From Hyella patelloides LEGE 07179 (GTDB taxonomy: Bacteria; Cyanobacteriota; Cyanobacteriia; Cyanobacteriales; Xenococcaceae), in assembly GCF_900659865.1 (NCBI RefSeq), contig NZ_LR213767.1:1-64000 (forward strand): DNA of 64,000 bases. The letters run 5' to 3'. This document shows, in pieces, positions 1 to 64,000 of this stretch. The notes beneath the pieces were generated by a model, which was given only the letters and a program-made list of their open reading frames with translations, was not told the origin of the DNA and made no database searches. The first letter of the stretch is position 1; the number at the start of each line of letters is the position of its first letter. A program made the translations under genes and the position numbers.

Positions 1-43
1 TTTTTGATTACTTTATATTACACTTTGACGTGCGGAAGGTGGG

Positions 44-75
44 CTAAAAAATAAGGTGGGCATTGCCCACCCTAC
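44..75. repeat. Dispersed palindromic repeat (GGTGGGC type)
   Basis: GGTGGGCA (55-62) and TGCCCACC (64-71) form a perfect 8-bp inverted repeat around one base, just past the 3' end of the subtilase gene. Related GGTAGGGTGGGC/GCCCACC sequences lie at 43613-43664 and 46883-46909, so it belongs to a dispersed family. It could also act as a transcription terminator for the minus-strand gene. Confidence 0.6.
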
Positions 76-129
76 TTGGATTTAATTCAGGTTAATTTAA
101 CCAGCTATAAGCTATAGGCTATTAGCTTT

Positions 130-1890
130 TTAGTGGTCTTTTTCTCCTTGACTAGACAAGTAACCAAGGGCAAAACAGAGCAAAGCATTTACGCCGAGGA
201 AGCTACGGGCGATCGCACCTGAGCCTAATCCCCATACTGTAGGATCGATTACGGCATTAATGCCTAAGCAAGCAGCTACGCCCAGAGAAGAGCCAATAGC
301 AAACCATTTCCAGCTTTTATTACCTGATAGTAAAGCAACCAGTAAAAAGGGAATTAACACACTGGCAAACAGAGGATTAAAGCTAGTACTGCCTACTACT
401 ACGTTACCCAATTCAGGAATCGAACTACCCATTAAACGCAAGGGCCATTGAGGTAAATCGAATATATACAACCCTTGGAGGAAAAATAAGCCAGCACTAC
501 CAAAAATCAGCCCGCTATGGAGACTTAAAGTAAAAGTTAGGTAGTTACGAATAAACCAAGCTAAGAGGTAAGAACCAATTACCATACCCAGTTTGGGTAA
601 TATTGCCACTGCACCACCATCAATCCAGAAACCAGGATTCAGATAACCGCTATTTCTTAACCAACGGAAAAAGTCATTAAAGGTAATTTTGCCTTTGAGT
701 GCTAAACCAACTGCTGCACCAGCATCTAAATGACCAGCACCGAAGTAGTTTTTAGTATCTTCTGGTACTTTACGCGCCGACTGTTTGAGAACATCAAGCA
801 CTTCTGAAGGTTCAGCAACACCACTAGCTTTGACTAAAGCTGCAACTCCTGCTACGTGGGGGGCTGCCATACTCGTACCTTGGAAACCAACAAAGACAGA
901 TTCTCCAGTACTGGGATTGATAGTGTTTTGTAAAATTTTTCCTGTTTCACCACCACCAGGGGCGGAAATATCAACACCTGCACCGTAATTGGAATAGTTG
1001 GCTTTTGCTCCTGTACTATCGGTAGCAGAAACACTAATTACTTTGGGATAACGAGCGGGATAAGAAGCGGAGTTTTGATTGGCGTTACCAGCAGCAGCGA
1101 TAATAACCACCTTTTTACGATCTGCATAATCGATCGCTTCTTGCATGATTTGACTCGCACCACCTCCACCGAGGCTCATATTAATAACATCTGCACCATT
1201 GTCGGCTGCAAATTTAATTGCTTCGGCGATATCTGCTACTGTTCCGCCACCACCTTTACTAAGTACTTTGAGGGGCATTATATTCGCTTTGTAGGCAATA
1301 CCCGCTACTCCATAACCATTATTGGTAGATTGAGCAACTGTTCCTGCTACATGAGTACCATGACCATTATCGTCATCTGCGTTAACTTTATCGTTAACAA
1401 AGTCGTATCCTTTAACAAATTTAGTTAATTTAAGATCGGGTACTCTGCTAACTCCCGTGTCAATTACTGCTACGGTTATACCGTCTCCTGCGGTTTCTTT
1501 CCAAGCAGATTCAACATTGATGCTCCGAAAATTCCATTGCTTGCTGTAATCAGGATCGTTGGGTGCGTCTAAAGCCTGATACTGATAGTTGGGTTCGATG
1601 TATTCTACCTGTTTTGCCAAAGACGATTTTCTTAATTGTCTGAGCATTTTGCGATCGCCATTGACAACATAGACGTTATCGCTGACAGAATACATACTGT
1701 TTAATTCAGGTTTATCGGCATACTTCTGGTAAATTTCTTCGATATCCTCACTGATTTGAGTAGTGGGAATATTTTCTTTAAAATCAATAATTAAAGAATC
1801 AAACTCTCCTTGATTCGCCAAACCAGAAAAACTCATGAGGGCAAATCCGATCCCCAACAAAAATAGTAAGAAAAATACAACTTTCTTCAT
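130..1890 (-). CDS. S8 family subtilisin-like serine protease with C-terminal membrane domain
   Basis: Exported endopeptidase of the subtilase family. Residues 1-25 look like a signal peptide or signal anchor, and about 28-106 form a propeptide-like segment. The catalytic domain (about 110-400) shows Asp144 (AVIDTGV), His177 (NGHGTHVAGT), oxyanion Asn269 (AAAGNAN) and Ser340 (GTSMAAPHVAG), so the triad is complete. Residues 420-586 are not protease: they contain about five hydrophobic segments and so appear to be a polytopic membrane tail. That tail is unusual, because most bacterial subtilases are secreted or carry beta-rich C-terminal domains. The gene is monocistronic on the minus strand and diverges from holA. 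Substrate unknown. Confidence 0.9.
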   Translation of the reverse strand: MKKVVFFLLFLLGIGFALMSFSGLANQGEFDSLIIDFKENIPTTQISEDIEEIYQKYADKPELNSMYSVSDNVYVVNGDRKMLRQLRKSSLAKQVEYIEPNYQYQALDAPNDPDYSKQWNFRSINVESAWKETAGDGITVAVIDTGVSRVPDLKLTKFVKGYDFVNDKVNADDDNGHGTHVAGTVAQSTNNGYGVAGIAYKANIMPLKVLSKGGGGTVADIAEAIKFAADNGADVINMSLGGGGASQIMQEAIDYADRKKVVIIAAAGNANQNSASYPARYPKVISVSATDSTGAKANYSNYGAGVDISAPGGGETGKILQNTINPSTGESVFVGFQGTSMAAPHVAGVAALVKASGVAEPSEVLDVLKQSARKVPEDTKNYFGAGHLDAGAAVGLALKGKITFNDFFRWLRNSGYLNPGFWIDGGAVAILPKLGMVIGSYLLAWFIRNYLTFTLSLHSGLIFGSAGLFFLQGLYIFDLPQWPLRLMGSSIPELGNVVVGSTSFNPLFASVLIPFLLVALLSGNKSWKWFAIGSSLGVAACLGINAVIDPTVWGLGSGAIARSFLGVNALLCFALGYLSSQGEKDH

Positions 1891-2079
1891 GGTAACTTAT
1901 CCATACTCCTTAATCCTTAACTTTCATAGTGGCAAAAAATTGTTAGCCTCTACAACTGATGTTTCAATTTTTGATTTTTTTGTTGACTTGCTTATTTCAA
2001 AGATAAAGCAATTAGCCAGATCTTGGCGGTGATTTAAAAACTCATTACAGTTATAAATTAGTTGGTAAATAATTTAATT

Positions 2080-3072
2080 ATGCCTGTTTATTTTTATTGG
2101 GGAGAAGATGATTTTGCGATCGCCAAAGCTGTCAAGCAATTACAGGGGAAAATTCTCGATGATAATTGGTTAGAGTTTAATTTCCATCGCTATCAAGGCG
2201 ATCGTCAAGAGGTGATTATAGAAGCTTTAAACGAAGTTATGACTCCTCCTTTTGGTATGGGAGGACGCTTAGTATGGTTGAATAGTACCACTATTTGTCA
2301 ACAATGCTCTGCCGATCTACTCGCAGAACTAACCAGTACTTTACCTGTAATTAGCGATGATTCTCATTTGCTTTTCACCACCAGTAAAAAACCCGATGGC
2401 AGATTGAAATCTAGTAAATTACTGAAAAAATTTGCGGAAGTCAAAGAGTTTAATCTGATACCCTTTTGGGATGAACAAGGTATTAAAAAAAATATTCGTC
2501 AGCTAGCAGCAGAAATTGGTGTGAAATTATCTCCTTCTGCGGTAGAAGCCTTAAAAGATTTCGTCGGTAACGATACCAGACAGTTATGGAATGAATTAGA
2601 AAAATTAAGTATTTATCAACATCAAGCTAGTAATAAAATCATTGATGCAGAAGCTGTGAATAGCTTAGTTATTTGTAATACTCAAAATAGCCTCAAGCTA
2701 GCAGAAGCAATCCGCGATTCTCAAACAGAAACCGCTCTTTCTCTGATTAATGACTTATTGAACCGTAATGAACCACCATTAAAAATGGTAGCTACTCTAG
2801 TCAGACAATTTAGAATGTGGACAACCGTAAAGGTTATTTGGGAAGCAGGAGAAAGAGAATATAAATCTCTTGCCAAAATAGCAGAAATCAGTGGTAATCC
2901 TAATCGTATTAAATATATTCTCAACGACATACAAAAACTTAGTGCTACACAATTATTATCGACTCTTTCTTTGCTTTTAGAATTAGAATATAGTCTTAAA
3001 AAAGGTGCAGAACCTTATCGAATTTTACCAACTACGGCTCTTAAAATATGTCAGCTATTAAGCAAGCAGTAA
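2080..3072 (+). CDS. holA: DNA polymerase III subunit delta (clamp loader)
   Basis: Clamp-loader delta subunit, which opens the sliding clamp for loading at primed sites. The N-terminus PVYFYWGEDDFAI is the usual HolA opening. It is followed by an AAA+-like region without a full Walker P-loop and a C-terminal helical collar domain (LVRQFRMWTTVKVI, LLLELEYSLKKGAEPYRILP). Length is about 330 aa, normal for the family. An in-frame TTG at 2062 would add six residues, but the ATG at 2080 gives the conserved start and is preferred. The gene is divergent from the subtilase. dcd follows after 122 bp on the same strand but has its own -10 like sequence. Confidence 0.92.
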   Translation: MPVYFYWGEDDFAIAKAVKQLQGKILDDNWLEFNFHRYQGDRQEVIIEALNEVMTPPFGMGGRLVWLNSTTICQQCSADLLAELTSTLPVISDDSHLLFTTSKKPDGRLKSSKLLKKFAEVKEFNLIPFWDEQGIKKNIRQLAAEIGVKLSPSAVEALKDFVGNDTRQLWNELEKLSIYQHQASNKIIDAEAVNSLVICNTQNSLKLAEAIRDSQTETALSLINDLLNRNEPPLKMVATLVRQFRMWTTVKVIWEAGEREYKSLAKIAEISGNPNRIKYILNDIQKLSATQLLSTLSLLLELEYSLKKGAEPYRILPTTALKICQLLSKQ

Positions 3073-3160
3073 CTAATAAAAAATCTTGTAGACAAACCAT
3101 GTAGCAGAAAAATAAAGTAATCGTTAAAGAATAAAAAATATCAAATGGATAATTTTCCAG

Positions 3161-3166
3161 TATAAT
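3161..3166 (+). promoter_or_regulatory. Candidate -10 element upstream of dcd
   Basis: A perfect TATAAT lies 29 bp before the preferred dcd ATG. No convincing TTGACA -35 is seen at the right spacing, so this is only a candidate promoter. Confidence 0.35.
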
Positions 3167-3194
3167 CTTGATGATATTTAAAAATCTCGTGAAA

Positions 3195-3797
3195 ATGATT
3201 AAAAATGATAAATGGATAATTGAACAATCCCAAAAAGGAATGATTTCTCCTTTTGAAGAAAAATCAATTAGAAAAGCAGTTTTAGGAAAAGAGAAAGAAG
3301 TTCCAACTATTAGTTGGGGTTTAAGTTCTTATGGTTACGATATCCGACTATCTCCTCATGATTTTAGAATATTTAGACATATACCAGGAACAGTAGTAGA
3401 CCCCAAGAAATTTAATCCTCACAACTTAGAACAAGCTGAATTACATACTGATGAAGATGGTTCTACCTATTTTATAATTCCAGCCAACAGTTATGGATTA
3501 GGTGCTTCACTTGAAAGCATTAAAATGCCTCCTAACGTAACTGCTATCTGTTTGGGAAAATCAACTTATGCTCGTGTGGGAGTTATTGCTAATATTACTC
3601 CTCTTGAGGCTTCTTGGCAGGGTCAAAGCATTACTCTAGAATTTTCTAATGCTTCGAGTGCTGATGTCAAAATTTATGCGAATGAAGGTGTTGTGCAATT
3701 AATTTTCTTAGAAGGTGAGCCTTGCGAGACAACATACTCAGATCGTGGTGGAAAATACCAAAATCAAGGCTACGGAGTAACTCTACCCAAAGTGTAA
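3195..3797 (+). CDS. dcd: dCTP deaminase
   Basis: Deaminates dCTP to dUTP, feeding dTTP synthesis. It shows the trimeric dUTPase/DCD fold signatures: SWGLSSYGYDIRLSP near the N-terminus, GKSTYARVGVIANITPLEASWQG in the middle with the catalytic Glu in TPLEASW, and the C-terminal nucleotide-covering segment GGKYQNQGYGVTLPKV. About 200 aa is the usual length. A TTG at 3168 and an ATG at 3171 are in frame, but family members begin MIKNDKWI, so the ATG at 3195 is chosen. Transcribed alone, probably from the TATAAT at 3161. Confidence 0.93.
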   Translation: MIKNDKWIIEQSQKGMISPFEEKSIRKAVLGKEKEVPTISWGLSSYGYDIRLSPHDFRIFRHIPGTVVDPKKFNPHNLEQAELHTDEDGSTYFIIPANSYGLGASLESIKMPPNVTAICLGKSTYARVGVIANITPLEASWQGQSITLEFSNASSADVKIYANEGVVQLIFLEGEPCETTYSDRGGKYQNQGYGVTLPKV

Positions 3798-3851
3798 TTC
3801 TCAAGACTTTCAATTACTAATAGTAAACTCTGTGAACTTTTTTTACTCTAC

Positions 3852-5441
3852 TTAATTTATGGGGACAAATCCTGCTTCTTCAATCGATTTCTGCATTTCT
3901 TCGGTAAGTAGTAGTTTGGTAAAAGCTTCCCCTGCCTTTTGCGATCGACCTCCATCTTGTTTAACTACGACGTATAAATAACGAGTAATCGGATAAGTAG
4001 CGTGTTTAATAGCTGCAATGTTGAGTTGATTACGCTTTTCGGGACAATTTTCTGGGGCTACTGCTGGAGGAAGGTAAGGGGGGATCAATTGTCCGTTTTC
4101 ATTAGCTATGGGCAAAGATTTAACCCTACACTGATATATGAGTTCTGGTGCAGAACCATAATAGATTGCTCCTGGGGTGTCTTTAATCTGCTTCAATCCA
4201 TCAGTAGTTGAATAAACGTACTTGACGTTGTCACCAAAAGACTGATTTTGCAAGACATGATGCTGAAAAAATTCGGGTGTACCGCCATCTTCCGCTCTTC
4301 GACTCAAGACTACAATTTCTAGATCGGGCCCATTTACTTCCTTCCAATTAGTAATCTCACCCAAATAAATTTTCTGTAACTGTTTTATCGTCAAACCCGA
4401 TACTGGTAAAGAAGGATTAACGGCAATTGCGATAGCATCAATAGCTACTTGATATTCTCTGAGGGTAAAGCCTTGCTGATGGGCAAGGGCATGTTCTTTT
4501 TGCTTGATCGAGCGAGATGATTCCGAAAAATCCAGTTCCCCTTCTAATAACATACGAATACCTGTTCCCGAACCAGGTGTGCCGTTAATAGCTGGCAAAT
4601 AACGCATACTAAATTCAGGATATTCCTCAATTATTTTGGGGTCTATTGTCTTCCGAATTGAAGCCCAGGTAGTACTACCGCCATAATTAAATATTCCTTT
4701 AGGTAAGTCGTTTACATCCTGAAGAGTACTAACCTTTGTATTTGTGTTCGTCCTTTTTGTCTGTTCCTCACTATGGGCAAGAATTTTACGTTGAAGTCCT
4801 CGCATTGGAGAAATTAAATACAAAGTACTTACATCTAGTAAAACTGTGACTATCAAAATAATAATTAGAAAAAAACTCAGGCGAGCTATGGAAGAACTGG
4901 TTTTATCTTTCATTCTTTTTAGTTTTTGAATAGATGTGCTTGGAGCTTTTAACTGACTTGCTTCTTTGGTTGTATCGACATTTTTTTGTCCAAGAGAGTC
5001 TAATGCTCTTACTAAGCTTTCTCGTTGAGCAGGAGGACATTCTAAAACTTCGAGGACAGAATTAATATTAGTGATTACGCTAGAGAATAAATTTTTCTTT
5101 TGAAAATTAATCAAAAGTTCATCTACTCCTTGTTTTACTGCCCATCGACGAATAGCCGATGAATATTCCTGTTGGATATCGGTAGTTAAAATAATCTTTG
5201 ATGAAGGATTATGTTGACGAAAACATCGGCAAATTTCATAGGCATCTTCTATTTTTAAATCTATTATTAGTAAATTTGGTTTTAATTCTAATGTTTTAAA
5301 GTAATCGGCAACATACTTTTTATTAGTGTAATCTTGTTCCCAGGTTATGAAAATATCTTGTTCCCAAAGAACAAAATGCCATACTTCAGCTTGAAACTTA
5401 GATGGTTGGAACAGCAGAACCGTCTTTTTACTGTTATTCAT
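3852..5441 (-). CDS. Pseudo-receiver / TM / PstS-like substrate-binding fusion protein
   Basis: 529-aa protein with three parts. Residues 1-135 resemble a response-regulator receiver: beta-strand LLIID with Asp61 at the phosphoacceptor position. The acidic pair after beta-1 is missing (TVLLFQPSK), and the conserved Lys after beta-5 is absent (ELLINFQ), so it is probably a pseudo-receiver. Residues 188-210 are one transmembrane helix. Residues 245-529 match the PBP-like domain of phosphate-binding PstS-type proteins (FNYGGSTTWASIRK, LRMLL-like GTGIRMLLEGELDFSESSR, YLGEITNWKEV, LYVVVKQDGG). The predicted topology puts the receiver in the cytoplasm and the ligand domain in the periplasm. No pst permease genes lie nearby. 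A role as a phosphate or anion sensor is inference. Confidence 0.75.
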   Translation of the reverse strand: MNNSKKTVLLFQPSKFQAEVWHFVLWEQDIFITWEQDYTNKKYVADYFKTLELKPNLLIIDLKIEDAYEICRCFRQHNPSSKIILTTDIQQEYSSAIRRWAVKQGVDELLINFQKKNLFSSVITNINSVLEVLECPPAQRESLVRALDSLGQKNVDTTKEASQLKAPSTSIQKLKRMKDKTSSSIARLSFFLIIILIVTVLLDVSTLYLISPMRGLQRKILAHSEEQTKRTNTNTKVSTLQDVNDLPKGIFNYGGSTTWASIRKTIDPKIIEEYPEFSMRYLPAINGTPGSGTGIRMLLEGELDFSESSRSIKQKEHALAHQQGFTLREYQVAIDAIAIAVNPSLPVSGLTIKQLQKIYLGEITNWKEVNGPDLEIVVLSRRAEDGGTPEFFQHHVLQNQSFGDNVKYVYSTTDGLKQIKDTPGAIYYGSAPELIYQCRVKSLPIANENGQLIPPYLPPAVAPENCPEKRNQLNIAAIKHATYPITRYLYVVVKQDGGRSQKAGEAFTKLLLTEEMQKSIEEAGFVPIN

Positions 5442-5935
5442 TGTATTTCAAAAAACTATCAAAGCTTTTTGCGAAAGTATTATTTAAACTATCGTTTATC
5501 TTTATCTAATAATTTAAAATAAAAAAGTGACAAACTAGGAACAAATAAGGTAAATGCAGCACAATTTACCGCTCATTTTAAGCTTAATTTCTTAGTAAAA
5601 TATCAGGTGATATAAAATACAAAAATTGATGCTGCATATTGAATTTTTATTTCTTCGATCTTCCGCTTCTTCCGCTTTATCTGGAGAGGCTGCCATTTGA
5701 GTGTGAGGGATGCTGAGGAAACCTCAAATGTTTACATTGTCAAGAGATGGGGATACGCCCCGTCTCCTTCTGCTTTTTATCTGTAGCAACCTTTCAAGCA
5801 TTTCATATTACAATGTAATTAAATCATCATTTTTTGGTTCTTAATCCGCTGTAATCCATCTATTTTAATTGTCAGAGCTATTTTTTAGATAGATTTTAGA
5901 GATGGGTTTTAAGAGTCAGAATTGTTTTGTGCTGG
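5442..5935. other. Intergenic region with structured segment
   Basis: 494 bp without a supported gene. At 5694-5766 there are nested inverted repeats: CATTTGAG (5694-5701) with CTCAAATG (5723-5730), an inner TGAGG-AAA-CCTCA hairpin, and GAGATGGGG (5744-5752) with CCCCGTCTC (5758-5766, one G-T wobble). The last is followed by a T-rich run near 5774. It may be a small RNA with a terminator or a degenerate palindromic repeat. The rest shows no clear signal. Confidence 0.45.
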
Positions 5936-6226
5936 CTAAATTTCTAAAAAATTGATATTGGGAATTAAAGGATCTTCTACTAAGCCAATTCCTTGATATC
6001 CCCAACGTTGTAAAAGAGATTTTAACTGAACAGGAGAGAGAGATTCTACCTTTAAGCGATTGCTCATTTCTTGACCGTGGGCATTAATATAAGATAAGGC
6101 TTCATGATCTGCTTTAAAAAGTAGTAAATAACTGGCTTCTGGACTATCTTCATTTTGAGAAATACGAGCCACTAAATATTTCCCGTCTTTTGGAGATCGA
6201 ATAACGTAGTTAATAGAAGACAACAT
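5936..6226 (-). CDS. Conserved hypothetical protein, 96 aa
   Basis: Small soluble protein of unknown function. It begins MLSSINYVIRSPKDGKYLVA and reads like a compact alpha/beta domain, with no signal peptide, membrane segment or metal motif. It lies 99 bp downstream of the ATP-grasp ligase gene on the same strand and may be the last gene of that transcript. Codon use and clean start support a real gene. No function can be assigned from sequence alone. Confidence 0.65.
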   Translation of the reverse strand: MLSSINYVIRSPKDGKYLVARISQNEDSPEASYLLLFKADHEALSYINAHGQEMSNRLKVESLSPVQLKSLLQRWGYQGIGLVEDPLIPNINFLEI

Positions 6227-6325
6227 GAGTAATTAGTCCCAATTAAAGTTAACTGTAAAATTCACCGAGTCAGACATCACAGGTAGGGTGTGGTGTATAA
6301 AAGTTCATCAATTAAATTTAGTGAC

Positions 6326-7894
6326 TTACGACCAATTAATCGGTAATTGAGATAGTGTTTCTTCTCTGATTAATTTGGTTTCTCGATCTAAAACCTGTTC
6401 TACATTGTTATAAATGGCTTGAGCTTCTTCGAGGGAATTGCCAATACTGGTTAAACCTAATTTACCAAATTCTGATAAAGCACCCATAAGATGAAATACT
6501 GTACCCGTGCGAGTACTACTATCAAAATGCAATCTTTCTTGAGCGATAATATCCATCAAGTCATTGGGTAACAAGCCACGGTAATCTTCTTTTTGTAGAT
6601 TGTCAGAAGAGATATAGTATTTAGGCTGATTGGCTTGACTCAAAAATAAACCTGTAGCATCGTCATAGTTACCGTTGGTAAGTAATTTGAGGGTCATAAA
6701 GGGATGGGTTGTACCCCCTTTTCGTAAGTTAATTTCGATCGCCTGAATTTCCCATTGTTGGCTATCGGGATTTTTTACCGTCATGAAGTCTACGCCATAG
6801 CGTTCAATTGCACCTTTAGCTGCTAAAGCTCTACCTACTTTAAGTCCTAATTCTTGGATTCGTAAACGATAAGCAGACTCCGCAGGGAAATAACAACCGA
6901 GATAGATTTGATTGTCTGCACCCCCTAAAATTTGATCGTGGGTAGAAAGGATCGATACTTCTCCTGATGGATCGATATAACCTTGAACGCTTGGCGATCG
7001 CTTAATTACGCCTTCGATAAATGCTTCGACAATTGCACCTAATTCGGGAATACGACGAGAAAAGTTATCCCAAGTTTCTTCTGCTGATTGAAAGCTTAGG
7101 TTTTCTAGCTGTTGCTTAAGAGCTTTAATTGTGCTTTGACGATCGCTGTGAGCAGGCGCAAACTGTTTAATAGGAGTGAGGTCTAAGACTGCGTTACCCT
7201 CTCCTGAAAAGCCTTCATTGAGTTTAATGACGATTCGCTTAAGATGGGGTTGTCTCTCCCAGAGATTAGCTAATTCTGATAATAGATCGGGGATATTAGT
7301 AACGGTGTAGCTACCGTCAGGATGGGGAACTTGACATTCGGCAAAAATTTCTCGACTACCACTTTTAGAACCCCAGTAATTTAATTCAGGAGAAGCTGCG
7401 AGTAAAGGAATATTTAGTTTGACAGATAATTCTTGCTCAAGGGGAGTTGCATTGAAACAAACCATATAAGAGCGATCGCTACGTAAAGCACGACGAATTT
7501 TTTGTACTAAACGAGGACGTTCTAAAATTTTTTCAGTTAAAGGTCTTAAAGAAGCGTCATAAATACTAATTAAAAGTAAACGCTCCCTTGCATGAGAAAA
7601 AGGAATTCCTGATAGTAGTTGTAAGTAATAATCAACAATTATGGGGCATAAAGGTAAAGCGGTAACATAAATAACTCTGGTATGGGGATTTCTCAGACGA
7701 ATTAAAGAAAATAAGAGCCTTTCTTCGTAATGTAAAAAACCTGGGATTTTTGTTCCCAATTGGGGATCGATACTAAAAGAAGGGATAACCAAGATATCAC
7801 AGTCGTCGCGATCGAAGATATCAACTTGTTGCCAGCGATCGCGTAATTGATTTTGTAATTGATTGAATTGAATTTGACTCTTATTTTCTTCCAT
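6326..7894 (-). CDS. PGM1-related peptide ligase-like ATP-grasp protein
   Basis: 522-aa cytoplasmic protein resembling the ATP-grasp peptide ligase PGM1-related family, named after the pheganomycin ligase. Visible ATP-grasp features are the lysine strand KRIVIKLNEGFSGEGNAVLD (about 220-240), the VEAFIEG lid and hinge segment (about 285), and the metal-binding IQAIEINLRKGGTTHPF (about 385-400), with acidic Glu and Asn in the expected ExN order. Such enzymes join a carboxylate to an amine through an acyl-phosphate; the substrate here is unknown. Its start overlaps the 3' end of the upstream dihaem cytochrome gene by 14 bp, so the two are probably translated from one message. Confidence 0.75.
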   Translation of the reverse strand: MEENKSQIQFNQLQNQLRDRWQQVDIFDRDDCDILVIPSFSIDPQLGTKIPGFLHYEERLLFSLIRLRNPHTRVIYVTALPLCPIIVDYYLQLLSGIPFSHARERLLLISIYDASLRPLTEKILERPRLVQKIRRALRSDRSYMVCFNATPLEQELSVKLNIPLLAASPELNYWGSKSGSREIFAECQVPHPDGSYTVTNIPDLLSELANLWERQPHLKRIVIKLNEGFSGEGNAVLDLTPIKQFAPAHSDRQSTIKALKQQLENLSFQSAEETWDNFSRRIPELGAIVEAFIEGVIKRSPSVQGYIDPSGEVSILSTHDQILGGADNQIYLGCYFPAESAYRLRIQELGLKVGRALAAKGAIERYGVDFMTVKNPDSQQWEIQAIEINLRKGGTTHPFMTLKLLTNGNYDDATGLFLSQANQPKYYISSDNLQKEDYRGLLPNDLMDIIAQERLHFDSSTRTGTVFHLMGALSEFGKLGLTSIGNSLEEAQAIYNNVEQVLDRETKLIREETLSQLPINWS

Positions 7895-8378
7895 CTAACC
7901 ATTCTGTTGATAAACTACGATAGTCTAATTTAGCTGCTGAAGGGTGACACTGAACACAGCTTTGATGAACTGTAGGTTGGGGTAACTCTACTTGTGGGTG
8001 AAGGGCTTTTAAATAACGAGAATTAGTTACATATTGGGGTAAAGTTTCTCCTGGTGCATAGGGACGAGAATATTGTTTTAAATATGTCCACATTAGTCTA
8101 GCTGTGACTCTTACCGAAGTAGGTAAAGTTACGCCGTAATGATTTTGAGTATTATTTAATATATCTTGCCAACGTTCTGTAGGTAAAACTTCCGCAGGTA
8201 TCGGGATATGGCAACTAGCACAGTTTTCTAAATAGAGTTCTCGTCCTAAAGAACTACTATTAGTGTTAGCTTGAGCGAAAAACAAATTATTATTTTCTGC
8301 TAAAACAGTATCGATCCCCAAACACCAACTAATACCAATTATCAAAAAACACAAACTTATTTTCATTCGCCAAGGCAT
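7881..8378 (-). CDS. Dihaem cytochrome c (DHC-like)
   Basis: Exported c-type cytochrome with two haem-binding sites. A signal peptide covers residues 1-27 (LCFLIIGISWCLGIDTVLA), followed by C53-A-S-C56-H57 and C141-V-Q-C144-H145. The spacing and the segment W..IL.N...HYGV between them resemble the DHC family of small dihaem cytochromes. It should act as an electron carrier in the periplasm or thylakoid lumen; the partner is not known. Met5 is an alternative start. It overlaps the PGM1-like ligase gene by 14 bp, an odd pairing of a lumenal redox protein with a cytoplasmic ligase. The HNH endonuclease gene ends 39 bp upstream. Confidence 0.82.
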   Translation of the reverse strand: MPWRMKISLCFLIIGISWCLGIDTVLAENNNLFFAQANTNSSSLGRELYLENCASCHIPIPAEVLPTERWQDILNNTQNHYGVTLPTSVRVTARLMWTYLKQYSRPYAPGETLPQYVTNSRYLKALHPQVELPQPTVHQSCVQCHPSAAKLDYRSLSTEWLDGRK

Positions 8379-8417
8379 AGTGATAGCTAATCAATAAAAA
8401 ATGATAAATGATAAATT

Positions 8418-9209
8418 TTAAAGGATATCACGCCAAGAGTGACCCCTTTTAATATCTCTAATAGTCCATTTACTTACATCATATAGCTCAGCTATTTCTC
8501 TAATACTAAATTTTCTCTCTCGCAATAAAACTTTAATTTCCTTGACTTGTTCGGCGGTTAATTTAGTCCGATAGCGACGAATTTTTGCTGTGGAATTAGC
8601 AATGTAACCCGTAACTTTACTCCAAGTTTTGCCATACTTGATCTTTTGTATTGTTTTAGTACTAACATCAAAACAGAGAGCAATTTGGCGGGCGGATAAT
8701 CGTTGTTCTTGTAATAATTCCCAAATTTCTAAAACTTGTGCTTCGGTTAATTTAGAATTAGTTTGCGAACCGTGAGAATTAAATAAACCATTGTCAATAG
8801 CGTGTTGATGGTTTTCTGCGTTGGTAATCCATTCTAAATTGTCAGCGCAATTATTGTGTTTATGACCATCCATATGATTTAAGCAATAAGAATCAAGCTT
8901 ACTACCTATTTCCCCTTTTGGCGGGGGTAAAAAAGCCTTTGCTACTAGATGATGTACCCCTTTCATTTGTACTTGGGAATTTCGACAGAGATAAACTTGA
9001 AGATAGTTATTGCGATCGCTGTGAAGTTTTAATAGCTTACCAGGAATTATTTGTAACTCGCCATTTTGATTGTTAATGAAACGATCTAAAGAGCGAATTC
9101 GACCTCGATCTGATACTTGATAAACACCCTCATATCCAGAAATCGCTACCCATTTTTCTTCATTAGCAGCTATCTCTTGGTCTTCATTACGATAATTCAT
9201 GGCACACAA
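8418..9209 (-). CDS. NUMOD4/HNH homing-type endonuclease
   Basis: 263-aa free-standing endonuclease. Residues 19-42 are a NUMOD4 motif (KWVAISGYEGVYQVSDRGRIRSL). Residues 87-127 form an HNH_3 nuclease: H87-H88, then N111-H112 in LNHMDGHKHNN, and N124-L-E-W. The C-terminus has two helix-turn-helix NUMOD/IENR-like repeats at about 152-193 and 215-258 (LTEAQVLEI... and LTAEQVKEI...), which are DNA-binding. Such genes normally live in phage genomes or introns as selfish DNA. No intron or split host gene is visible here. It sits directly upstream of the cytochrome gene on the same strand. Confidence 0.85.
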   Translation of the reverse strand: MCAMNYRNEDQEIAANEEKWVAISGYEGVYQVSDRGRIRSLDRFINNQNGELQIIPGKLLKLHSDRNNYLQVYLCRNSQVQMKGVHHLVAKAFLPPPKGEIGSKLDSYCLNHMDGHKHNNCADNLEWITNAENHQHAIDNGLFNSHGSQTNSKLTEAQVLEIWELLQEQRLSARQIALCFDVSTKTIQKIKYGKTWSKVTGYIANSTAKIRRYRTKLTAEQVKEIKVLLRERKFSIREIAELYDVSKWTIRDIKRGHSWRDIL

Positions 9210-9531
9210 GCAAGTAGACAGAACTCATCATATACAAGTTTTACTTTTATCTATTTTTTATAGCAATCTTGTCTGGGTTGTGATACCTATTAAATGGTGT
9301 TGTAAGGTTTTGGGTTGTAGGGTTCTGGGTCGTAATAAATTTAGTTTTGTTTGAGTACCTAGCACCACGCTTTCCCTATTCCTGATTGCTATCTTGATAT
9401 AGGAATAAGACTTTTACCTCATTTGTAAGTTTTTTTTCAATAAAACAAATGATAATCTAATGCAAGTTAAAATTACTTACGTATTCTGAATCAATGTCCT
9501 CAGTCTACAATATCAAAAATTAGATAAAAGA
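9210..9531. other. Intergenic region between divergent genes
   Basis: 322 bp between the HNH endonuclease and ribokinase, which diverge, so promoters for both should lie here. It contains GGTTTTGGGTTGTAGGGTTC-like imperfect short repeats (about 9304-9332) and two copies of a TTGCTAT/ATAGCAA motif (9260, 9388). No gene, RNA or clear operator is seen. Confidence 0.4.
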
Positions 9532-10461
9532 ATGACAATAGTTGTCTTTGGCAGTATTAATCTCGATTTAGTAGTCGAAGTTCCTCATTTACCTGTAAGG
9601 GGCGAAACTGTAGTCGGTAATCGTTTTTTTTCCGCTACAGGAGGCAAAGCAGCCAATCAAGCAGTAGCTGTGGCAAAGCTAGGAGTTCCAGTTTATTCCA
9701 TAGGAAGAGTGGGTAGTGATAATTTTGGTAAAGTACTACTAGAAAACCTGCAAAAAGCAGGAGTAGATACCAGAGGGGTCACAATCGATCCTGACACCCA
9801 TTCTGGAGTAGCATCTATTGTAATAGACGAATATGGAGATAATGCAATTGCTTGTGCTGCGGGAGCAAATAACCTCGTCAGAGAGCAAGAATTAAGCGAT
9901 TTTCAAGCTTTATTACCCCAAGCAAAAGTAATTTTAATGGAATTGGGAATTCCTTTAGCAACAGTTATGGAAGCTCTTAAAAGGGCGCAGGATAGTAACT
10001 GTACTATCATTCTCGATCCTGCTCCTGTAAAGTCTAAACTACCCGATGAAATCTACCAAATGGTAGATATTATCACTCCTAACGAAATAGAAGCCAGTCA
10101 GTTAGTAGGGTTTACTGTTGATGGTATTACTACAGCCAGACAAGCTGCATTTTTTTTACACCAAATGGGCGCGAAAACAGTCATTATTACTTTAGGTAGT
10201 CAAGGAGCTTTTTGTAGTACAGGAGAAGAAAGCTATTGGGTTAGACCGATACCAGTAAAAGCTATTGATACTGTAGCTGCGGGAGATGCTTTTAACGGTG
10301 CGTTAGCAGTAGCTCTAGCAGAAGGTAAATCCCTTAAAGAGGCTATTCAATGGGGAAACGTAGCTGGAGCTTTAACCGTAACAAAACGAGGCGCACAATC
10401 TTCTCTACCCCACAAAGAAAGTTTTTTACAGCTATTAGCCCAACAGAAAGAAAACAATTAG
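9532..10461 (+). CDS. rbsK: Ribokinase (PfkB family)
   Basis: Phosphorylates D-ribose at O5 with ATP, moving it into the pentose phosphate pool. PfkB signatures are clear: the N-terminal FGSINLDLVVEVPHLPVRGET, GGKAANQAVAVAKLG (first PfkB signature) and the C-terminal DTVAAGDAFNGALAVALAEG with the catalytic Asp in AAGDAF. At 309 aa the length fits. The ATG at 9532 gives the conserved start. A sugar ABC permease gene follows 188 bp downstream on the same strand, which hints at pentose or sugar use but does not prove an operon. Confidence 0.9.
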   Translation: MTIVVFGSINLDLVVEVPHLPVRGETVVGNRFFSATGGKAANQAVAVAKLGVPVYSIGRVGSDNFGKVLLENLQKAGVDTRGVTIDPDTHSGVASIVIDEYGDNAIACAAGANNLVREQELSDFQALLPQAKVILMELGIPLATVMEALKRAQDSNCTIILDPAPVKSKLPDEIYQMVDIITPNEIEASQLVGFTVDGITTARQAAFFLHQMGAKTVIITLGSQGAFCSTGEESYWVRPIPVKAIDTVAAGDAFNGALAVALAEGKSLKEAIQWGNVAGALTVTKRGAQSSLPHKESFLQLLAQQKENN

Positions 10462-10554
10462 TTAGTTGGTTGTTGGTAGTTAAGGACAAGGACTCGGATT
10501 ATTGTTGTTTGAAAAATCTTCCTCATCCCTCATAATTCATCCTTCATCCTTTAT

Positions 10555-10598
10555 GCGAAGCGGTATCCTTTAGGGCATCCCCCTTCGAGGACGTAGTA
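10555..10598. repeat. Dispersed repeat (GCGAAGCGGTATCCTTTAGG family)
   Basis: The stretch starting GCGAAGCGGTATCCTTTAGG at 10555 is repeated exactly over 22 bp at 41071-41092 inside tnpB, and 18 bp of it (GAAGCGGTATCCTTTAGG) recurs in a larger element at 56515-56587. A related CTTCGAGGACGTA tail is partly shared with 25236-25250. It lies in the spacer between ribokinase and the permease. Confidence 0.7.
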
Positions 10599-10649
10599 AT
10601 TCATCCTTCATTCCTTGCTTGACTTATGTTCTCCTGACTTCCTTAAAAA

Positions 10650-11471
10650 ATGAATAATTCCCGATCTTGGTCTAAATTATTAACCTTTACTTTACTCATC
10701 GCGGGTGCAATCATTATTTTGTTGCCGTTAGGGGTGGTTTTCTTAACCTCTTTTGCTACTCCAGAAGCAGCTACCAGCGAAGCTGTTAATTTTAATTCTT
10801 TTACTTGGGCAAATTACCAAGAAGCTTGGCAAAGAGGCAGCTTTTTACTGGCTTTTACTAACTCTACTATCGTTGCTTTAGGTGTAACTGCTCTGCAAAT
10901 TTTAACTTCTGCTTTAGCTGGGTATGCTTTAGCAAGATTACAATTCCGTGGTCGAGAAGCTATTTTATTATTAGTAATTTCTACTTTAGTAATTCCCTTC
11001 CAACTATTGGTAATACCAATTTTTGTCGTTTTAAAATGGGGCAGTTTAATCAATACTTATTGGGCTTTAATTTTACCCACTGCTGCTAATGGCTTCGGTA
11101 TTTTCTTGATGCGACAATATTTTGCTAGTATCCCTGTTGAGCTAGAAGAAGCTGCTATATTGGATGGTGCAAATCGTTGGCAGGTTTTAACTAATATTAT
11201 GTTACCTTTGTCCCGTCCTGGTTTAATCACTTTATTTCTCTTTACTTTTATTGGGGAATGGAATGATTTATTTAAACCTTTAGTATTTACGACTCGCCCA
11301 GAATTAAGAACAGTACAATTAGCATTAGCAGAATTTCAAGAAGAATTTACTAGTAATTGGCCTTTGATGATGGCAGCAGTAGTAATTAGTACAATTCCTG
11401 TAATTGTTTTGTTCTTAATTGGTCAGCGTCAGTTTATCCAAGGTATCGGCTCAACAGGAATCAAAAATTAA
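10650..11471 (+). CDS. Carbohydrate ABC transporter permease (MalG type)
   Basis: Inner-membrane permease subunit of a sugar ABC importer. Six hydrophobic segments are visible (first at about 10-32, last at about 240-262), with the cytoplasmic EAA loop EEAAILDGANRWQVLTNIMLPL at about 165-188, which contacts the ATPase. 273 aa is typical. Neither a binding protein, an ATPase nor a second permease is adjacent; in cyanobacteria these parts are often scattered. The nearby ribokinase suggests sugar uptake, but the substrate is unknown. Converges with the AI-2E family gene 15 bp downstream. Confidence 0.88.
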   Translation: MNNSRSWSKLLTFTLLIAGAIIILLPLGVVFLTSFATPEAATSEAVNFNSFTWANYQEAWQRGSFLLAFTNSTIVALGVTALQILTSALAGYALARLQFRGREAILLLVISTLVIPFQLLVIPIFVVLKWGSLINTYWALILPTAANGFGIFLMRQYFASIPVELEEAAILDGANRWQVLTNIMLPLSRPGLITLFLFTFIGEWNDLFKPLVFTTRPELRTVQLALAEFQEEFTSNWPLMMAAVVISTIPVIVLFLIGQRQFIQGIGSTGIKN

Positions 11472-11486
11472 TTAACAAAATAATAC

Positions 11487-12509
11487 TTATTTCTTCTTTT
11501 CCCAAGTATCTAAAATATCTTTAAAAATTGCTTCTTCGACCCAAGTTTTAGCTACTACAGTTAAAGGTAAAGCTAATAATAATCCCATCAGACCAAAAGT
11601 TCTTGCAAAAAAAATTTGAGCCGTTAAAGTAATTGCAGGGAGTAAAGAAACTTGTCTTGCCATTACAGTTGGCGATAGCCAATAGGTTTCTATATTTTGA
11701 ATAATAAAATACCAAATTAAAACAGCAGCAATTTTCCAAGGAGATTCTAGCACTGCAATTGATAAAGGAAAAACAACGCTAGTAGCAGGGCCAATATTAG
11801 GAATAAAATTGAGTATTCCAGCAATTAAAGCATGAACTAAAACTAAACGAATTTGTAAAATAGCTAACCCAATACCACTAGCAATACCGATAAATAAACA
11901 ATTAATTAAAATACCTTGTAACCAACTTCCCAAAGCTGTTTCTGATAAAGATAAGATGCTATCAGCACGCCGACGGTAGAAAGAAGGAAATAAACTTAGA
12001 AAAGCTTTGCGATATCTTTGGGGGTCTGCTAACATCATAACCGCGATCGCAAATACCAATAAAATTTGTAAAATTGCGGTTACAGAATTAGAAAAAATGC
12101 CTAAAAATCCTGAAAATAATTCTTGCACAGATGGTAATTGAGCAAGCAGATCTCCACGAGTTGGTAAATCAGGAAAATCATCGGGTAATCGGCTTTCTAA
12201 ACCCGCTAATTCCCAGTCAATTTTTGCCCAAACTCGCGGTAATTCTTCTAGTAATTTTTGTAGCTGTTCGCTAAAAGGAGGAACAACTAACCAAATAAAT
12301 AAAGCCAGAAATGTCACAAAAGAGCTAACTGCACAAATAACAGCTAATCTATGGGGAAATTTCTTTTTTTCCAACCATTTCACTAAACGATTTAGAGCAA
12401 CAGCGATCACAACTGCGGTAAATACCAAAAGCAACAGATGCCTAATTTGCCAGAGAACAAACAAAGCAATAATTAAACAAACAAAACCAAACCACTGACC
12501 CAGATTCAT
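11487..12509 (-). CDS. AI-2E family transporter
   Basis: 340-aa polytopic membrane protein of the AI-2E/PerM exporter family (PF01594-type architecture). An N-terminal pair of hydrophobic helices (1-45) is followed by a third (about 60-80), a soluble amphipathic region (about 85-140), and a C-terminal cluster of five helices containing the characteristic NFIPNIGPATSVVFPL (about 238-253) and a PTVMARQ motif. Members move small molecules or ions; the name does not imply autoinducer-2 transport here. It is downstream of the serine hydrolase on the same strand, with a 141-bp gap. Confidence 0.87.
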   Translation of the reverse strand: MNLGQWFGFVCLIIALFVLWQIRHLLLLVFTAVVIAVALNRLVKWLEKKKFPHRLAVICAVSSFVTFLALFIWLVVPPFSEQLQKLLEELPRVWAKIDWELAGLESRLPDDFPDLPTRGDLLAQLPSVQELFSGFLGIFSNSVTAILQILLVFAIAVMMLADPQRYRKAFLSLFPSFYRRRADSILSLSETALGSWLQGILINCLFIGIASGIGLAILQIRLVLVHALIAGILNFIPNIGPATSVVFPLSIAVLESPWKIAAVLIWYFIIQNIETYWLSPTVMARQVSLLPAITLTAQIFFARTFGLMGLLLALPLTVVAKTWVEEAIFKDILDTWEKKK

Positions 12510-12650
12510 TGATAATGCTATATTGCCATAGTTGATTAGCGATCTTGCAAACTCGTGAAGGAAGCATAGAGTATAGCAGACTAGCCAAATATTACACGAT
12601 TGCTATAGAACCATCCTACTAAATTACAGAATAGATAAATTGAGAAGTTT

Positions 12651-13853
12651 TTAACGAGCATAGTCTGGAAAATCGCTAAAATTATCTTTTAAGATGTTTT
12701 TTCCTAAAATAAGACCTGTATCTGTACCGTAAAAAATTTCTCTCCGAAATAATCCTCCATCAATGCGGTTAGAAAGAACAATTACTAAAGTTTTATTGGG
12801 ATCGTCATACTTCAGAAAAATGGCATTTTGCGAATCAGTTGCACCGTCATGGCTAATCATTTTTCCGTATTCAGATGACTTTTCAATTGCCCATCCATAA
12901 CCATAATAGCTTTCATCCTCATTATTTTCTTTGATGTAGGGCGTAAATAGCTTTGCAGTAGATTTTTCAGCAAGAATCAGGTTATTTTCTAGGGCAGTAT
13001 TCCATAAATAAAGATCGCCTATTGTTGTCAATACACCACCAAAGCCAAGCAATCCCCAAGATGGACCTGGTCTTGTTGCAGCAGAGCCAAAGTCTTTTTT
13101 CTTGTTATACCCGTGAGCAACCGTTATTTCTGACCATTGAGGATCGTTATAAAAGCCTGTATGAATCATCCCGACAGGATTGAACAAATGCTCTTTCAAA
13201 TAAGCTTGAAAAGGTTGTCCAGATACAATTTCGATAATTGCTGCGAGTAATCCATAACCAGTATCAGAATATAAGTATTTTGTTCCTGGTGGAAATTTTA
13301 ATTTGGCATCAAAAGCCAATGCGACAGCTTCTTGACGACTGGTTTCTGTAAAATCATTTTGATAGACATAACTTGGTAAACTAGATGAATGAGTTAATAG
13401 TTGATGCAGAGTAATATCAGCTTTATCTGGTGGAACATCATCAAAAAAATTGGCCAAAGTATCCGTAACTTGTAATTTTCCCTGCTCCTCTAAATGTAGT
13501 ATGGCTGTTGCTGTGAATTGTTTTGAAAGCGAACCCGTATCGAAAACGGTTGCAGGTGTGATGGGGATATTTTTGTTTTGATCTGCTAAACCATACCCAT
13601 CCTTAAAAATTACTTCGCCATTTTGAGCTACAAGCACTGCACCAGAAAATCCAGCTTCTTCAAGACGATCCAGATAAGTTTTAATCTGATATTCAAGGTT
13701 GTTATGATTCAATCGTTCATTGATAGGTTTTTTATTATTAAAGTCAATTTGTTCTGAAGAAACAGTTTTTGCTGCCAAATAAGAACCAAATAAAGAAATG
13801 AGTATTCCCAAACAAAAAAAGGCAACTAGTTGAAAACGGCTACGCTTTTTCAA
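12651..13853 (-). CDS. Serine hydrolase (class C beta-lactamase-like)
   Basis: Penicillin-binding-protein-like serine hydrolase, 400 aa. An N-terminal hydrophobic helix (about 8-30) works as a signal peptide or membrane anchor. The nucleophile motif is S108-L-S-K111 in FDTGSLSKQFTATA, and the second catalytic motif is YSDTGYG (Tyr-x-Asp in place of Tyr-x-Asn). A third conserved region lies near ISHDGATDSQ, at the HxG position. Family members include esterases, DD-peptidases and peptidases, so the substrate is open. The gene lies 120 bp downstream of the sigma-ankyrin gene on the same strand and could share its transcript. Confidence 0.87.
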   Translation of the reverse strand: MKKRSRFQLVAFFCLGILISLFGSYLAAKTVSSEQIDFNNKKPINERLNHNNLEYQIKTYLDRLEEAGFSGAVLVAQNGEVIFKDGYGLADQNKNIPITPATVFDTGSLSKQFTATAILHLEEQGKLQVTDTLANFFDDVPPDKADITLHQLLTHSSSLPSYVYQNDFTETSRQEAVALAFDAKLKFPPGTKYLYSDTGYGLLAAIIEIVSGQPFQAYLKEHLFNPVGMIHTGFYNDPQWSEITVAHGYNKKKDFGSAATRPGPSWGLLGFGGVLTTIGDLYLWNTALENNLILAEKSTAKLFTPYIKENNEDESYYGYGWAIEKSSEYGKMISHDGATDSQNAIFLKYDDPNKTLVIVLSNRIDGGLFRREIFYGTDTGLILGKNILKDNFSDFPDYAR

Positions 13854-13973
13854 AACTTATCTCCTGACACCAGTGTTCAAAAATTTTGTTAGATTCCCGA
13901 CTGAATGCCAAGAATAGTAATCTGTAATTGTTGTCAATCGCTTTTTTCTGCTTCGGATTAAAAAAATAGCCAA

Positions 13974-15779
13974 TTACAATTTTTCTGTTTCAAGTTGCTG
14001 CAATAACTCAACTGCTGCTGGTTGTCCGAATTCTTTTGCCCAATCAAGAGGTGTATAGTTATGGATGTTATCCTTAGCATTTAGATCGGCTTGATACTTT
14101 ACTAATAAACGAATTAAATCTAAATTTCCTTTAGCTGCTGCACCCTGAAGAGTGGTTAATTCAAGTTCCCCAATACTTTTAGCGTTAACATCCGCTCCAG
14201 CTTCGAGCAGAATTTTTGCGATTTCAATTTGTTCGGTTTTAATAGCTGCGTGCAATGGTGTCAAATTAGCAACAAAATCACCTAATTTGTCTTTGATTCT
14301 AAGATTAATATCTGCGCCTCTTTCTAGTAACCAAGATGCTGCTGTTGTTAAACCTTTTTGAATTGTGTAATGGAGTAACAAAGGTTTTTGAGAAATGATA
14401 GTAGGCTGTGTATCCAATAAAGCTTGAGCTTGTTCCCATTGTTCGGCAATAATTAGAGTAGATAGATCGATTTGAGCATTATTTGCCATTAATAAATCAA
14501 TAATCTGCTGATGCTCGGCTTTCGTAGCCATACATAAAGGAGTTACGCCAAAACGGGTTAGAGCATTAACATCAGCACCTTTTTCTAACAGAAATTCTAC
14601 TATTTCAGTCCTATTATTAGCTATAGCAAAATGGAGAGGTTGAAACTCATCCATCGCAAAACCCAATCTTTGGGTAAGTACTTCTGGATTTGATTCAATT
14701 AGAGAACTAACTAAATCTTGGTTCTTAAGAGAGATCGCACTAAAGATATCTAATTGCGCTCCTTTACTAATCAAATATTCTCTAATTTCTTGATGACAAT
14801 CGCCCATAACACAATTAGGAGGACATATTTGAAAAATGGTTGTCCAACCTAAAGGCGTAAGATTATACCAGTTATCTTTGGCATTAATATTGGCATCGTT
14901 TTCAACTAAAAGTTTAGTAACTTCTAAATGACCTCCTGTAGCAGCCCAGTGCAATGGGGTAGTCTTACTATAGTTGCCTTCTAAAGCATTAACATTAGCA
15001 CCAGCATCTAATAGTAACTTGACAATATCTAGATATCCTCGATGAGCAGCATAATGCAACGGAGTACTATGAATACAATCATCTTTGATGTTAGCTAAAC
15101 TAATATCTTGCTTAAGCAGGATTTGTATTGTTTTTTCATTCCCGCTACAAGCAGCTTCAATTATTTGAGTGATTCTGCTAGCAAAAGTATCATCTTGAGA
15201 AGGACGTTGATTGTCTAAATAATCTTCTACCATGTTCATAACCTCTGGTTTAAGTCGGTTTCTAGCACTGTGTAAACGGTTTTTAATTGTTGAGATCGGA
15301 ATTTCTAAAAAAGCACTAATTTCTTTCTGAGAGCGATCGCTAAGATAAAACAAAGTAATCACTTCTCTCTCAGTTTTGGGTAATAATTCAATTGCTCGAC
15401 CAATTTTGGCTTGTAATTCCCTGACTTCAGCAATACTTAGGGGATTGGGTTGAGACGACATTAATTCTTCTGTCTGAGTTAAAGAGACGAAAGAAGGGCG
15501 TTTGACTCTTATCGTGCGATCGCAATGTTTGAAGACAATTTTTTTGAACCAGCTAGCAAATGCACCATGATTACGCAGTCGAGACAGATTAAGATAAGCT
15601 TCGATAAAAGCCTCTTGTGCTGCTTCTTCTGCTTCGGGGAAATTTCTTAAGATCGAGTAAGCGTAACCCACTGCTAAATCTTGAAATTGTTTAACAATTC
15701 GATTGTAGGCAGAGCGATCGCCATTCTGAGCTTTTTCTACTAGAGTAATTAGTGTTTCTAGGCTCAACCTTGGGGTCAT
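13974..15779 (-). CDS. ECF sigma factor fused to ankyrin repeats
   Basis: 601-aa fusion. Residues 10-95 form sigma-70 region 2 (DRSAYNRIVKQFQDLAVGYA, EEAAQEAFIEAYLNL) and 120-180 region 4 (LLPKTEREVITLFYLSDRSQKEI, a helix-turn-helix ending STIKNRLHSARNRL). Together they are a complete extracytoplasmic-function sigma factor. From about 200 to 598 there are roughly ten ankyrin repeats (TPLHYAAHRGYLDIVKLLLD, TPLHAAIKTEQIEIAKILLE and others). ECF factors normally stop after region 4, near 180 aa. An ankyrin tail would give built-in protein binding and could replace a separate anti-sigma factor (inference). Its ATG overlaps the stop of a small upstream ORF as ATGA, so translation is probably coupled. 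Confidence 0.9.
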   Translation of the reverse strand: MTPRLSLETLITLVEKAQNGDRSAYNRIVKQFQDLAVGYAYSILRNFPEAEEAAQEAFIEAYLNLSRLRNHGAFASWFKKIVFKHCDRTIRVKRPSFVSLTQTEELMSSQPNPLSIAEVRELQAKIGRAIELLPKTEREVITLFYLSDRSQKEISAFLEIPISTIKNRLHSARNRLKPEVMNMVEDYLDNQRPSQDDTFASRITQIIEAACSGNEKTIQILLKQDISLANIKDDCIHSTPLHYAAHRGYLDIVKLLLDAGANVNALEGNYSKTTPLHWAATGGHLEVTKLLVENDANINAKDNWYNLTPLGWTTIFQICPPNCVMGDCHQEIREYLISKGAQLDIFSAISLKNQDLVSSLIESNPEVLTQRLGFAMDEFQPLHFAIANNRTEIVEFLLEKGADVNALTRFGVTPLCMATKAEHQQIIDLLMANNAQIDLSTLIIAEQWEQAQALLDTQPTIISQKPLLLHYTIQKGLTTAASWLLERGADINLRIKDKLGDFVANLTPLHAAIKTEQIEIAKILLEAGADVNAKSIGELELTTLQGAAAKGNLDLIRLLVKYQADLNAKDNIHNYTPLDWAKEFGQPAAVELLQQLETEKL

Positions 15780-15946
15780 CTTGAACTAAAATTGTCCTCT
15801 GTATTAATAAGACCCAATTTGTCTAAAAAAGGTTTGTTGAATTCAAAATTTAATGCTGAAAACTTGCCATTCTTGGGATAAATAGCAATCATCATGCCAC
15901 GAGAGCTACGAAATTTACAAATTTCCCAGTTTTCGGAATCTGACAT
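15776..15946 (-). CDS. Small protein coupled to sigma-ankyrin gene
   Basis: 56 aa from the ATG at 15946; a TTG at 15979 would give 67 aa. It is not a recognised family. The sequence is a short soluble domain containing SDSENWEICKFRSSRGMMIA and ending LINTEDNFSSR. The stop codon overlaps the sigma start (ATGA), a strong sign of translational coupling, and this is the main reason to believe in the gene. It could be a regulator or partner of the sigma-ankyrin protein; nothing in the sequence shows this. Confidence 0.55.
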   Translation of the reverse strand: MSDSENWEICKFRSSRGMMIAIYPKNGKFSALNFEFNKPFLDKLGLINTEDNFSSR

Positions 15947-15979
15947 AAGAGAGCTATCTTCATCTCGACGCAATGGCAA

Positions 15980-16597
15980 TTACAGACTAAGTTAAAAAAC
16001 TTTAGTCTTAAGTAAATATACTTAATTTATCAACTTAAGTAAGAGAAGCTTTATGCCTTTCGTTGAGGAGCAATTCGAGACGTTTTTCAGATGTTTATTC
16101 TTCTGGGAATTTTTATGATTATTTCAGTTCTTGAAAAAAACTAAACAATAGTTTTTCTTCTAAACCTCATCAGTAAAATAATCGAGGCGATCGCGAATGC
16201 GCCCTCTCTGCTGTTCGCGCAGTGTCAGGCTCCGCCCAATCGCCTCTTACTTTTCTTGTCAGCTTCGATGAAACCGCAGCCTTAACAACAAAAAAAATTA
16301 CCAGGAATTGGTTCTTACAACTCCATATCAATCAATATCGCTAGTCGCTGCTCGAATCTCTGAACAAGGAAAATTAGTCTCTATCATAAAAAAGTAAAAA
16401 TCTAGAGAAAATATTGCATAAAACAGTCAAATAAACCTATGATTATAAATAACACTAACTTCATCAATCATTCCTAGTAAGTATTTACGGAGTGAAGGTT
16501 TACTCTGTAATTGCCCCATAAATTTTTTTCAAGGCAAAATCAAGAAGCGGTTTTTGGTGATTTGGGTAAATGTGCTGAAACTGATGTCAGAAACTAA
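15980..16597. other. Intergenic region with HIP1-containing inverted repeat
   Basis: About 620 bp upstream of the small coupled ORF. GAGGCGAT (16184-16191) and ATCGCCTC (16239-16246) form a perfect 8-bp inverted repeat enclosing a G+C-rich, HIP1-bearing loop and followed by a T-rich stretch. It looks like a dispersed palindromic repeat or terminator. No reliable gene is seen. The promoter of the sigma-ankyrin transcript should lie at the left end. Confidence 0.45.
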
Positions 16598-16861
16598 TTG
16601 CCCAGTAGTTTATCTACTTACCAACAAAACTGTAATTTACCGAACTTGACTTTTTACTTCTCGATCTTGCTATTGATGGGGTTAGTAGTTGAACAGTTTT
16701 ACTGTTATCGACAGCAGAATCCACAATCATCCTCCACTCAAACTACACTACTCACCATGCACATTACTCCACCTTTAATGACCCTGTTTCTCAGCGTAAT
16801 TTATCTTGTATGCGTTTACATCCTCTTAATGTTCTGTCAACTCAAAATCTCAAAACGTTAA
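16598..16861 (+). CDS. Doubtful small membrane protein ORF
   Basis: An 87-codon frame with a TTG start directly after an in-frame TAA. It would encode two hydrophobic helices (about 17-35 and 58-82) with a Gln/Ser-rich linker. There is no good ribosome binding site and no recognised family. An internal ATG would leave 61 aa. It is listed because it fills a large gap and has a coherent two-helix pattern, but it may be chance. Confidence 0.25.
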   Translation: MPSSLSTYQQNCNLPNLTFYFSILLLMGLVVEQFYCYRQQNPQSSSTQTTLLTMHITPPLMTLFLSVIYLVCVYILLMFCQLKISKR

Positions 16862-17428
16862 CTGGAGAATTTAGGCATAATCAGCCGTTATACTAAATCC
16901 AATTGATATGGTGTGATGAACATCGGTTGACGGGGAGACGGGGAGACTTGGCGACAAGAAGAGTTGAAGATATCTTGACGATCCTGATACATCATCTTGA
17001 AGAAAAGGATTTGGTATTTATTAACTTCATTGATTTTCTAGACAAATTTAGACAATTAACGACAAAAATAGATTGGTACAAAGCTATACTCTGGTACAAT
17101 GATCTTAATGAAACCTATTGTGTACGTAACCTCTGTAATTCAAGTGCATACCTCTCCAATAGTTAACGTCATTGTAAAAGTAGTTGATAATTCCAATGTT
17201 TTTAACACTTTGGACAGTCAATATCGAGGCACGTAGTTTGTCCGTTCAGATATATGCTGATAAATGCTTAAGACATATTTGTCTATAAAAGCAGCAACTA
17301 TTAGGTCAAGTTAATCGATTGACAGTAGTTGATTGAGAACACAATCATAAAAAATCAAAATTTTGTAGGATTAATTCATGAATTAATCCTACAGTACCAA
17401 AATGATTTTCAATTTATGTTCCAAACAT
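16862..17428. other. Intergenic region, no supported gene
   Basis: About 570 bp. It holds GACGGGGAGACGGGGAGACT at about 16929-16948, a short imperfect direct repeat common in cyanobacterial spacers. An 87-codon open frame at 16903-17166 shows no family likeness and uses unusual codons. TTCATGAATTAATCCTAC near 17376-17393 with TAGGATTAATTCATGAAT overlapping it gives a short inverted repeat (GTAGGATTAATTC/GAATTAATCCTAC) just past the permease 3' end, a likely terminator. Confidence 0.4.
17366..17393 (-). terminator. Inverted repeat downstream of the GgtD-like permease
   Basis: GTAGGATTAATTC (17367-17379) is followed by GAATTAATCCTAC (17381-17393), a perfect 13-bp inverted repeat with almost no loop, 36 bp beyond the permease stop. 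It is a terminator candidate for the minus-strand gene, although a long U tract is lacking. Confidence 0.45.
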
Positions 17429-18325
17429 TTATCCTTTAACAGAGCCAGCTAATAAACCCCGTACAAAATACTTCTGTAAAGCCAAAAACACAATTAAAGG
17501 TACAATCATCGAGACAAAAGCCCCTGCGGTGAGTAAATGCCAGTCTTGACCCCGATCGCCGACTAAGTTGCGTAAAGTAAGAGTAATGGGTGCAACGTTT
17601 TGATTTCCACCCAGGTAGACTAAAGCTACTAAAAGATCGTTCCATACCCAAAGAAACTGAAACACGGCAAAAGAAGCGATCGCAGGTGTGGAGAGAGGTA
17701 CTACTAAACGGGTAAATATTTTCAAGTGAGACGCACCATCTACAGAAGCAGCCTCAATTAATTCTCTAGGTAGAGAGCCAATATAGTTACGTAACAGGTA
17801 GATTCCTAACGGTAAACCATAAGCGGTATGGGCTAGCCACACTCCTAAAAACGAGCCTGCTAATCCCAGTTGATTGTAGGTACGCAGCACGGGTATTAAG
17901 GTCATTTGCAGAGGTACAACCATTAAACCGACAATAATCATAAAAATTAACTGTCGCCCAGGAAAACGCATCCAAGCCAACGCATAAGCAGCAAAAGTTG
18001 CGATCGCAATGGGCATAACTGTCGCGGGAACCGCAATTACAAAGCTATTGAGAAAAGTTTGACCCATTCCTTCACTGGTTAACACCTCTACATAATTACT
18101 CAGATTTAACTGAGTCAATTCAAAAGGATGCAGCAATACTGTCCACCAACCACTCCTTAGTAAGTCTTCTTGGGGACGAAAAGAGCTGATCAGTAAACCC
18201 ATAGTGGGCAAGGTCCAAATTAAAGCAATTAGCACTACCGCAATATGAACGGGAGTTTTAGCGATTATTTGGGCAAATTTACTTTGTTTACGAGATTGGT
18301 TAGCAATCTTTAGCGTTCTAGTCAT
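17429..18325 (-). CDS. Carbohydrate ABC transporter permease (GgtD/MalG-like)
   Basis: 298-aa inner-membrane sugar permease with six hydrophobic helices and the EAA loop [22 protein letters not shown] (about 190-211). The sequence ([39 protein letters not shown]) resembles GgtD, the second permease of the cyanobacterial glucosylglycerol/trehalose/sucrose importer, but no ggtA, B or C lies beside it here. As with the 10.65-kb permease, the other subunits would be elsewhere. In ggt systems these importers recover leaked compatible solutes under salt stress; a role here is inference. Confidence 0.82.
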
Positions 18326-18813
18326 TTTTGCTATCTACTTAGAAAAATTGGGATTTTGGCTAATATCTAAATTTTCCAATTCAGTATGTCTGGTGTGAAT
18401 TAGAAAAAAAGAGAAAAAGACACAATACTTCTTATTTAAGCCCAATAAGGCTTGATAAAATGAACTTGAATCTCTTGAAACTTCATACATAAAAATCTCT
18501 ATAAAATTCTTAATCAAAAAGTATTGGGAAAAGACAGAAGATAAAAGTTATCAAGCTGTCCATCTCAAGATATTTCCTTATGAATGGCATAGACTTAAGT
18601 ATTCATCTAAGTAAAAATATTGACAAACCCGTGCCTTCTGTTTCAGAATTATTTACAATCAAGTATTTAAGCCTTTTCAAATAAAAAACTTCGACCGTAT
18701 ATTTTGCTACTTTCAAACATAAGGGGCTAAGGTAGCCATTTTACTTTCGAAATTTCAATATGTTGAAACTAACTTTGATCCGAAAAAACCGTAGTTGTAG
18801 GCTTAGGTAGCAG
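18326..18813. other. Intergenic promoter region of the pix operon
   Basis: 488 bp between divergent units. A TTGACA-like hexamer occurs at 18620-18625, but the -10 position 17 bp later is poor (TCAGAA). AGGTAG just before the pixG ATG at 18814 is a plausible ribosome binding site. No gene is supported; a 60-codon minus-strand frame here has no likeness to any family I know. Confidence 0.35.
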
Positions 18814-20037
18814 ATGTTGAAACAAAAATATTCGTTTAGTCTAGCTTCTCATCTATCCCACCTTCAGTCACGACCTTTTAGATGTCGGCTCGATATTGAG
18901 GCTTCAAGGGAGCTAAAATGGAGTCTGTATTTTTACTTAGGGCGTTTAATTTGGGCAGGAGGAGGAGCGGACCCTTTAGAACGTTGGCATAGGCTTTTAA
19001 ATCATTACTGCCCTGAAATCAGTAAATTAAAGCAAATCAATCTGGAAACATCTAAATTCGACGGATATTTGCGCCTTTCAAGCATATTAAAACAAGACAT
19101 GAGCAGGCGTTCTCAGATAGCAGCTTTAGTTAAAAACACTTTAGATGAAGTTTTATTTGACATCTTACAATATGAGCATCAATTAGAGCATAAGCAGCCA
19201 AACCGTCGGCTTTCCTTTACCTATGATGATAGCGATTGTCCTAAAGCTGGCTTTACTCTGGCTCGAATAGACCGTACTTTAACAGAAATAATACAAAAGT
19301 GGCAACTATGGCAGCAGATGAAATTAACTCCCTACTCACCCAACTTAGTTCCTATTATTGAGCAACCTGAACAATTGTTACTGCAAAACTTAGACAACTC
19401 AATGGATGAATATTGGCTATTGACTAAGTTTATAGATGGCAAGCAGACCCTACGAAGCTTATCTTTATTAATGCAGAAGCCTCTGCCAGATTTAACTTCA
19501 TTGTGTGTCCAATATGTCAGTTTTGGGATAATGAGCTTCTTAGAAATTCCGAAAACTAGAGAAAATTATTCTGTGAAGAATACCCAGGATTTACCAGAAC
19601 ACAGTCGAGAAATCAAGCAATTGTTAACTGGTGATTTGTCAGCAGATCGATCTTTTGAAGAGTCTATCCCCTTAGTAATGTGCATTGATGATAGCCCAAC
19701 AGTAGCTACTCAGATGAAACAGATTGTCACCAGCCAAGGTTGTCATTTTTTTGAGATACAAAACCCCATAATGGCAATTCCCAAGTTGCTCAAAATTCAA
19801 CCAGACATAATCTTTCTCGATCTAGTGATGCCAATTGTTAATGGCTACGAACTCTGCGCTCAAATTCGGCGTATTTCTCAAGCGAAAGACACTCCTATTG
19901 TGATTTTGACAGGTCAAGATGGACTGATCGATCGAGTGAGAGCCAAAATTGTGGGTTCTAGTGAGTTTATTTCTAAACCAGTCAATCAAGAACGGGTATT
20001 ATCCATTTTGCGTAAATATATGCTGCTTAAATCGTAA
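18814..20037 (+). CDS. pixG: PatA/PixG-type response regulator
   Basis: 407 aa. Residues 1-260 are the PatA-type N-terminal region of cyanobacterial chemotaxis regulators (RCRLDIEASRELKWSLYFYL, GRLIWAGGG, WLLTKFIDGKQTLRSL). Residues 287-405 form a CheY-like receiver with the acidic pair IDDSP, phosphoacceptor Asp336 (IIFLDLVMPIVNGYEL), Thr in VILTG and Lys in FISKP. It is the first gene of the pix/tax/pil-chemotaxis operon. In Synechocystis, PixG acts with PixE to control the pilus extension motor PilB. The PatA-first order here matches that locus. Confidence 0.87.
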   Translation: MLKQKYSFSLASHLSHLQSRPFRCRLDIEASRELKWSLYFYLGRLIWAGGGADPLERWHRLLNHYCPEISKLKQINLETSKFDGYLRLSSILKQDMSRRSQIAALVKNTLDEVLFDILQYEHQLEHKQPNRRLSFTYDDSDCPKAGFTLARIDRTLTEIIQKWQLWQQMKLTPYSPNLVPIIEQPEQLLLQNLDNSMDEYWLLTKFIDGKQTLRSLSLLMQKPLPDLTSLCVQYVSFGIMSFLEIPKTRENYSVKNTQDLPEHSREIKQLLTGDLSADRSFEESIPLVMCIDDSPTVATQMKQIVTSQGCHFFEIQNPIMAIPKLLKIQPDIIFLDLVMPIVNGYELCAQIRRISQAKDTPIVILTGQDGLIDRVRAKIVGSSEFISKPVNQERVLSILRKYMLLKS

Positions 20038-20180
20038 GGGAGCATTGATTTTAAACTGACATTAGGAGCTATCTGTTTTTTCGTGGTTCAAAGTTTATTT
20101 GATAAAAGTTTTGCTAATAGAATTGAAATTTACCTACTAGAAGTTTCTATGACTTCACAATATTCAAGAGATAGAAATAA

Positions 20181-20546
20181 ATGGCAATAAATACAGTGAT
20201 GATTGTAGAAGACAGTATGACAGATATGGAGCTATTAACGCTCTATTTACAAGAAGAGGGTCTTTCAGTAATGCCAGCTAGAAGCGGGGAAGATGCTCAG
20301 GCTAGGCTACAGCAGCAAAAGCCAGATTTAATTGTTTTAGATGTGATTTTGCCAGGGCAAAGCGGGTTTCAACTTTGCCGTCAACTCAAATCCGATCCTC
20401 AAACCAAAAGTATTCCCATCGTACTTTGCTCTACCAAAAATACAGAAGTAGATAAGCAATGGGGAAAAATGGGGGGAGCAGATGCTTACCTAGCTAAACC
20501 AGTAAATAGAGATAAGTTGCTGGACACAATTCGTCGATTTATTTAA
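20181..20546 (+). CDS. pixH: CheY-like response regulator PixH
   Basis: 121-aa single-domain receiver with the acidic pair in VMIVEDSMTD, phosphoacceptor Asp54 (PDLIVLDVILPGQSGF), a Ser/Thr switch in IVLCSTKN and the Lys in YLAKPVN. It likely acts as a second phosphoacceptor, or phosphate sink, for PixL. It lies 143 bp after pixG, while the next gene, pixI, begins only 14 bp after its stop, so pixH and pixI are tightly linked. Confidence 0.88.
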   Translation: MAINTVMIVEDSMTDMELLTLYLQEEGLSVMPARSGEDAQARLQQQKPDLIVLDVILPGQSGFQLCRQLKSDPQTKSIPIVLCSTKNTEVDKQWGKMGGADAYLAKPVNRDKLLDTIRRFI

Positions 20547-20560
20547 GGAGATAGCTATAG

Positions 20561-21103
20561 ATGAGCCAAACAGAACCTCTTGCGGAGTTAGTTAAGTCTA
20601 AGCAGATTCAGCAAATAGAAGTTTGGGAAGCTGACACGTGCCGATTTTTACGATTTCCTCTGGGGGAAGAAACTACAGGTTTATTATCTTTAGAGCGACT
20701 AGTTGAGGTGATCGAAGTTCGTCCCAAGGAGATTTTGCCAATTCCCGAACTGCCTAAGTATTTATTGGGAATTGCCAACAGAAGGGGTGAAGCTATTTGG
20801 ATAGTGGACTTGTTCTATTTAATGGGGGCTACTCCTCTACATTGCCGAGAGCTAATTCCCGAAGTCTGTATGGCAATACTAGTTCAAGCTCAAGAGCAAG
20901 CCATCGGACTCTTAGTGGAGCAAGTTAGTTCGCTCGAAGTTTATAATCTGAAAAATTTACAGCCTTTTACTGCCCAGACGTTGCCTTCTAGATTATTGTC
21001 TTTTTTAGAGGGTTATTTTGTTGATTCGGAGGGAAATACTTTGGCTCTGTTGAATGTCGATACCATTATTGAGAAAGTCGAGAATTTGGATAGAGAGATT
21101 TAG
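20561..21103 (+). CDS. pixI: CheW-like coupling protein PixI
   Basis: 180-aa CheW-domain protein that couples the chemoreceptor to the CheA kinase. Visible features: FLRFPLGEETTGLLSLERLVEVIEV, the conserved LPKYLLGIANRRGEAIWIVDL (the typical G.xNxRGxxxxVvDL motif), and AIGLLVEQVSSLEVY. The ribosome binding site AAGGAG overlaps the pixH stop and sits about 10 bp before the ATG, supporting this start and translational linkage. pixJ follows after 99 bp. Confidence 0.88.
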   Translation: MSQTEPLAELVKSKQIQQIEVWEADTCRFLRFPLGEETTGLLSLERLVEVIEVRPKEILPIPELPKYLLGIANRRGEAIWIVDLFYLMGATPLHCRELIPEVCMAILVQAQEQAIGLLVEQVSSLEVYNLKNLQPFTAQTLPSRLLSFLEGYFVDSEGNTLALLNVDTIIEKVENLDREI

Positions 21104-21202
21104 TCACTGCATTCGGCGGTAATCAAAAAGCAGAAGATTCTAGGAAGCGAGCAATTACAAGCAACAGATTAAACAATAACCACTAGTGGGGAGAGTGATT
21201 TT

Positions 21203-24200
21203 ATGACCAGCCTGTTTAACTCCGCCAATAAAAATAATAGCTCCAGTAGCTCTGACAATGGTTCTAGAGAGAAGAGTTACGTCGATCGGCAGGTAGTAAA
21301 GAGTGCATTGCAATCTTTAGCCAAGGATTTGGGCAAGATAGACTCTGAGGAGAAGAACCATTTCCGTGAGAAAATCGCACAGATTATCAAACTGACAGCT
21401 GCCGTCGATCAGCAGGAAAGGTTAGAGAAACAAACTCTCTGGGCGATCGCTGAGAAACTGCGTCTCGCGGAAAATAATGTGACTTTGCTCAACACGACTG
21501 TGAAGGAAGTTGACCAGCTTTTAAATACAGAACGGGTTTTGCTTTATGCTTTTAGCTCAGACAGCAAGGGAATTGTGGTAGCCGAAGTAGTTCGAGAAGG
21601 ATTTACCCCCACAATAGGAGAAGAATTACCCTCATTGTGCTTTGGTTTATCAAATGCTCAGAGCTATCAACGATCTAGAGTATCAGCGATCGCGAATGTT
21701 CGGCAGGCAGATTTATCTCCCTATCAGTTGCAACTGATGGAACGTTTTCAGGTTAGCTCCAGTTTAGCAGTGCCTGTGTTGTTGCCAGGAAAAGTTTGGG
21801 GTCTGATGGTGGTACAACAGTGCTTGAAACCTCGACGTTGGCAAGATTCAGAACTCCGCTTGCTGGAACGAATAAGTACAGAACTAGCGGTACAGTCACA
21901 AATTGAAGAAGTGCGAGTGCAACTGCAAGGGAAGCTAAAAGCTGAAAACGCTCTGGCTAAGGTAATTGAAAAGCTACGTCAACCCTTTGACCTTGAAGTG
22001 GTGTATAAAACTGCCACCTTAGAAGTACGTAAGCTGCTAGAGATTGAGAGGGTTTGTATCTACAAGTTTCGCTCAGACTACTTCGGGGATTTTGTCGCTG
22101 AAGCAGAGCTAGCGGGATTTCCCAGGCTGGTTGGTAGCGGTTGGGAAGACTCCTATTTACAAGAGAATCAAGGAGGTCGGTTTCGTAAGAATGAAGCCTT
22201 TGTTTGCGATGATATTAATCATGCTGACTTGAGCGACTGCCATATTGAAGCGTTGCAAGAATTCGGGGTCAAATCCTGTGCCGTGGTGGCAATTTTCCAG
22301 GGTCAGAAATTATGGGGCTTGCTGTCAGCTTTCCAAAACACGAGTGCGCGTCATTGGTCAGATTGGGAAGTACAATTGCTCAAGCGGGTGGCTGCTCAGA
22401 TTGGAATTGGTCTCGAGCAAGCAGAGAACATAAACCAGCTCCAAACCAGAAGTAAAGATTTAGAAAAGCTAGCCAAACAGGAGCAAGCCTTCAACCGAGT
22501 GCTGGAAAAGCTACGTCAACCCTTCGACCTTGACTCGGTGTATAAAACCGCGACATTAGAAGTACGTAAGCTGCTAGAGATTGAACGAGTTAATATCTAC
22601 AAGTTTCGCTCAGACTACTTCGGGGATTTTGTCGCCGAAGCAGAGCTAGCGGGATTTCCCAAACTAGTTGGTAGCGGTTGGGAAGACTCCTATTTACAAG
22701 AGAATCAAGGAGGTCGGTTTCGTAAGAATGAAGCCTTTGTTTGCGATGATATTAATCATGCTGACTTGAGCGACTGTCATATCGAGGCGTTGCAAGAATT
22801 CGGTATTAAATCCTGTGCCGTGGTGGCAATTTTCCAGGGTCAGAAATTATGGGGCTTGCTGTCAGCTTTTCAAAGCACGAGTATGCGTCATTGGTCAGAG
22901 TCGGAAGTACAATTGCTGAAGCGGGTAGCTGCTCAGATTGGAATTGGTCTTCAACAGACAGCGTCATTTGAACAAGTTCGGGCTAAGAATACCCAATTAG
23001 CCAAAATTGCCGAGCGGGAAAAATCCCTCACTAGAATCATCGAAAATCTTCGGCAAGCCCTTAATGTCCAAACTAGTTTCAGGAGAACTACCCAAGATTT
23101 ACGTTCTCTCTTAAATTGCGATCGCGTTGCCATCTACCAATTCAATCCCGATTTTAGCGGTCGTTTTGTCGCTGAGTCTTTCGCTCGGGGTTGGGAGAGC
23201 TTAATGGAAAATCAGGACAAAATCCCCAACCTGCAAGAGAGTGTGAGCGATTGCCAGGGCATTAAGAGTATGACCAAAAACTCATTAAAGTTTTCTAGTG
23301 ATACTTTCTTACAAGAAACCCAAGGAGGGAATTTTAACGATCGCCAGTTATTAATCAGAGAGGATATTTACCAAGCTGGCTTGACACCCTGTTACATTGA
23401 AGTTTTAGAAGAGTACCAAGCCAAAGCCTATGCGATCGCGCCTATATTTTTGGGGGAAAAATTGTGGGGATTACTAGCTGCTTTTCACAACTCTGAACCA
23501 CGCCATTGGGAAACAGGGGAACTGAATGCGTTGTCTCAAGTAGGAACTCAGCTTGGTGTGGCTCTGCAACAAGGACAATTTGTGGAGAAACTTCAGGAGC
23601 AATCCGAGCAAATCTCCAAGCTAGCCGATCAGGTGATAGCTTCTGCCAGAATCATCTATGAACTGGGACAGCAATCACCAACTCAACTCCTAGACAGTGA
23701 CTTCCTCAAGAGTTTTTTGCGCTTGTCCGTTGTCGAGGCTCGCAGACTGTTCGATACAGATCGGGTGACGATTTACGAGTTTAACTCAGATTGGAGCGGA
23801 CAATTTGTGGTAGAAGATCTGGGCAAAGAATGGAAGCCCCTCATCGGCACACCCATAGAAGGAGTAAAAGATACTTACCTCGAAAAAACCCAAGGGGGAC
23901 GTTATGCCAAGAACGAGTCTCTGCGGGTGGACAATATCTACACCCAAGGATACGAAAGCTGCCACATCCAAATACTGGAGAAATTTGAGGCAAAGGCTTA
24001 TATGCTTGCCCCCATTTTTAAAGGAGAGCAACTTTGGGGACTGCTAGCAGCCTACCACAACAGTGAACCACGCAACTGGAGTGAGAACGAGCTAAGGCTA
24101 TTGACCCAGGTGGCTGCCCAGCTAGGGGTTGTCATACAGCGAGCAGAGTACCTACAGCAGCTAAATCTTCAGCAGCAGCAATTGGCTGAAGCAGCAGAAC

Positions 24201-25210
24201 GAGAGAAAACAGACAAAGAAAGGCTACAAAGAGAAACATTAAGCTTGCTCAGAACCATAGAGCCTTCTTTACAAGGAGATTTGACTGTAAAAGTTCCTCT
24301 CTGGGAAGATGAAGTAGGTACGATCGCTGACGCTTACAATACTACCTTACAAACTTTGCGAGAACTAGTAAAACAGGTAAAATCCTCTGCGGAAAAAGTA
24401 GATCAAACCTGTAGTAATAGTAAACTTGCTGTTGGTCAACTATCTTACCAAGCCCAAAAACAATCCCAGGACTTAAGACAAGCCTTGAAGGAACTACAGC
24501 AAATGGTAGAGTTGATTGCCCAGGTAGCGGTTAATGCCCAGCAAGTAGATAAGGCAGTACTAGATGCTAATCGAACTGTTCAAGCAGGAGATTCAGTCAT
24601 GAAGGAAACCGTAGCAGGAATTGCGGAAATTAGAGAAACCGTGGCGGAAACAGCTAAAAAGCTCAAAAATCTGGGAGAATCATCGCAAAAAATTGCCAAA
24701 GTTGTCAACCTAATTGATAACTTCGCTAATCAAACTAATCTATTAGCTATTAATGCTGCCATTGAAGCAACTCGTGCTGGTGAATATGGACGGGGTTTTG
24801 CTGTAGTAGCCGATGAAATCAGAACCCTAGCTTATCAGTCTGCTAATGCGGGTACAGAAATTGAACGCTTAGTACAGGAAATCCGCACCGAGACTCAATC
24901 AGTCACCGAGGCAATGGAATTAGGTATTATGCAGGTTGTTAAAGGGACGGAATTAGTCAATAAAACTCGCCAGAGCCTTGATGAAATCTCCTCAGCAACC
25001 AACCAGATTAGCGATCGAGTCCAACAGATTACCGCTTCGACTTCAACTCAAACTGAACAGTCGCAGTTGATGACTAAAGCGATGACAGATGTGGCTGATA
25101 TAGCGCATAAAACCTCTTCAAACTCGGTCAATATCGCTTCTTTATTTGAGGAATTGCTCGTCACCTCTGAACAATTACAGACCAGCGTCAGTAAATTCAA
25201 AATCGATTAG
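21203..25210 (+). CDS. pixJ: Multi-GAF cyanobacteriochrome chemoreceptor PixJ-like
   Basis: 1335-aa methyl-accepting photoreceptor without transmembrane helices. Five phytochrome-type GAF domains lie at about 65-235, 255-415, 435-590, 615-795 and 815-990. GAF2 to GAF5 carry the bilin-attachment cysteine: C346-H, C525-H, C730-Y and C920-H. GAF2 and GAF3 also have W314/D316 and W493/D495 at 32 and 30 residues before it, the spacing of red/green AnPixJ (W289, D291, C321). GAF1 has Tyr174 instead, but keeps Cys146 in SLCF, 28 residues upstream, at the DXCF position. A HAMP-like segment (about 1020-1070) and a canonical signalling tip (about 1170-1205, [16 protein letters not shown]) complete it. 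GAF2 and GAF3 are nearly identical. The ribosome binding site is GGGGAGAG. Confidence 0.92.
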
Positions 25211-25235
25211 TTTGACGATTAATTACTAGGTTTTC

Positions 25236-25262
25236 CTGCCGAAGCCCTTGAGGACGTAAGAG
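25236..25262. repeat. Fragment of dispersed repeat
   Basis: GAAGCCCTTGAGGACGTAAG in the 139-bp pixJ-pixL spacer resembles the CCTTCGAGGACGTAG tail of the element at 10555-10598. It is too short to be sure. Confidence 0.35.
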
Positions 25263-25349
25263 CTATTGGCCTTTAGCTATTAGCTCTGAGCTTTCTTCTA
25301 ATTCACATTAGACGCATCAATCATCATTGTAGCCGTATAGGAGAAGTAT

Positions 25350-28300
25350 ATGACCAACGAGCAAGATATCCGAAACCAAGTATATCAGTGTTTTCTTACC
25401 GAAGCTTCTTCTCTACTGCCAGCGCTCGAGCAAGACCTTTTGAGTGTTCTGGAAGAGCCCAGTATCGATAAAATTCATAACTTGATGCGAAATGCTCATA
25501 CCTTTAAAGGTTCTGCTGCTAGTGCAGAACGAGAAACTATTCGCACCGTGGCTCATCATTTAGAAGATGTCTTTAAAGCTCTCTATAGCCCTAATATAAA
25601 CTGGGACGAGGAATTATCCGCACTACTCTGGGAATGTTATGAATGTCTCCGTGAATCAGTGACAGCAGAAATAGCTCAATCGTTCGAGCGATCGCAATAT
25701 CAACCAAAGCACACCGATAGTACTCTTGAGGAAACTGAGATTCTCAACCGAGTAGCTGTAGTTTTTGCCAAACTACAAACTAAACTAGGGGATTTTTTCG
25801 ATCGCGAAGCTCCCCTGCCTACTTCAGAAGAGTTGGGTTTTGATGTCGTTGGCTCTATCTTTGCCGAAAGTATGCAGCAAGAATTACAACAATTGGCAGC
25901 TATATTGGCAACAGAGAATTCTGAGCAAGTTGCTATTACCTTAAGTTCCGAAGCCGAGTTTTTTATCGGCATAGCGGAGTCCTATAATCTTCCTGGCATG
26001 AAAGAACTTGCCCAAACAATTTTAACTGCCCTAAAGCAACATCCGAACCAAGCTATCCTAATCGCTAAATTGGCTTTAGAAGACTTACAAAAAGCACGAA
26101 CTGCTGTCCTCGATGGCGATCGCTATCGTGGTGGAGAACCTTCCATAGCTTTGCGGGAGCTAGCAGCACAAGGATCGTCGTCGTCATCATCTTCTTCTCT
26201 TACTCATTTAGATCGACTAGTCAAAGCAACCAACTCAAAGTTATTTCTCGAACCAGAAACTCCTGAAGATACCTCAGAAAGCGAGTCAGAAGTTTCTTTA
26301 GAGCCAGTACCAGTAGAGCCAAATTATCAACAATTAGGGACTACTGTTTCACCACAAGAGCAGCAAGCTCCCGATACTGTCTCTAGTCGTCAGTTGAATG
26401 CTGGAGATGCTATAGACCAAATTTTACAAAAAATAGGATTAGATCGGCAAGAGTCTGAAGTTTCTGAAGACTCAGATTTTTCTCATCAGTCCGATCGAGA
26501 GCAGAAGACAACACCACCAAAATCTGATTTTTCTTCTCAATCATCAGGAAAAGAGGTTCGGGTAGATTTGCTACAACTCAAACGCCTCAACTCTATATTC
26601 GGTGAATTAACGATCGCTCAAAACCAGCAGACATTGCAAACTAACCAGTCCCAGGAGAATACTCAGAAAACACTGAAGCAGTTGCAAAGGTGTCAGCAAG
26701 GGTTGAACCTAATACGAGATTGGTCAGATAAATATTGTTCTGCTCAAAGGGAAAAATTACCTCATTCCCAAGCTAGTGAGGGCGCGTCCCCATCCTTGAT
26801 AGGAGAGAGGTTTGATTCTCTGGAAATGGATGCCTACAGCGAGATGCACATTTTGATTCAATCGGTAAGGTCGACAATGGTGCAGTTGCAGTCAAACATC
26901 GAAGAAGTTGATTTTTCCGTCAGGCAATCCCAACTGATGCTCAAAAAGAAAGGGAAACTCCTAGCTGATGCTCAGGACAATTTGCTTCAAGCGCGTATGC
27001 TTCCTTTAGGTCTACTTTTAAAGAGATTTCCACCCATTATCAAGCAACTTGCTACTGTTAATCGTAAACCTGCCCAGCTAGAACTGATTGGTACACACAT
27101 TTTAATCGATAAGAGTATTGCAGAAAATTTATTCGATCCTTTACTTCATTTAGTGCGTAATGCGATCGCCCATGGCATTGAGTCTCCTGAAATGCGCCGT
27201 CAACGAGGTAAATCAGAAACTGGCAGCATTAGAATTCATGCTTACCATCAAGGTAACCGTACCATAATTGAAGTGGCAGATGACGGGCAGGGACTGAACT
27301 GGGAGCGAATTCGTGTCTCTGGTGTAGAACAGCAACTACTTGACCCCGATCGAGCAGAAATAGCTTCAGAGAGGGAACTGGCAGAGCTTCTATTCGAGCC
27401 TGGTTTCTCTACAACAGAACAGATTACTGAGTTGTCTGGTAGGGGAGTAGGACTAGATGTAGTTCGCAGTCAGATTCAGAGACTTCAAGGCTCAGTCACA
27501 GTTAGTTCTGTTGCAGGAGAAGGAACAGTATTCTCGCTACATCTTCCTTTGGTCTTAATCACAGCCAAGATGCTAGTTTGTCAGTCTAACGGACTTTCTT
27601 ATGCCTTGCTGACAGAGTCGATCGAACGGGTGTTGCAACCAGAACCCGATCGGATTAGCTCCCAAACCATTATTCAAGGGCATCCCCATCAGAAGTTTTT
27701 ATTGTGGGGAGAGGGTAAAGAAAGACAACAAGTACCCATTAGAACCCTTGCCAGCTTGTTAGCTTACAGTTTTCCCACTGATAGTTTCTCTGATTCAATT
27801 CCGACCCAGCGTCAAAAAATAGCTCCTCTAGTAATGCTACAGCAGCAAGACCAACTCTTGTGTCTCGAAGTAGAACAAATTGTGACTAAGCAGGAATTCG
27901 CAATTAAATCTTTGGGTAAAAAGCCTACCTTACCTAGCTACATTCAGGGATATAGCGTCCTCAGTAACAGTCGTTTGGTTATGGTTCTAGATCCATTAGA
28001 ATTAGTTAACCAGACTTGGAGTCAGTTTAATTCTTCTCGGCAAGCTAGGATATTGCCTGAATCCATTACAGTTTCGACTTCTCCCCTAAACTGGTCGGCT
28101 GAAATAGAACAGTCGAGTTTACCCACTAGCAATTCCTCAAGCGATCGATTACTTAGTCCTTCTGGTAGCTTAAATTCCACCTTGGCACTACAAGGACAGT
28201 CAATCTTAATTGTCGATGATTCCCCTACTCAAAGAAAACTGCTGGTCTTGATGTTAGAAAAAGCTGGTTGCTCTGTTCTACAAGCAGAAGATGGGCAAGA

Positions 28301-28586
28301 AGCACTCACTCAATTACGTCAGCATTCAGAAATTAAAATCATAATTTGTGATATCGAGATGCCCAAGGTGAATGGATTTGAGTTTTTGCATGCCTATCAT
28401 CAAGATGCTAACTTGTCGCCAGTGGATACGATCGTGTTAACTTCTCGTAGTAGTCTTAAGCATCGCCAAATGGCTTTTGAATTGGGAGCTAGGGCATATT
28501 TAACCAAGCCTTACTCTGAGCAGAAATTGCTTAGTTTGCTATCCGACTTGATCTCTCAAAAAACAGCAAATATCTCAGTTTCTTAG
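25350..28586 (+). CDS. pixL: Hybrid CheA-type histidine kinase PixL
   Basis: 1078-aa CheA-like kinase with a C-terminal receiver. An Hpt domain at about 5-125 has phospho-accepting His50 in NAHTFKGSAASAE. It is followed by a low-complexity acidic/Ser linker (about 270-400, with a run of serines), a dimerisation segment, and an HATPase domain (LLHLVRNAIAHGIESP N-box, VADDGQGL G1, SGRGVGLDVV G2, about 590-730). A CheW-like P5 domain covers about 735-885. The receiver at about 945-1070 has acidic pair VDDSP, Asp1001 (IIICDIEMPKVNG) and Lys in YLTKPYS. It should phosphorylate PixG and PixH in response to PixJ. A strong AGGAGA precedes the ATG. Confidence 0.9.
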   Translation: MTNEQDIRNQVYQCFLTEASSLLPALEQDLLSVLEEPSIDKIHNLMRNAHTFKGSAASAERETIRTVAHHLEDVFKALYSPNINWDEELSALLWECYECLRESVTAEIAQSFERSQYQPKHTDSTLEETEILNRVAVVFAKLQTKLGDFFDREAPLPTSEELGFDVVGSIFAESMQQELQQLAAILATENSEQVAITLSSEAEFFIGIAESYNLPGMKELAQTILTALKQHPNQAILIAKLALEDLQKARTAVLDGDRYRGGEPSIALRELAAQGSSSSSSSSLTHLDRLVKATNSKLFLEPETPEDTSESESEVSLEPVPVEPNYQQLGTTVSPQEQQAPDTVSSRQLNAGDAIDQILQKIGLDRQESEVSEDSDFSHQSDREQKTTPPKSDFSSQSSGKEVRVDLLQLKRLNSIFGELTIAQNQQTLQTNQSQENTQKTLKQLQRCQQGLNLIRDWSDKYCSAQREKLPHSQASEGASPSLIGERFDSLEMDAYSEMHILIQSVRSTMVQLQSNIEEVDFSVRQSQLMLKKKGKLLADAQDNLLQARMLPLGLLLKRFPPIIKQLATVNRKPAQLELIGTHILIDKSIAENLFDPLLHLVRNAIAHGIESPEMRRQRGKSETGSIRIHAYHQGNRTIIEVADDGQGLNWERIRVSGVEQQLLDPDRAEIASERELAELLFEPGFSTTEQITELSGRGVGLDVVRSQIQRLQGSVTVSSVAGEGTVFSLHLPLVLITAKMLVCQSNGLSYALLTESIERVLQPEPDRISSQTIIQGHPHQKFLLWGEGKERQQVPIRTLASLLAYSFPTDSFSDSIPTQRQKIAPLVMLQQQDQLLCLEVEQIVTKQEFAIKSLGKKPTLPSYIQGYSVLSNSRLVMVLDPLELVNQTWSQFNSSRQARILPESITVSTSPLNWSAEIEQSSLPTSNSSSDRLLSPSGSLNSTLALQGQSILIVDDSPTQRKLLVLMLEKAGCSVLQAEDGQEALTQLRQHSEIKIIICDIEMPKVNGFEFLHAYHQDANLSPVDTIVLTSRSSLKHRQMAFELGARAYLTKPYSEQKLLSLLSDLISQKTANISVS

Positions 28587-28603
28587 CAGAGAAGATTTTA
28601 CTT

Positions 28604-29083
28604 ATGTTCAACACCCATTTTCCACCCCAACGACTCTCTCACATTACTTCTGATGTTAAATTACTCAAAGTGCTTGTGTTTGAGATGGCAAATCATTTTT
28701 TCGCTTTGCCAATTAGTACGATCTTCAAGGTAATCAACTGTCCTCCTGTTACTAATACAGCAGATAGCAGTTTGGGAATCACAGATTTTGAAGGGCAAAC
28801 CGTAACTGTTGTCAATCTTGCTCAGAAATTATCTCCCCAGAATTCTGCTACTGAGCGAATGCAAAAACGCTTTTTAATCCTGAGCCAAACTCGCCAAGGC
28901 GAACTCTATGGAATTCCTATTGATAATTCTCCTGCTTTGATAGAACTACCAATGGATAACATTCGTCCATTACCTTTGTCTGCTAGCCAAGTTAACCCTC
29001 TTAATATTGCTACTCATGTAGCTATTTTGCCAAAATCTGAGGGTTCTCTCAAAATTTTTTTACTAGGGCATATAGTCAATTAA
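28604..29083 (+). CDS. Second CheW-like protein of the pix operon
   Basis: 159-aa CheW-domain protein 18 bp after pixL. It reads VLVFEMANHFFALPISTIFKVINCP at the N-terminus, has FEGQTVTVVNLAQKL at the position of the receptor-binding motif, and ends with a short tail. The usual NxRG motif is changed to DFEGQ, so its coupling role may differ from PixI; it may instead link PixL into the array or to other receptors. Operon position supports a role in phototaxis or motility signalling. Confidence 0.8.
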   Translation: MFNTHFPPQRLSHITSDVKLLKVLVFEMANHFFALPISTIFKVINCPPVTNTADSSLGITDFEGQTVTVVNLAQKLSPQNSATERMQKRFLILSQTRQGELYGIPIDNSPALIELPMDNIRPLPLSASQVNPLNIATHVAILPKSEGSLKIFLLGHIVN

Positions 29084-29084
29084 A

Positions 29085-29156
29085 CTAGATCGTGGTGGCG
29101 ACTAAATAAACAGCCCCCAAAAAATTTTTGGCAGTTTTATCGTAGCGCGTCGCAAT
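29085..29156 (-). pseudogene. Remnant of IS5-type transposase C-terminus
   Basis: On the minus strand these 23 codons plus stop read YDKTAKNFLGAVYLVATT with short flanks, the usual C-terminal end of IS5-group DDE transposases (RYDK-x-A-x-NFLA). Nothing else of the transposase remains. The fragment lies between the pix operon end and the next gene, and begins directly after that gene's stop codon. Confidence 0.65.
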
Positions 29157-30752
29157 CTAATTAAAATTCCTAGTTACTCTAAGTGGCTCGTTATCTTTTA
29201 AATGCTCTACTTTTGTGGTTAGCTCCCAATGGGATTTTAATTGCCCTAATTGAAAAGTGCGACTCATGACAACATAGATTGAGGTTTGATCGACTCCAAT
29301 ACCCGCAGAATGTACCTTAGCCCAAGAGTCGGCGTATAACTCATCATAGACTTGCCAATGTCCATCTTGCCAAGATAAACAACGGAAAAACTTAAAAGGT
29401 GTGGATTTTTTCCCTGTAATGAGGATTTTTTGTAAGATAGTGCGGATGAGATTGGGAAAGAATCGCCCGATACTAAGCATAACTAACCGCAGCGCAATTA
29501 AGTTAAAGGGGTTCATTTGCTTTTGTTTTGCCCAACCTAAAGAACCAGATATAGTTATCTTATCGTCTTCTACAGTGATTTTATAGTTACCAATCAGATG
29601 TCCTACAGCATTTTTTAGTTTACTTCCTTCTACCACCAATAAGGAAAATTGAGTATCGGAAGCAATTAACTTACCATCACGAAATAGTTTAAACACACCT
29701 CCTTTATTCAAGGCTAAATATAGCTCTGTATCGTCACGACGATCTATTAAGATACCTCCCTCTTGTAACCAAAAACGCTCTTTGGGTAGAGGTTTTAAAG
29801 GAGGGCGAGCGGGTATATAATCACGCCATGCTAGCAAATAATTCCAGGTATGATGTCCAATTATGCGATCATCACTGTAACAAGCACCTAAACCATTAGC
29901 TAATCCTTGTAAAAAGCGATCGTTGATATTTAATGCTTCGGGTAACCATTTTCCCACTAATTCAAAACCATGAGGAAAGAAATTGTAAGTATTACGACTG
30001 GTATATTCTCCTCCATAAGAGCCGTCAGGATGGACAAATTGAGCAGTTAAGAGAGTTGCTTTCGCGATCGCGTCTCGTAATCTATTATTAGGGTTAAGCT
30101 CGTATACCCTTGCTAAACAGGAAATAGTTAAAGTGTGGTAGCCTGGATCGCAGCCTTCGTATTCTTGAAACCAGCCTTCAGAATTTTGCCAAGATAATAC
30201 TTGTTCGAGGCGTTGTGCTTTACTCTCATCCCAACGATCTAGTTTGAGTAATTGAGATAATAGCTCTAAGCACAGTACTATTAATGCCTGGTGATTAGTT
30301 AATCTGCCACTTTCTTGATGATGAGCTAACCAATCGGCTCTTCTGACTAAAAATTTTAAGGTTTCGGAGTTATCTAACTCCATTAGGGTATAGCTATCGA
30401 TAAAAGCTAGTAAAGAAAAGGCTGCTGCTCCTGCTGCTCGCTCATACGGGAAATAATCATCACAAGAGCCATTACTATGAGAGCTTCTTAAACCATAAAG
30501 AATACCCGCCTCGATCCATTCTTTGAGTATCGGTTGCTGATAAAATTGATTATCAGGTAAGTCTGTATGGTATGCCAACGCCAGAGGATAGACAAATTCT
30601 TGAGACATTCCCGCAGGAAAATCTATTACCTTGTATTGCCAAAAGGTGCGATCAAAGCAACCATAGGTAGGACTGTGAGGATTACGATCTAGTAGGGTTA
30701 ATATTTTAGGAATTTGCGCTAAAGCTTCGCGAGCAAATAAGTCTCTATTCAT
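29157..30752 (-). CDS. Putative toroid-fold protein of unknown function
   Basis: 531 aa from the ATG at 30752, chosen because AAAGGGGAATT gives a strong ribosome binding site; an upstream ATG at 30785 would add 11 residues. Repeating helical hairpins with aromatic and glycine-rich turns (SCDDYFPYERAAGAAAFSL, EGWFQEYEGCDPGYHTLTISCLARVYE, HPDGSYGGEYTSRNTYNFFPHGFEL) suggest an (alpha/alpha) toroid like that of glycan-acting enzymes, followed by a beta-rich C-terminal third like a heparinase-type sandwich. No signal peptide is seen. Glycan lyase or hydrolase activity is only inference. Confidence 0.65.
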   Translation of the reverse strand: MNRDLFAREALAQIPKILTLLDRNPHSPTYGCFDRTFWQYKVIDFPAGMSQEFVYPLALAYHTDLPDNQFYQQPILKEWIEAGILYGLRSSHSNGSCDDYFPYERAAGAAAFSLLAFIDSYTLMELDNSETLKFLVRRADWLAHHQESGRLTNHQALIVLCLELLSQLLKLDRWDESKAQRLEQVLSWQNSEGWFQEYEGCDPGYHTLTISCLARVYELNPNNRLRDAIAKATLLTAQFVHPDGSYGGEYTSRNTYNFFPHGFELVGKWLPEALNINDRFLQGLANGLGACYSDDRIIGHHTWNYLLAWRDYIPARPPLKPLPKERFWLQEGGILIDRRDDTELYLALNKGGVFKLFRDGKLIASDTQFSLLVVEGSKLKNAVGHLIGNYKITVEDDKITISGSLGWAKQKQMNPFNLIALRLVMLSIGRFFPNLIRTILQKILITGKKSTPFKFFRCLSWQDGHWQVYDELYADSWAKVHSAGIGVDQTSIYVVMSRTFQLGQLKSHWELTTKVEHLKDNEPLRVTRNFN

Positions 30753-30785
30753 AATTCCCCTTTGTTGCACCCTAAATGGTTTCAA

Positions 30786-31062
30786 GTAATTTAGATTTTA
30801 TTCACTAAATTAAAAATAGAATAATTGTAAATGTAACAATACCTAAAACTATGTATTGTTAAAAAATATTCACATCTTTTACATAAATAAACACAGATAC
30901 AAGCGAATTATCAAACTATGTTGTCTGAGCTTTTTACGAAAATAGATTAATATAATTATTTGTAGGATGGGTATAGCTATTGCCAAAATCATTTAGATAT
31001 TTAGCTTTTGGCAAACTTGCTTAAACTCGACCTTAAATAAGATATTTTAATTAATATATTCA
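30786..31062. other. Intergenic region between divergent genes
   Basis: A+T-rich 277 bp between two divergent genes. TGGCAA / TTGCCA-type short repeats lie at 30977-31020 (TTGCCAAAATCATT ... GCTTTTGGCAA). No gene or clear regulatory site is seen. Confidence 0.3.
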
Positions 31063-32736
31063 GTGAAACTTTTTTTAAAATCCAAATCCAATTTTTGGCT
31101 TACTGTAAGTATTATTACAGCGATTTTATTTAGTCTTAGTGGATTAAAAATTGCTTTACAGTCTCCCTATACAGTACAAGATGATGCCAGACAGTATATC
31201 TTTTGGATGCAGCAGTTTAATGGTAATGGGTTTTGGCAAAACGATTTGATTGCTGATTATTTTAAATCTGTAACCCCTGTGGGATTTACTAATTTATATA
31301 GGCTAGTTGGTAGCTTAGGTATAGATGTCTTTTTCTTTAATAAAATATCAACTTTAATCATTGGTGTTACGACAACTATTTATTGTTTTTTAGTTTGTGT
31401 AGAAATTTTTCCCATACCTTTTGCTGGTTTTATTAGTAGCCTATTGCTTAATCAAAATCTTTGGATGGTAGATGATTTGTCTTCAGGTACGCCAAGAGCC
31501 TTTATTTACGTTTTCTTATTAGCATTTATTTATTATCTATTACGACAAAATTTAATCTTGTGTTTATTAATGATACTGTTACAGGGTTTATTTTATCCTC
31601 AAGCTGTTTTAATTTCTGTTATGGTTTTAAGTTTAAGGTTATTGCAGTATCAGAAACCTCAAAAGATTGAATTATGGGGGTTATTTGTAAGCGTTATTAT
31701 TTTAGCTGCTTATGGTTTTAAAACATCTAATTTTGCACCAGTTGTTACCGCTAGTCAAGCAAAATTATTACAAGAGTTTTTGCCAGAAGGAAGGAGTGCT
31801 TTTTTTTCAGATAGCTTCAGTGGATTTTGGTTAACTGGCAGAAGAAGTGGGTTTTTCACAATTGAATGGCAATACAGTTTGATGTGTATTTATGGAATTA
31901 GCTTATGGTGGTTACAACAGTATCCTAATCGCTTTCCTTTAGTCAAAGAAATCAAACCACAAATCAAAGTTTTATTGGAATTATTTCTGGCTTCAGTATT
32001 ATTATTTTTATTAGCGCATCTTTTACTATTTAGACTACATTTACCTGCCCGTTATACCCATCATACTCAGAGAATTATTATTGCTTTAATTGACGGTATT
32101 ACGATCGCAGTTATTTTTAATAAATTTATTTCATGGATTGACAACATATTTTGTAAGAAAAGTTATGTAAACATTTCTACGAGATTCATTTGCTTAATAG
32201 CTTTAATTTGTATATTACTTTATCCTACCTATGCCGTGCAAAGCTATCCTGAAAGATTAGGTTATGTAACAGGGGAATCCGAGGAGCTTTATCAATTTTT
32301 GCAACAACAACCCAAAGATATTTTAATTGCTACCCTGAGTAAAGAAGCAGATTTTATTCCTAGTTTAGCAGCACGCTCTGTATTAGTAGCAAAAGAATAT
32401 GCTATCCCTTACCATCGAGGTTATTATCAACAAATTAGCCAGCGAGTTCAAGATTTAATCTCAGCACAGTATAGCTTAGAGCAAAATACCCTAGTTGATT
32501 TTATTAAAAAATATAACGTTGATTTACTATTAATAGATAATAACTCTTTTACTGTAGAATACCTGACAAATAATCAGTGGCTACAACAATTTAAAATAGA
32601 AACTAACCGCGCTATCGATCTCTTAAAAAATAAACAAAAACCCATTTTAATACATTACAGCGATCGCTGTAATGTATTTAAAACAAAAAATCAGATTTTA
32701 TTAGATACAAGCTGCATAGTAAAATTAATCAAATAA
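31063..32736 (+). CDS. Polytopic membrane protein, GT-C-like, unknown function
   Basis: 557 aa from a GTG start. Ten or more hydrophobic helices run from residue 12 to about 395, followed by a soluble C-terminal domain. The first large loop has QDDARQYIFWMQQF, an acidic motif in the place where GT-C glycosyltransferases carry their catalytic Asp pair. That fold would use a polyprenyl-phosphate sugar donor on the periplasmic side, but I do not recognise a named family. The last 30 codons contain a 30-bp perfect palindrome at 32649-32678. It is upstream of a GT39-type gene on the same strand, 537 bp away. Confidence 0.6.
   Translation: MKLFLKSKSNFWLTVSIITAILFSLSGLKIALQSPYTVQDDARQYIFWMQQFNGNGFWQNDLIADYFKSVTPVGFTNLYRLVGSLGIDVFFFNKISTLIIGVTTTIYCFLVCVEIFPIPFAGFISSLLLNQNLWMVDDLSSGTPRAFIYVFLLAFIYYLLRQNLILCLLMILLQGLFYPQAVLISVMVLSLRLLQYQKPQKIELWGLFVSVIILAAYGFKTSNFAPVVTASQAKLLQEFLPEGRSAFFSDSFSGFWLTGRRSGFFTIEWQYSLMCIYGISLWWLQQYPNRFPLVKEIKPQIKVLLELFLASVLLFLLAHLLLFRLHLPARYTHHTQRIIIALIDGITIAVIFNKFISWIDNIFCKKSYVNISTRFICLIALICILLYPTYAVQSYPERLGYVTGESEELYQFLQQQPKDILIATLSKEADFIPSLAARSVLVAKEYAIPYHRGYYQQISQRVQDLISAQYSLEQNTLVDFIKKYNVDLLLIDNNSFTVEYLTNNQWLQQFKIETNRAIDLLKNKQKPILIHYSDRCNVFKTKNQILLDTSCIVKLIK
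32649..32678. repeat. 30-bp perfect palindrome centred on GCGATCGC
   Basis: A perfect 15+15 bp palindrome inside the 3' end of the membrane-protein gene, coding for about ten residues (IHYSDRCNVF). The centre at 32663/32664 is a HIP1 octamer. It can form a cruciform or hairpin, and its length is far beyond chance in coding DNA. Confidence 0.85.
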
Positions 32737-33273
32737 ATTCTAGTAGCATTATTACCTGTCGATCGTATACTGTTGCTGTTTTTTTAGTATCTTGGATTTA
32801 AACAACAACAAAATTCTTCTTTCGATCTAACATCAAATTCTTGGCAAATCGAGTTCAATTTAAAGTAGATTTAAGATAGTTTATAAAAAATTAGATCGTG
32901 AGTTAACAGTAACTTCCAATAGATTTTCACGATTTAATTTTAACATTTTACACAATATTCTAATGCTATATTTTGTTGATAAATTTGATAATATTTTAAT
33001 TATTTCCAGATTTTTTTTGATTTTTTAAAACATTCATACAGTGTATATACTTGTAACAAAGCCAGAACATTTAAATATATTAAACTAAATTAATAGATCT
33101 CAATTGAAGCTCTCTGCAACTTTGCACCAAACTAAGCGGGACTTGTACCCATCGCATTAGGGTATAAACGACTCTGCACGAGATTCAAAATAGTTTATGA
33201 TGGATAACCATTACATTTATTCAGTCTTCAATCTCTAATGATAATTGATAACTGATAACCAACAACTGATAAA
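32737..33273. other. Intergenic region, no supported gene
   Basis: 537 bp, A+T-rich. A GATAATTGATAACTGATAACC stretch of short direct repeats near 33240-33262 directly precedes the ATG of the next gene and leaves no obvious ribosome binding site. No RNA gene or strong hairpin is seen. Confidence 0.35.
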
Positions 33274-35178
33274 ATGCCCAATACCAATCAAAAAACTAAC
33301 ATCATCGACTTATTAATTCCCCTATTAGCATTAGGATTATTCACTTTTGGTATTGGTAACTATGGTTTATATGAACCCCATGAAAGTCATTTTGCAATGG
33401 TAGGGAATGAGATGATATGGCGAGGAGATTGGATTACACCTTATCTTAATGGCGCACCTTATCTCAATAAGCCTCCACTGATATATTGGTTGATTGCGAT
33501 CTCTAAAACTTTTTTTGGTAATACTGAATTTGCAGCGAGATTTCCGATTGCGATAGCTGGTTGGCTAGGGATAATAGTTGCAGGAAAATGGAGTAAAGAT
33601 TTATGGGGAGTTACTGCTAATCGGATTACGGTTTTGATGCTATCAGTAAGTCTCGGCTGGTTTATTTTTAGTCATCAAATATTAACTGATGTTTTACTGG
33701 CTACTTTAGTGCTTGCTAGTAATTATTTTTTATGGAAATTACTCTATAAACCTCAATCATTAATTTATTTTTTTTGCTTGTATTTTTTGATTGCTCTATG
33801 CTTATTAACCAAAGGATTAATTGGAATATTTTTTATTGCTTGCAGCTATATAGCGATCGCAATTTATCATCGTAACTGGTATATTTTTAGGAAAACCAAA
33901 TTACTTTTAGGTGGCTTATTTATTTTAGCTTTGGTATTGCCTTGGTGTCTGGCAATTGAACGAGCAAATCCTGAGTTTTGGCATTATTTCATTTTCAATG
34001 AACATATAAGTCGTATTTTTGACCGACGTTTTCCTCCAGATTATGTAGTCTCCAAAATTAATGCTTTAGGCTATTTAGGCATTACAGCTTTATGGTGCGT
34101 ACCTTGGAGCTTATTTTTACCTTCTGTGTTTAGGTTTATTTGGCAACAATTAAAAACTGATAGCAAGAGCCAAAAAACACCACAACAAGATGCTATTTTA
34201 TTGTTAACTAATACTTTTATTTTACCAATTATTATATTTTTACCGTTATCTTCTCGATTAATTTATTACAGTATTCCCGCCATACCTGCCTATACAATAT
34301 TGTGTGCTAGCGCATTTATTAATCAGTCATCAGCAGAAAAAATACAGCTATTCACAAGATACTGGATTTTCAAAAAAATTAATCTTAATTGTGTTTTTGA
34401 TATTTATGGATATATTGTGATTGTTATGGGGGTTATTGCTACTATAGCGATCGCTATTTTTCCTCAATTATTTCAGTCTTTTACTGTAATTAAAAATTAT
34501 TCTATCTTTACCAGTTTAGTTTTAGCAAATATTTTAATCTTAGCATTAGGCTTTTTGGTTTCGGGTATTGAGCTATTAAAACAAAATTATGCCTTATCCT
34601 TTAAATCTTTAGTAATTAGCTTATTTGTTTTCTACAGCATGATTACTATTGGCTTTGCTTTTTACCAAGATATTCGCTCTAGTAAAAATTTAGTCCGAAT
34701 AGTAGATACCAACTTACCGATTAATGCATTATGGATTTTTGAAGGTTCAAGAGAAATAGGTGCAGCAGGAGGTATAGCTTACTATCTCAATCAAGGACAA
34801 GAAATTAATCAAACCGAAGAATCCATTACTGATAACAAAGAGCTTCCTCTGGGCTTCATCTCAGGAAAAGGAAAAAAAGTATATCGTAATGTTCTGATTT
34901 TAGAAGATAGTGGAGAAAACAGAACACCACCCCAATTTCCAGGAAAAAAACCCAACTATTTAATTAATAAACAACAATTGCAATCCCATTGGGATAGTAC
35001 GCGCCCTGTAGTTTTTGTCACAGACTTTATGAGAGATTTGACAAATCCTCAAGACTCTATAGATCTCAATTTACCAAATAATGCTGGTAGAGCTTTATTG
35101 AGTATTGGCAAAAGACAGGTATATATCAATCAAGCTGCTATTAAAAACTTCAGAAGACAAGATCGGCGACTATACTAA
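33274..35178 (+). CDS. ArnT/PMT-type family 39 glycosyltransferase
   Basis: 634-aa membrane glycosyltransferase with about twelve hydrophobic helices. The signature first loop is present: GLYEPHESHFAMVGNEM, then RGDWITPYLNGAPYLNKPPLIYWL, as in ArnT and other GT39 proteins that move a sugar from a polyprenyl-phosphate carrier to lipid A, lipid or protein. The catalytic acidic residue should be the Glu of YEPHE. A C-terminal soluble domain begins near 500. The acceptor is unknown; cyanobacterial lipid A differs from the enteric substrate, so the arnT name is not applied. Confidence 0.83.
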   Translation: MPNTNQKTNIIDLLIPLLALGLFTFGIGNYGLYEPHESHFAMVGNEMIWRGDWITPYLNGAPYLNKPPLIYWLIAISKTFFGNTEFAARFPIAIAGWLGIIVAGKWSKDLWGVTANRITVLMLSVSLGWFIFSHQILTDVLLATLVLASNYFLWKLLYKPQSLIYFFCLYFLIALCLLTKGLIGIFFIACSYIAIAIYHRNWYIFRKTKLLLGGLFILALVLPWCLAIERANPEFWHYFIFNEHISRIFDRRFPPDYVVSKINALGYLGITALWCVPWSLFLPSVFRFIWQQLKTDSKSQKTPQQDAILLLTNTFILPIIIFLPLSSRLIYYSIPAIPAYTILCASAFINQSSAEKIQLFTRYWIFKKINLNCVFDIYGYIVIVMGVIATIAIAIFPQLFQSFTVIKNYSIFTSLVLANILILALGFLVSGIELLKQNYALSFKSLVISLFVFYSMITIGFAFYQDIRSSKNLVRIVDTNLPINALWIFEGSREIGAAGGIAYYLNQGQEINQTEESITDNKELPLGFISGKGKKVYRNVLILEDSGENRTPPQFPGKKPNYLINKQQLQSHWDSTRPVVFVTDFMRDLTNPQDSIDLNLPNNAGRALLSIGKRQVYINQAAIKNFRRQDRRLY

Positions 35179-35347
35179 ATCAGTAGTTTTACTACAAGAT
35201 TGGCGATTTCATTATTTTCTTAAAACACAACGAATTACATCAGGCTGATCTGCATCAAAGTTTTTTCTAATATTGATATCTGATACTATTGCATCTAGCA
35301 TTGGTAATGCAAGTAACATTGTTTACCCAGTCATACTCACACTGACA

Positions 35348-36220
35348 TCAAGATTTGATAGTGCCATCAGGCATTATGGTATTGCCAAAATTAACATTAC
35401 TAAAACTAACTTCTCGAAAAATAGCATTTTTGAAATTAGCTTGTCTCAAATCAACATTTTGTAGATGTACTCGACTTAGAATTGCTTCGGTGAAATTTGC
35501 ACCAAACAAATTTGCGCCACCAAAATAAGTCTGGTTTATATTAGCTTTACTTAAATTAGCTTGTTTTAAATTGGATTTCCGTAAATCTGATTGATCTAAA
35601 TTTGCTTTCTCCAAATCAGCTTCAACTAAGTAAGCTCCTAAAAAAAGTGTTTTGCTTAAATTCGCTTCTTTCAACAAAGCTTCGCTTAAATTAGCATCTG
35701 ATAGCCTTGCTTCAGTCAAATCTGCATTACACAAATTAACTTGAAAAGATTTGATTCCACCTAATGCTGCTCTACGTAAATTTGTCTCAGCTAAACAAGT
35801 TTTGTTTAATGTTGCACATTCCAAATCAATCCCTCTCAAATCAACTTTGCGTAAATTCACTTTACTTAGGCTAATTCCATAAAGTCCTTCTACTTCAAGA
35901 AGATTAGTATCTTTTAAGCTTACTTCATCTAAACAAGCCCATTCAAGATTAGCCCCGCTTAAATTTACTTTTTGTAAATTTGTCTGACTTAAATTCGCAT
36001 TGTACAAATTTGTTTTACTGAGATTTGCTTTATATAGATTGGCTTGAATAATAGAAGCAAATTCTAGATTTGTATTACTTAAGTTGCTATCTTGTAAATT
36101 AGCTTTGTTCAGATTAATATCACATAGTTCGAGATTACTCAAATCGCTCCCATGCAAATCAAGATTAGAAAAATTTCGTTTTCCTGATGAATATCGGTTT
36201 AAGATTAGGTCAATTTCCAT
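35348..36220 (-). CDS. Pentapeptide repeat protein
   Basis: 290 aa, almost entirely A(D/N)Lxx-type pentapeptide repeats from about residue 16 to 285 (SNLDLHGSDLSNLELCDINL, ANLYKANLSKTNLYNANL). These build a right-handed quadrilateral beta helix. There is no signal peptide, catalytic motif or extra domain. Some pentapeptide proteins mimic DNA and protect gyrase, while most cyanobacterial ones have no known role. Monocistronic. Confidence 0.88.
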   Translation of the reverse strand: MEIDLILNRYSSGKRNFSNLDLHGSDLSNLELCDINLNKANLQDSNLSNTNLEFASIIQANLYKANLSKTNLYNANLSQTNLQKVNLSGANLEWACLDEVSLKDTNLLEVEGLYGISLSKVNLRKVDLRGIDLECATLNKTCLAETNLRRAALGGIKSFQVNLCNADLTEARLSDANLSEALLKEANLSKTLFLGAYLVEADLEKANLDQSDLRKSNLKQANLSKANINQTYFGGANLFGANFTEAILSRVHLQNVDLRQANFKNAIFREVSFSNVNFGNTIMPDGTIKS

Positions 36221-36282
36221 GCTTTTGAATTCTATATTAATGTTTTAAACTGGATTTCATCCATCTTTTAACCAATCTAAAA

Positions 36283-36465
36283 TTAGAGGAATAACTGGAG
36301 GAAATTCAAAATGCGGAAATTAATGTTACTATCAGTTTGATTGATAATGTTGCCAAAGCTGTCATAGCTGATGTGGTTGAGAAAGTTACCGTTACTATCG
36401 ATGACATCTCTGATGGTGCTTTGGCGGTCTGTCAGACCCCAGAGAGTTGGTATTACTAGTTTCAA
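36283..36465 (-). pseudogene. RHS/YD-repeat protein remnant
   Basis: A 60-codon frame reading LWGLTDRQSTIRDVIDSNGN and NHISYDSFGNIINQT is a clear match to the conserved segment just before the hyper-variable tip of RHS/YD-repeat proteins (the DhxGTvRdlvD...YDsFGn motif). Only this piece is present, without the upstream repeats or a toxin domain, so it is a fragment of a lost or rearranged gene. It lies in the 410-bp gap between the pentapeptide protein and selO. Confidence 0.7.
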
Positions 36466-36631
36466 ATCAATAGTTTTTTTGTCCTCACCTAATCTTGTAC
36501 GGTTATATATCTGATGTTAATTAGGCGTTGGTGACTGCGTAATGCTTTTGATGCAAGTATCTACGAAAAAATAATGTTTTAACGATCTGATTTCTTGATT
36601 AGCATTCTCTATTCAGCAACGCCGTTAATTA

Positions 36632-38059
36632 TTAACCTTCTTGAATTTGCCTAACCAAATCATCAAAAGGTTGCCAATTATCTTCTTCGACAATAGGTTG
36701 CCATACAGACTCAATCACAGGGCGAATCAGAGTAAACTGAGGATTATGTTGGGATAGGCGATCGCTAATAAGAGCCATCTCTATTTCAGAAAGCTTATTC
36801 AAACAACGATGGTACAGACTTTTCCACTGTTGAGTTACTTCCTTGGCAAAAGAAGCATTTTCCAAAATTAAATTCGGCTCATCTCGCCAACCATCATTAA
36901 ACCCCAAAGCAAGTTCCTTAAAAAAGTCCTGATAGAGAATCTTACTATTACGCAATAGTTGTATGGTGGCAGTAAGTAATTCTTCTGCTATGGGTGCAAA
37001 CAAACCATCAAAACCCAACCTTTGCATCATTAACTGCTCATAAGTAGACTGATAGCAATCTTCAAACTGCGCTAACCCTGATTCCAAATCTGTTGATGAG
37101 ATGACTATTCCTAAAGGTGTCTGCAACATCTCTAAATTTAACTTACAAACTATAGGTTGATTTCCATAGCTGTAACGTCCACCATAATCAAAATAAGCTG
37201 CGATAAACTGCGGATTATAAGTATCTATAAAAGCATAAGGGCCATAATCAAAGCTTTCTCCCGTAATAGACATATTATCGGTATTTAATACCCCATGGCA
37301 AAAACCCGCAGCCATCCATTGTGCGGTCATTCTGGCTACTCTTTCTACTAATTCTGCATAAAATAAGCCGTATTTCTCCTCATTATCAGGAATATGGGGA
37401 TAATATACCGCAATCACCCTATCTAAGAGCTTAGTAATTAAATCGGCTCGTTTAAGATAATGTAACCGCTCAAAAGTACCAAAACGAATGTGAGAACGAC
37501 TAAAACGCACCATAACACAAGAACGAGTTGGTGAAGGTTCATCACCTCGCCATAAAGACTCCCCTGTCTCTACTAAACTAAAACAACGGGAAGTATTAAC
37601 CCCTAAACGATGTAAAGCCTCTGCTGCTAATACCTCTCTGATACCACCTTTCAGAGTTAATCTGCCATCAGCAGTACGAGAATAAGGGGTGCGTCCCGAT
37701 CCTTTTGTGCCAAAATCGTAAAGGCGATCGTCTATCCCTCTTACCTGTCCATAAAGAAACCCTCTACCATCTCCCAGGGAAGGATTATAGTGACCAAATT
37801 GATAACCGTGGTAGCGTAAAGCTAAAAATGGTCTAATGCTCTGAAATTTGCCAAAAGCTTCGATAAAATGAGCTTCCGTTACCTCTTCAGGATTTAAACG
37901 CAACTTGGGTAACAACGAATCATTGCGAAATCGCAGAATATGTTGAGGAAACTTAGTTGCGGGAACAACATCATAATAGTCTTCCCCCAGATTATCTTCT
38001 ACTTCTGGTTCATAGATTAGATGCAGAAATGGGTTATCGGTAGTTTCTTGTGGAATCAT
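36632..38059 (-). CDS. selO: Protein adenylyltransferase SelO (YdiU family)
   Basis: 475-aa member of the SelO pseudokinase family, which moves AMP from ATP to Ser/Thr/Tyr of target proteins and is linked to redox stress. Conserved pieces are [59 protein letters not shown] (ATP-binding Lys and Arg, and Glu of the helix), and the active-site [27 protein letters not shown] with Asn and Asp for metal binding. The C-terminal Cys/Sec seen in eukaryotic SelO is absent, as in most bacteria. It is divergent from the DUF4079 gene. Confidence 0.92.
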
Positions 38060-38192
38060 TTTAGGTGTGTTCTCGAAAAAGCGTTTGTTTAATCTTTAGT
38101 CTACAAAAAGCCTGGAAAGTCGTAATTTGTGCGCTGTCGTTAATATCTTGTTATGATTTGTTTTGGTTAAGAAATATTACGGCAAAGCAATC

Positions 38193-38678
38193 GTGGACAA
38201 TTTAACAGAAATTTTAAAGCCAATCGCTGATTGGTTCGGTGGTTTAGGAACGCCTGAACCCATCGTTCATTGGGGACATCCCTTCTTTATGAGTATTGTT
38301 GTTTTTGTGATGGGAAGTTTTGTGGCTTTAGCAGGGTGGCGTAGTCGTCAGCTAGCAGTAACTGATCCTGATGGTGCAATTAAAAATAAAGCAGATCATC
38401 GTAAGATAGCTCCTTTAATGTATATTTTTTTAGCTTCTGGATATACAGGAGGTTTGTTATCGCTGGTAATGCAAAATCAACCAATTTTAGAAAGTCCTCA
38501 TTTTTGGACTGGTTCAGTTGTTATTATTCTACTTACTATTAATGCCGTAATTGCTGCCACAGGGTTTATTGGTAATAAAGAAACTTTACGTACTGTTCAT
38601 GCTTATGTAGGAAGTTTAGCTTTAGTTATTTTAGTTTTTCATGCTGTATTAGGTTTGAAGCTAGGCTTATCAATTTAA
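38193..38678 (+). CDS. DUF4079 family membrane protein
   Basis: About 161 aa from the GTG at 38193; a TTG at 38163 would add ten residues. There are four hydrophobic segments (starting near FFMSIVVFVMGSFVALAG, PLMYIFLASGYTGGLLSL, FWTGSVVIILLTINAVIAATGF and LALVILVFHAVLGL). Conserved His residues (VHWGHPFF, VHAYVGS, FHAVLG) are spaced like haem-ligand positions of b-type cytochromes. Such proteins are common in cyanobacteria and plant chloroplasts and have no firm function. A terminator follows at 38745. Confidence 0.78.
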   Translation: MDNLTEILKPIADWFGGLGTPEPIVHWGHPFFMSIVVFVMGSFVALAGWRSRQLAVTDPDGAIKNKADHRKIAPLMYIFLASGYTGGLLSLVMQNQPILESPHFWTGSVVIILLTINAVIAATGFIGNKETLRTVHAYVGSLALVILVFHAVLGLKLGLSI

Positions 38679-39129
38679 GATTGTTAGTGAAGAATATAAA
38701 TATCAAATCTGACAAAAATTTTTGAATAATTTGCTCGTTGATTCTCCTCTATGATTATTTATTGTAGGGGATTTTTATTTAAATATTTTTAAATTTGCAA
38801 AGTTATTTTTTAGGTAAATAATAGATAATGGATAACGAGCAATAATATTTATTGTAGTAAAGCAAAAAAATAATTACTTGATTGATTATTACAATTAATC
38901 CCTGAAAATATTATAGTTGCTAACTTTTTACTTTTTGATGCCTTTTTTGTGTTTTGATTAGCTACAAAGTGTCCTATAGATTAAAGACGCGGGATCGTAT
39001 TGTTTGATCGCTATTTTTTCAAAGGAAAAGTTTCTGCATTACAACTAAGGAATAAGATAAGCTATATAAAAAGCCTAAAATATTAATTAAAAAATATGCC
39101 AAAAGTAAGAGGATTAGTTAACAGATATT
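38679..39129. other. Intergenic region with terminator
   Basis: About 450 bp (520 bp to the preferred fasciclin ATG). It holds the rho-independent terminator at 38745-38780. Beyond it the sequence is A+T-rich, with no gene or clear promoter. Confidence 0.4.
38745..38780 (+). terminator. Rho-independent terminator after DUF4079 gene
   Basis: TCCTCTA (38745-38751) pairs with TAGGGGA (38765-38771) with one G-U pair, followed by TTTTTATTT. It sits 67 bp after the stop codon. Confidence 0.7.
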
Positions 39130-39198
39130 TTGTTAGTATCAAAGAGAAGTCTAGTGATTTATAATAAATACATTTTGAGAATTAATTCTTTTGGACAA

Positions 39199-39804
39199 AT
39201 GCGTAAACAACTGTTAGTATTCACTGGCATTCTTAGCTTAGGAACATTATCTGTATCTCCTGCATTAGCTGATAACCATACAGATTCTATGGAATCTACT
39301 AGTGAAACAGAGATAATACTTGTAGATGAAACAAGTATGGAAGCAGGTAATATTGTAGAAGTGGCATCAGAAAGTGAGTCATTCAATACTCTAGTTCAAG
39401 CAGTAGAAGCAGCAGAATTAGCAGATACACTATCAGATTCTGATTCTTCTTACACATTATTTGCGCCCACTGATGAAGCCTTTAGTCAACTACCAGAAGG
39501 TGCATTAGAATACTTGTTAGAACCTGAAAACAAAGAAGTATTACAACGGGTACTTTCTTATCATGTTGTTCCCGAAGAAGTAGCTTCTGGCGATATTACT
39601 GGCGGTGACGTAGAATCTCTTGACGGCGGATTAGTTACTGAAATAACAGAAGATGGAGTTATTGTTAATGACGCAAACGTTATTACTCCAGATATTGAAG
39701 CGAGTAATGGGATTATTCATGCTGTAGACAAAGTTTTACTACCAGCAGATTTACAAAGTACTTTAGCTTCTGAATTAGGTGTAGAAGAAAGTATTTTTCA
39801 GTAA
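39199..39804 (+). CDS. Secreted fasciclin-domain protein
   Basis: 201 aa from the ATG at 39199, which gives a standard signal peptide (MRKQLLVFTGILSLGTLSVSPALA). A TTG at 39130 would add 23 residues ahead of it and is not favoured. An acidic Glu/Ser/Thr-rich linker is followed by one FAS1 domain (about 60-195) with SFNTLVQAVEAAELADTL, YTLFAPTDEAFSQLPEGAL, LSYHVVPEEV and NGIIHAVDKVLLP. FAS1 proteins mediate adhesion at the cell surface. Ends with terminator 39820-39847. Confidence 0.9.
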   Translation: MRKQLLVFTGILSLGTLSVSPALADNHTDSMESTSETEIILVDETSMEAGNIVEVASESESFNTLVQAVEAAELADTLSDSDSSYTLFAPTDEAFSQLPEGALEYLLEPENKEVLQRVLSYHVVPEEVASGDITGGDVESLDGGLVTEITEDGVIVNDANVITPDIEASNGIIHAVDKVLLPADLQSTLASELGVEESIFQ

Positions 39805-39819
39805 TATTTAATTAGTTAT

Positions 39820-39847
39820 AAAAGCGATCAAAGTGCGATCGCTTTTT
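39820..39847 (+). terminator. Rho-independent terminator after fasciclin gene
   Basis: AAAAGCGATC (39820-39829) pairs with GATCGCTTTT (39837-39846) around a 7-nt loop and runs into a T tract. The right arm contains a HIP1 octamer. Confidence 0.75.
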
Positions 39848-39849
39848 CT

Positions 39850-40010
39850 ATTTGGCTTCTTTCCCGACTGCGATCGCACTTTAGTTTCTATAATTATCAG
39901 ATCGTACAATTCGATTTTGGACAATTTAATTCTACAAAAGATGTAATTAGAGTTAGTTTTGTCGAAACAGTCGGTTGCCGCTTTCTAAAAGTTAGACAAT
40001 ATTGGACAAT
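39850..40010 (-). ncRNA. Possible TnpB guide (omega/re) RNA region
   Basis: TnpB guide RNAs are normally made from the 3' end of tnpB and the adjoining element end. Reading the minus strand past the tnpB stop there is a segment AGAAAGCGGCAACCGACTGT (39966-39985) flanked by TTGTC-type repeats. Position alone supports this; I cannot fold it reliably or set its end. Confidence 0.3.
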
Positions 40011-41239
40011 GGCAAGGACAACTGTACATAACCATTATCTTTTTCTTGTTGGTTATTAGTTCCTGCTTCACCAAAGAGAGTCGGCTCTTGCTTCTCCACA
40101 GGCATGACATCGGGATTAGCTATCCCTAGTAAATTTAAAAGATTTATTGCGGCTGAATAGTCTCGGTCAGCTACCCAATCGCAGCTATCGTTATCGCATT
40201 TATAAACTCTTACATTTAATGGGAGTTTGTCTTTTTTGTGTCCGCACTGGGGACACAGTTTACTGCTGGCAAAAAAGCGGTCGGCAATAACTAACTCACT
40301 GCCATATAGCTCGGTTTTATATTCCAATTGACGGCGAAATTCGCCCCAACCAGAGTCAGCAATAGCTTTTGACAACTTTCGGTTTTGGATTAAACCCGAT
40401 ATACATAAATCTTCAATCGCACAATGGCTGTGGTTCTTAGCCAATCGTGTGGTTAATTTATGAATAAAATCGGCACGTATACAACCAATACGATAATGTA
40501 ACTTAGCTATCTTGCTTTGAGCTTTCTTCCAATTAGCCGAACCAACTACTTTATGGCGATTGCGCCATTGTAATTTAGCCAGCTTTTTTGACAACTGTTT
40601 GTATGGTCTGGGGGAATGTATTTCCTCCCCTGTCGATAATGTAGCAAATCTCAGCAAACCTAAGTCAACTGATACTGGATTGTTTGCAGGCGCAACATAA
40701 GTTACACTACTTTCTATCTTCCAACTAATAAACCATTTATTTGCTCTTTTGCTAATGGTTACAGATTTTGGGTTGCTATTAATTGGCAGTTTTTCATAAG
40801 TCTTTAGCCATCCAATTCTAGGAACTTTAATTCGTTGATTTTCTACAGTTATCGAACCATCTAAAGTAAAGCTATCTGACTTTCCTTTTTTCTTAAAACG
40901 TGGTGGTCTTTTGACTTTTTTAAAACAATCATCCCAAGCTTTCCTTAAGTGCCTCAAAGCATATTGTGGCGCACATTTCGATACTTCGTAATACCAAGGG
41001 CATTCGGGTTTTACCAGAGCTACCAACCATTTATGCAGGTCAATAGAGGTCGGAAACTTGATTTTTTTAGGCGAAGCGGTATCCTTTAGGGCTGTTGGCT
41101 TGTCTCGGTTATTATCTAAAATTTGTTTGGTCAAACCTAAACCCCAATTCCAGGCGTGACGAGCTACTCCTGCGTGTTTGGCTAACAGAATTCTTTGTGT
41201 ATTATTAACTTTTAATTCCGTCTTAAAACCTAACAGCAT
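39992..41239 (-). CDS. tnpB: RNA-guided endonuclease TnpB (IS607 type)
   Basis: 415-aa OrfB/TnpB. RuvC-like catalytic residues are Asp192 (PVSVDLGLLRF), Glu276 (CAIEDLCISGL) and Asp360 (VADRDYSAAINLL). A four-Cys zinc ribbon is at C329, C332, C348 and C353. The catalytic positions are close to those reported for ISDra2 TnpB. It likely cuts DNA guided by an RNA from the element end and helps keep the element in place. The ATG lies 1 nt after the tnpA stop. Residues 48-57 (KPTALKDTAS) are encoded by a dispersed genomic repeat (41071-41093), an apparent in-frame insertion of about ten residues into the N-terminal region. Confidence 0.9.
   Translation of the reverse strand: MLLGFKTELKVNNTQRILLAKHAGVARHAWNWGLGLTKQILDNNRDKPTALKDTASPKKIKFPTSIDLHKWLVALVKPECPWYYEVSKCAPQYALRHLRKAWDDCFKKVKRPPRFKKKGKSDSFTLDGSITVENQRIKVPRIGWLKTYEKLPINSNPKSVTISKRANKWFISWKIESSVTYVAPANNPVSVDLGLLRFATLSTGEEIHSPRPYKQLSKKLAKLQWRNRHKVVGSANWKKAQSKIAKLHYRIGCIRADFIHKLTTRLAKNHSHCAIEDLCISGLIQNRKLSKAIADSGWGEFRRQLEYKTELYGSELVIADRFFASSKLCPQCGHKKDKLPLNVRVYKCDNDSCDWVADRDYSAAINLLNLLGIANPDVMPVEKQEPTLFGEAGTNNQQEKDNGYVQLSLPLSNIV
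41071..41093. repeat. Dispersed repeat inside tnpB
   Basis: The sequence beginning GCGAAGCGGTATCCTTTAGG is identical over 22 bp to 10555-10576 and over 18 bp to the element at 56515-56587. It lies in the tnpB coding frame and keeps the frame open. Confidence 0.8.
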
Positions 41240-41240
41240 A

Positions 41241-41849
41241 CTATTTTATCTTGTCTGCTATCTCTCTTAATTCTTTCACTAAAGCTTTGTTTTTGTGGCT
41301 TCTAGAACCATACAATCTAGCACTAAACACAGTAATTATCTCTAGTACATCCGATGCTAAATCTTCTTCAAACGTAGAATCTTCACTCCGATTAATAATA
41401 ATTACTTCTGTACCGTATATTTCACACAGCATAAAAATTAATTCGCTACCAAACCTAAGTAGGCGATCTTTATTGGTTAATACCAACCTTTCCACCTGAT
41501 AAGTGCAAAGTAGCTTAATTAGCCTGATTAACCCTTTTTTTTTGTAGTTCATTCCCGAACCTAAGTCTTTAATAAGCTCAAATGACCAGCCTTGTTTCGC
41601 GCAATAAGCTTCAAGCACCATTGCTTGTCTATCTAGAGCTGATTTTTGGTCATGAGAACTAACTCTGGCATAGGCTACAGTCAATGAAGCATCAGATTTG
41701 TTACCTAACAAATCGCTGACATTAAATCTTCTGTGACCTCCTTCAGTTCGACAAGAACGAATTTTCCCCGACTCTTCCCACCTACGGATGGTTTTAGTCG
41801 ATACTCCTAGTAGCTCTGCTGCTTCTTTTACTCCAATTAAATTAGACAT
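41241..41849 (-). CDS. tnpA: IS607 serine recombinase TnpA
   Basis: 202-aa transposase. Residues 5-48 are a MerR-like helix-turn-helix (VKEAAELLGVSTKTIRRWEE, GHRRFNVSDLL). From residue 56 there is a small serine-resolvase catalytic domain, with nucleophile Ser64 in YARVSSHDQK and Arg residues in KDRLLRFGSE. The DNA-binding domain at the N-terminus is the IS607 arrangement, opposite to classical resolvases. It appears intact and is followed directly by tnpB. Confidence 0.92.
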   Translation of the reverse strand: MSNLIGVKEAAELLGVSTKTIRRWEESGKIRSCRTEGGHRRFNVSDLLGNKSDASLTVAYARVSSHDQKSALDRQAMVLEAYCAKQGWSFELIKDLGSGMNYKKKGLIRLIKLLCTYQVERLVLTNKDRLLRFGSELIFMLCEIYGTEVIIINRSEDSTFEEDLASDVLEIITVFSARLYGSRSHKNKALVKELREIADKIK

Positions 41850-41988
41850 ATGCCTATTATAGCCTTTTATTTGTCAACTTATGTCTAATATTGTCTAATT
41901 ATTAAGCTTCTGTTAATAGCCCTTACTATACTTAGTCTGTTTTCGGTACAATTTAGCTAGCATTAGGCATTTTCTATATTTATAAATC

Positions 41989-43475
41989 ATGGTATCTGCA
42001 CCTCAAAAGCTAACTACTCAAGAATTAGCAAACCTCGCTGTCAAACTAATCGAGCAGGCTGGTTGTGAATATGGAGATATTCGTCTGTGTAACTATCGTA
42101 CTCAGAGATTAAGTGCAAGCGATCGCTCTTTAAAAAATCTTTCTGATAATGTAAGTTCGGGTTTTGGTGTCAGAGTACTTTTAGATGGTGCTTGGGGTTT
42201 TGCTGCTTCCCATAAAAAGACACCTGAAGAAATTACAAGAATCGTTAATCTAGCGGTGGAAATTGCTAAAGGAAGCCGTTTAAGCCAGCAAAAGCCCATA
42301 AAGTTAGTTCCTGTGGCAGCTTATCAAGATAAATACGTTACTCCGATAGAAATCGATCCTTTTACCATATCTATTGGTGAAAAAGCAGAGCTACTATTGA
42401 ATATTAACGATCGCCTGTTAAGCTATGGTGAACAAGGGATTAAAAAGGCTTACTCTTTCCTCCGCTTTACCAAAGAAGATAAAGTATTTGCCTCTACTGA
42501 AGGCTCATTAATCGAACAAACAATTTATCGTAGTTATCCTGGCTTTAGCTGTACTGCTATTGCTGACGGGGATGCTCAAAGTCGTAGTTATGAACGCTCT
42601 CCCCTTAATATCGGTTACGAACACATAGATAAAAAAGATTTACTAGGTAATATAGACAGGGTTGCCACCGAAGCGATTGAAAAGGTAAATGCTCCTCAAT
42701 GGGAACTCGATACGAAGACTACTTTAATCCTGCAACCGACTAACCTCTTTTTAACCATTCATGAATCTGTGGGACATCCTACGGAATTAGACCGTGTTTA
42801 TGGTTATGAATCTAATTTTGCTGGTACTAGCTTTGCAACTACTGATAAATGGCAAAAGCTCCAATATGCTGCACCTTGGATTAATTTAGTCGCCGATCGC
42901 ACCCAACCTCACGGACGGGTACTATGGCTTATGATGATGAAGGTGTACCCGCCCAAAAATGGTATGTGGTTAAAGATGGTATTCTCAATGATTATCTAAC
43001 GGATCGCGAAACTGCTCATAGGTTAGGTCGTGGTAGTAGTAATGGTAGTGCCTATGCAGATAGTTGGTCTAGTGTACCGATGGTGCGTATTCCTAATCTT
43101 GGTTTAGAGCCAGGAAAGCCAGGAGGAAGCCACACGGCAACTTTAGATGAGATGATTGCTGATACTAAGGAAGGAATTTTAATCGATGGTATTGGGAGCT
43201 ATTCTATCGATCAACAACGTCGTAATTTCCAATTTGGCGGAGATGCTTTTTGGAAAGTAGAAAACGGCAAGGTAGTAGGAATGTTGAAAAATGTTACTTA
43301 CCATAGCATGACCACAGACTTTTGGAATAGTATAGATGCGATCGCTCCTGAAGCGGAATTAAAGCAGTGTGGAACTAATATGTGTGGTAAAGGTGAACCC
43401 ATGCAAATTGCTCAGATGACTCATGCTTGCGTCCCCGCTAGAGTGCAAAATATTCATGTGGGGAGAGCGAGTTAA
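41989..43475 (+). pseudogene. tldD: TldD metalloprotease gene with one-base frameshift
   Basis: Two overlapping frames together encode a full TldD of about 495 aa. The first (41989 to about 42918) ends in PHGR and then runs into unrelated residues. The second, from about 42920, gives MAYDDEGVPAQKWYVVKDGIL and the usual C-terminus (SYSIDQQRRNFQFGGDAFW, CGKGEPMQIAQMTHACVPARVQNIHVG). Adding one G to the GGG run at 42917-42919 restores HGRGTMAYDDEG. The zinc motif HESVGH is in the first part. TldD with PmbA acts on unfolded peptides and on some ribosomally made peptides. It is either a true pseudogene, a slippage site or a sequencing error. Confidence 0.85.
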
Positions 43476-43612
43476 ATATAGTTTAGTAAAATTAGAGATA
43501 TTAGCGATCGCATTTATCTCAAACACTAATATCAATCGGACTGTTATTCTAACCATCGACAGTCTATTGCATTTCATTTTAGGACATGAAAGATCGGGAA
43601 ATTTTAATTACA

Positions 43613-43664
43613 GGGTAGGGTGGGCGACCGAAGGAAGTACTTTAGTGCAATGCCCACCTTACTA
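43613..43664. repeat. Dispersed palindromic repeat (GGTAGGGTGGGC family)
   Basis: AGGGTAGGGTGGGC on the left and GCCCACCTTACT on the right form an imperfect inverted repeat of the same family as 44-75 and 46883-46909, in the spacer between tldD and the LRV gene. Confidence 0.6.
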
Positions 43665-43722
43665 CAAATTTTCTGTTTCTCTTAGTTATGCAAACTGCTG
43701 TATATTAGACTGTGTCGTTAAC

Positions 43723-44865
43723 TTATTTTGTTTTATTTTTGAAAATATTTTTATCTGTGTTATTCAACAATGCTTTTCTAATATCTGAGGGCGTATTTTT
43801 ATTATTGGCTACAGCTTGACGAACGTGCTTGCTTCTGTCACTTTTTAAGTTATCTAATATACTTGCAGGAGTTTGAGGATTTTTCGCTAAAGCTTGACGT
43901 ACCGAGGCAATTTTATCTTTAGCTAAATATTCTATAATTTCTAATGAGATACTAGGATGTTTAGCAACTCTTTCGCGAGCGTGTTTGTTTTCATCGGTTT
44001 TAAATTTATCTAAAACTTCTAATGGCGCATTAGGATTTTCTGCAACGCCATTACGCACGTTATGATTTTCACTTTTGGCTAGTTCGATTAAAATTTCTGG
44101 TGGCGTACTGAGATTTTGACTAACTCCAACATGGACGTAATCATCTTTATCTTTACTTAAGCGTTTGATAACTTTAATCGGGATATTAGGATTAGTAGCG
44201 AGTTGTCTCCTAACGTGACGTGAAGTATCTTTTGATAAAATATGAGCCGTTTTTTCTGGTATATTTTCTCTTAATGCGATCGTGGCGCGTACAAAATGAG
44301 AGCGATCCCTGGTTAATTTATTAATAGTTTCTTCTGATATATTGGGGTGTTTTGCAACGAGGTTGCGAGTATGTTCTTCATCATGAAAAGCTAATTTATC
44401 TAAAAGTTTTATAGAAATATTAGGATGAAGAGAGCTTGAATAACCATTATTAAGAGTAAAACTTGTTAAACTTAAACGATCGATCCAATTATCTTTATGG
44501 CTAACTAATGTATCTAAAATAGGATCGGGTAAACTAGGATTATATCCTAACGCAATTACGACATTTTTATTATCAGAATATACCAGCTTTTCTAATCTCT
44601 CGATTGATGTTGTCGAACTACGAGCCAAAGAAACTAAAACGAATTCACTTTCAGGGTTTTCTAATAACAATAGGTCAAAGATAGGATTAGCTACAATTTC
44701 ATCGGGAAATTCTTCCCCTAATTTCGCTAAAGTTTCTACAGGTGTATTGGGATTGCTAGCAACATATTGACGAATCAGTTTATCTTCACTACTAGCCAAT
44801 TGAGTTAATACTTCTGGCGCGGTAGTTTCATTCTTTGCTTGCAATCTTATCTGTTCGATAGTCAT
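43723..44865 (-). CDS. Leucine-rich-repeat-variant (LRV) protein
   Basis: 380 aa made of about fifteen 23-24-residue helical repeats of the LRV type. Each has the form (L)AxSExxxVRxxVAxNPNTPxxxLxxL, as in LIRQYVASNPNTPVETLAKL, VRRQLATNPNIPIKVIKRL and VRQALAKNPQTPASILDNL. LRV repeats form a curved solenoid for protein binding. The N-terminal 4Fe-4S cluster motif known from the Azotobacter LRV protein is not seen. There is no signal peptide. Function unknown; it converges with tldD. Confidence 0.85.
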   Translation of the reverse strand: MTIEQIRLQAKNETTAPEVLTQLASSEDKLIRQYVASNPNTPVETLAKLGEEFPDEIVANPIFDLLLLENPESEFVLVSLARSSTTSIERLEKLVYSDNKNVVIALGYNPSLPDPILDTLVSHKDNWIDRLSLTSFTLNNGYSSSLHPNISIKLLDKLAFHDEEHTRNLVAKHPNISEETINKLTRDRSHFVRATIALRENIPEKTAHILSKDTSRHVRRQLATNPNIPIKVIKRLSKDKDDYVHVGVSQNLSTPPEILIELAKSENHNVRNGVAENPNAPLEVLDKFKTDENKHARERVAKHPSISLEIIEYLAKDKIASVRQALAKNPQTPASILDNLKSDRSKHVRQAVANNKNTPSDIRKALLNNTDKNIFKNKTK

Positions 44866-45097
44866 CTCAAACTTATTATAGTTTTTATTTGTATATCTTT
44901 AATAATTCCCAGATAAGTTAGAGAGATTTACGCTAAGGTCATGATTATTGTGGAAAATTTTTTCTAATTGGTACAATTGTTATAACGGTCGCTGGTAATA
45001 AGTAATACGTAAGAGGCAATGGTGACAAGTTAAGATGATTTGTCTTTTGTCAAATTTTGGTCTTGATTGAATTGAAGACCTTTATTCAGTCTTGATG

Positions 45098-45250
45098 ACA
45101 TCAGCCTTCATGACCGCCAAAGATTGAAATCTATGGCTGATACTTCATAAGTCCTCTCAAGAGGACTAAAATTAGAATGCGCTCGCGCCTTTTAGTCGAT
45201 TTCAGGAGACTTATTCTGTGAGCTTGCCACTTAAGGAATGAGGCGGTCTA
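45098..45250 (+). ncRNA. Candidate structured RNA with pseudoknot
   Basis: Within 150 bp there are several perfect inverted repeats: ATCAGCC (45100-45106) with GGCTGAT (45135-45141), GACCGCC (45112-45118) with GGCGGTC (45242-45248), AGTCCTCT (45150-45157) with AGAGGACT (45160-45167), and GACTAAAA (45164-45171) with TTTTAGTC (45190-45197). The first two pairings are interleaved, which is a pseudoknot topology, and the last two share GACT, so they are alternatives. The strand is not certain. The size and layout recall guide RNAs of IscB/TnpB systems, including the HEARO class, but no effector gene is adjacent. Identity is not established. Confidence 0.45.
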
Positions 45251-45591
45251 GAATCGGAGTGCAAGATGCTAATTAAACCTTAAATCTTGTTTGGGTTGTA
45301 ATTTACAAATACCATTTTTGCGCTTTCTTGTCACCAATGGGTAATAGGCAATAAGTAAACAAAATGCATCAATAATTTTGCCTAAATACTTAATACCAAT
45401 TCTTCTTCACTAGCCAGACAGATAGCAGATTATACCATTTTCCAAAAGTATCCCTCTTATAGCAATCGAAGCAAAGATTAGAACATAATAAGTAAAATAG
45501 GATTCTAGCTATATGTGTATTCTCGGATTGACTAAATCAAATTATTTTTTTATAAACTAGAGATATAACTTAGTAATTAAATGAAGTAAAT

Positions 45592-45666
45592 ATGACTACA
45601 AACATAGAGCTAACAAGCGAAAAAATTATCGATTTACAACAGAACCCTTTTTTGGGCATTATCTGA
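45592..45666 (+). CDS. 24-codon ORF, possibly a truncated gene
   Basis: Starts with ATG and reads MTTNIELTSEKI, then IDLQQNPFLG, and stops at TGA. The composition is protein-like, as if it were the start of a longer gene cut short. There is no known family and no strong ribosome binding site. Confidence 0.2.
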   Translation: MTTNIELTSEKIIDLQQNPFLGII

Positions 45667-45820
45667 TATTACTCTTTTTTATCTCTTATTATATATAACT
45701 TTTTTAAATCGAATTTAGGATTAGATCACAGTCAAAAATGAAAAGTCTAATTTATAGTGAATAAAAGATCCATTCTTAATTATATATTTTTGGTTTTAAA
45801 TCAAAATGTAAATATTCTTT

Positions 45821-46729
45821 ATGAACATGAATATTAACGATAATAGACATCACAAACTCTTAGGTGAAATTTTAGTTGAAGCAGGTTTAATTAGTATTAT
45901 TCAAATAGAGACTGCATTAGGAGAGCAGTTAAAAAATGATTTGAAAATTGGCGAAATACTAATTTCTCATGGCTGGATTAAGCAATCAACTATTGACTTT
46001 TTTCTTGAAGAATGGCCAAAAATAATTAAATCAGACAAGAAAAAATCTTTAATTTTTTATTTGCTTAAATCTGGTTTAATAAATACAAAAATAGTTAAGG
46101 ATTTAGCATTTAAACACAAACAAAAAAAATCTTATAAAAATAAAAAAGATAGCTTTTATGAATTAATTATAAAAGAAGGCTATATAGAAAAAATTACAAT
46201 AGATTATTTTCAGATAAATCTCTTTAACAATTCTAACTTTAATATTTACCATTTTACTGAACCTTACAAAATTCTCAAGAATTATATCAAAGGAGAAACT
46301 GATTTTAAACAGAGTCAATTAATCAAAGCTAGATTAAAAGGAATTACTCTTAAAGATGTAAAGCTAGATAAATCTGATTTTAGATGTGCTGATTTAAGAA
46401 GCTGTAATTTAAGTTTTTCTAGCTTGACTCAATCCAATTTAAATTGGGCCGATCTGCATAAAGCAGTTTTATGTGGAGTGAATTTAAGACAATCTTGGCT
46501 ACAGCAAGCAAATTTAAAAGAATCTTGTTTAGAAAAAGTTAACTTTCATGGTGCTAATTTAAAATTTGCCAATTTGAGAAATGCCTATCTTTTAAAAGCT
46601 TCTTTTTCTAATGCTGATTTAAGAGGTGCTAAATTAGCTTCACATTATCCTTATGATGTATATTATAATTCTAAAACTCGCTTTGATGATGATTTCGATC
46701 CTATAGCTGCTGGTTGGATTAAAAAATAA
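45821..46729 (+). CDS. GspE-N-like / pentapeptide repeat protein
   Basis: 302 aa. Residues 12-75 (LLGEILVEAGLISIIQIETALGEQL and KIGEILISHGWIKQSTIDFFL) resemble the N-terminal helical domain of type II secretion/type IV pilus ATPases (GspE/PilB N-domain). A second degenerate copy follows at about 85-135. Residues 160-275 are pentapeptide repeats (ADLRSCNLSFSSLTQSNLNWADL). The protein ends with a short acidic tail. It has no ATPase domain. A regulatory role near a secretion or pilus motor is inference from the N-domain. Very A+T-rich. Confidence 0.72.
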   Translation: MNMNINDNRHHKLLGEILVEAGLISIIQIETALGEQLKNDLKIGEILISHGWIKQSTIDFFLEEWPKIIKSDKKKSLIFYLLKSGLINTKIVKDLAFKHKQKKSYKNKKDSFYELIIKEGYIEKITIDYFQINLFNNSNFNIYHFTEPYKILKNYIKGETDFKQSQLIKARLKGITLKDVKLDKSDFRCADLRSCNLSFSSLTQSNLNWADLHKAVLCGVNLRQSWLQQANLKESCLEKVNFHGANLKFANLRNAYLLKASFSNADLRGAKLASHYPYDVYYNSKTRFDDDFDPIAAGWIKK

Positions 46730-46849
46730 GAGAAAAGTAGAAAAAAATCAATTTCACTATTATTATTATTTCATTATTTATTCTATTCCCATCCCATTAT
46801 AAGATTACCTAAAATAAAAGAGAGCTAATAGAGCAATACATAACTAATA

Positions 46850-46947
46850 GGACTTACGCAAAAAAAACTTAAAAACACCATTGGTAGGGTGGGTGTACCT
46901 CGCCCTACCGCACATATTGAGTAAAAATTTCCATAATGCGTAAGTCC
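46850..46947. mobile_element. MITE-like element with 11-bp terminal inverted repeats
   Basis: GGACTTACGCA (46850-46860) and TGCGTAAGTCC (46937-46947) are perfect inverted ends of a 98-bp non-coding element. Inside is the palindromic repeat GGTAGGG (46883-46889) / CCCTACC (46903-46909). Size, ends and lack of coding match a miniature inverted-repeat transposable element. Flanks TAATA/TTACTAA leave the target duplication unclear. Confidence 0.7.
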
Positions 46948-47023
46948 TTACTAAGTCTCTAAATTGATTTTGAAAAGAGTTTTAATTAAGCTCAAAACCC
47001 TCTACTCATCACGCCTCCTGCCT

Positions 47024-48334
47024 TCATTTAAGCATAAAGCGATCGCAATTTAAAATTTGTTTCGGATCGAATTTTTGTTTGATATTTGTCATCATCTCTA
47101 AAGCGTTACCACTATAACCCCAAATATCTATCTGTTGCTTAATATTTTGGGGTGCAGTTAACACAGAAAGAAAACCAGATTTATTTTGACAAAATTCTCT
47201 GATAGTTTGGATTATATTTGGTTCAGTTACGGAAAGTTGTAACATCCCAATACCGCTTCCGATATGAATCATTGCATAGCTTTGAGAATCAATGCTTTTT
47301 AGTTGCTGTAATAATTCCATTGCTTCTGTGGATAAAATTCCGAACTTACAGATAGTAGCTTCTAGTGTTTGTGGAGTACGTACTAAAGTAGCTAATTGAT
47401 GCCATAATTGCTGTTCTGATTCTGCTTGGTAAGGAGTTATCTTGACAGCTAAATTATCGAGCATAGTTGCCAATTGAGCAGTCTGATCTTGAATGCTTTC
47501 AGGAATAGCTTGAAAACGAACTAACAGAGCGTTATCTTCGGTGATTTCTAATTTTTTAGCGACGGAGGCTGTAATTAAATCCGCAGCAGTGGGTGTTAAA
47601 CTAGAATTTTTGAGTAATTTAATTGCTTGAGCGATTTGTTCGCCTTTTCCTGCAATGGCTAAAGTTTGAGAAGCTTGGGGAATAGGATAAGTGCGAAAGG
47701 TAACTTGAGTAATAATACCTAACGTACCATAAGAGCCGATAAATAGCTTCATTAAGTCGTAACCAGCAACATTTTTAACTACCCTTCCTCCAGCTTTAGC
47801 AATTTCACCATCTCCTCGCACAAAAGAAATACCCAATACTAAATCTCGGATTCCACCGTATCGTTGGCGCAGACTTCCTGTATCTGCGGTGGCTAAGATA
47901 CCCCCAATAGTGGCTGTTTCAGGAAAAGCAGGATCGATGGGTAAAAACTGATTGGTTGCTTTTAGGGTTGCTTGTAACTTAGCTAGTGTGATTCCTGCTT
48001 CTACTGTGATGGTTAAATCATCTACAGCGTGTTGTATAATGCGATCGCATTTTTGGGTACTAACTACTAATTGAACATCTTTAGTTAATCCACCCCAATC
48101 TAGTTTACTACCATTACCACAGGGCATTATGTTCCACCGTTCATAATAAGCAGTTTTTATAACTGTAGCCAAGACATCTACTTTATGGGGAATAACTAAG
48201 TAAACTGATTCTAAAGAGCCTGTGACTGACTGTTTAATTTTATGTTGCCAATCAGAATCAGTATGGGGAAATTTGATGATTGTAGCGTTGCAGTTTGTTA
48301 TTGATTGTAGCTTATCAGCGATCGCATTAGACAT
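47024..48334 (-). CDS. glcE: Glycolate oxidase FAD-binding subunit
   Basis: 436-aa FAD-linked oxidoreductase. The N-terminal FAD_binding_4 domain has YERWNIMPCGNGSKLDWGG, a GITLAKLQATL segment, PAFPETATIGGILATADTGSLRQRYGGIRDLVLGI and AGGRVVKNVAGYDLMKLFIGSYGTLGII, the standard GlcE pattern. The C-terminus ends in FDPKQILNCDRFM. With GlcD and the iron-sulfur GlcF it forms glycolate dehydrogenase, which recycles photorespiratory glycolate. glcD and glcF are not in the window, as is common in cyanobacteria. The ATG at 48334 is well placed. Confidence 0.9.
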   Translation of the reverse strand: MSNAIADKLQSITNCNATIIKFPHTDSDWQHKIKQSVTGSLESVYLVIPHKVDVLATVIKTAYYERWNIMPCGNGSKLDWGGLTKDVQLVVSTQKCDRIIQHAVDDLTITVEAGITLAKLQATLKATNQFLPIDPAFPETATIGGILATADTGSLRQRYGGIRDLVLGISFVRGDGEIAKAGGRVVKNVAGYDLMKLFIGSYGTLGIITQVTFRTYPIPQASQTLAIAGKGEQIAQAIKLLKNSSLTPTAADLITASVAKKLEITEDNALLVRFQAIPESIQDQTAQLATMLDNLAVKITPYQAESEQQLWHQLATLVRTPQTLEATICKFGILSTEAMELLQQLKSIDSQSYAMIHIGSGIGMLQLSVTEPNIIQTIREFCQNKSGFLSVLTAPQNIKQQIDIWGYSGNALEMMTNIKQKFDPKQILNCDRFMLK

Positions 48335-48591
48335 GAAATTTTTATCTCTTTAGGAAAAAGGTTCATCTTTTCAGCCTACTAAAAAATATTTAATTAATTT
48401 AGTTGGCATTGCTGATTTTAAGGTATCAAGTAAATAACAGTGAGTAATTGGACAAAGTTAATTTTATTGATGGAGAGTAGGTAATCAGGAAATTCTGAAC
48501 AGGGAACAGAAAATAATTTGTGCAATTAATTCTGTCTAAGTACTTACTGTTAGTATCTATGGGCTATTAACATTTTTAAGATGTATGAGAG

Positions 48592-51500
48592 ATGAAGTCA
48601 GAATCACGACGTTTTATCAATAATATAGGATCGCGATTTTTGATTCTTGCTTTTGCGGTACTAATTTTCTTAGGAGGAATTAGTTTCAAACAGGCGAGAA
48701 AGGTGTTAATCGAATCTACTTTTGAAAAATTAAAAATTGTCACTACAATTAAAGAGGATGAAATTAAGCTTTGGTTTCGTCAAGAAAAAGCTAGTTTTTT
48801 ATTAATTAGTCAGTTTGCAGAAGTAAGTAACTATACTGAAATTTTATTAGACAAAGACTCTTCTAATAAAGAAAAAGTTCAAGCCGAACGACAATTAAGC
48901 GATTGCTTAAAGCATATTTTAGAGTTTAAAAATAATTGGAACAATATTTCAATTCTCGCTCTTAATGGTGAGGTTATTTTAGGAACAGATTCTAGCCTAG
49001 AAGGAAAAATCATCCCCATTGATAAATTAAATTATTATGATGTTTCAACTACCAGAGATCGTATTAATCCAATTTTTTATCAATCAGAATTTACAGGAAA
49101 GCCCACTGTTACTTTAGGTATTCCTCTTTTTAATAGCGCAAAAAAGCAAATTGCTTTAGTTACCACAAACCTTAATTTAAGACAATTAGCTCCTATTGTC
49201 GGCAAACAAACAGGACTAGGTGCAACAGAAAAAATATATTTAGTCAGTTTACTTCAGGGAAATCCTACTTTAATCTCTCAAGATTCTCAGGCTTCGGATT
49301 CTAATTTCAATAGTTGGCTACTCAAGAATATCAACCCCAAAAATAACAGTCAAAAAATTTATTATAACTCTCAAAAACAACCTATACTTGGAATTTATCA
49401 GAGTTTAAATGACCAAAATATTGTTTTAATTGCCCAAATACATCAAGCAGAAGCTTTAATACTCGCTCATAAATTAGCTCGAACAATTACATTGTTTGCT
49501 ATAGCGAGTATGGGAATTATTTACGGAGTAATCAGACATTTCACTAAAGAGTTAAAATGTTCTCGATGGCAACAAGAAAAACAACAAAAACAATTAGAGC
49601 AAGAAGTCATTGAAAAAAGAAAAATAGCTCAAGCTTTAGCTAGAAGTAATGCCATTCTTTCGGCACAACAAAAGACTTCTATTGATGGTATTTTAATTAT
49701 CGATAAACGGCAGCATATCGTTACTTATAATCAACGTTTTATTGATTTATGGCAAATACAACAGTCATTTCCCATCGGTAGTTCTGGAGAGAGTCTACTA
49801 GCTTATTTAAAGGCTCAGCTTCAAAATTCGACTTTTGATTTTCAACAAAATATCACAATAGAAAGTTACCAAGAAATTTTACTTCAAGATGGTAGATTTT
49901 TTGAAGTTTATTCTAATGTCATTGATACGCAACAAACCAATTATGGCAGTATTTTTTATTTTCGCGATATTACCAATCGTAAAAGTTTTGAGCAAGAGAT
50001 CGAGAAGTCTTATCAATTTTTATTGCACATTTTAAACACTATTCCCGACCCGATTTTTGTCAAAGATGAAGAACATCGCTGGCTGTTAGTTAATGATGCT
50101 TTTTGCGAATTTTTGGGTCATTCTAGAGCAGAACTTATTGGTAAGTCAGATTATGATTTTTTTCCACCTCAAGAAGCCGAAGTATTTTGGGAACAAGATA
50201 ATTTAGTTTTCGCCACGGGAAGAGCTCACGCTAATGAAGAATATTTGACTGATAGTGATAGTGTAGAACATACTATAGCCACTCATAAAGCAGTTTTTCA
50301 AAACGTGAATAATAGCTATATTTTAGTTGGTGCAATTAGAGATATAACTCAATTAAAACAAACAGAAACAAAGTTAAAAGAATCCGAAGCATTTTTAAAA
50401 TTAATTATTAATACTGTTCCTCAAGCAATTTTTTGGAAAGATATTCAATCTGTATATTTAGGCTGTAATCAAACTTTTGCCATCGCTGCTGGTTTGGAAC
50501 ATCCAGATCTAGTTATGGGGAAAACAGATGATGATTTTCCTTGGTCAGAAGCCGAAACGAAATGTTGTCTTGAAGGAGATCGCTATTGTATAGAACAAGA
50601 AAAACCTTTATATCATATTGCAGAAACTCAAATTACTCCTAGTGGAAAGCAAATTAATGTAGATATTAGCAAAGTACCTTTACGTAATTTAAAAGGTGAA
50701 GTAATTGGAGTTTTAGGAACTTATGAAGATGTTAGTAAGCAACAAAGAAAAGTCGAATCTTTACGTCTCATTGTTGAAGGTACAGCTAGTAAAATTGGTC
50801 AAGATTTTTTCCAGTCTTGTGTCAAAACTTTAGTCAATATTTTGGATGTTAACTACGCCTTAGTTACGACATTTGACAAGAACAATCAAGCGGAAATCAT
50901 GGCTTTATGGGAAGATGGTAACTTGACTAGCAATTCACAATTTGAGTTCTCTCAAACTTTTTTAATTCAGCTTGAAAATACCAAAGAAGTTATTCATTAT
51001 TCTCTAACAGAACAAGATTTATTACCGCGACATGATTCCTTAAAATCTTTTATAGGAGCTAATTTTTTAGGGATTGCTATTGCTAATGCTTCAGGAGATA
51101 CTCTAGGGTATCTAGCGATCGCAGATCGCCAATCTTTAGTGGACAAACTGGAAGAAGCAAAACTAATTTTACAAATTTTTGCAGCTAGAGCCAGCGCAGA
51201 ATTACAACGTAAATACACTCAACAAGCTCTAGAACATCAATTACAAAGAGCTAATCTACTAGCTAAGATTACTCAGCAAATCCGCTCTAATCTCAGAATA
51301 GAAGATGTTTTTCAAGCTACTGTAGATAGTATTGGTCGAGCTTTTGCTGTTAGTCGCTGTCATTTAATTACTTGTCAAGAAGCAACTGTCTCTTCCAGCC
51401 AAATTGTTGCAGAATATTGTCTTGCCGATTATATTTCTTTATTAGATGCTTCTATTCCTCCTGGGTCAAATCCTTATATAGAGAAAGTCTTAACCCAAGA

Positions 51501-54264
51501 TAAAGCAGTCGCTTCTGCTAATATCGATCGAGAACCGTTACTGAGACAGCAAAAGCAATTTTCCCATCAAATAGAACTAAAATCGATCTTGGCTGTGCGA
51601 ACTTCTTATCAGGGAAAAATCAATGGGTGGTTAACTTTACATCAATGCGATCGCTATCGTCAATGGAAATCTGAAGAAATTGAATTGTTAGAATCTGTAG
51701 CCGACTCGGTAGGGATCGCCTTAGCACAAGTACAACTGCTCAAACAAGAAATTACTAGAAGAAACCAGCTAAATATTCAAAATCAGCAATTACAAGCAGA
51801 AATAACCGAAAGACAAACAATTCAGCAAGTTCTTAAAGAAAAATCCCTTGCTATCGAATCCTCTTATGATGGGATGGCAATCTTAGAAGATTACAAATTT
51901 ATTTACCTGAACCCTACTCATATAGAGCTATTTGGTTATGACTCCGCAGAAGAATTATTAGGTCAACATTGGAGTGTTTTATACTCTCACGAAGAGTTAA
52001 TACACTTGGAAACCAAAATCATGCCTTTGCTATTAAAGCAGGGTTATTGGAAAGGGGAAACCCTCGCCAAGCGCAAAGACGGTAGTTTATTCGATGAAGA
52101 AATTAGCCTTAATTTTACTTCAGAAGGCAAAGTGATCTGCATCTGTCGTAATATTACAGAACGCAAACAAGCCGAAAGAGTCTTAGAACAACAGTTACAC
52201 AGAGAATTACTGCTGAGTCGCATCACCTACGAAATTAGGCAACGCCTTGATAGTCAAGCAATCTTCCATACTGCAACCACTCAAATTGGTCGTGCTTTTC
52301 GAGTCAACCGTTGTGTGATTCATACCTATGAAACTATCCCTGAGCCTAATATTTGTGTTGTGGCAGAATATTTAGAATCAGAATCGGACTATGATTCTTT
52401 GTTGGGTTTGAGAATTACCGTTAAAGATAACCCTCACGTTACTGCTTTATTAAAACGAGATATAGCGAACGCTACTCCCAATGTCTATAAAGATCCTTTG
52501 TTCGAGAAGATTATTCCTCTTTGCCAACAAATCAAGCTCAAATCTGTGTTAGCTATTCGCACATCTTATCAAGATGAACCCAACGGCTGTATTTCTCTGC
52601 AACAATGCGATGATTATCGTCAATGGACTCATGAAGAAATTACTCTTTTAGAAGCTGTTGCTACTCAGGTAGGAATTGCTATTTCTCAAGCTAAACTACT
52701 CGAACAAGAACAAAAACAACGCCAAGAGTTAGAAATAGCCAAAAGCAAAGCGGAAGTCGCATCTTTAGCTAAAAGCGAGTTTCTGGCAAAAATGACCCAT
52801 GAATTACGCACTCCTCTCAATGCTATTTTGGGTTTTACTCAGCTAATGTGTCGTGACTCGACTACCACTTCCGAACAAAAAGAGATTCTTAGTATTATCA
52901 ATAGCAGTGGCGAACATCTACTATCTCTAATTAGTGATGTCTTGGAAATGTCCAAAATCGAAGCAGGAAAAACTACCCTACAATGTCTAGACTGTGACCT
53001 GAATCGTCTTCTCAATTCTCTATTTGCAATGCTGCAAATTAAAGCAAAATCTAAAGGGATTGATTTAATCTTTAACCTCTCTCCTGACTTACCACCCTGC
53101 ATTAAAATCGATGAAGGAAAACTAAGACAAATCCTAATTAACCTCTTAAGTAATGCAATCAAATTTACTTCTCAAGGAACAGTAACTCTGACGGTAAATA
53201 GTCAACTGATGACTCCGCGTACAAGCTCTGCGGGGTTCACAAGGGGGCGAGGAAACCTCGCCCCACGACCCCTTGCTCTTCGAGGGTGGGGTCAGCCCCT
53301 CACAAAAGCTAATTCTCTTTGCGAACAAGCTCTATTTTTTACCTTACAAGATACAGGAGTTGGTATTGCACCAGAAGAATTAAAAAACCTTTTCCAAACC
53401 TTTAGACAAACCAAATCGGGTAAAAATTTAGGAGAAGGAACAGGCTTAGGTTTAGCCATTTCTCAGCGATTTATTCAAATGATGGATGGTCAAATTTCTG
53501 TGGAGAGCCAAGTCAATCGAGGAACTAAATTTGAGTTTATGATTCCTCTCAAAATGGGCAATCTACAACAAGTAAAATATTTAGAACAGCAAAAAGATCG
53601 CCAAGTGGTTAGTTTAGCTGCGGAACAACCAGATTACAAAATCTTAATCGTGGAAGATCAATGGGAAAATCGCCGTATTTTGCATCAATTGCTTAATTCT
53701 ATAGGTTTTATCACCAAAGAAGCCATTAACGGTTCACAAGCCATTAATATAGCTCAATCTTGGCAACCAGATTTAATCTTAATGGATCTGGAACTACCAA
53801 TTCTTAATGGTTATCAAACAACCAAAAAAATCAAGCAACACATGACAACTAAATGTCCTATCATAATTGCTATTACCGCCAATGCCTTTGATGAAGAGCG
53901 ACAAAAAATGCTCTCCGTTGGTTGTGATGATTTTATGGCAAAACCTTTCCAAGCAGAAAATCTTTTTGAAGTTTTGGCTCATCATTTGAAACTCCAATAC
54001 ATCTATGAAAAGTCATCGGATATTACTCACGTTTCTCAACCACAACACAATGAAATATCGCCCACAGCCATTAAGTCTCAACTTACTCAAATGCCTCCAG
54101 AATGGCGCGATCAAATGGAAGAATGTGCGATCGCTCTAGAGAGAACTATTGTCTTACAATTAATTGCCGAAATTCCTGACTCTGCTAGGGATTTAGCAAT
54201 TACTTTTAAACAATGGGTAGAAGATTTTCGCTTTGATAAAATTACTGAATGCTTGAAAAAGTAA
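48592..54264 (+). CDS. Membrane-anchored hybrid histidine kinase (PAS/GAF rich)
   Basis: 1890 aa. Transmembrane helices at about 13-32 and 298-316 enclose a Cache-like extracellular sensor. PAS domains follow at about 350-455, 475-590 and 605-725, then GAF-like domains at about 730-870 and 905-1055, a PAS near 1085-1195 and another GAF at about 1205-1360. HisKA has phospho-acceptor His1403 (KMTHELRTPLNAI). The HATPase has the N-box INLLSNAIKF, G1 DTGVGIAPEE and G2 GEGTGLGLAIS. A receiver at about 1680-1795 has Asp1732 (LILMDLELPILNGY). Between the N-box and G1, residues 1540-1578 are an in-frame insertion encoded by a palindromic repeat (53209-53325). The REC-GGDEF-EAL gene follows after 111 bp and may be its partner. 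Confidence 0.88.
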   Translation: MKSESRRFINNIGSRFLILAFAVLIFLGGISFKQARKVLIESTFEKLKIVTTIKEDEIKLWFRQEKASFLLISQFAEVSNYTEILLDKDSSNKEKVQAERQLSDCLKHILEFKNNWNNISILALNGEVILGTDSSLEGKIIPIDKLNYYDVSTTRDRINPIFYQSEFTGKPTVTLGIPLFNSAKKQIALVTTNLNLRQLAPIVGKQTGLGATEKIYLVSLLQGNPTLISQDSQASDSNFNSWLLKNINPKNNSQKIYYNSQKQPILGIYQSLNDQNIVLIAQIHQAEALILAHKLARTITLFAIASMGIIYGVIRHFTKELKCSRWQQEKQQKQLEQEVIEKRKIAQALARSNAILSAQQKTSIDGILIIDKRQHIVTYNQRFIDLWQIQQSFPIGSSGESLLAYLKAQLQNSTFDFQQNITIESYQEILLQDGRFFEVYSNVIDTQQTNYGSIFYFRDITNRKSFEQEIEKSYQFLLHILNTIPDPIFVKDEEHRWLLVNDAFCEFLGHSRAELIGKSDYDFFPPQEAEVFWEQDNLVFATGRAHANEEYLTDSDSVEHTIATHKAVFQNVNNSYILVGAIRDITQLKQTETKLKESEAFLKLIINTVPQAIFWKDIQSVYLGCNQTFAIAAGLEHPDLVMGKTDDDFPWSEAETKCCLEGDRYCIEQEKPLYHIAETQITPSGKQINVDISKVPLRNLKGEVIGVLGTYEDVSKQQRKVESLRLIVEGTASKIGQDFFQSCVKTLVNILDVNYALVTTFDKNNQAEIMALWEDGNLTSNSQFEFSQTFLIQLENTKEVIHYSLTEQDLLPRHDSLKSFIGANFLGIAIANASGDTLGYLAIADRQSLVDKLEEAKLILQIFAARASAELQRKYTQQALEHQLQRANLLAKITQQIRSNLRIEDVFQATVDSIGRAFAVSRCHLITCQEATVSSSQIVAEYCLADYISLLDASIPPGSNPYIEKVLTQDKAVASANIDREPLLRQQKQFSHQIELKSILAVRTSYQGKINGWLTLHQCDRYRQWKSEEIELLESVADSVGIALAQVQLLKQEITRRNQLNIQNQQLQAEITERQTIQQVLKEKSLAIESSYDGMAILEDYKFIYLNPTHIELFGYDSAEELLGQHWSVLYSHEELIHLETKIMPLLLKQGYWKGETLAKRKDGSLFDEEISLNFTSEGKVICICRNITERKQAERVLEQQLHRELLLSRITYEIRQRLDSQAIFHTATTQIGRAFRVNRCVIHTYETIPEPNICVVAEYLESESDYDSLLGLRITVKDNPHVTALLKRDIANATPNVYKDPLFEKIIPLCQQIKLKSVLAIRTSYQDEPNGCISLQQCDDYRQWTHEEITLLEAVATQVGIAISQAKLLEQEQKQRQELEIAKSKAEVASLAKSEFLAKMTHELRTPLNAILGFTQLMCRDSTTTSEQKEILSIINSSGEHLLSLISDVLEMSKIEAGKTTLQCLDCDLNRLLNSLFAMLQIKAKSKGIDLIFNLSPDLPPCIKIDEGKLRQILINLLSNAIKFTSQGTVTLTVNSQLMTPRTSSAGFTRGRGNLAPRPLALRGWGQPLTKANSLCEQALFFTLQDTGVGIAPEELKNLFQTFRQTKSGKNLGEGTGLGLAISQRFIQMMDGQISVESQVNRGTKFEFMIPLKMGNLQQVKYLEQQKDRQVVSLAAEQPDYKILIVEDQWENRRILHQLLNSIGFITKEAINGSQAINIAQSWQPDLILMDLELPILNGYQTTKKIKQHMTTKCPIIIAITANAFDEERQKMLSVGCDDFMAKPFQAENLFEVLAHHLKLQYIYEKSSDITHVSQPQHNEISPTAIKSQLTQMPPEWRDQMEECAIALERTIVLQLIAEIPDSARDLAITFKQWVEDFRFDKITECLKK
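53209..53325. repeat. Palindromic repeat inserted in frame in kinase gene
   Basis: GGGGCGAGG (53244-53252) and CCTCGCCCC (53256-53264) form a perfect hairpin, and GACCCC / GGGGTC pair around 53267-53293. The segment is G+C-rich and Arg/Pro/Gly-coding, unlike its A+T-rich neighbours. GAGGAAACCTC is shared with the spacer repeat at 5714-5724 (one side). It keeps the reading frame. Confidence 0.75.
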
Positions 54265-54375
54265 AGCCGACATTTCATCATATTTTAAGCCTGATACTTT
54301 AATATTGAAGTTTGCTCATTGAAGTTTGCGCGCTTACTTACCTGCTGACTCTCAACTAACCACTTATGCCTAATC

Positions 54376-56223
54376 ATGAACCAGTCTAATACTAATAACT
54401 TATCAGCAGACATTTTAATTGTGGACGATCGCCCTAACAATTTAAAGCTGTTATCAAAAATTCTCGCTAGTCATAAATATAAAGTTCGCTGTGCAGTTAG
54501 TGGTGTAATGGCGTTACAAGCAGTAAAAGTCAAAGCTCCCGATCTCATTTTGCTGGATATTAGTATGCCTGAGATGGATGGTTATCAAGTATGCCTAGAA
54601 CTCAAAAAAGACCCCGAAATTAGTCAAATTCCCGTCATTTTTATTAGTGCTTTAGATGCTACTTTTGACAAAGTAAAAGCTTTTCAAGTGGGGGGTAGAG
54701 ACTACATAACCAAACCCTTTGAGATTGCTGAAGTAGTAGCCAGAATAAAAAATCAACTACAACTCAGACAAGCACAAGAACAATTACACGATCTTAATCA
54801 ACAGTTAGAAACCCTCAACAATCAGTTAGAACAAAAAGTAGCCGAAAGAACTTTCCAACTAAGAGCAGAAGTAATAGAACGTCGTCAAGCTCAAGAAAAA
54901 CTCCTGCACATGGCAATGCACGATCCTCTCACAGACTTAGCCAATAGAAATTATTTAATAGAAAGATTGCAAACTTCTGTGGATATAGTTCGTCATTCTC
55001 CAAGCGAAAAATTTGTGCTGTTGTTTTTAGGTTGCGATCGCTTTAAAATAGTTAATGATTCTTTAGGTCATGTTGCAGGAGATCGACTCTTACAGGCGAT
55101 CGCTTATCGCTTACAAAATTTACTACCCAATCACAGTTTTTTAGCTCGTTCGGGAGGAGATGAATTTATTATTGTCTTGGAAACGACTAACTCGATTGAA
55201 AAAGCCATCAACATTGTTAAAAGTATTCAACAAGAATTCACTAAACCCACAGTTTTTGGCAAACGAGAAATTTTTATAAACTTTAGCGTGGGTATTGTCT
55301 TGGGTACAAAAGACTATGAAAATCCCGAACAATTAATCAGAGACGCTGATATTGCCATGCATCAAGCCAAAAAATGTGGCACAACTACCCATAAAGTATT
55401 TAATGCCGAAATGCATCAAAAGGCAATCTCTAATTTACAGCTAGAAACTGATTTACGCTTAGCAGTTCACAGAAAAAAATTCATACTTCATTATCAACCC
55501 GTAGTATGTCTGCAAAATGATCGGATTATAGGTGCAGAAGCTTTAATTCGTTGGATGCATCCTGAAAAAGGACAAATCCCACCCGAGCGATTTATTTCCA
55601 TTACTGAAGAAACTAATTTAATTGTTCCTTTGGGTATGTGGGTGATTCAAGAAGCTTGCTCTCAGTTAGCTAATTGGCAACAACAAACCAAAAACCCTTT
55701 CTTAAATTCTTTAGAGTTAGAAATTAATCTCTCAATAAAACAACTAGCACAACCTGATTTGATAGAGCAAATAGAACAAGTTATTCTCGAAACTGGAATA
55801 CAACGCCAAAAGTTAAAATTAGAAATTACTGAAAGTATCTTTATGGAGCGAGTTGAAACCTCTCAATCCGCATTAGATAAACTAAAAGATCGTGGCTTAG
55901 AATTAATACTAGATGATTTCGGTACGGGTTATTCTTCTTTAGAATACTTACAAAAACTACCTATTAGTACTCTTAAAATAGACCGCTCTTTTGTGATGGA
56001 TTTAGAACAGAATACTCATAATCATAAAATAGTCCAAGCTACCATTAATTTAGCTCATACTTTGGGTCTTAAAATTATTGCAGAAGGTATCGAAACCACA
56101 GAACAATTAGATATCTTAAAACAGCTAGGATGCGATTATGGACAAGGTTATTTATTTAGCAAACCCGTAGCCGTTAATACCCTAGAAGAAATAATTGAAA
56201 CCTTTAATCAGAAGACAAGCTAA
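54376..56223 (+). CDS. REC-GGDEF-EAL cyclic-di-GMP signalling protein
   Basis: 615-aa response regulator. The receiver (about 11-130) has phosphoacceptor Asp61 (LILLDISMPEMDG). A coiled coil (about 135-175) links it to the GGDEF domain, with intact GGDEF at 260-264. The first Asp of the usual FLDLDRFK motif is replaced (LGCDRFK, Gly219), which should harm metal binding and cyclase activity. The EAL domain has E388-A-L in IGAEALIRW, and DDFGTGYSSLEYL and LKIDRSFV metal and catalytic motifs, so phosphodiesterase activity is likely. It probably breaks down c-di-GMP when phosphorylated, perhaps by the adjacent hybrid kinase (inference). Confidence 0.9.
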   Translation: MNQSNTNNLSADILIVDDRPNNLKLLSKILASHKYKVRCAVSGVMALQAVKVKAPDLILLDISMPEMDGYQVCLELKKDPEISQIPVIFISALDATFDKVKAFQVGGRDYITKPFEIAEVVARIKNQLQLRQAQEQLHDLNQQLETLNNQLEQKVAERTFQLRAEVIERRQAQEKLLHMAMHDPLTDLANRNYLIERLQTSVDIVRHSPSEKFVLLFLGCDRFKIVNDSLGHVAGDRLLQAIAYRLQNLLPNHSFLARSGGDEFIIVLETTNSIEKAINIVKSIQQEFTKPTVFGKREIFINFSVGIVLGTKDYENPEQLIRDADIAMHQAKKCGTTTHKVFNAEMHQKAISNLQLETDLRLAVHRKKFILHYQPVVCLQNDRIIGAEALIRWMHPEKGQIPPERFISITEETNLIVPLGMWVIQEACSQLANWQQQTKNPFLNSLELEINLSIKQLAQPDLIEQIEQVILETGIQRQKLKLEITESIFMERVETSQSALDKLKDRGLELILDDFGTGYSSLEYLQKLPISTLKIDRSFVMDLEQNTHNHKIVQATINLAHTLGLKIIAEGIETTEQLDILKQLGCDYGQGYLFSKPVAVNTLEEIIETFNQKTS

Positions 56224-57050
56224 CAATAGGCAAATAGTATTATTCTCTCCGCTTCCTCCGCTTCCCCTGCTTCCCTTCATCTTTAACTTAATTACGCCTA
56301 CCTACTTAGATATCAAACAACCATTTAATAGCTACTGTTATCTTACGAGTTTCTACTGTTTGATTATTTTTTAAATTAAAAATTATAGAATTTTTGGTAT
56401 TCCAATTTTTGCTGCAATATTATACCAATTCTCGCGCAATAGCTAGATAGATAGAAAATTATTTTTAATTGACGAAAAAACACTCAAACTACTGTTTACA
56501 CTAACTCCTGATATGCCCTAAAGGACTTCCTTCGGTCGCGCGATGCGTAGCGAGTCCTAAGGCGGAAGCGGTATCCTTTAGGACTCCTAGCTTTAAACCT
56601 TCGTCTCTTATTACTTTTAAGAAATGGTATTACTTAATCAGTTATTCTATTCTTTGAGATTTTAGTTTATATATAGTCTCTAAATTTTACTCAAATCTGG
56701 TACTACACTCAAAAATTACCCGTTAAGTAAGTCAACAGAAAAAAGCGGATTAGTTATAATTTTTGATTGATGAGTAAACCTTGCTGTAGTACTAGTAGTG
56801 CTACAGTAAGAAATGTGCGATCAAATGTTAAGCAAATATAAAATTTAGCAAAATATACTTAGGGATCAAGGGTAAAATGATGAAATAAGAAAATAATGTG
56901 CTTACAATGGACAATATATATCTATAAAACATCAGTTAAAACTAGCTAAAAAAATCCCTAACTTTAAATTAACTTTATAAATAATTAAAGCTGTAGTATT
57001 TTTGACCAGCTAGAGTTGACAAATTACAACAAGAAAATCAAGTTTTTAAA
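56224..57050. other. 827-bp intergenic region
   Basis: Mostly A+T-rich spacer before the zinc-ribbon gene. It contains the hairpin repeat at 56515-56587, listed separately, CTCCGCTTCCTCCGCTTCCC short repeats at 56248-56267, and nothing resembling a gene or tRNA. CTGTAGTACTAGTAGTGCTACAG-like symmetry at about 56784-56807 (CTGTAG...CTACAG) is a small inverted repeat, possibly an operator or terminator. Confidence 0.4.
56515..56587. repeat. Full-length dispersed hairpin repeat
   Basis: CCTAAAGGA (56517-56525) and TCCTTTAGG (56574-56582) are perfect inverted arms of a roughly 70-bp element that includes GCGATGCGTAGCGAGTCCTA and GAAGCGGTATCCTTTAGG. Parts of it recur at 10555, 41071, 58359 and 60300, so this appears to be the fullest copy. 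Confidence 0.75.
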
Positions 57051-57269
57051 ATGAGTATTAAACAAACAATTCACTGCCCTAATTGTGGCGATCGCGCTGA
57101 GAGATATCGATGTTCAGAGACGAACATTCTTCGTACTTCTTGTTACTATTGCGATTATCTTTTAGTGCAATGCAGCCAAACAGGTAAAGTAATTGAGGCT
57201 TATGCCCCTGGAATCGATGCTACTACGTTGCGGAGCGAGATGCCCGTAACTGCCCACAGGCAGCATTAG
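57051..57269 (+). CDS. Small zinc-ribbon protein
   Basis: 72 aa with two CxxC pairs: C9-P-N-C12 and, in the second half, C31-Y-Y-C34, with another Cys at about 41 (VQCSQTG). It starts [20 protein letters not shown] and contains [12 protein letters not shown]. Homologous small zinc-ribbon proteins are widespread in cyanobacteria, with no known function. Its last 47 bp overlap the 3' end of rlmN on the opposite strand, so the two messages are antisense at their ends. Confidence 0.75.
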
Positions 57270-58257
57270 CTTCTAAACCGCGAGAATAACGGACGCTAAC
57301 CGCTATTTTGGCTTTTTGTAAGACATTGGTAAATTTTTCGATTCTTTGTTGACTAGGACGCTGATAATCTGCTTCAGAAATCGGATTATAAGGAATTAGA
57401 TTAACGTGGGTTTGAAAACCTTTAAGATGCTTGATTAATTCCTGGGCGTGTTGAGGAGAGTCGTTGACTTCGGATAGTAGTATATATTCAAAAGTGACTC
57501 TTCTCCCTGTAATTTCTACATATTCACGACATTCCGCTAAAAGCTGTGGTAAACGATAGTTTTTAGCATTAGGAATCAATTCTTCTCTTAATTTTTGGTT
57601 AGAAGCATGAAGACTAACCGCAAACGTTACCTGTAACTTGTGTTCTGCTAATTGACGAATGCGATCGCTTATTCCTACAGTAGAGATTGTAAGCGATCGC
57701 TGACCGATCCCCACATCTTTATTAAGAGATTTTACTGCCGATACTACTTCATCTAAATTGATTAAGGGTTCACCCATTCCCATAAACACCACATTACTAA
57801 CTCTTTGTCCAAAGTCTTCTTGTACGGTGAGTACTTGATCGACAATTTCATAAGCTTTTAGGTTGCGGGTAAAACCCCCTTTCCCCGTAGCGCAAAAATC
57901 ACAAGCCATCGGACAACCCACTTGAGAAGAAACACAAACAGTTAACCTTTTGGCTGTGGGAATACCTACCGCTTCAATAATTAAGCCATCTGCTAAACGT
58001 AACAGGTATTTACGGGTGCTATCAGGCGCAGTACTTTCAAAATGAATCTCAGAGCGACCTATAGGGTATTCTGCCACAGATTCGCGGAATTTTTTCGGAA
58101 AAACGGTGATTTCACTCAGCGATCGCGCTCCTTTTTGATACAACCATTGATATAGTTGCTTTCCGCGATAAGCAGGTTGTCCTTGCTGCTGTACCCATTG
58201 AGTTAATTCTTCTACAGATTTACCTAACAGGACATCTTTCGTTAATTGATTGGTCAT
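57223..58257 (-). CDS. rlmN: 23S rRNA (adenine-2503-C2)/tRNA methyltransferase RlmN
   Basis: 344-aa radical SAM enzyme that adds a C2 methyl to A2503 of 23S rRNA and to A37 of some tRNAs. The [4Fe-4S] motif is [11 protein letters not shown]. Also visible are [18 protein letters not shown] (N-terminal domain), [16 protein letters not shown] and the [20 protein letters not shown] [10 protein letters not shown]. The methyl-carrying Cys should be in the C-terminal [10 protein letters not shown]. Length is normal. The gene converges with the zinc-ribbon gene and overlaps it. Confidence 0.94.
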
Positions 58258-58350
58258 TGTTTTTGTTGGTGGTTAATGGTTAGTGGTTAATAATTGGTTG
58301 TTCGTCCACAGATGAACACAGATGAACACAGATAATTTAATGGTTGTCAT

Positions 58351-58390
58351 TTGCTACTGCGACGTGATAGCGAGTCCTTTAGGGCTACTT
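58351..58390. repeat. 40-bp repeat, copy 1
   Basis: Begins TTGCTACTGCGACGTGATAG and continues through GCGAGTCCTTTAGGGCTACTT. It is identical to 60292-60331 except for one base (T versus C). The GCGAGTCCT and CCTTTAGG parts link it to the element at 56515-56587. Confidence 0.8.
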
Positions 58391-58517
58391 CTGGATCCTT
58401 CTGACTCCAAATAACGGTTGCATAAAAAAATACCTTTTTTCCTATAAATAATCAGAACGTAATATTTTACTCCTCTAAAGTTATTCCGTAGCAATTTTAT
58501 TGAAATCTTTACCCACC

Positions 58518-59465
58518 ATGAAACCTTTAAACCTGTTAAAATCTTTATTCTTTGGTACATCTATCTTAGCTAGTTCTTTCGCCTTAGACGCACCTCAAGC
58601 AATGGCTTTTGGAGAACAAGAAGTAAATCAACAACAGTTTATTGCGGTTGCTATTCCCTACAATTACAAACAATACCGTTTAGAGATCATCGAACAACTT
58701 CCAGGGGGACAACAATGCTGGCGAGAAAGTGGTACTAACCCCTCTACAGTAGAATTATTACTTGATAATTTCGATCATACCAATAGTTGCCGACGCATTT
58801 CTAACACCAATGGCTATACCCTCAGAGTTGATGGTCAAGATGATAGAGTTGCCCGTATCGATAAAATTGTACGTCGTAATGGAGAATTACAATTAATTGC
58901 CTTTCATAAAGACCCTACTCAACCTGATTTAGTCATTGGTAAAACAACAGGTATTAGTGACACTCAGCCTTTAAAAATTAATTTTAATCCAGGGTGGAGC
59001 ATTACCAAACGAGTACATGAAGGACAAACCTTAAATCATGTTTATATTAGTGGAAGCTCTGCCACTGCAACTAATAATAACCTCAACAATACGCTGCAAA
59101 ATACGACATCAGTAGATAGTGCTAACTTAATCAATACTGTTAATCAAGTGTATGGTGATTATGTTAATCCCTTATTAAACACAGTGGTTAGTAGTCTTTC
59201 TAACGCATCCAACAATGGTAATTTCTGTCAAGGAATAGTTACTATTAGCGATTCCTCTTCCAATTCTCAAAATGCTAGCATTTATGCAGATGGGACTTTA
59301 GTTTTAAACAATCAAAATAAAATTAATATTCGTCCTGCTTTGGCTCAGTATGGTATTAATCCAGAGCAGTTTTTGTTTCAAAAAGGTACAGCAACTATCG
59401 ATTTTGATAATGACGGCGTAGCAGAAGAGTTAACTATTCAACAACCCGTTGCTGCTTGTCAATAA
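58518..59465 (+). CDS. DUF3747 domain secreted protein
   Basis: 315 aa from the ATG at 58518; a TTG at 58500 would add six residues. The signal peptide is MKPLNLLKSLFFGTSILASS followed by a cleavage region near AMA. The DUF3747 domain covers about 30-170 (FIAVAIPYNYKQYRLEIIEQLPGGQQCW, LLLDNFDHTNSCRRISNTNGYTLRVDGQDDR). Asn/Ser/Thr-rich repeats (about 178-230) and a C-terminal domain with DFDNDGVAEEL, a calcium-type DxDxDG loop, follow. DUF3747 proteins are cyanobacterial and are thought to sit at the surface; their role is unknown. Confidence 0.85.
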   Translation: MKPLNLLKSLFFGTSILASSFALDAPQAMAFGEQEVNQQQFIAVAIPYNYKQYRLEIIEQLPGGQQCWRESGTNPSTVELLLDNFDHTNSCRRISNTNGYTLRVDGQDDRVARIDKIVRRNGELQLIAFHKDPTQPDLVIGKTTGISDTQPLKINFNPGWSITKRVHEGQTLNHVYISGSSATATNNNLNNTLQNTTSVDSANLINTVNQVYGDYVNPLLNTVVSSLSNASNNGNFCQGIVTISDSSSNSQNASIYADGTLVLNNQNKINIRPALAQYGINPEQFLFQKGTATIDFDNDGVAEELTIQQPVAACQ

Positions 59466-59573
59466 ATCAAGAAATCTCGCTTAAAGCGATCGCCATTTCT
59501 ATTTTGTAAGGTGTACCAACTTAATTCTATAAATATGTTTTTGAAGTGAAAAAGAGGTTTGCTCACCCTGCTT

Positions 59574-60254
59574 TCAATTACCAGAATTGCTAATTTTAGC
59601 GATGAATTCTTTATGCTCTGTTATTTTTAATCCCTCTTGCAAGACGGCTAATACTCGATCCATCTCTCCTGATAGCAATTGAGGAATAGCTAACCACAAA
59701 CCAGGAAATATCAAAGAGCGGATAATACCTTTTTCGTCTGCTTCTAGTTTGATATAGTCTCCTGCTTCGAGGTGAAACCAATCTAATTCGCGATCGTATA
59801 CCCGCCAGACAAGATATTCTTGCACTCCATTACGTCTGTAGGCTCGTTTTTTATCATACAAATCATAAGCTACACTACTAGCAGCAATTTCGACAATTAA
59901 TTCTGGTGCGCCTTCAATGTAGTCATCATCACTAATTTTGGTTTGTCCACCATTGATTAAAAGCACTGCATCTGGTTGAGGAGCATTGTCTAAATCTAAT
60001 CTGACAGTAGGATTATCTCCTAATTTCACACCTGGAGTCGAAATTTGGTAAAACCATAACCAACCCATAAGATTAGCGTGGGGTTCTGCATGGTTTTGAA
60101 AACGTAAGGCTGCTGGCACGTAAACTACTCCTTCAACTAATTCTGCTTTCTTAAGATGTGGCATTGCAAGATAACGCTTTTCAAATTCATGACGATTCAA
60201 GCGATCGCCATTTTCTAAAGGTGGCATTGAAGTTGTTAATTGTTGATTGTTCAT
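59574..60254 (-). CDS. Uma2 family endonuclease (DUF820)
   Basis: 226-aa PD-(D/E)XK-fold protein of the Uma2 group, present in many copies in cyanobacteria. Core motifs are LVEGVVYVP (Glu), NPTVRLDLDNAPQPDAVLL (PDxxL with active-site Asp), GAPELIVEIAASSVAYDLYDKKRAYRRNGVQEYLVWRVYDRELDWF (E-x-x and DxxxKxxxY). The nuclease fold is established by comparison, but cellular function is not. It stands alone, with a dispersed repeat just upstream. Confidence 0.88.
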   Translation of the reverse strand: MNNQQLTTSMPPLENGDRLNRHEFEKRYLAMPHLKKAELVEGVVYVPAALRFQNHAEPHANLMGWLWFYQISTPGVKLGDNPTVRLDLDNAPQPDAVLLINGGQTKISDDDYIEGAPELIVEIAASSVAYDLYDKKRAYRRNGVQEYLVWRVYDRELDWFHLEAGDYIKLEADEKGIIRSLIFPGLWLAIPQLLSGEMDRVLAVLQEGLKITEHKEFIAKISNSGN

Positions 60255-60331
60255 GGTTAGTGGTTAGTGGTTAGTGGTTGCTACTTGCTACTTGCTACTG
60301 CGACGCGATAGCGAGTCCTTTAGGGCTACTT
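60255..60331. repeat. Heptamer tandem repeats and 40-bp repeat copy 2
   Basis: GGTTAGT repeated about three times (60255-60278) is followed by a TTGCTAC/CTACTTG heptamer in about three copies (60278-60299), then the second copy of the 40-bp repeat (60292-60331). Heptanucleotide repeats are typical of cyanobacterial spacers. Confidence 0.75.
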
Positions 60332-60348
60332 AATAACTTCCTCATCCC

Positions 60349-61131
60349 TCATCCCTCATCATTTATCTCTTGTTTCTCCAAATTAAGTTGATAACGATAA
60401 ATTGCTACTGGGCGATCGCTTGCTGTAAAATAATCGGGATCTTGAGGTGAAAGATAAATAGCTGTAATTTGTTGTGCTTGAATTTTTCCTGGTTCAATTA
60501 ATTGGTAATCGGAAGTTGTTTCCACTTCATTAAGATAAATTCTTTCTGGCGATCTAAAAAGTTGTTTGGTTACTTCTGTGGAGATAAAACGATTTGGGGT
60601 AGGGGTTTCACTAGCTCTACCTGTTACGGTAGAAATTAATTGGCGTTCCCCTTTTAAAAAGGTAATTTGCTTGTTAGGATTATCAGGGTCTATTTTTACT
60701 TGAAAAATATTGTTGTCTCCTAAATAAGCTGCTGCAATATGTTCTCCATTAAATACGCGATCGGCTACTATATATTTTGGTTGATTACTATTATTTAATG
60801 AGGGCAAAAACCATTTATTTTCTGGGACCAAATATTCTGTGCCAAATCTTACTAAAAAGTTGACTGGTTGATTGAGATATTGTTGATTATCATTAAAACC
60901 TGGAGTAATAATTTCTGGTGCTAGGGGTGCTGTCTGCTCGACTAAGATACTCTCTGCTAACCAAGTTCCCGCCATCCATTGAGGATAATATAAGTCACCT
61001 TGAGCTATTTTAACAGGGGGTTTATGATTCCATTGAGGATATTGCTGGAGACGATTTTCTAAAGGTGAGGCGATCGCATTATGAGTCAACAGAACAAAAC
61101 TAAACAAAATCAGAAAAATACGATATAACAA
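60349..61131 (-). CDS. Secreted conserved cyanobacterial protein (DUF6816-like)
   Basis: 260 aa with a signal peptide (MLYRIFLILFSFVLLTHNAIA). It continues GDLYYPQWMAGTWLAESILVEQ and VADRVFNGEHIAAAYLG, with a beta-rich lipocalin-like pattern (MAGTW motif) ending YLSPQDPDYFTASDRPVAIYRYQLNL. It resembles the DUF6816 family of cyanobacteria and chloroplast lumen; the family call is from memory. It may sit in the thylakoid lumen or periplasm. Function unknown. Confidence 0.65.
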   Translation of the reverse strand: MLYRIFLILFSFVLLTHNAIASPLENRLQQYPQWNHKPPVKIAQGDLYYPQWMAGTWLAESILVEQTAPLAPEIITPGFNDNQQYLNQPVNFLVRFGTEYLVPENKWFLPSLNNSNQPKYIVADRVFNGEHIAAAYLGDNNIFQVKIDPDNPNKQITFLKGERQLISTVTGRASETPTPNRFISTEVTKQLFRSPERIYLNEVETTSDYQLIEPGKIQAQQITAIYLSPQDPDYFTASDRPVAIYRYQLNLEKQEINDEG

Positions 61132-61312
61132 TATTGACTAACCTCATCATCGGCACTGAGGATATTTTAATACACAATAATTCTGATTTGAAGGATTGAA
61201 AATTCTGTCTAAATCAAGAAAATATGTTTTCTAATCAAAAATTAAGAATAATCTAAGCAAAAAATTCGCTCAATAATGGTTAATGGTGAATTATTAACTA
61301 TTGGAACAAATG

Positions 61313-62035
61313 AAACATCCTAATAATCCTCAGATTACTGTGATTATTCCTGTATTTAATGAAGAAGCAATTATTCAGAATACTTTAAAACAATTTAAAA
61401 ATTACTTTGATATAGAAGTTCTTGTAGTAGATGGCAAAAGCACAGATCGAACCAAAGAAATAGTCACACAATTTAGCTTAAACAATAAGCAGATTCATTT
61501 AATTACAAGTAGCAAATTAAGTAGAGCCACTCAAATGAATTATGGTGCAGAATTAGCGACAGGAGATATATTATTATTTCTCCATGCAGACACTATATTA
61601 CCAAACAATTTTCAATTGTTAATTCAGTATATTTTACAAAAAAAGAATATTATCTTAGGGGCATTTAAACTAGTAATTAATGGACAAAAAAAATCTTTAA
61701 GATTAGTTGAAAAAATGGTTAATTTGCGATCGCGTTGGCTATCTCTTCCCTATGGAGATCAAGGTTTTTTTATTACTAAAGATAATTTTAATCGTCTTGG
61801 TGGTTTTACCGATTTGCCTATTATGGAAGATTTTAACTTTGTTCAACGAGCTAAAAGACAGGGGGAAATTGCGATCGCTAATGCTGCGGTAATTACTTCT
61901 GCACGTCGTTGGCAAAAATTAGGAGTTATTAGGACTACTATCATTAATCAATTAATTATTATTGGTTATTATCTCAAAATACATCCTGATAAATTAAGAG
62001 CTTTTTATCGTAGTTTTAATACCAAAAATACTTAA
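61313..62035 (+). CDS. TIGR04283-type glycosyltransferase
   Basis: 240 aa from the ATG at 61313; the frame is open from a TTG at 61301. GT-A family 2 signatures: ITVIIPVFNEEAIIQNTLKQ, VLVVDGKSTDRTKEIV, LLFLHADTILP (DxD replaced by HAD as in this family), and MEDFNFVQRAKRQGEIA (ED motif). The group is called arsenosugar biosynthesis-associated in TIGR04283, but no ars genes are near, so the acceptor is unknown. A C-terminal hydrophobic helix (about 205-225) may anchor it. Confidence 0.82.
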   Translation, partial: KHPNNPQITVIIPVFNEEAIIQNTLKQFKNYFDIEVLVVDGKSTDRTKEIVTQFSLNNKQIHLITSSKLSRATQMNYGAELATGDILLFLHADTILPNNFQLLIQYILQKKNIILGAFKLVINGQKKSLRLVEKMVNLRSRWLSLPYGDQGFFITKDNFNRLGGFTDLPIMEDFNFVQRAKRQGEIAIANAAVITSARRWQKLGVIRTTIINQLIIIGYYLKIHPDKLRAFYRSFNTKNT

Positions 62036-62048
62036 TTGTTAATTATTA

Positions 62049-63032
62049 TTAGAATCCTGATGTTTTCATAATATCTTTAATAGTATTAACATAATTAGTT
62101 AAGCCAAAATTAGCAGGAGTGATGGGATTTTTATATGTAAAATGACGATATTTTAAAGAAAAATAACTCCAAGAATCCATTTGAATCCGAAATACTTTAA
62201 TCAAAAAATTAGTCAACCAAGGATATAAAGGAATTCCAAAATAAACTTTTTTACCGAAGTAGCCACAAATTTGAGCAATTGTCTCATTTACCGTAATCGC
62301 TTCATTACCTAATACTACTCGTTTAATCGATGGTAATTCTTGATAGTTATCATCATCTGGCTCTTCTTCAATTACTGTATTAGGATGTTCCACTAGATAA
62401 GTAACCACTATAGCAATATCACGACCATGAACAAAATGAAAACTACCATCTGTTTTAATCCAACGAATTAAATTCAGCCATTTAACTATCTCAGGTAAGC
62501 CAGAAGAAAGGTGAGAAACTGGCTTATTACTATCACCGCCAAATACCAAAGTAGGAAACAAAGCAACGATGCGATCGCTTAATTTTGACCTTAATAACTG
62601 AGAAAAACATTGATATTTAGTACGAATATAATCAGTGCCAAACTCACTAGCAGGTAATAATAAGTTATTATTTCGATCCAGAATACTAGCGGTAGAAAAA
62701 TATAAAATTTGCTCACAAATTTTAGGATTGAGCATATCAATTAAAGCTAATGTTTTGACGACATTAATATCATAGCTTTCTGCTGTTCCTCCCCAAGAAG
62801 TAGCAGCTAAAATCGCAATATTAATTTCTTTTAGCAATAAATCACTATACTCTTCAATATCTTTTAAATTACCTGATAAAACCTCAATGCGTGGATTATT
62901 TTCCCATTCAAATTGAAGCTTATCGGTATTTCTTACTAATAAATATAAATAATGATTGGTATCTTGTAATAAAGATTCCACAATGTAGTGACCAATACAC
63001 CCACTCGCACCCGTTATAAAAATTTTTTTCAT
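62049..63032 (-). CDS. NAD-dependent epimerase/dehydratase family protein
   Basis: 327-aa extended short-chain dehydrogenase. The N-terminal Rossmann motif is FITGASGCIGHYIVESLL (GxxGxxG), followed by LYLLVRNTDKL and an acidic NLKDIEEY. The active-site Tyr is in DYIRTKYQCFSQLL (YxxxK-type: Y-I-R-T-K). A substrate-binding and C-terminal domain covers about 185-320. Such proteins act on nucleotide sugars or other carbonyls; the substrate is not evident. It converges with the glycosyltransferase gene 13 bp away. Confidence 0.83.
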   Translation of the reverse strand: MKKIFITGASGCIGHYIVESLLQDTNHYLYLLVRNTDKLQFEWENNPRIEVLSGNLKDIEEYSDLLLKEINIAILAATSWGGTAESYDINVVKTLALIDMLNPKICEQILYFSTASILDRNNNLLLPASEFGTDYIRTKYQCFSQLLRSKLSDRIVALFPTLVFGGDSNKPVSHLSSGLPEIVKWLNLIRWIKTDGSFHFVHGRDIAIVVTYLVEHPNTVIEEEPDDDNYQELPSIKRVVLGNEAITVNETIAQICGYFGKKVYFGIPLYPWLTNFLIKVFRIQMDSWSYFSLKYRHFTYKNPITPANFGLTNYVNTIKDIMKTSGF

Positions 63033-63302
63033 TGCTAACTAAATCCAGATATTCTGAATTTTAGCTAACAATATACCATTGAACAAAAGTTAGAAGTCGT
63101 AGAGACGCGAAATTTTGCGCCTCTACAAAAGTCAGAAGTCAAGCAATCAAAAATAAACAATCAACAAACGAACCGATTAATTATTTCTTTGTATTGATTA
63201 ATTAAAAACGTTCAACAATCAACCACTAACCATTAACCACCGTAGAAACTTCGTATTTTCTGTCTTTACTTATATTATCCCGCTTGACGGCATACCAACT
63301 AT
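63033..63302. other. Intergenic region with repeat
   Basis: 270 bp between hemE and the epimerase gene on the same strand. GTAGAGACGCGAAATTTTGCGCCTCTAC at 63098-63125 forms an inverted repeat (GTAGAG-GCGC/GCGCCTCTAC type) common in cyanobacteria, a likely terminator for hemE or a dispersed repeat. No gene is seen. Confidence 0.45.
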
Positions 63303-64000
63303 CTAAACAGCAGCCATCAACTTATCTGCTTGTTTTGCAGTTTCAAAGAAGTAGCGAACATTATCTTCGGGAGTCCCCACTAAAACGCCATGTCCTAAAT
63401 TGAGAATATGTCCCCAATTACCAGCTTTACGAATAGTATCAATAATGCGATCGCGGATCAAATCATGAGAACCGAATAAGACACCAGGATCGATATTACC
63501 CTGTACTTTCATTTCTTTACCTAATCTTTGTCTGGCTTCTGCCATATCTACTGTCCAGTCTACACTGACAATATCTACTCCAGACTTACCCATTCTTTCT
63601 AAGACTCCAGCACTACCACTGATGTAAAGAATTAGAGGGGTATCGGGGTGAGTTTCTTTAACCTGACGTACTATCTGTTGTTGATAGGGTAAAGCAAAAG
63701 TTTCGTAGTCTTGAGGACTTAAATTACCAGCCCAAGAATCAAATAATTGAACCACTTGTGCGCCACAGTCTATTTGATATTTTACATAAATTGCGATCGC
63801 ATCTGCAATTTTACTTAAAAACTGATGCAACATTGCGGGTTCATTAAAAGCCATTCCTTTGATAATAGAATAGTTTTTCGAGCTTTTACCTTCAATGGCG
63901 TAAGCTGCTAAAGTCCAAGGCGAACCTACAAACCCTAATAAAGTAGATTGATTGTTAACTTCCGATCTTAAAGATTGCAAAATAGTTTTGATAAAAGGTA
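63303..64000 (-). CDS. hemE: Uroporphyrinogen decarboxylase, partial
   Basis: 3' two thirds of hemE (about 232 aa visible); the 5' end lies beyond the window. HemE decarboxylates uroporphyrinogen III to coproporphyrinogen III in haem and chlorophyll synthesis. Conserved pieces: [92 protein letters not shown] and [18 protein letters not shown]. The frame is open to the window end, so the start at 63980 seen in the window is not the real start. Confidence 0.95.

Follow-up and report, generated by a model that had tools for sequence, protein, structure and literature searches.

A candidate self-activating ECF sigma factor with an ankyrin tail in Hyella patelloides LEGE 07179, and the recurrence of its head with unrelated tails

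Introduction

The locus studied here raises the question of how an ECF sigma factor can be controlled when no anti-sigma gene lies beside it and its own C-terminus carries a long ankyrin domain. The gene is located in the window, that is, the whole stretch of 64,000 nucleotides of H. patelloides contig NZ_LR213767.1 that was analyzed. ECF factors with extensions and without an anti-sigma factor are a known regulatory class; at least 26 ECF groups carry N- or C-terminal extensions, and ECF42, which has a TPR tail, has been proposed to be activated through protein interaction (PMC8999054). In this study, we asked whether the sigma-ankyrin fusion is one conserved protein, what surrounds it, which promoter it may use, and how its head is distributed.

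Results

The sigma-ankyrin gene occupies one uninterrupted frame of 601 codons on the minus strand (13974-15779). The features of the locus, with the evidence for each, are as follows.

13974-15779, minus strand: sigma-ankyrin protein, 601 aa (open frame, Pfam, orthologues, dN/dS)
15504-15761, minus strand: sigma region 2, aa 7-92 (Pfam Sigma70_r2; helices in the model)
15210-15443, minus strand: sigma region 4, aa 113-190, behind a disordered linker, aa 93-112 (Pfam Sigma70_r4_2; model)
15183-15206, minus strand: conserved head-tail linker RPSQDDTF, aa 192-199 (cross-phylum conservation; low-confidence hinge in the model)
13977-15188, minus strand: ankyrin solenoid of 12 helix pairs, aa 198-601 (Pfam Ank families; model)
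15808-15835, minus strand: promoter-like element AAACCT-N13-TGGGTCTTA shortly ahead of the sigma ATG, predicted to be an autoregulatory ECF promoter (orthologue conservation, distant members, motif tests)
15776-15946, minus strand: 56-aa ORF, most likely not a gene (no homologue, frame broken, no family match)
12651-13853, minus strand: PF00144 serine hydrolase, a neighbour and not a conserved part (Pfam; remnants beside both close orthologues)

A Pfam search of the 601-aa protein matched Sigma70_r2 at aa 29-82 (E 1e-8), Sigma70_r4_2 at aa 125-176 (E 3.6e-13), and six Ank_2 stretches (E 2.8e-61). The AlphaFold model, which was built from 19 relatives and has a mean pLDDT of 84, places sigma2, a disordered linker (93-113), sigma4, a short four-residue hinge (194-197), and the ankyrin solenoid (198-600) in this order, with the solenoid running as one continuous structure at a pLDDT mostly above 90. 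Twelve helix pairs were counted in it; the initial annotation, which had proposed about ten ankyrin repeats over 400 residues, was thus accurate for the length of the tail but low in the number of repeats. The pTM was 0.66, and the model, which came with no pairwise error, gives no usable head-tail contact. DARPins and ankyrins were the closest solved folds to the ankyrin part in the fold comparison, and no transmembrane or targeting feature was noted in the protein.

Both Pfam and the model show a head consisting of sigma2 and sigma4 only, with a linker of about 20 aa between them, which is the layout of group IV (ECF) sigma factors. The NCBIfam sigma70-ECF model scored 78 bits on the 601-aa protein against a cut-off of 42.9, and the best NCBIfam match of the head was SigW, at 107 bits and under its cut-off of 209.

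Full-length orthologues were found in a Xenococcaceae MAG (74% identity) and in two Scytonema genomes (about 52% overall identity). The dN/dS between the window and the 74% orthologue was about 0.12 for the sigma part and 0.23 in both ankyrin halves, indicating that purifying selection acts on the sigma head as well as on the ankyrin tail. Since full-length orthologues exist and both parts are under dN/dS constraint, the gene encodes one protein, and the possibility that two separate proteins had been merged was ruled out. The pairing of sigma regions 2 and 4 with an ankyrin tail, as initially annotated, is borne out by Pfam, the model, and the full-length orthologues.

In a Pleurocapsa MAG, a deletion has cost the ankyrin tail its final third and the following gene most of its length. 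The deletion in Pleurocapsa MO_192.B19 (L010/L012) fuses the mid-ankyrin tail to the end of the serine hydrolase region and leaves a 441-aa sigma protein with fewer repeats. At another locus, L016, two more genes that appear ankyrin-like by eye, at 1124-2014 (plus strand) and 5569-7242 (minus strand), flank the sigma-ankyrin gene and are possible partners or duplicates.

The window neighbours of the gene encode a sugar kinase, ABC permeases, an AI-2E transporter, response regulators, and CheW. No anti-sigma gene was found among them, in agreement with the initial annotation, and an ankyrin extension fused to the head where no anti-sigma gene is present is the arrangement of ECF factors with a regulatory C-terminal extension. 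The serine hydrolase that had been reported to follow the sigma gene does exist, but beside the 74% orthologue only its residues 1-87 and 379-400 are left, and beside the Pleurocapsa orthologue only residues 374-400; near the Scytonema orthologue, no such hydrolase was seen in the main ORFs. Given its deletion in both close orthologues, the hydrolase cannot count as a fixed partner and was rejected as a candidate, and no other gene was found conserved next to the sigma-ankyrin gene. Elsewhere in the window, a NUMOD4/HNH homing-endonuclease-like gene with helix-turn-helix parts (8418-9209, minus strand) is a candidate free-standing mobile element.

In the window, the 56-aa ORF and the sigma start overlap at an ATGA. 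The ORF had been described as a small ORF coupled to the sigma factor, and the overlap would suit a small regulator, either an anti-sigma factor or a leader peptide, translationally coupled to it. The overlap is real, but 60 related genomes contained zero homologues of the ORF, neither Pfam nor NCBIfam matched it, and indels of one and two bases interrupt its frame in both close orthologues. The DNA ahead of the sigma ATG nevertheless stays conserved in these orthologues; the end of the ORF overlies a conserved promoter-like element (15808-15835), which accounts for the conservation. The frame breaks and the absence from the 60 relatives speak against a role as anti-sigma factor or leader peptide to the point that we find such a small regulator scarcely credible, and the ORF is in all likelihood no true gene.

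The promoter-like element of the window, AAACCTTTTTTAGACAAATTGGGTCTTA (15808-15835), has the form AACCT-N13-TGGGNCTTA. The regions upstream of the heads share AACC(T)-N13/14-TGGGNCTTA, located about 30-120 nt ahead of the head. In an unbiased dyad test of all 4-mer pairs and spacings in 44 non-redundant upstream regions, AACC-N14-TGGG ranked top with 10 regions, compared with a maximum of 6 and a mode of 4 in 100 shuffled sets. A held-out set of 36 upstream regions, which were gathered later and not used in defining the motif, contained AACC-N14-TGG in 7 regions (shuffles: mean 0.31, maximum 2 in 300), and neighbouring spacings gave only 0-1 regions. Four of the five perfect AACCTT-N12-TGGGNCTT sites in 12 other genomes lie just upstream of sigma-head genes. 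The motif is absent from some family members.

In the 8 Mb host genome, the element of the sigma gene itself was the only site with 0-1 mismatches, motif counts were not above those of the reversed-pattern control (16 versus 17), and none of the eight 2-mismatch sites inspected stood at a promoter-like distance before a gene. This regulon search with the motif therefore gave no convincing target in the host besides the sigma gene, so that either the regulon consists of that gene alone or the other targets differ more from the motif. The -10 side of the element is without the CGT of many ECF promoters, and a scan of 13800-16200 for sigma-70 promoters and terminators returned no more than chance. 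Positive autoregulation and AAC-type -35 boxes are typical of ECF factors (PMC8103513); since the class commonly transcribes itself and uses such boxes, an autoregulatory ECF promoter is the simplest reading of the element and is what we predict.

The head was found in none of 385 other sampled cyanobacterial genomes at E<=1e-45; among near relatives it was present in 2 of 60 genomes, and additionally in the two Scytonema. Heads with 41-50% identity occur in Poribacteria, Latescibacterota, Chloroflexota, Armatimonadota, Gemmatimonadota, and Aminicenantes, and an Oscillospiraceae head shares 43% identity. The head family was present in 15 of 16 Latescibacterota genomes, nearly always with ankyrin tails, and the head in 21 of 151 Armatimonadota genomes; sigma-ankyrin proteins recur in Poribacteria and Armatimonadota. 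The design had been called uncommon, which holds for cyanobacteria, where it is very rare, but not for Latescibacterota, where it is common. Two head trees, one of which also took in more distant heads, grouped the window head with its two close relatives at full support, and in one of them it joined Scytonema. The patchy occurrence suggests that the cyanobacterial copies were acquired horizontally. Among viral contigs, 50 pattern matches included no relative; no plasmid record covered at least 80% of the query, the plasmid matches listed hit the ankyrin part, and the one that was checked (H4) is an annotated hypothetical protein.

The promoter, the sigma head, and the linker (RPSxDD) form a unit in at least eight lineages. 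In a survey of 58 sampled head members with tails assigned by Pfam, the ankyrin tail was the commonest by far (28 members), and the others included RCC1 repeats, APH kinase, SAICAR synthetase, adenylosuccinate lyase, a class II tRNA-synthetase core, a sigma-54-type AAA+ domain, a type II secretion F domain, DUF1835, and nucleotidyltransferase; several members had a tail with no Pfam match. The linker consensus RPSxDDxF is retained before most tails, with P193 and S194 conserved across phyla ahead of different ones. Open frames of at least 366 aa were present at 55 of the 56 places listed, indicating that the heads almost never stand alone. On the head tree, the ankyrin label needed 9 changes across 40 rows; the labels 'C39-like', 'GNAT-like', and 'TPR-like' were assigned by eye. 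Fusions to ribosomal S2, BFN, HEAT, and membrane tails have more distant heads without the motif and were not counted as the same family.

Tail exchange is seen most directly within single genomes. Two Oscillospiraceae paralogues share 82% DNA identity over 643 bp of promoter region and head, the similarity stops at the linker, and the tails (APH and RCC1) are unrelated; a more distant pair in a Hebobacteria genome behaves likewise, with 75% over 717 bp. Since head and promoter recur with very different tails, we regard them as a reusable, putatively self-activating module and not as a one-off oddity.

Several further fusions were observed during the survey. Three Poribacteria genomes encode SAICAR synthetase (purC) fused C-terminally to an ECF sigma domain, at L199 (G071:C6, 51097-52494), L195 (G064:C58, 210159-211556), and L105 (G495:C24, 10009-11307); two different sigma-head families are involved, joined near the same point of the enzyme (near RGKVRDLYDLG), and no purC match other than the fused copy was found in G071. 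The recurrence in three genomes argues against misassembly in this case, though the heads differ, and misassembly may lie behind the other single enzyme fusions. A head is fused to adenylosuccinate lyase at L112 (G494:C129), and three Armatimonadota loci (L229, L230, and L233) have a common tail resembling the class II tRNA-synthetase core, for which the Pfam match was obtained in 1 of the 58 sampled members. At L088 (G066:C135, 32500-36800), a more distant ECF head is a candidate in-frame fusion to ribosomal protein S2. Poribacteria contain tens of ECF heads, many with long tails, and one contig (G064 C89, 50427-75496) has five sigma-fusion genes inside 25 kb, four of them (L189-L192) with a membrane-type tail.

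Discussion

The closest precedent for the protein is ECF42, which likewise has an ECF head, no anti-sigma factor, and C-terminal protein-binding repeats. The tail of ECF42, however, is a TPR domain of about 200 aa, compared with 400 aa of ankyrin here, which places our protein outside that group; moreover, no YCII-domain partner gene was seen at this locus, and the same head carries many unrelated tails. ECF57 also combines an ECF head with a variable, repeat-rich extension, in some cases WD40-like, that is thought to interact with proteins (PMC8999054); a conserved cysteine pair links its sigma2 and sigma4. ECF41 and ECF56 (SnoaL-like) and ECF238 (CorE, cysteine-rich) are one-component factors in which an extension replaces the anti-sigma factor, but the presumed ligands of those extensions are small molecules or metals, whereas ankyrin is a protein-binding fold. 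The model for MzaA of the MZA anti-phage system (NCBIfam NF041931, named as a sigma-70 family factor) matches the ankyrin part of the protein, yet at 78.7 bits it is far below the cut-off of 800; the PADLOC MzaA match (E 6.7e-5) spans 50 residues, and no MZA neighbours were seen.

In the open-access literature, short of the 2021 ECF re-classification, neither a sigma-ankyrin fusion nor the head-tail exchange nor the promoter was found described. The sigma-ankyrin design thus adds to the known class of ECF factors with regulatory extensions.

We propose, with somewhat more confidence than doubt, that the protein is a one-component ECF sigma factor that activates its own gene and is gated by its ankyrin tail. 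The sigma2-sigma4 head would recruit RNA polymerase to promoters of the AACCT-N13-TGGGNCTTA type, and would bind the element at 15808-15835; as the promoter of the sigma gene itself is a clear example of this type, the head would switch on its own gene. The ankyrin solenoid, acting via the conserved short linker, would take the place of the missing anti-sigma factor, and its groove may bind or release a partner, which we infer to be a protein, so that the head becomes available or unavailable; the direction of this gating is likewise inferred. The positive loop would then amplify the decision and sharpen the response. Gating by the tail is the most natural reading because the TPR-tailed ECF42 is analogous (PMC8999054). 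In its favour we counted the purifying selection, the dyad and held-out motif tests, and the long tail on nearly every head; against it we counted the lack of a conserved partner gene and of a second host target, the tail deletion in Pleurocapsa, the -10 side without CGT, and the model without head-tail contact.

The relation of head to tail could also be the reverse, with the promoter and head forming a portable, self-transcribing cassette that amplifies an ankyrin effector as its output. The single good promoter match in the host genome would fit such a cassette, as would the enzyme tails or pieces of enzymes (SAICAR synthetase, adenylosuccinate lyase, tRNA-synthetase core, APH, and nucleotidyltransferase) and the Oscillospiraceae paralogues, whose closely similar promoter-head DNA leads into unrelated tails. 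Weak target promoters would, however, escape a strict pattern, ankyrin by itself catalyses nothing, the conserved linker suggests communication between head and tail, and ankyrin is by far the most frequent tail surveyed; we therefore judge the output role unlikely, while giving it real weight. A transcriptional role in which the tail only anchors or places the sigma factor and senses nothing appears improbable: ankyrin repeats are generic binding scaffolds, and the closest folds are generic as well, but the protein carries no noted transmembrane or targeting feature, and other head families in the same Poribacteria use membrane segments instead. That the gene is a decaying, horizontally acquired one with no present function is very improbable, since its frames are intact and dN/dS is 0.12-0.23 between the window and the 74% relative, although its occurrence in cyanobacteria is very patchy, its tail is shortened in one MAG, and the neighbouring hydrolase is deleted in two.

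Beyond this locus, and as a possibility that we lean slightly against, the cassette of promoter, head, and linker may be portable and may have acquired, repeatedly and across at least eight lineages, some dozen unrelated modules, each fusion transcribing mainly itself, so that the family would be a self-activating module for expression or sensing that spreads by tail exchange, and not a set of classical regulon regulators.

Within the largest class of alternative sigma factors, the ECF factors that lack an anti-sigma partner are the ones understood least. With one head and a recognisable promoter combined with many tails, the role of an extension as sensor or output becomes directly testable, and the natural head-tail fusions offer a large set for synthetic switches. 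If the self-only regulon is true, the sigma factor would be put to an unusual use, amplifying from within the partner to which it is fused.
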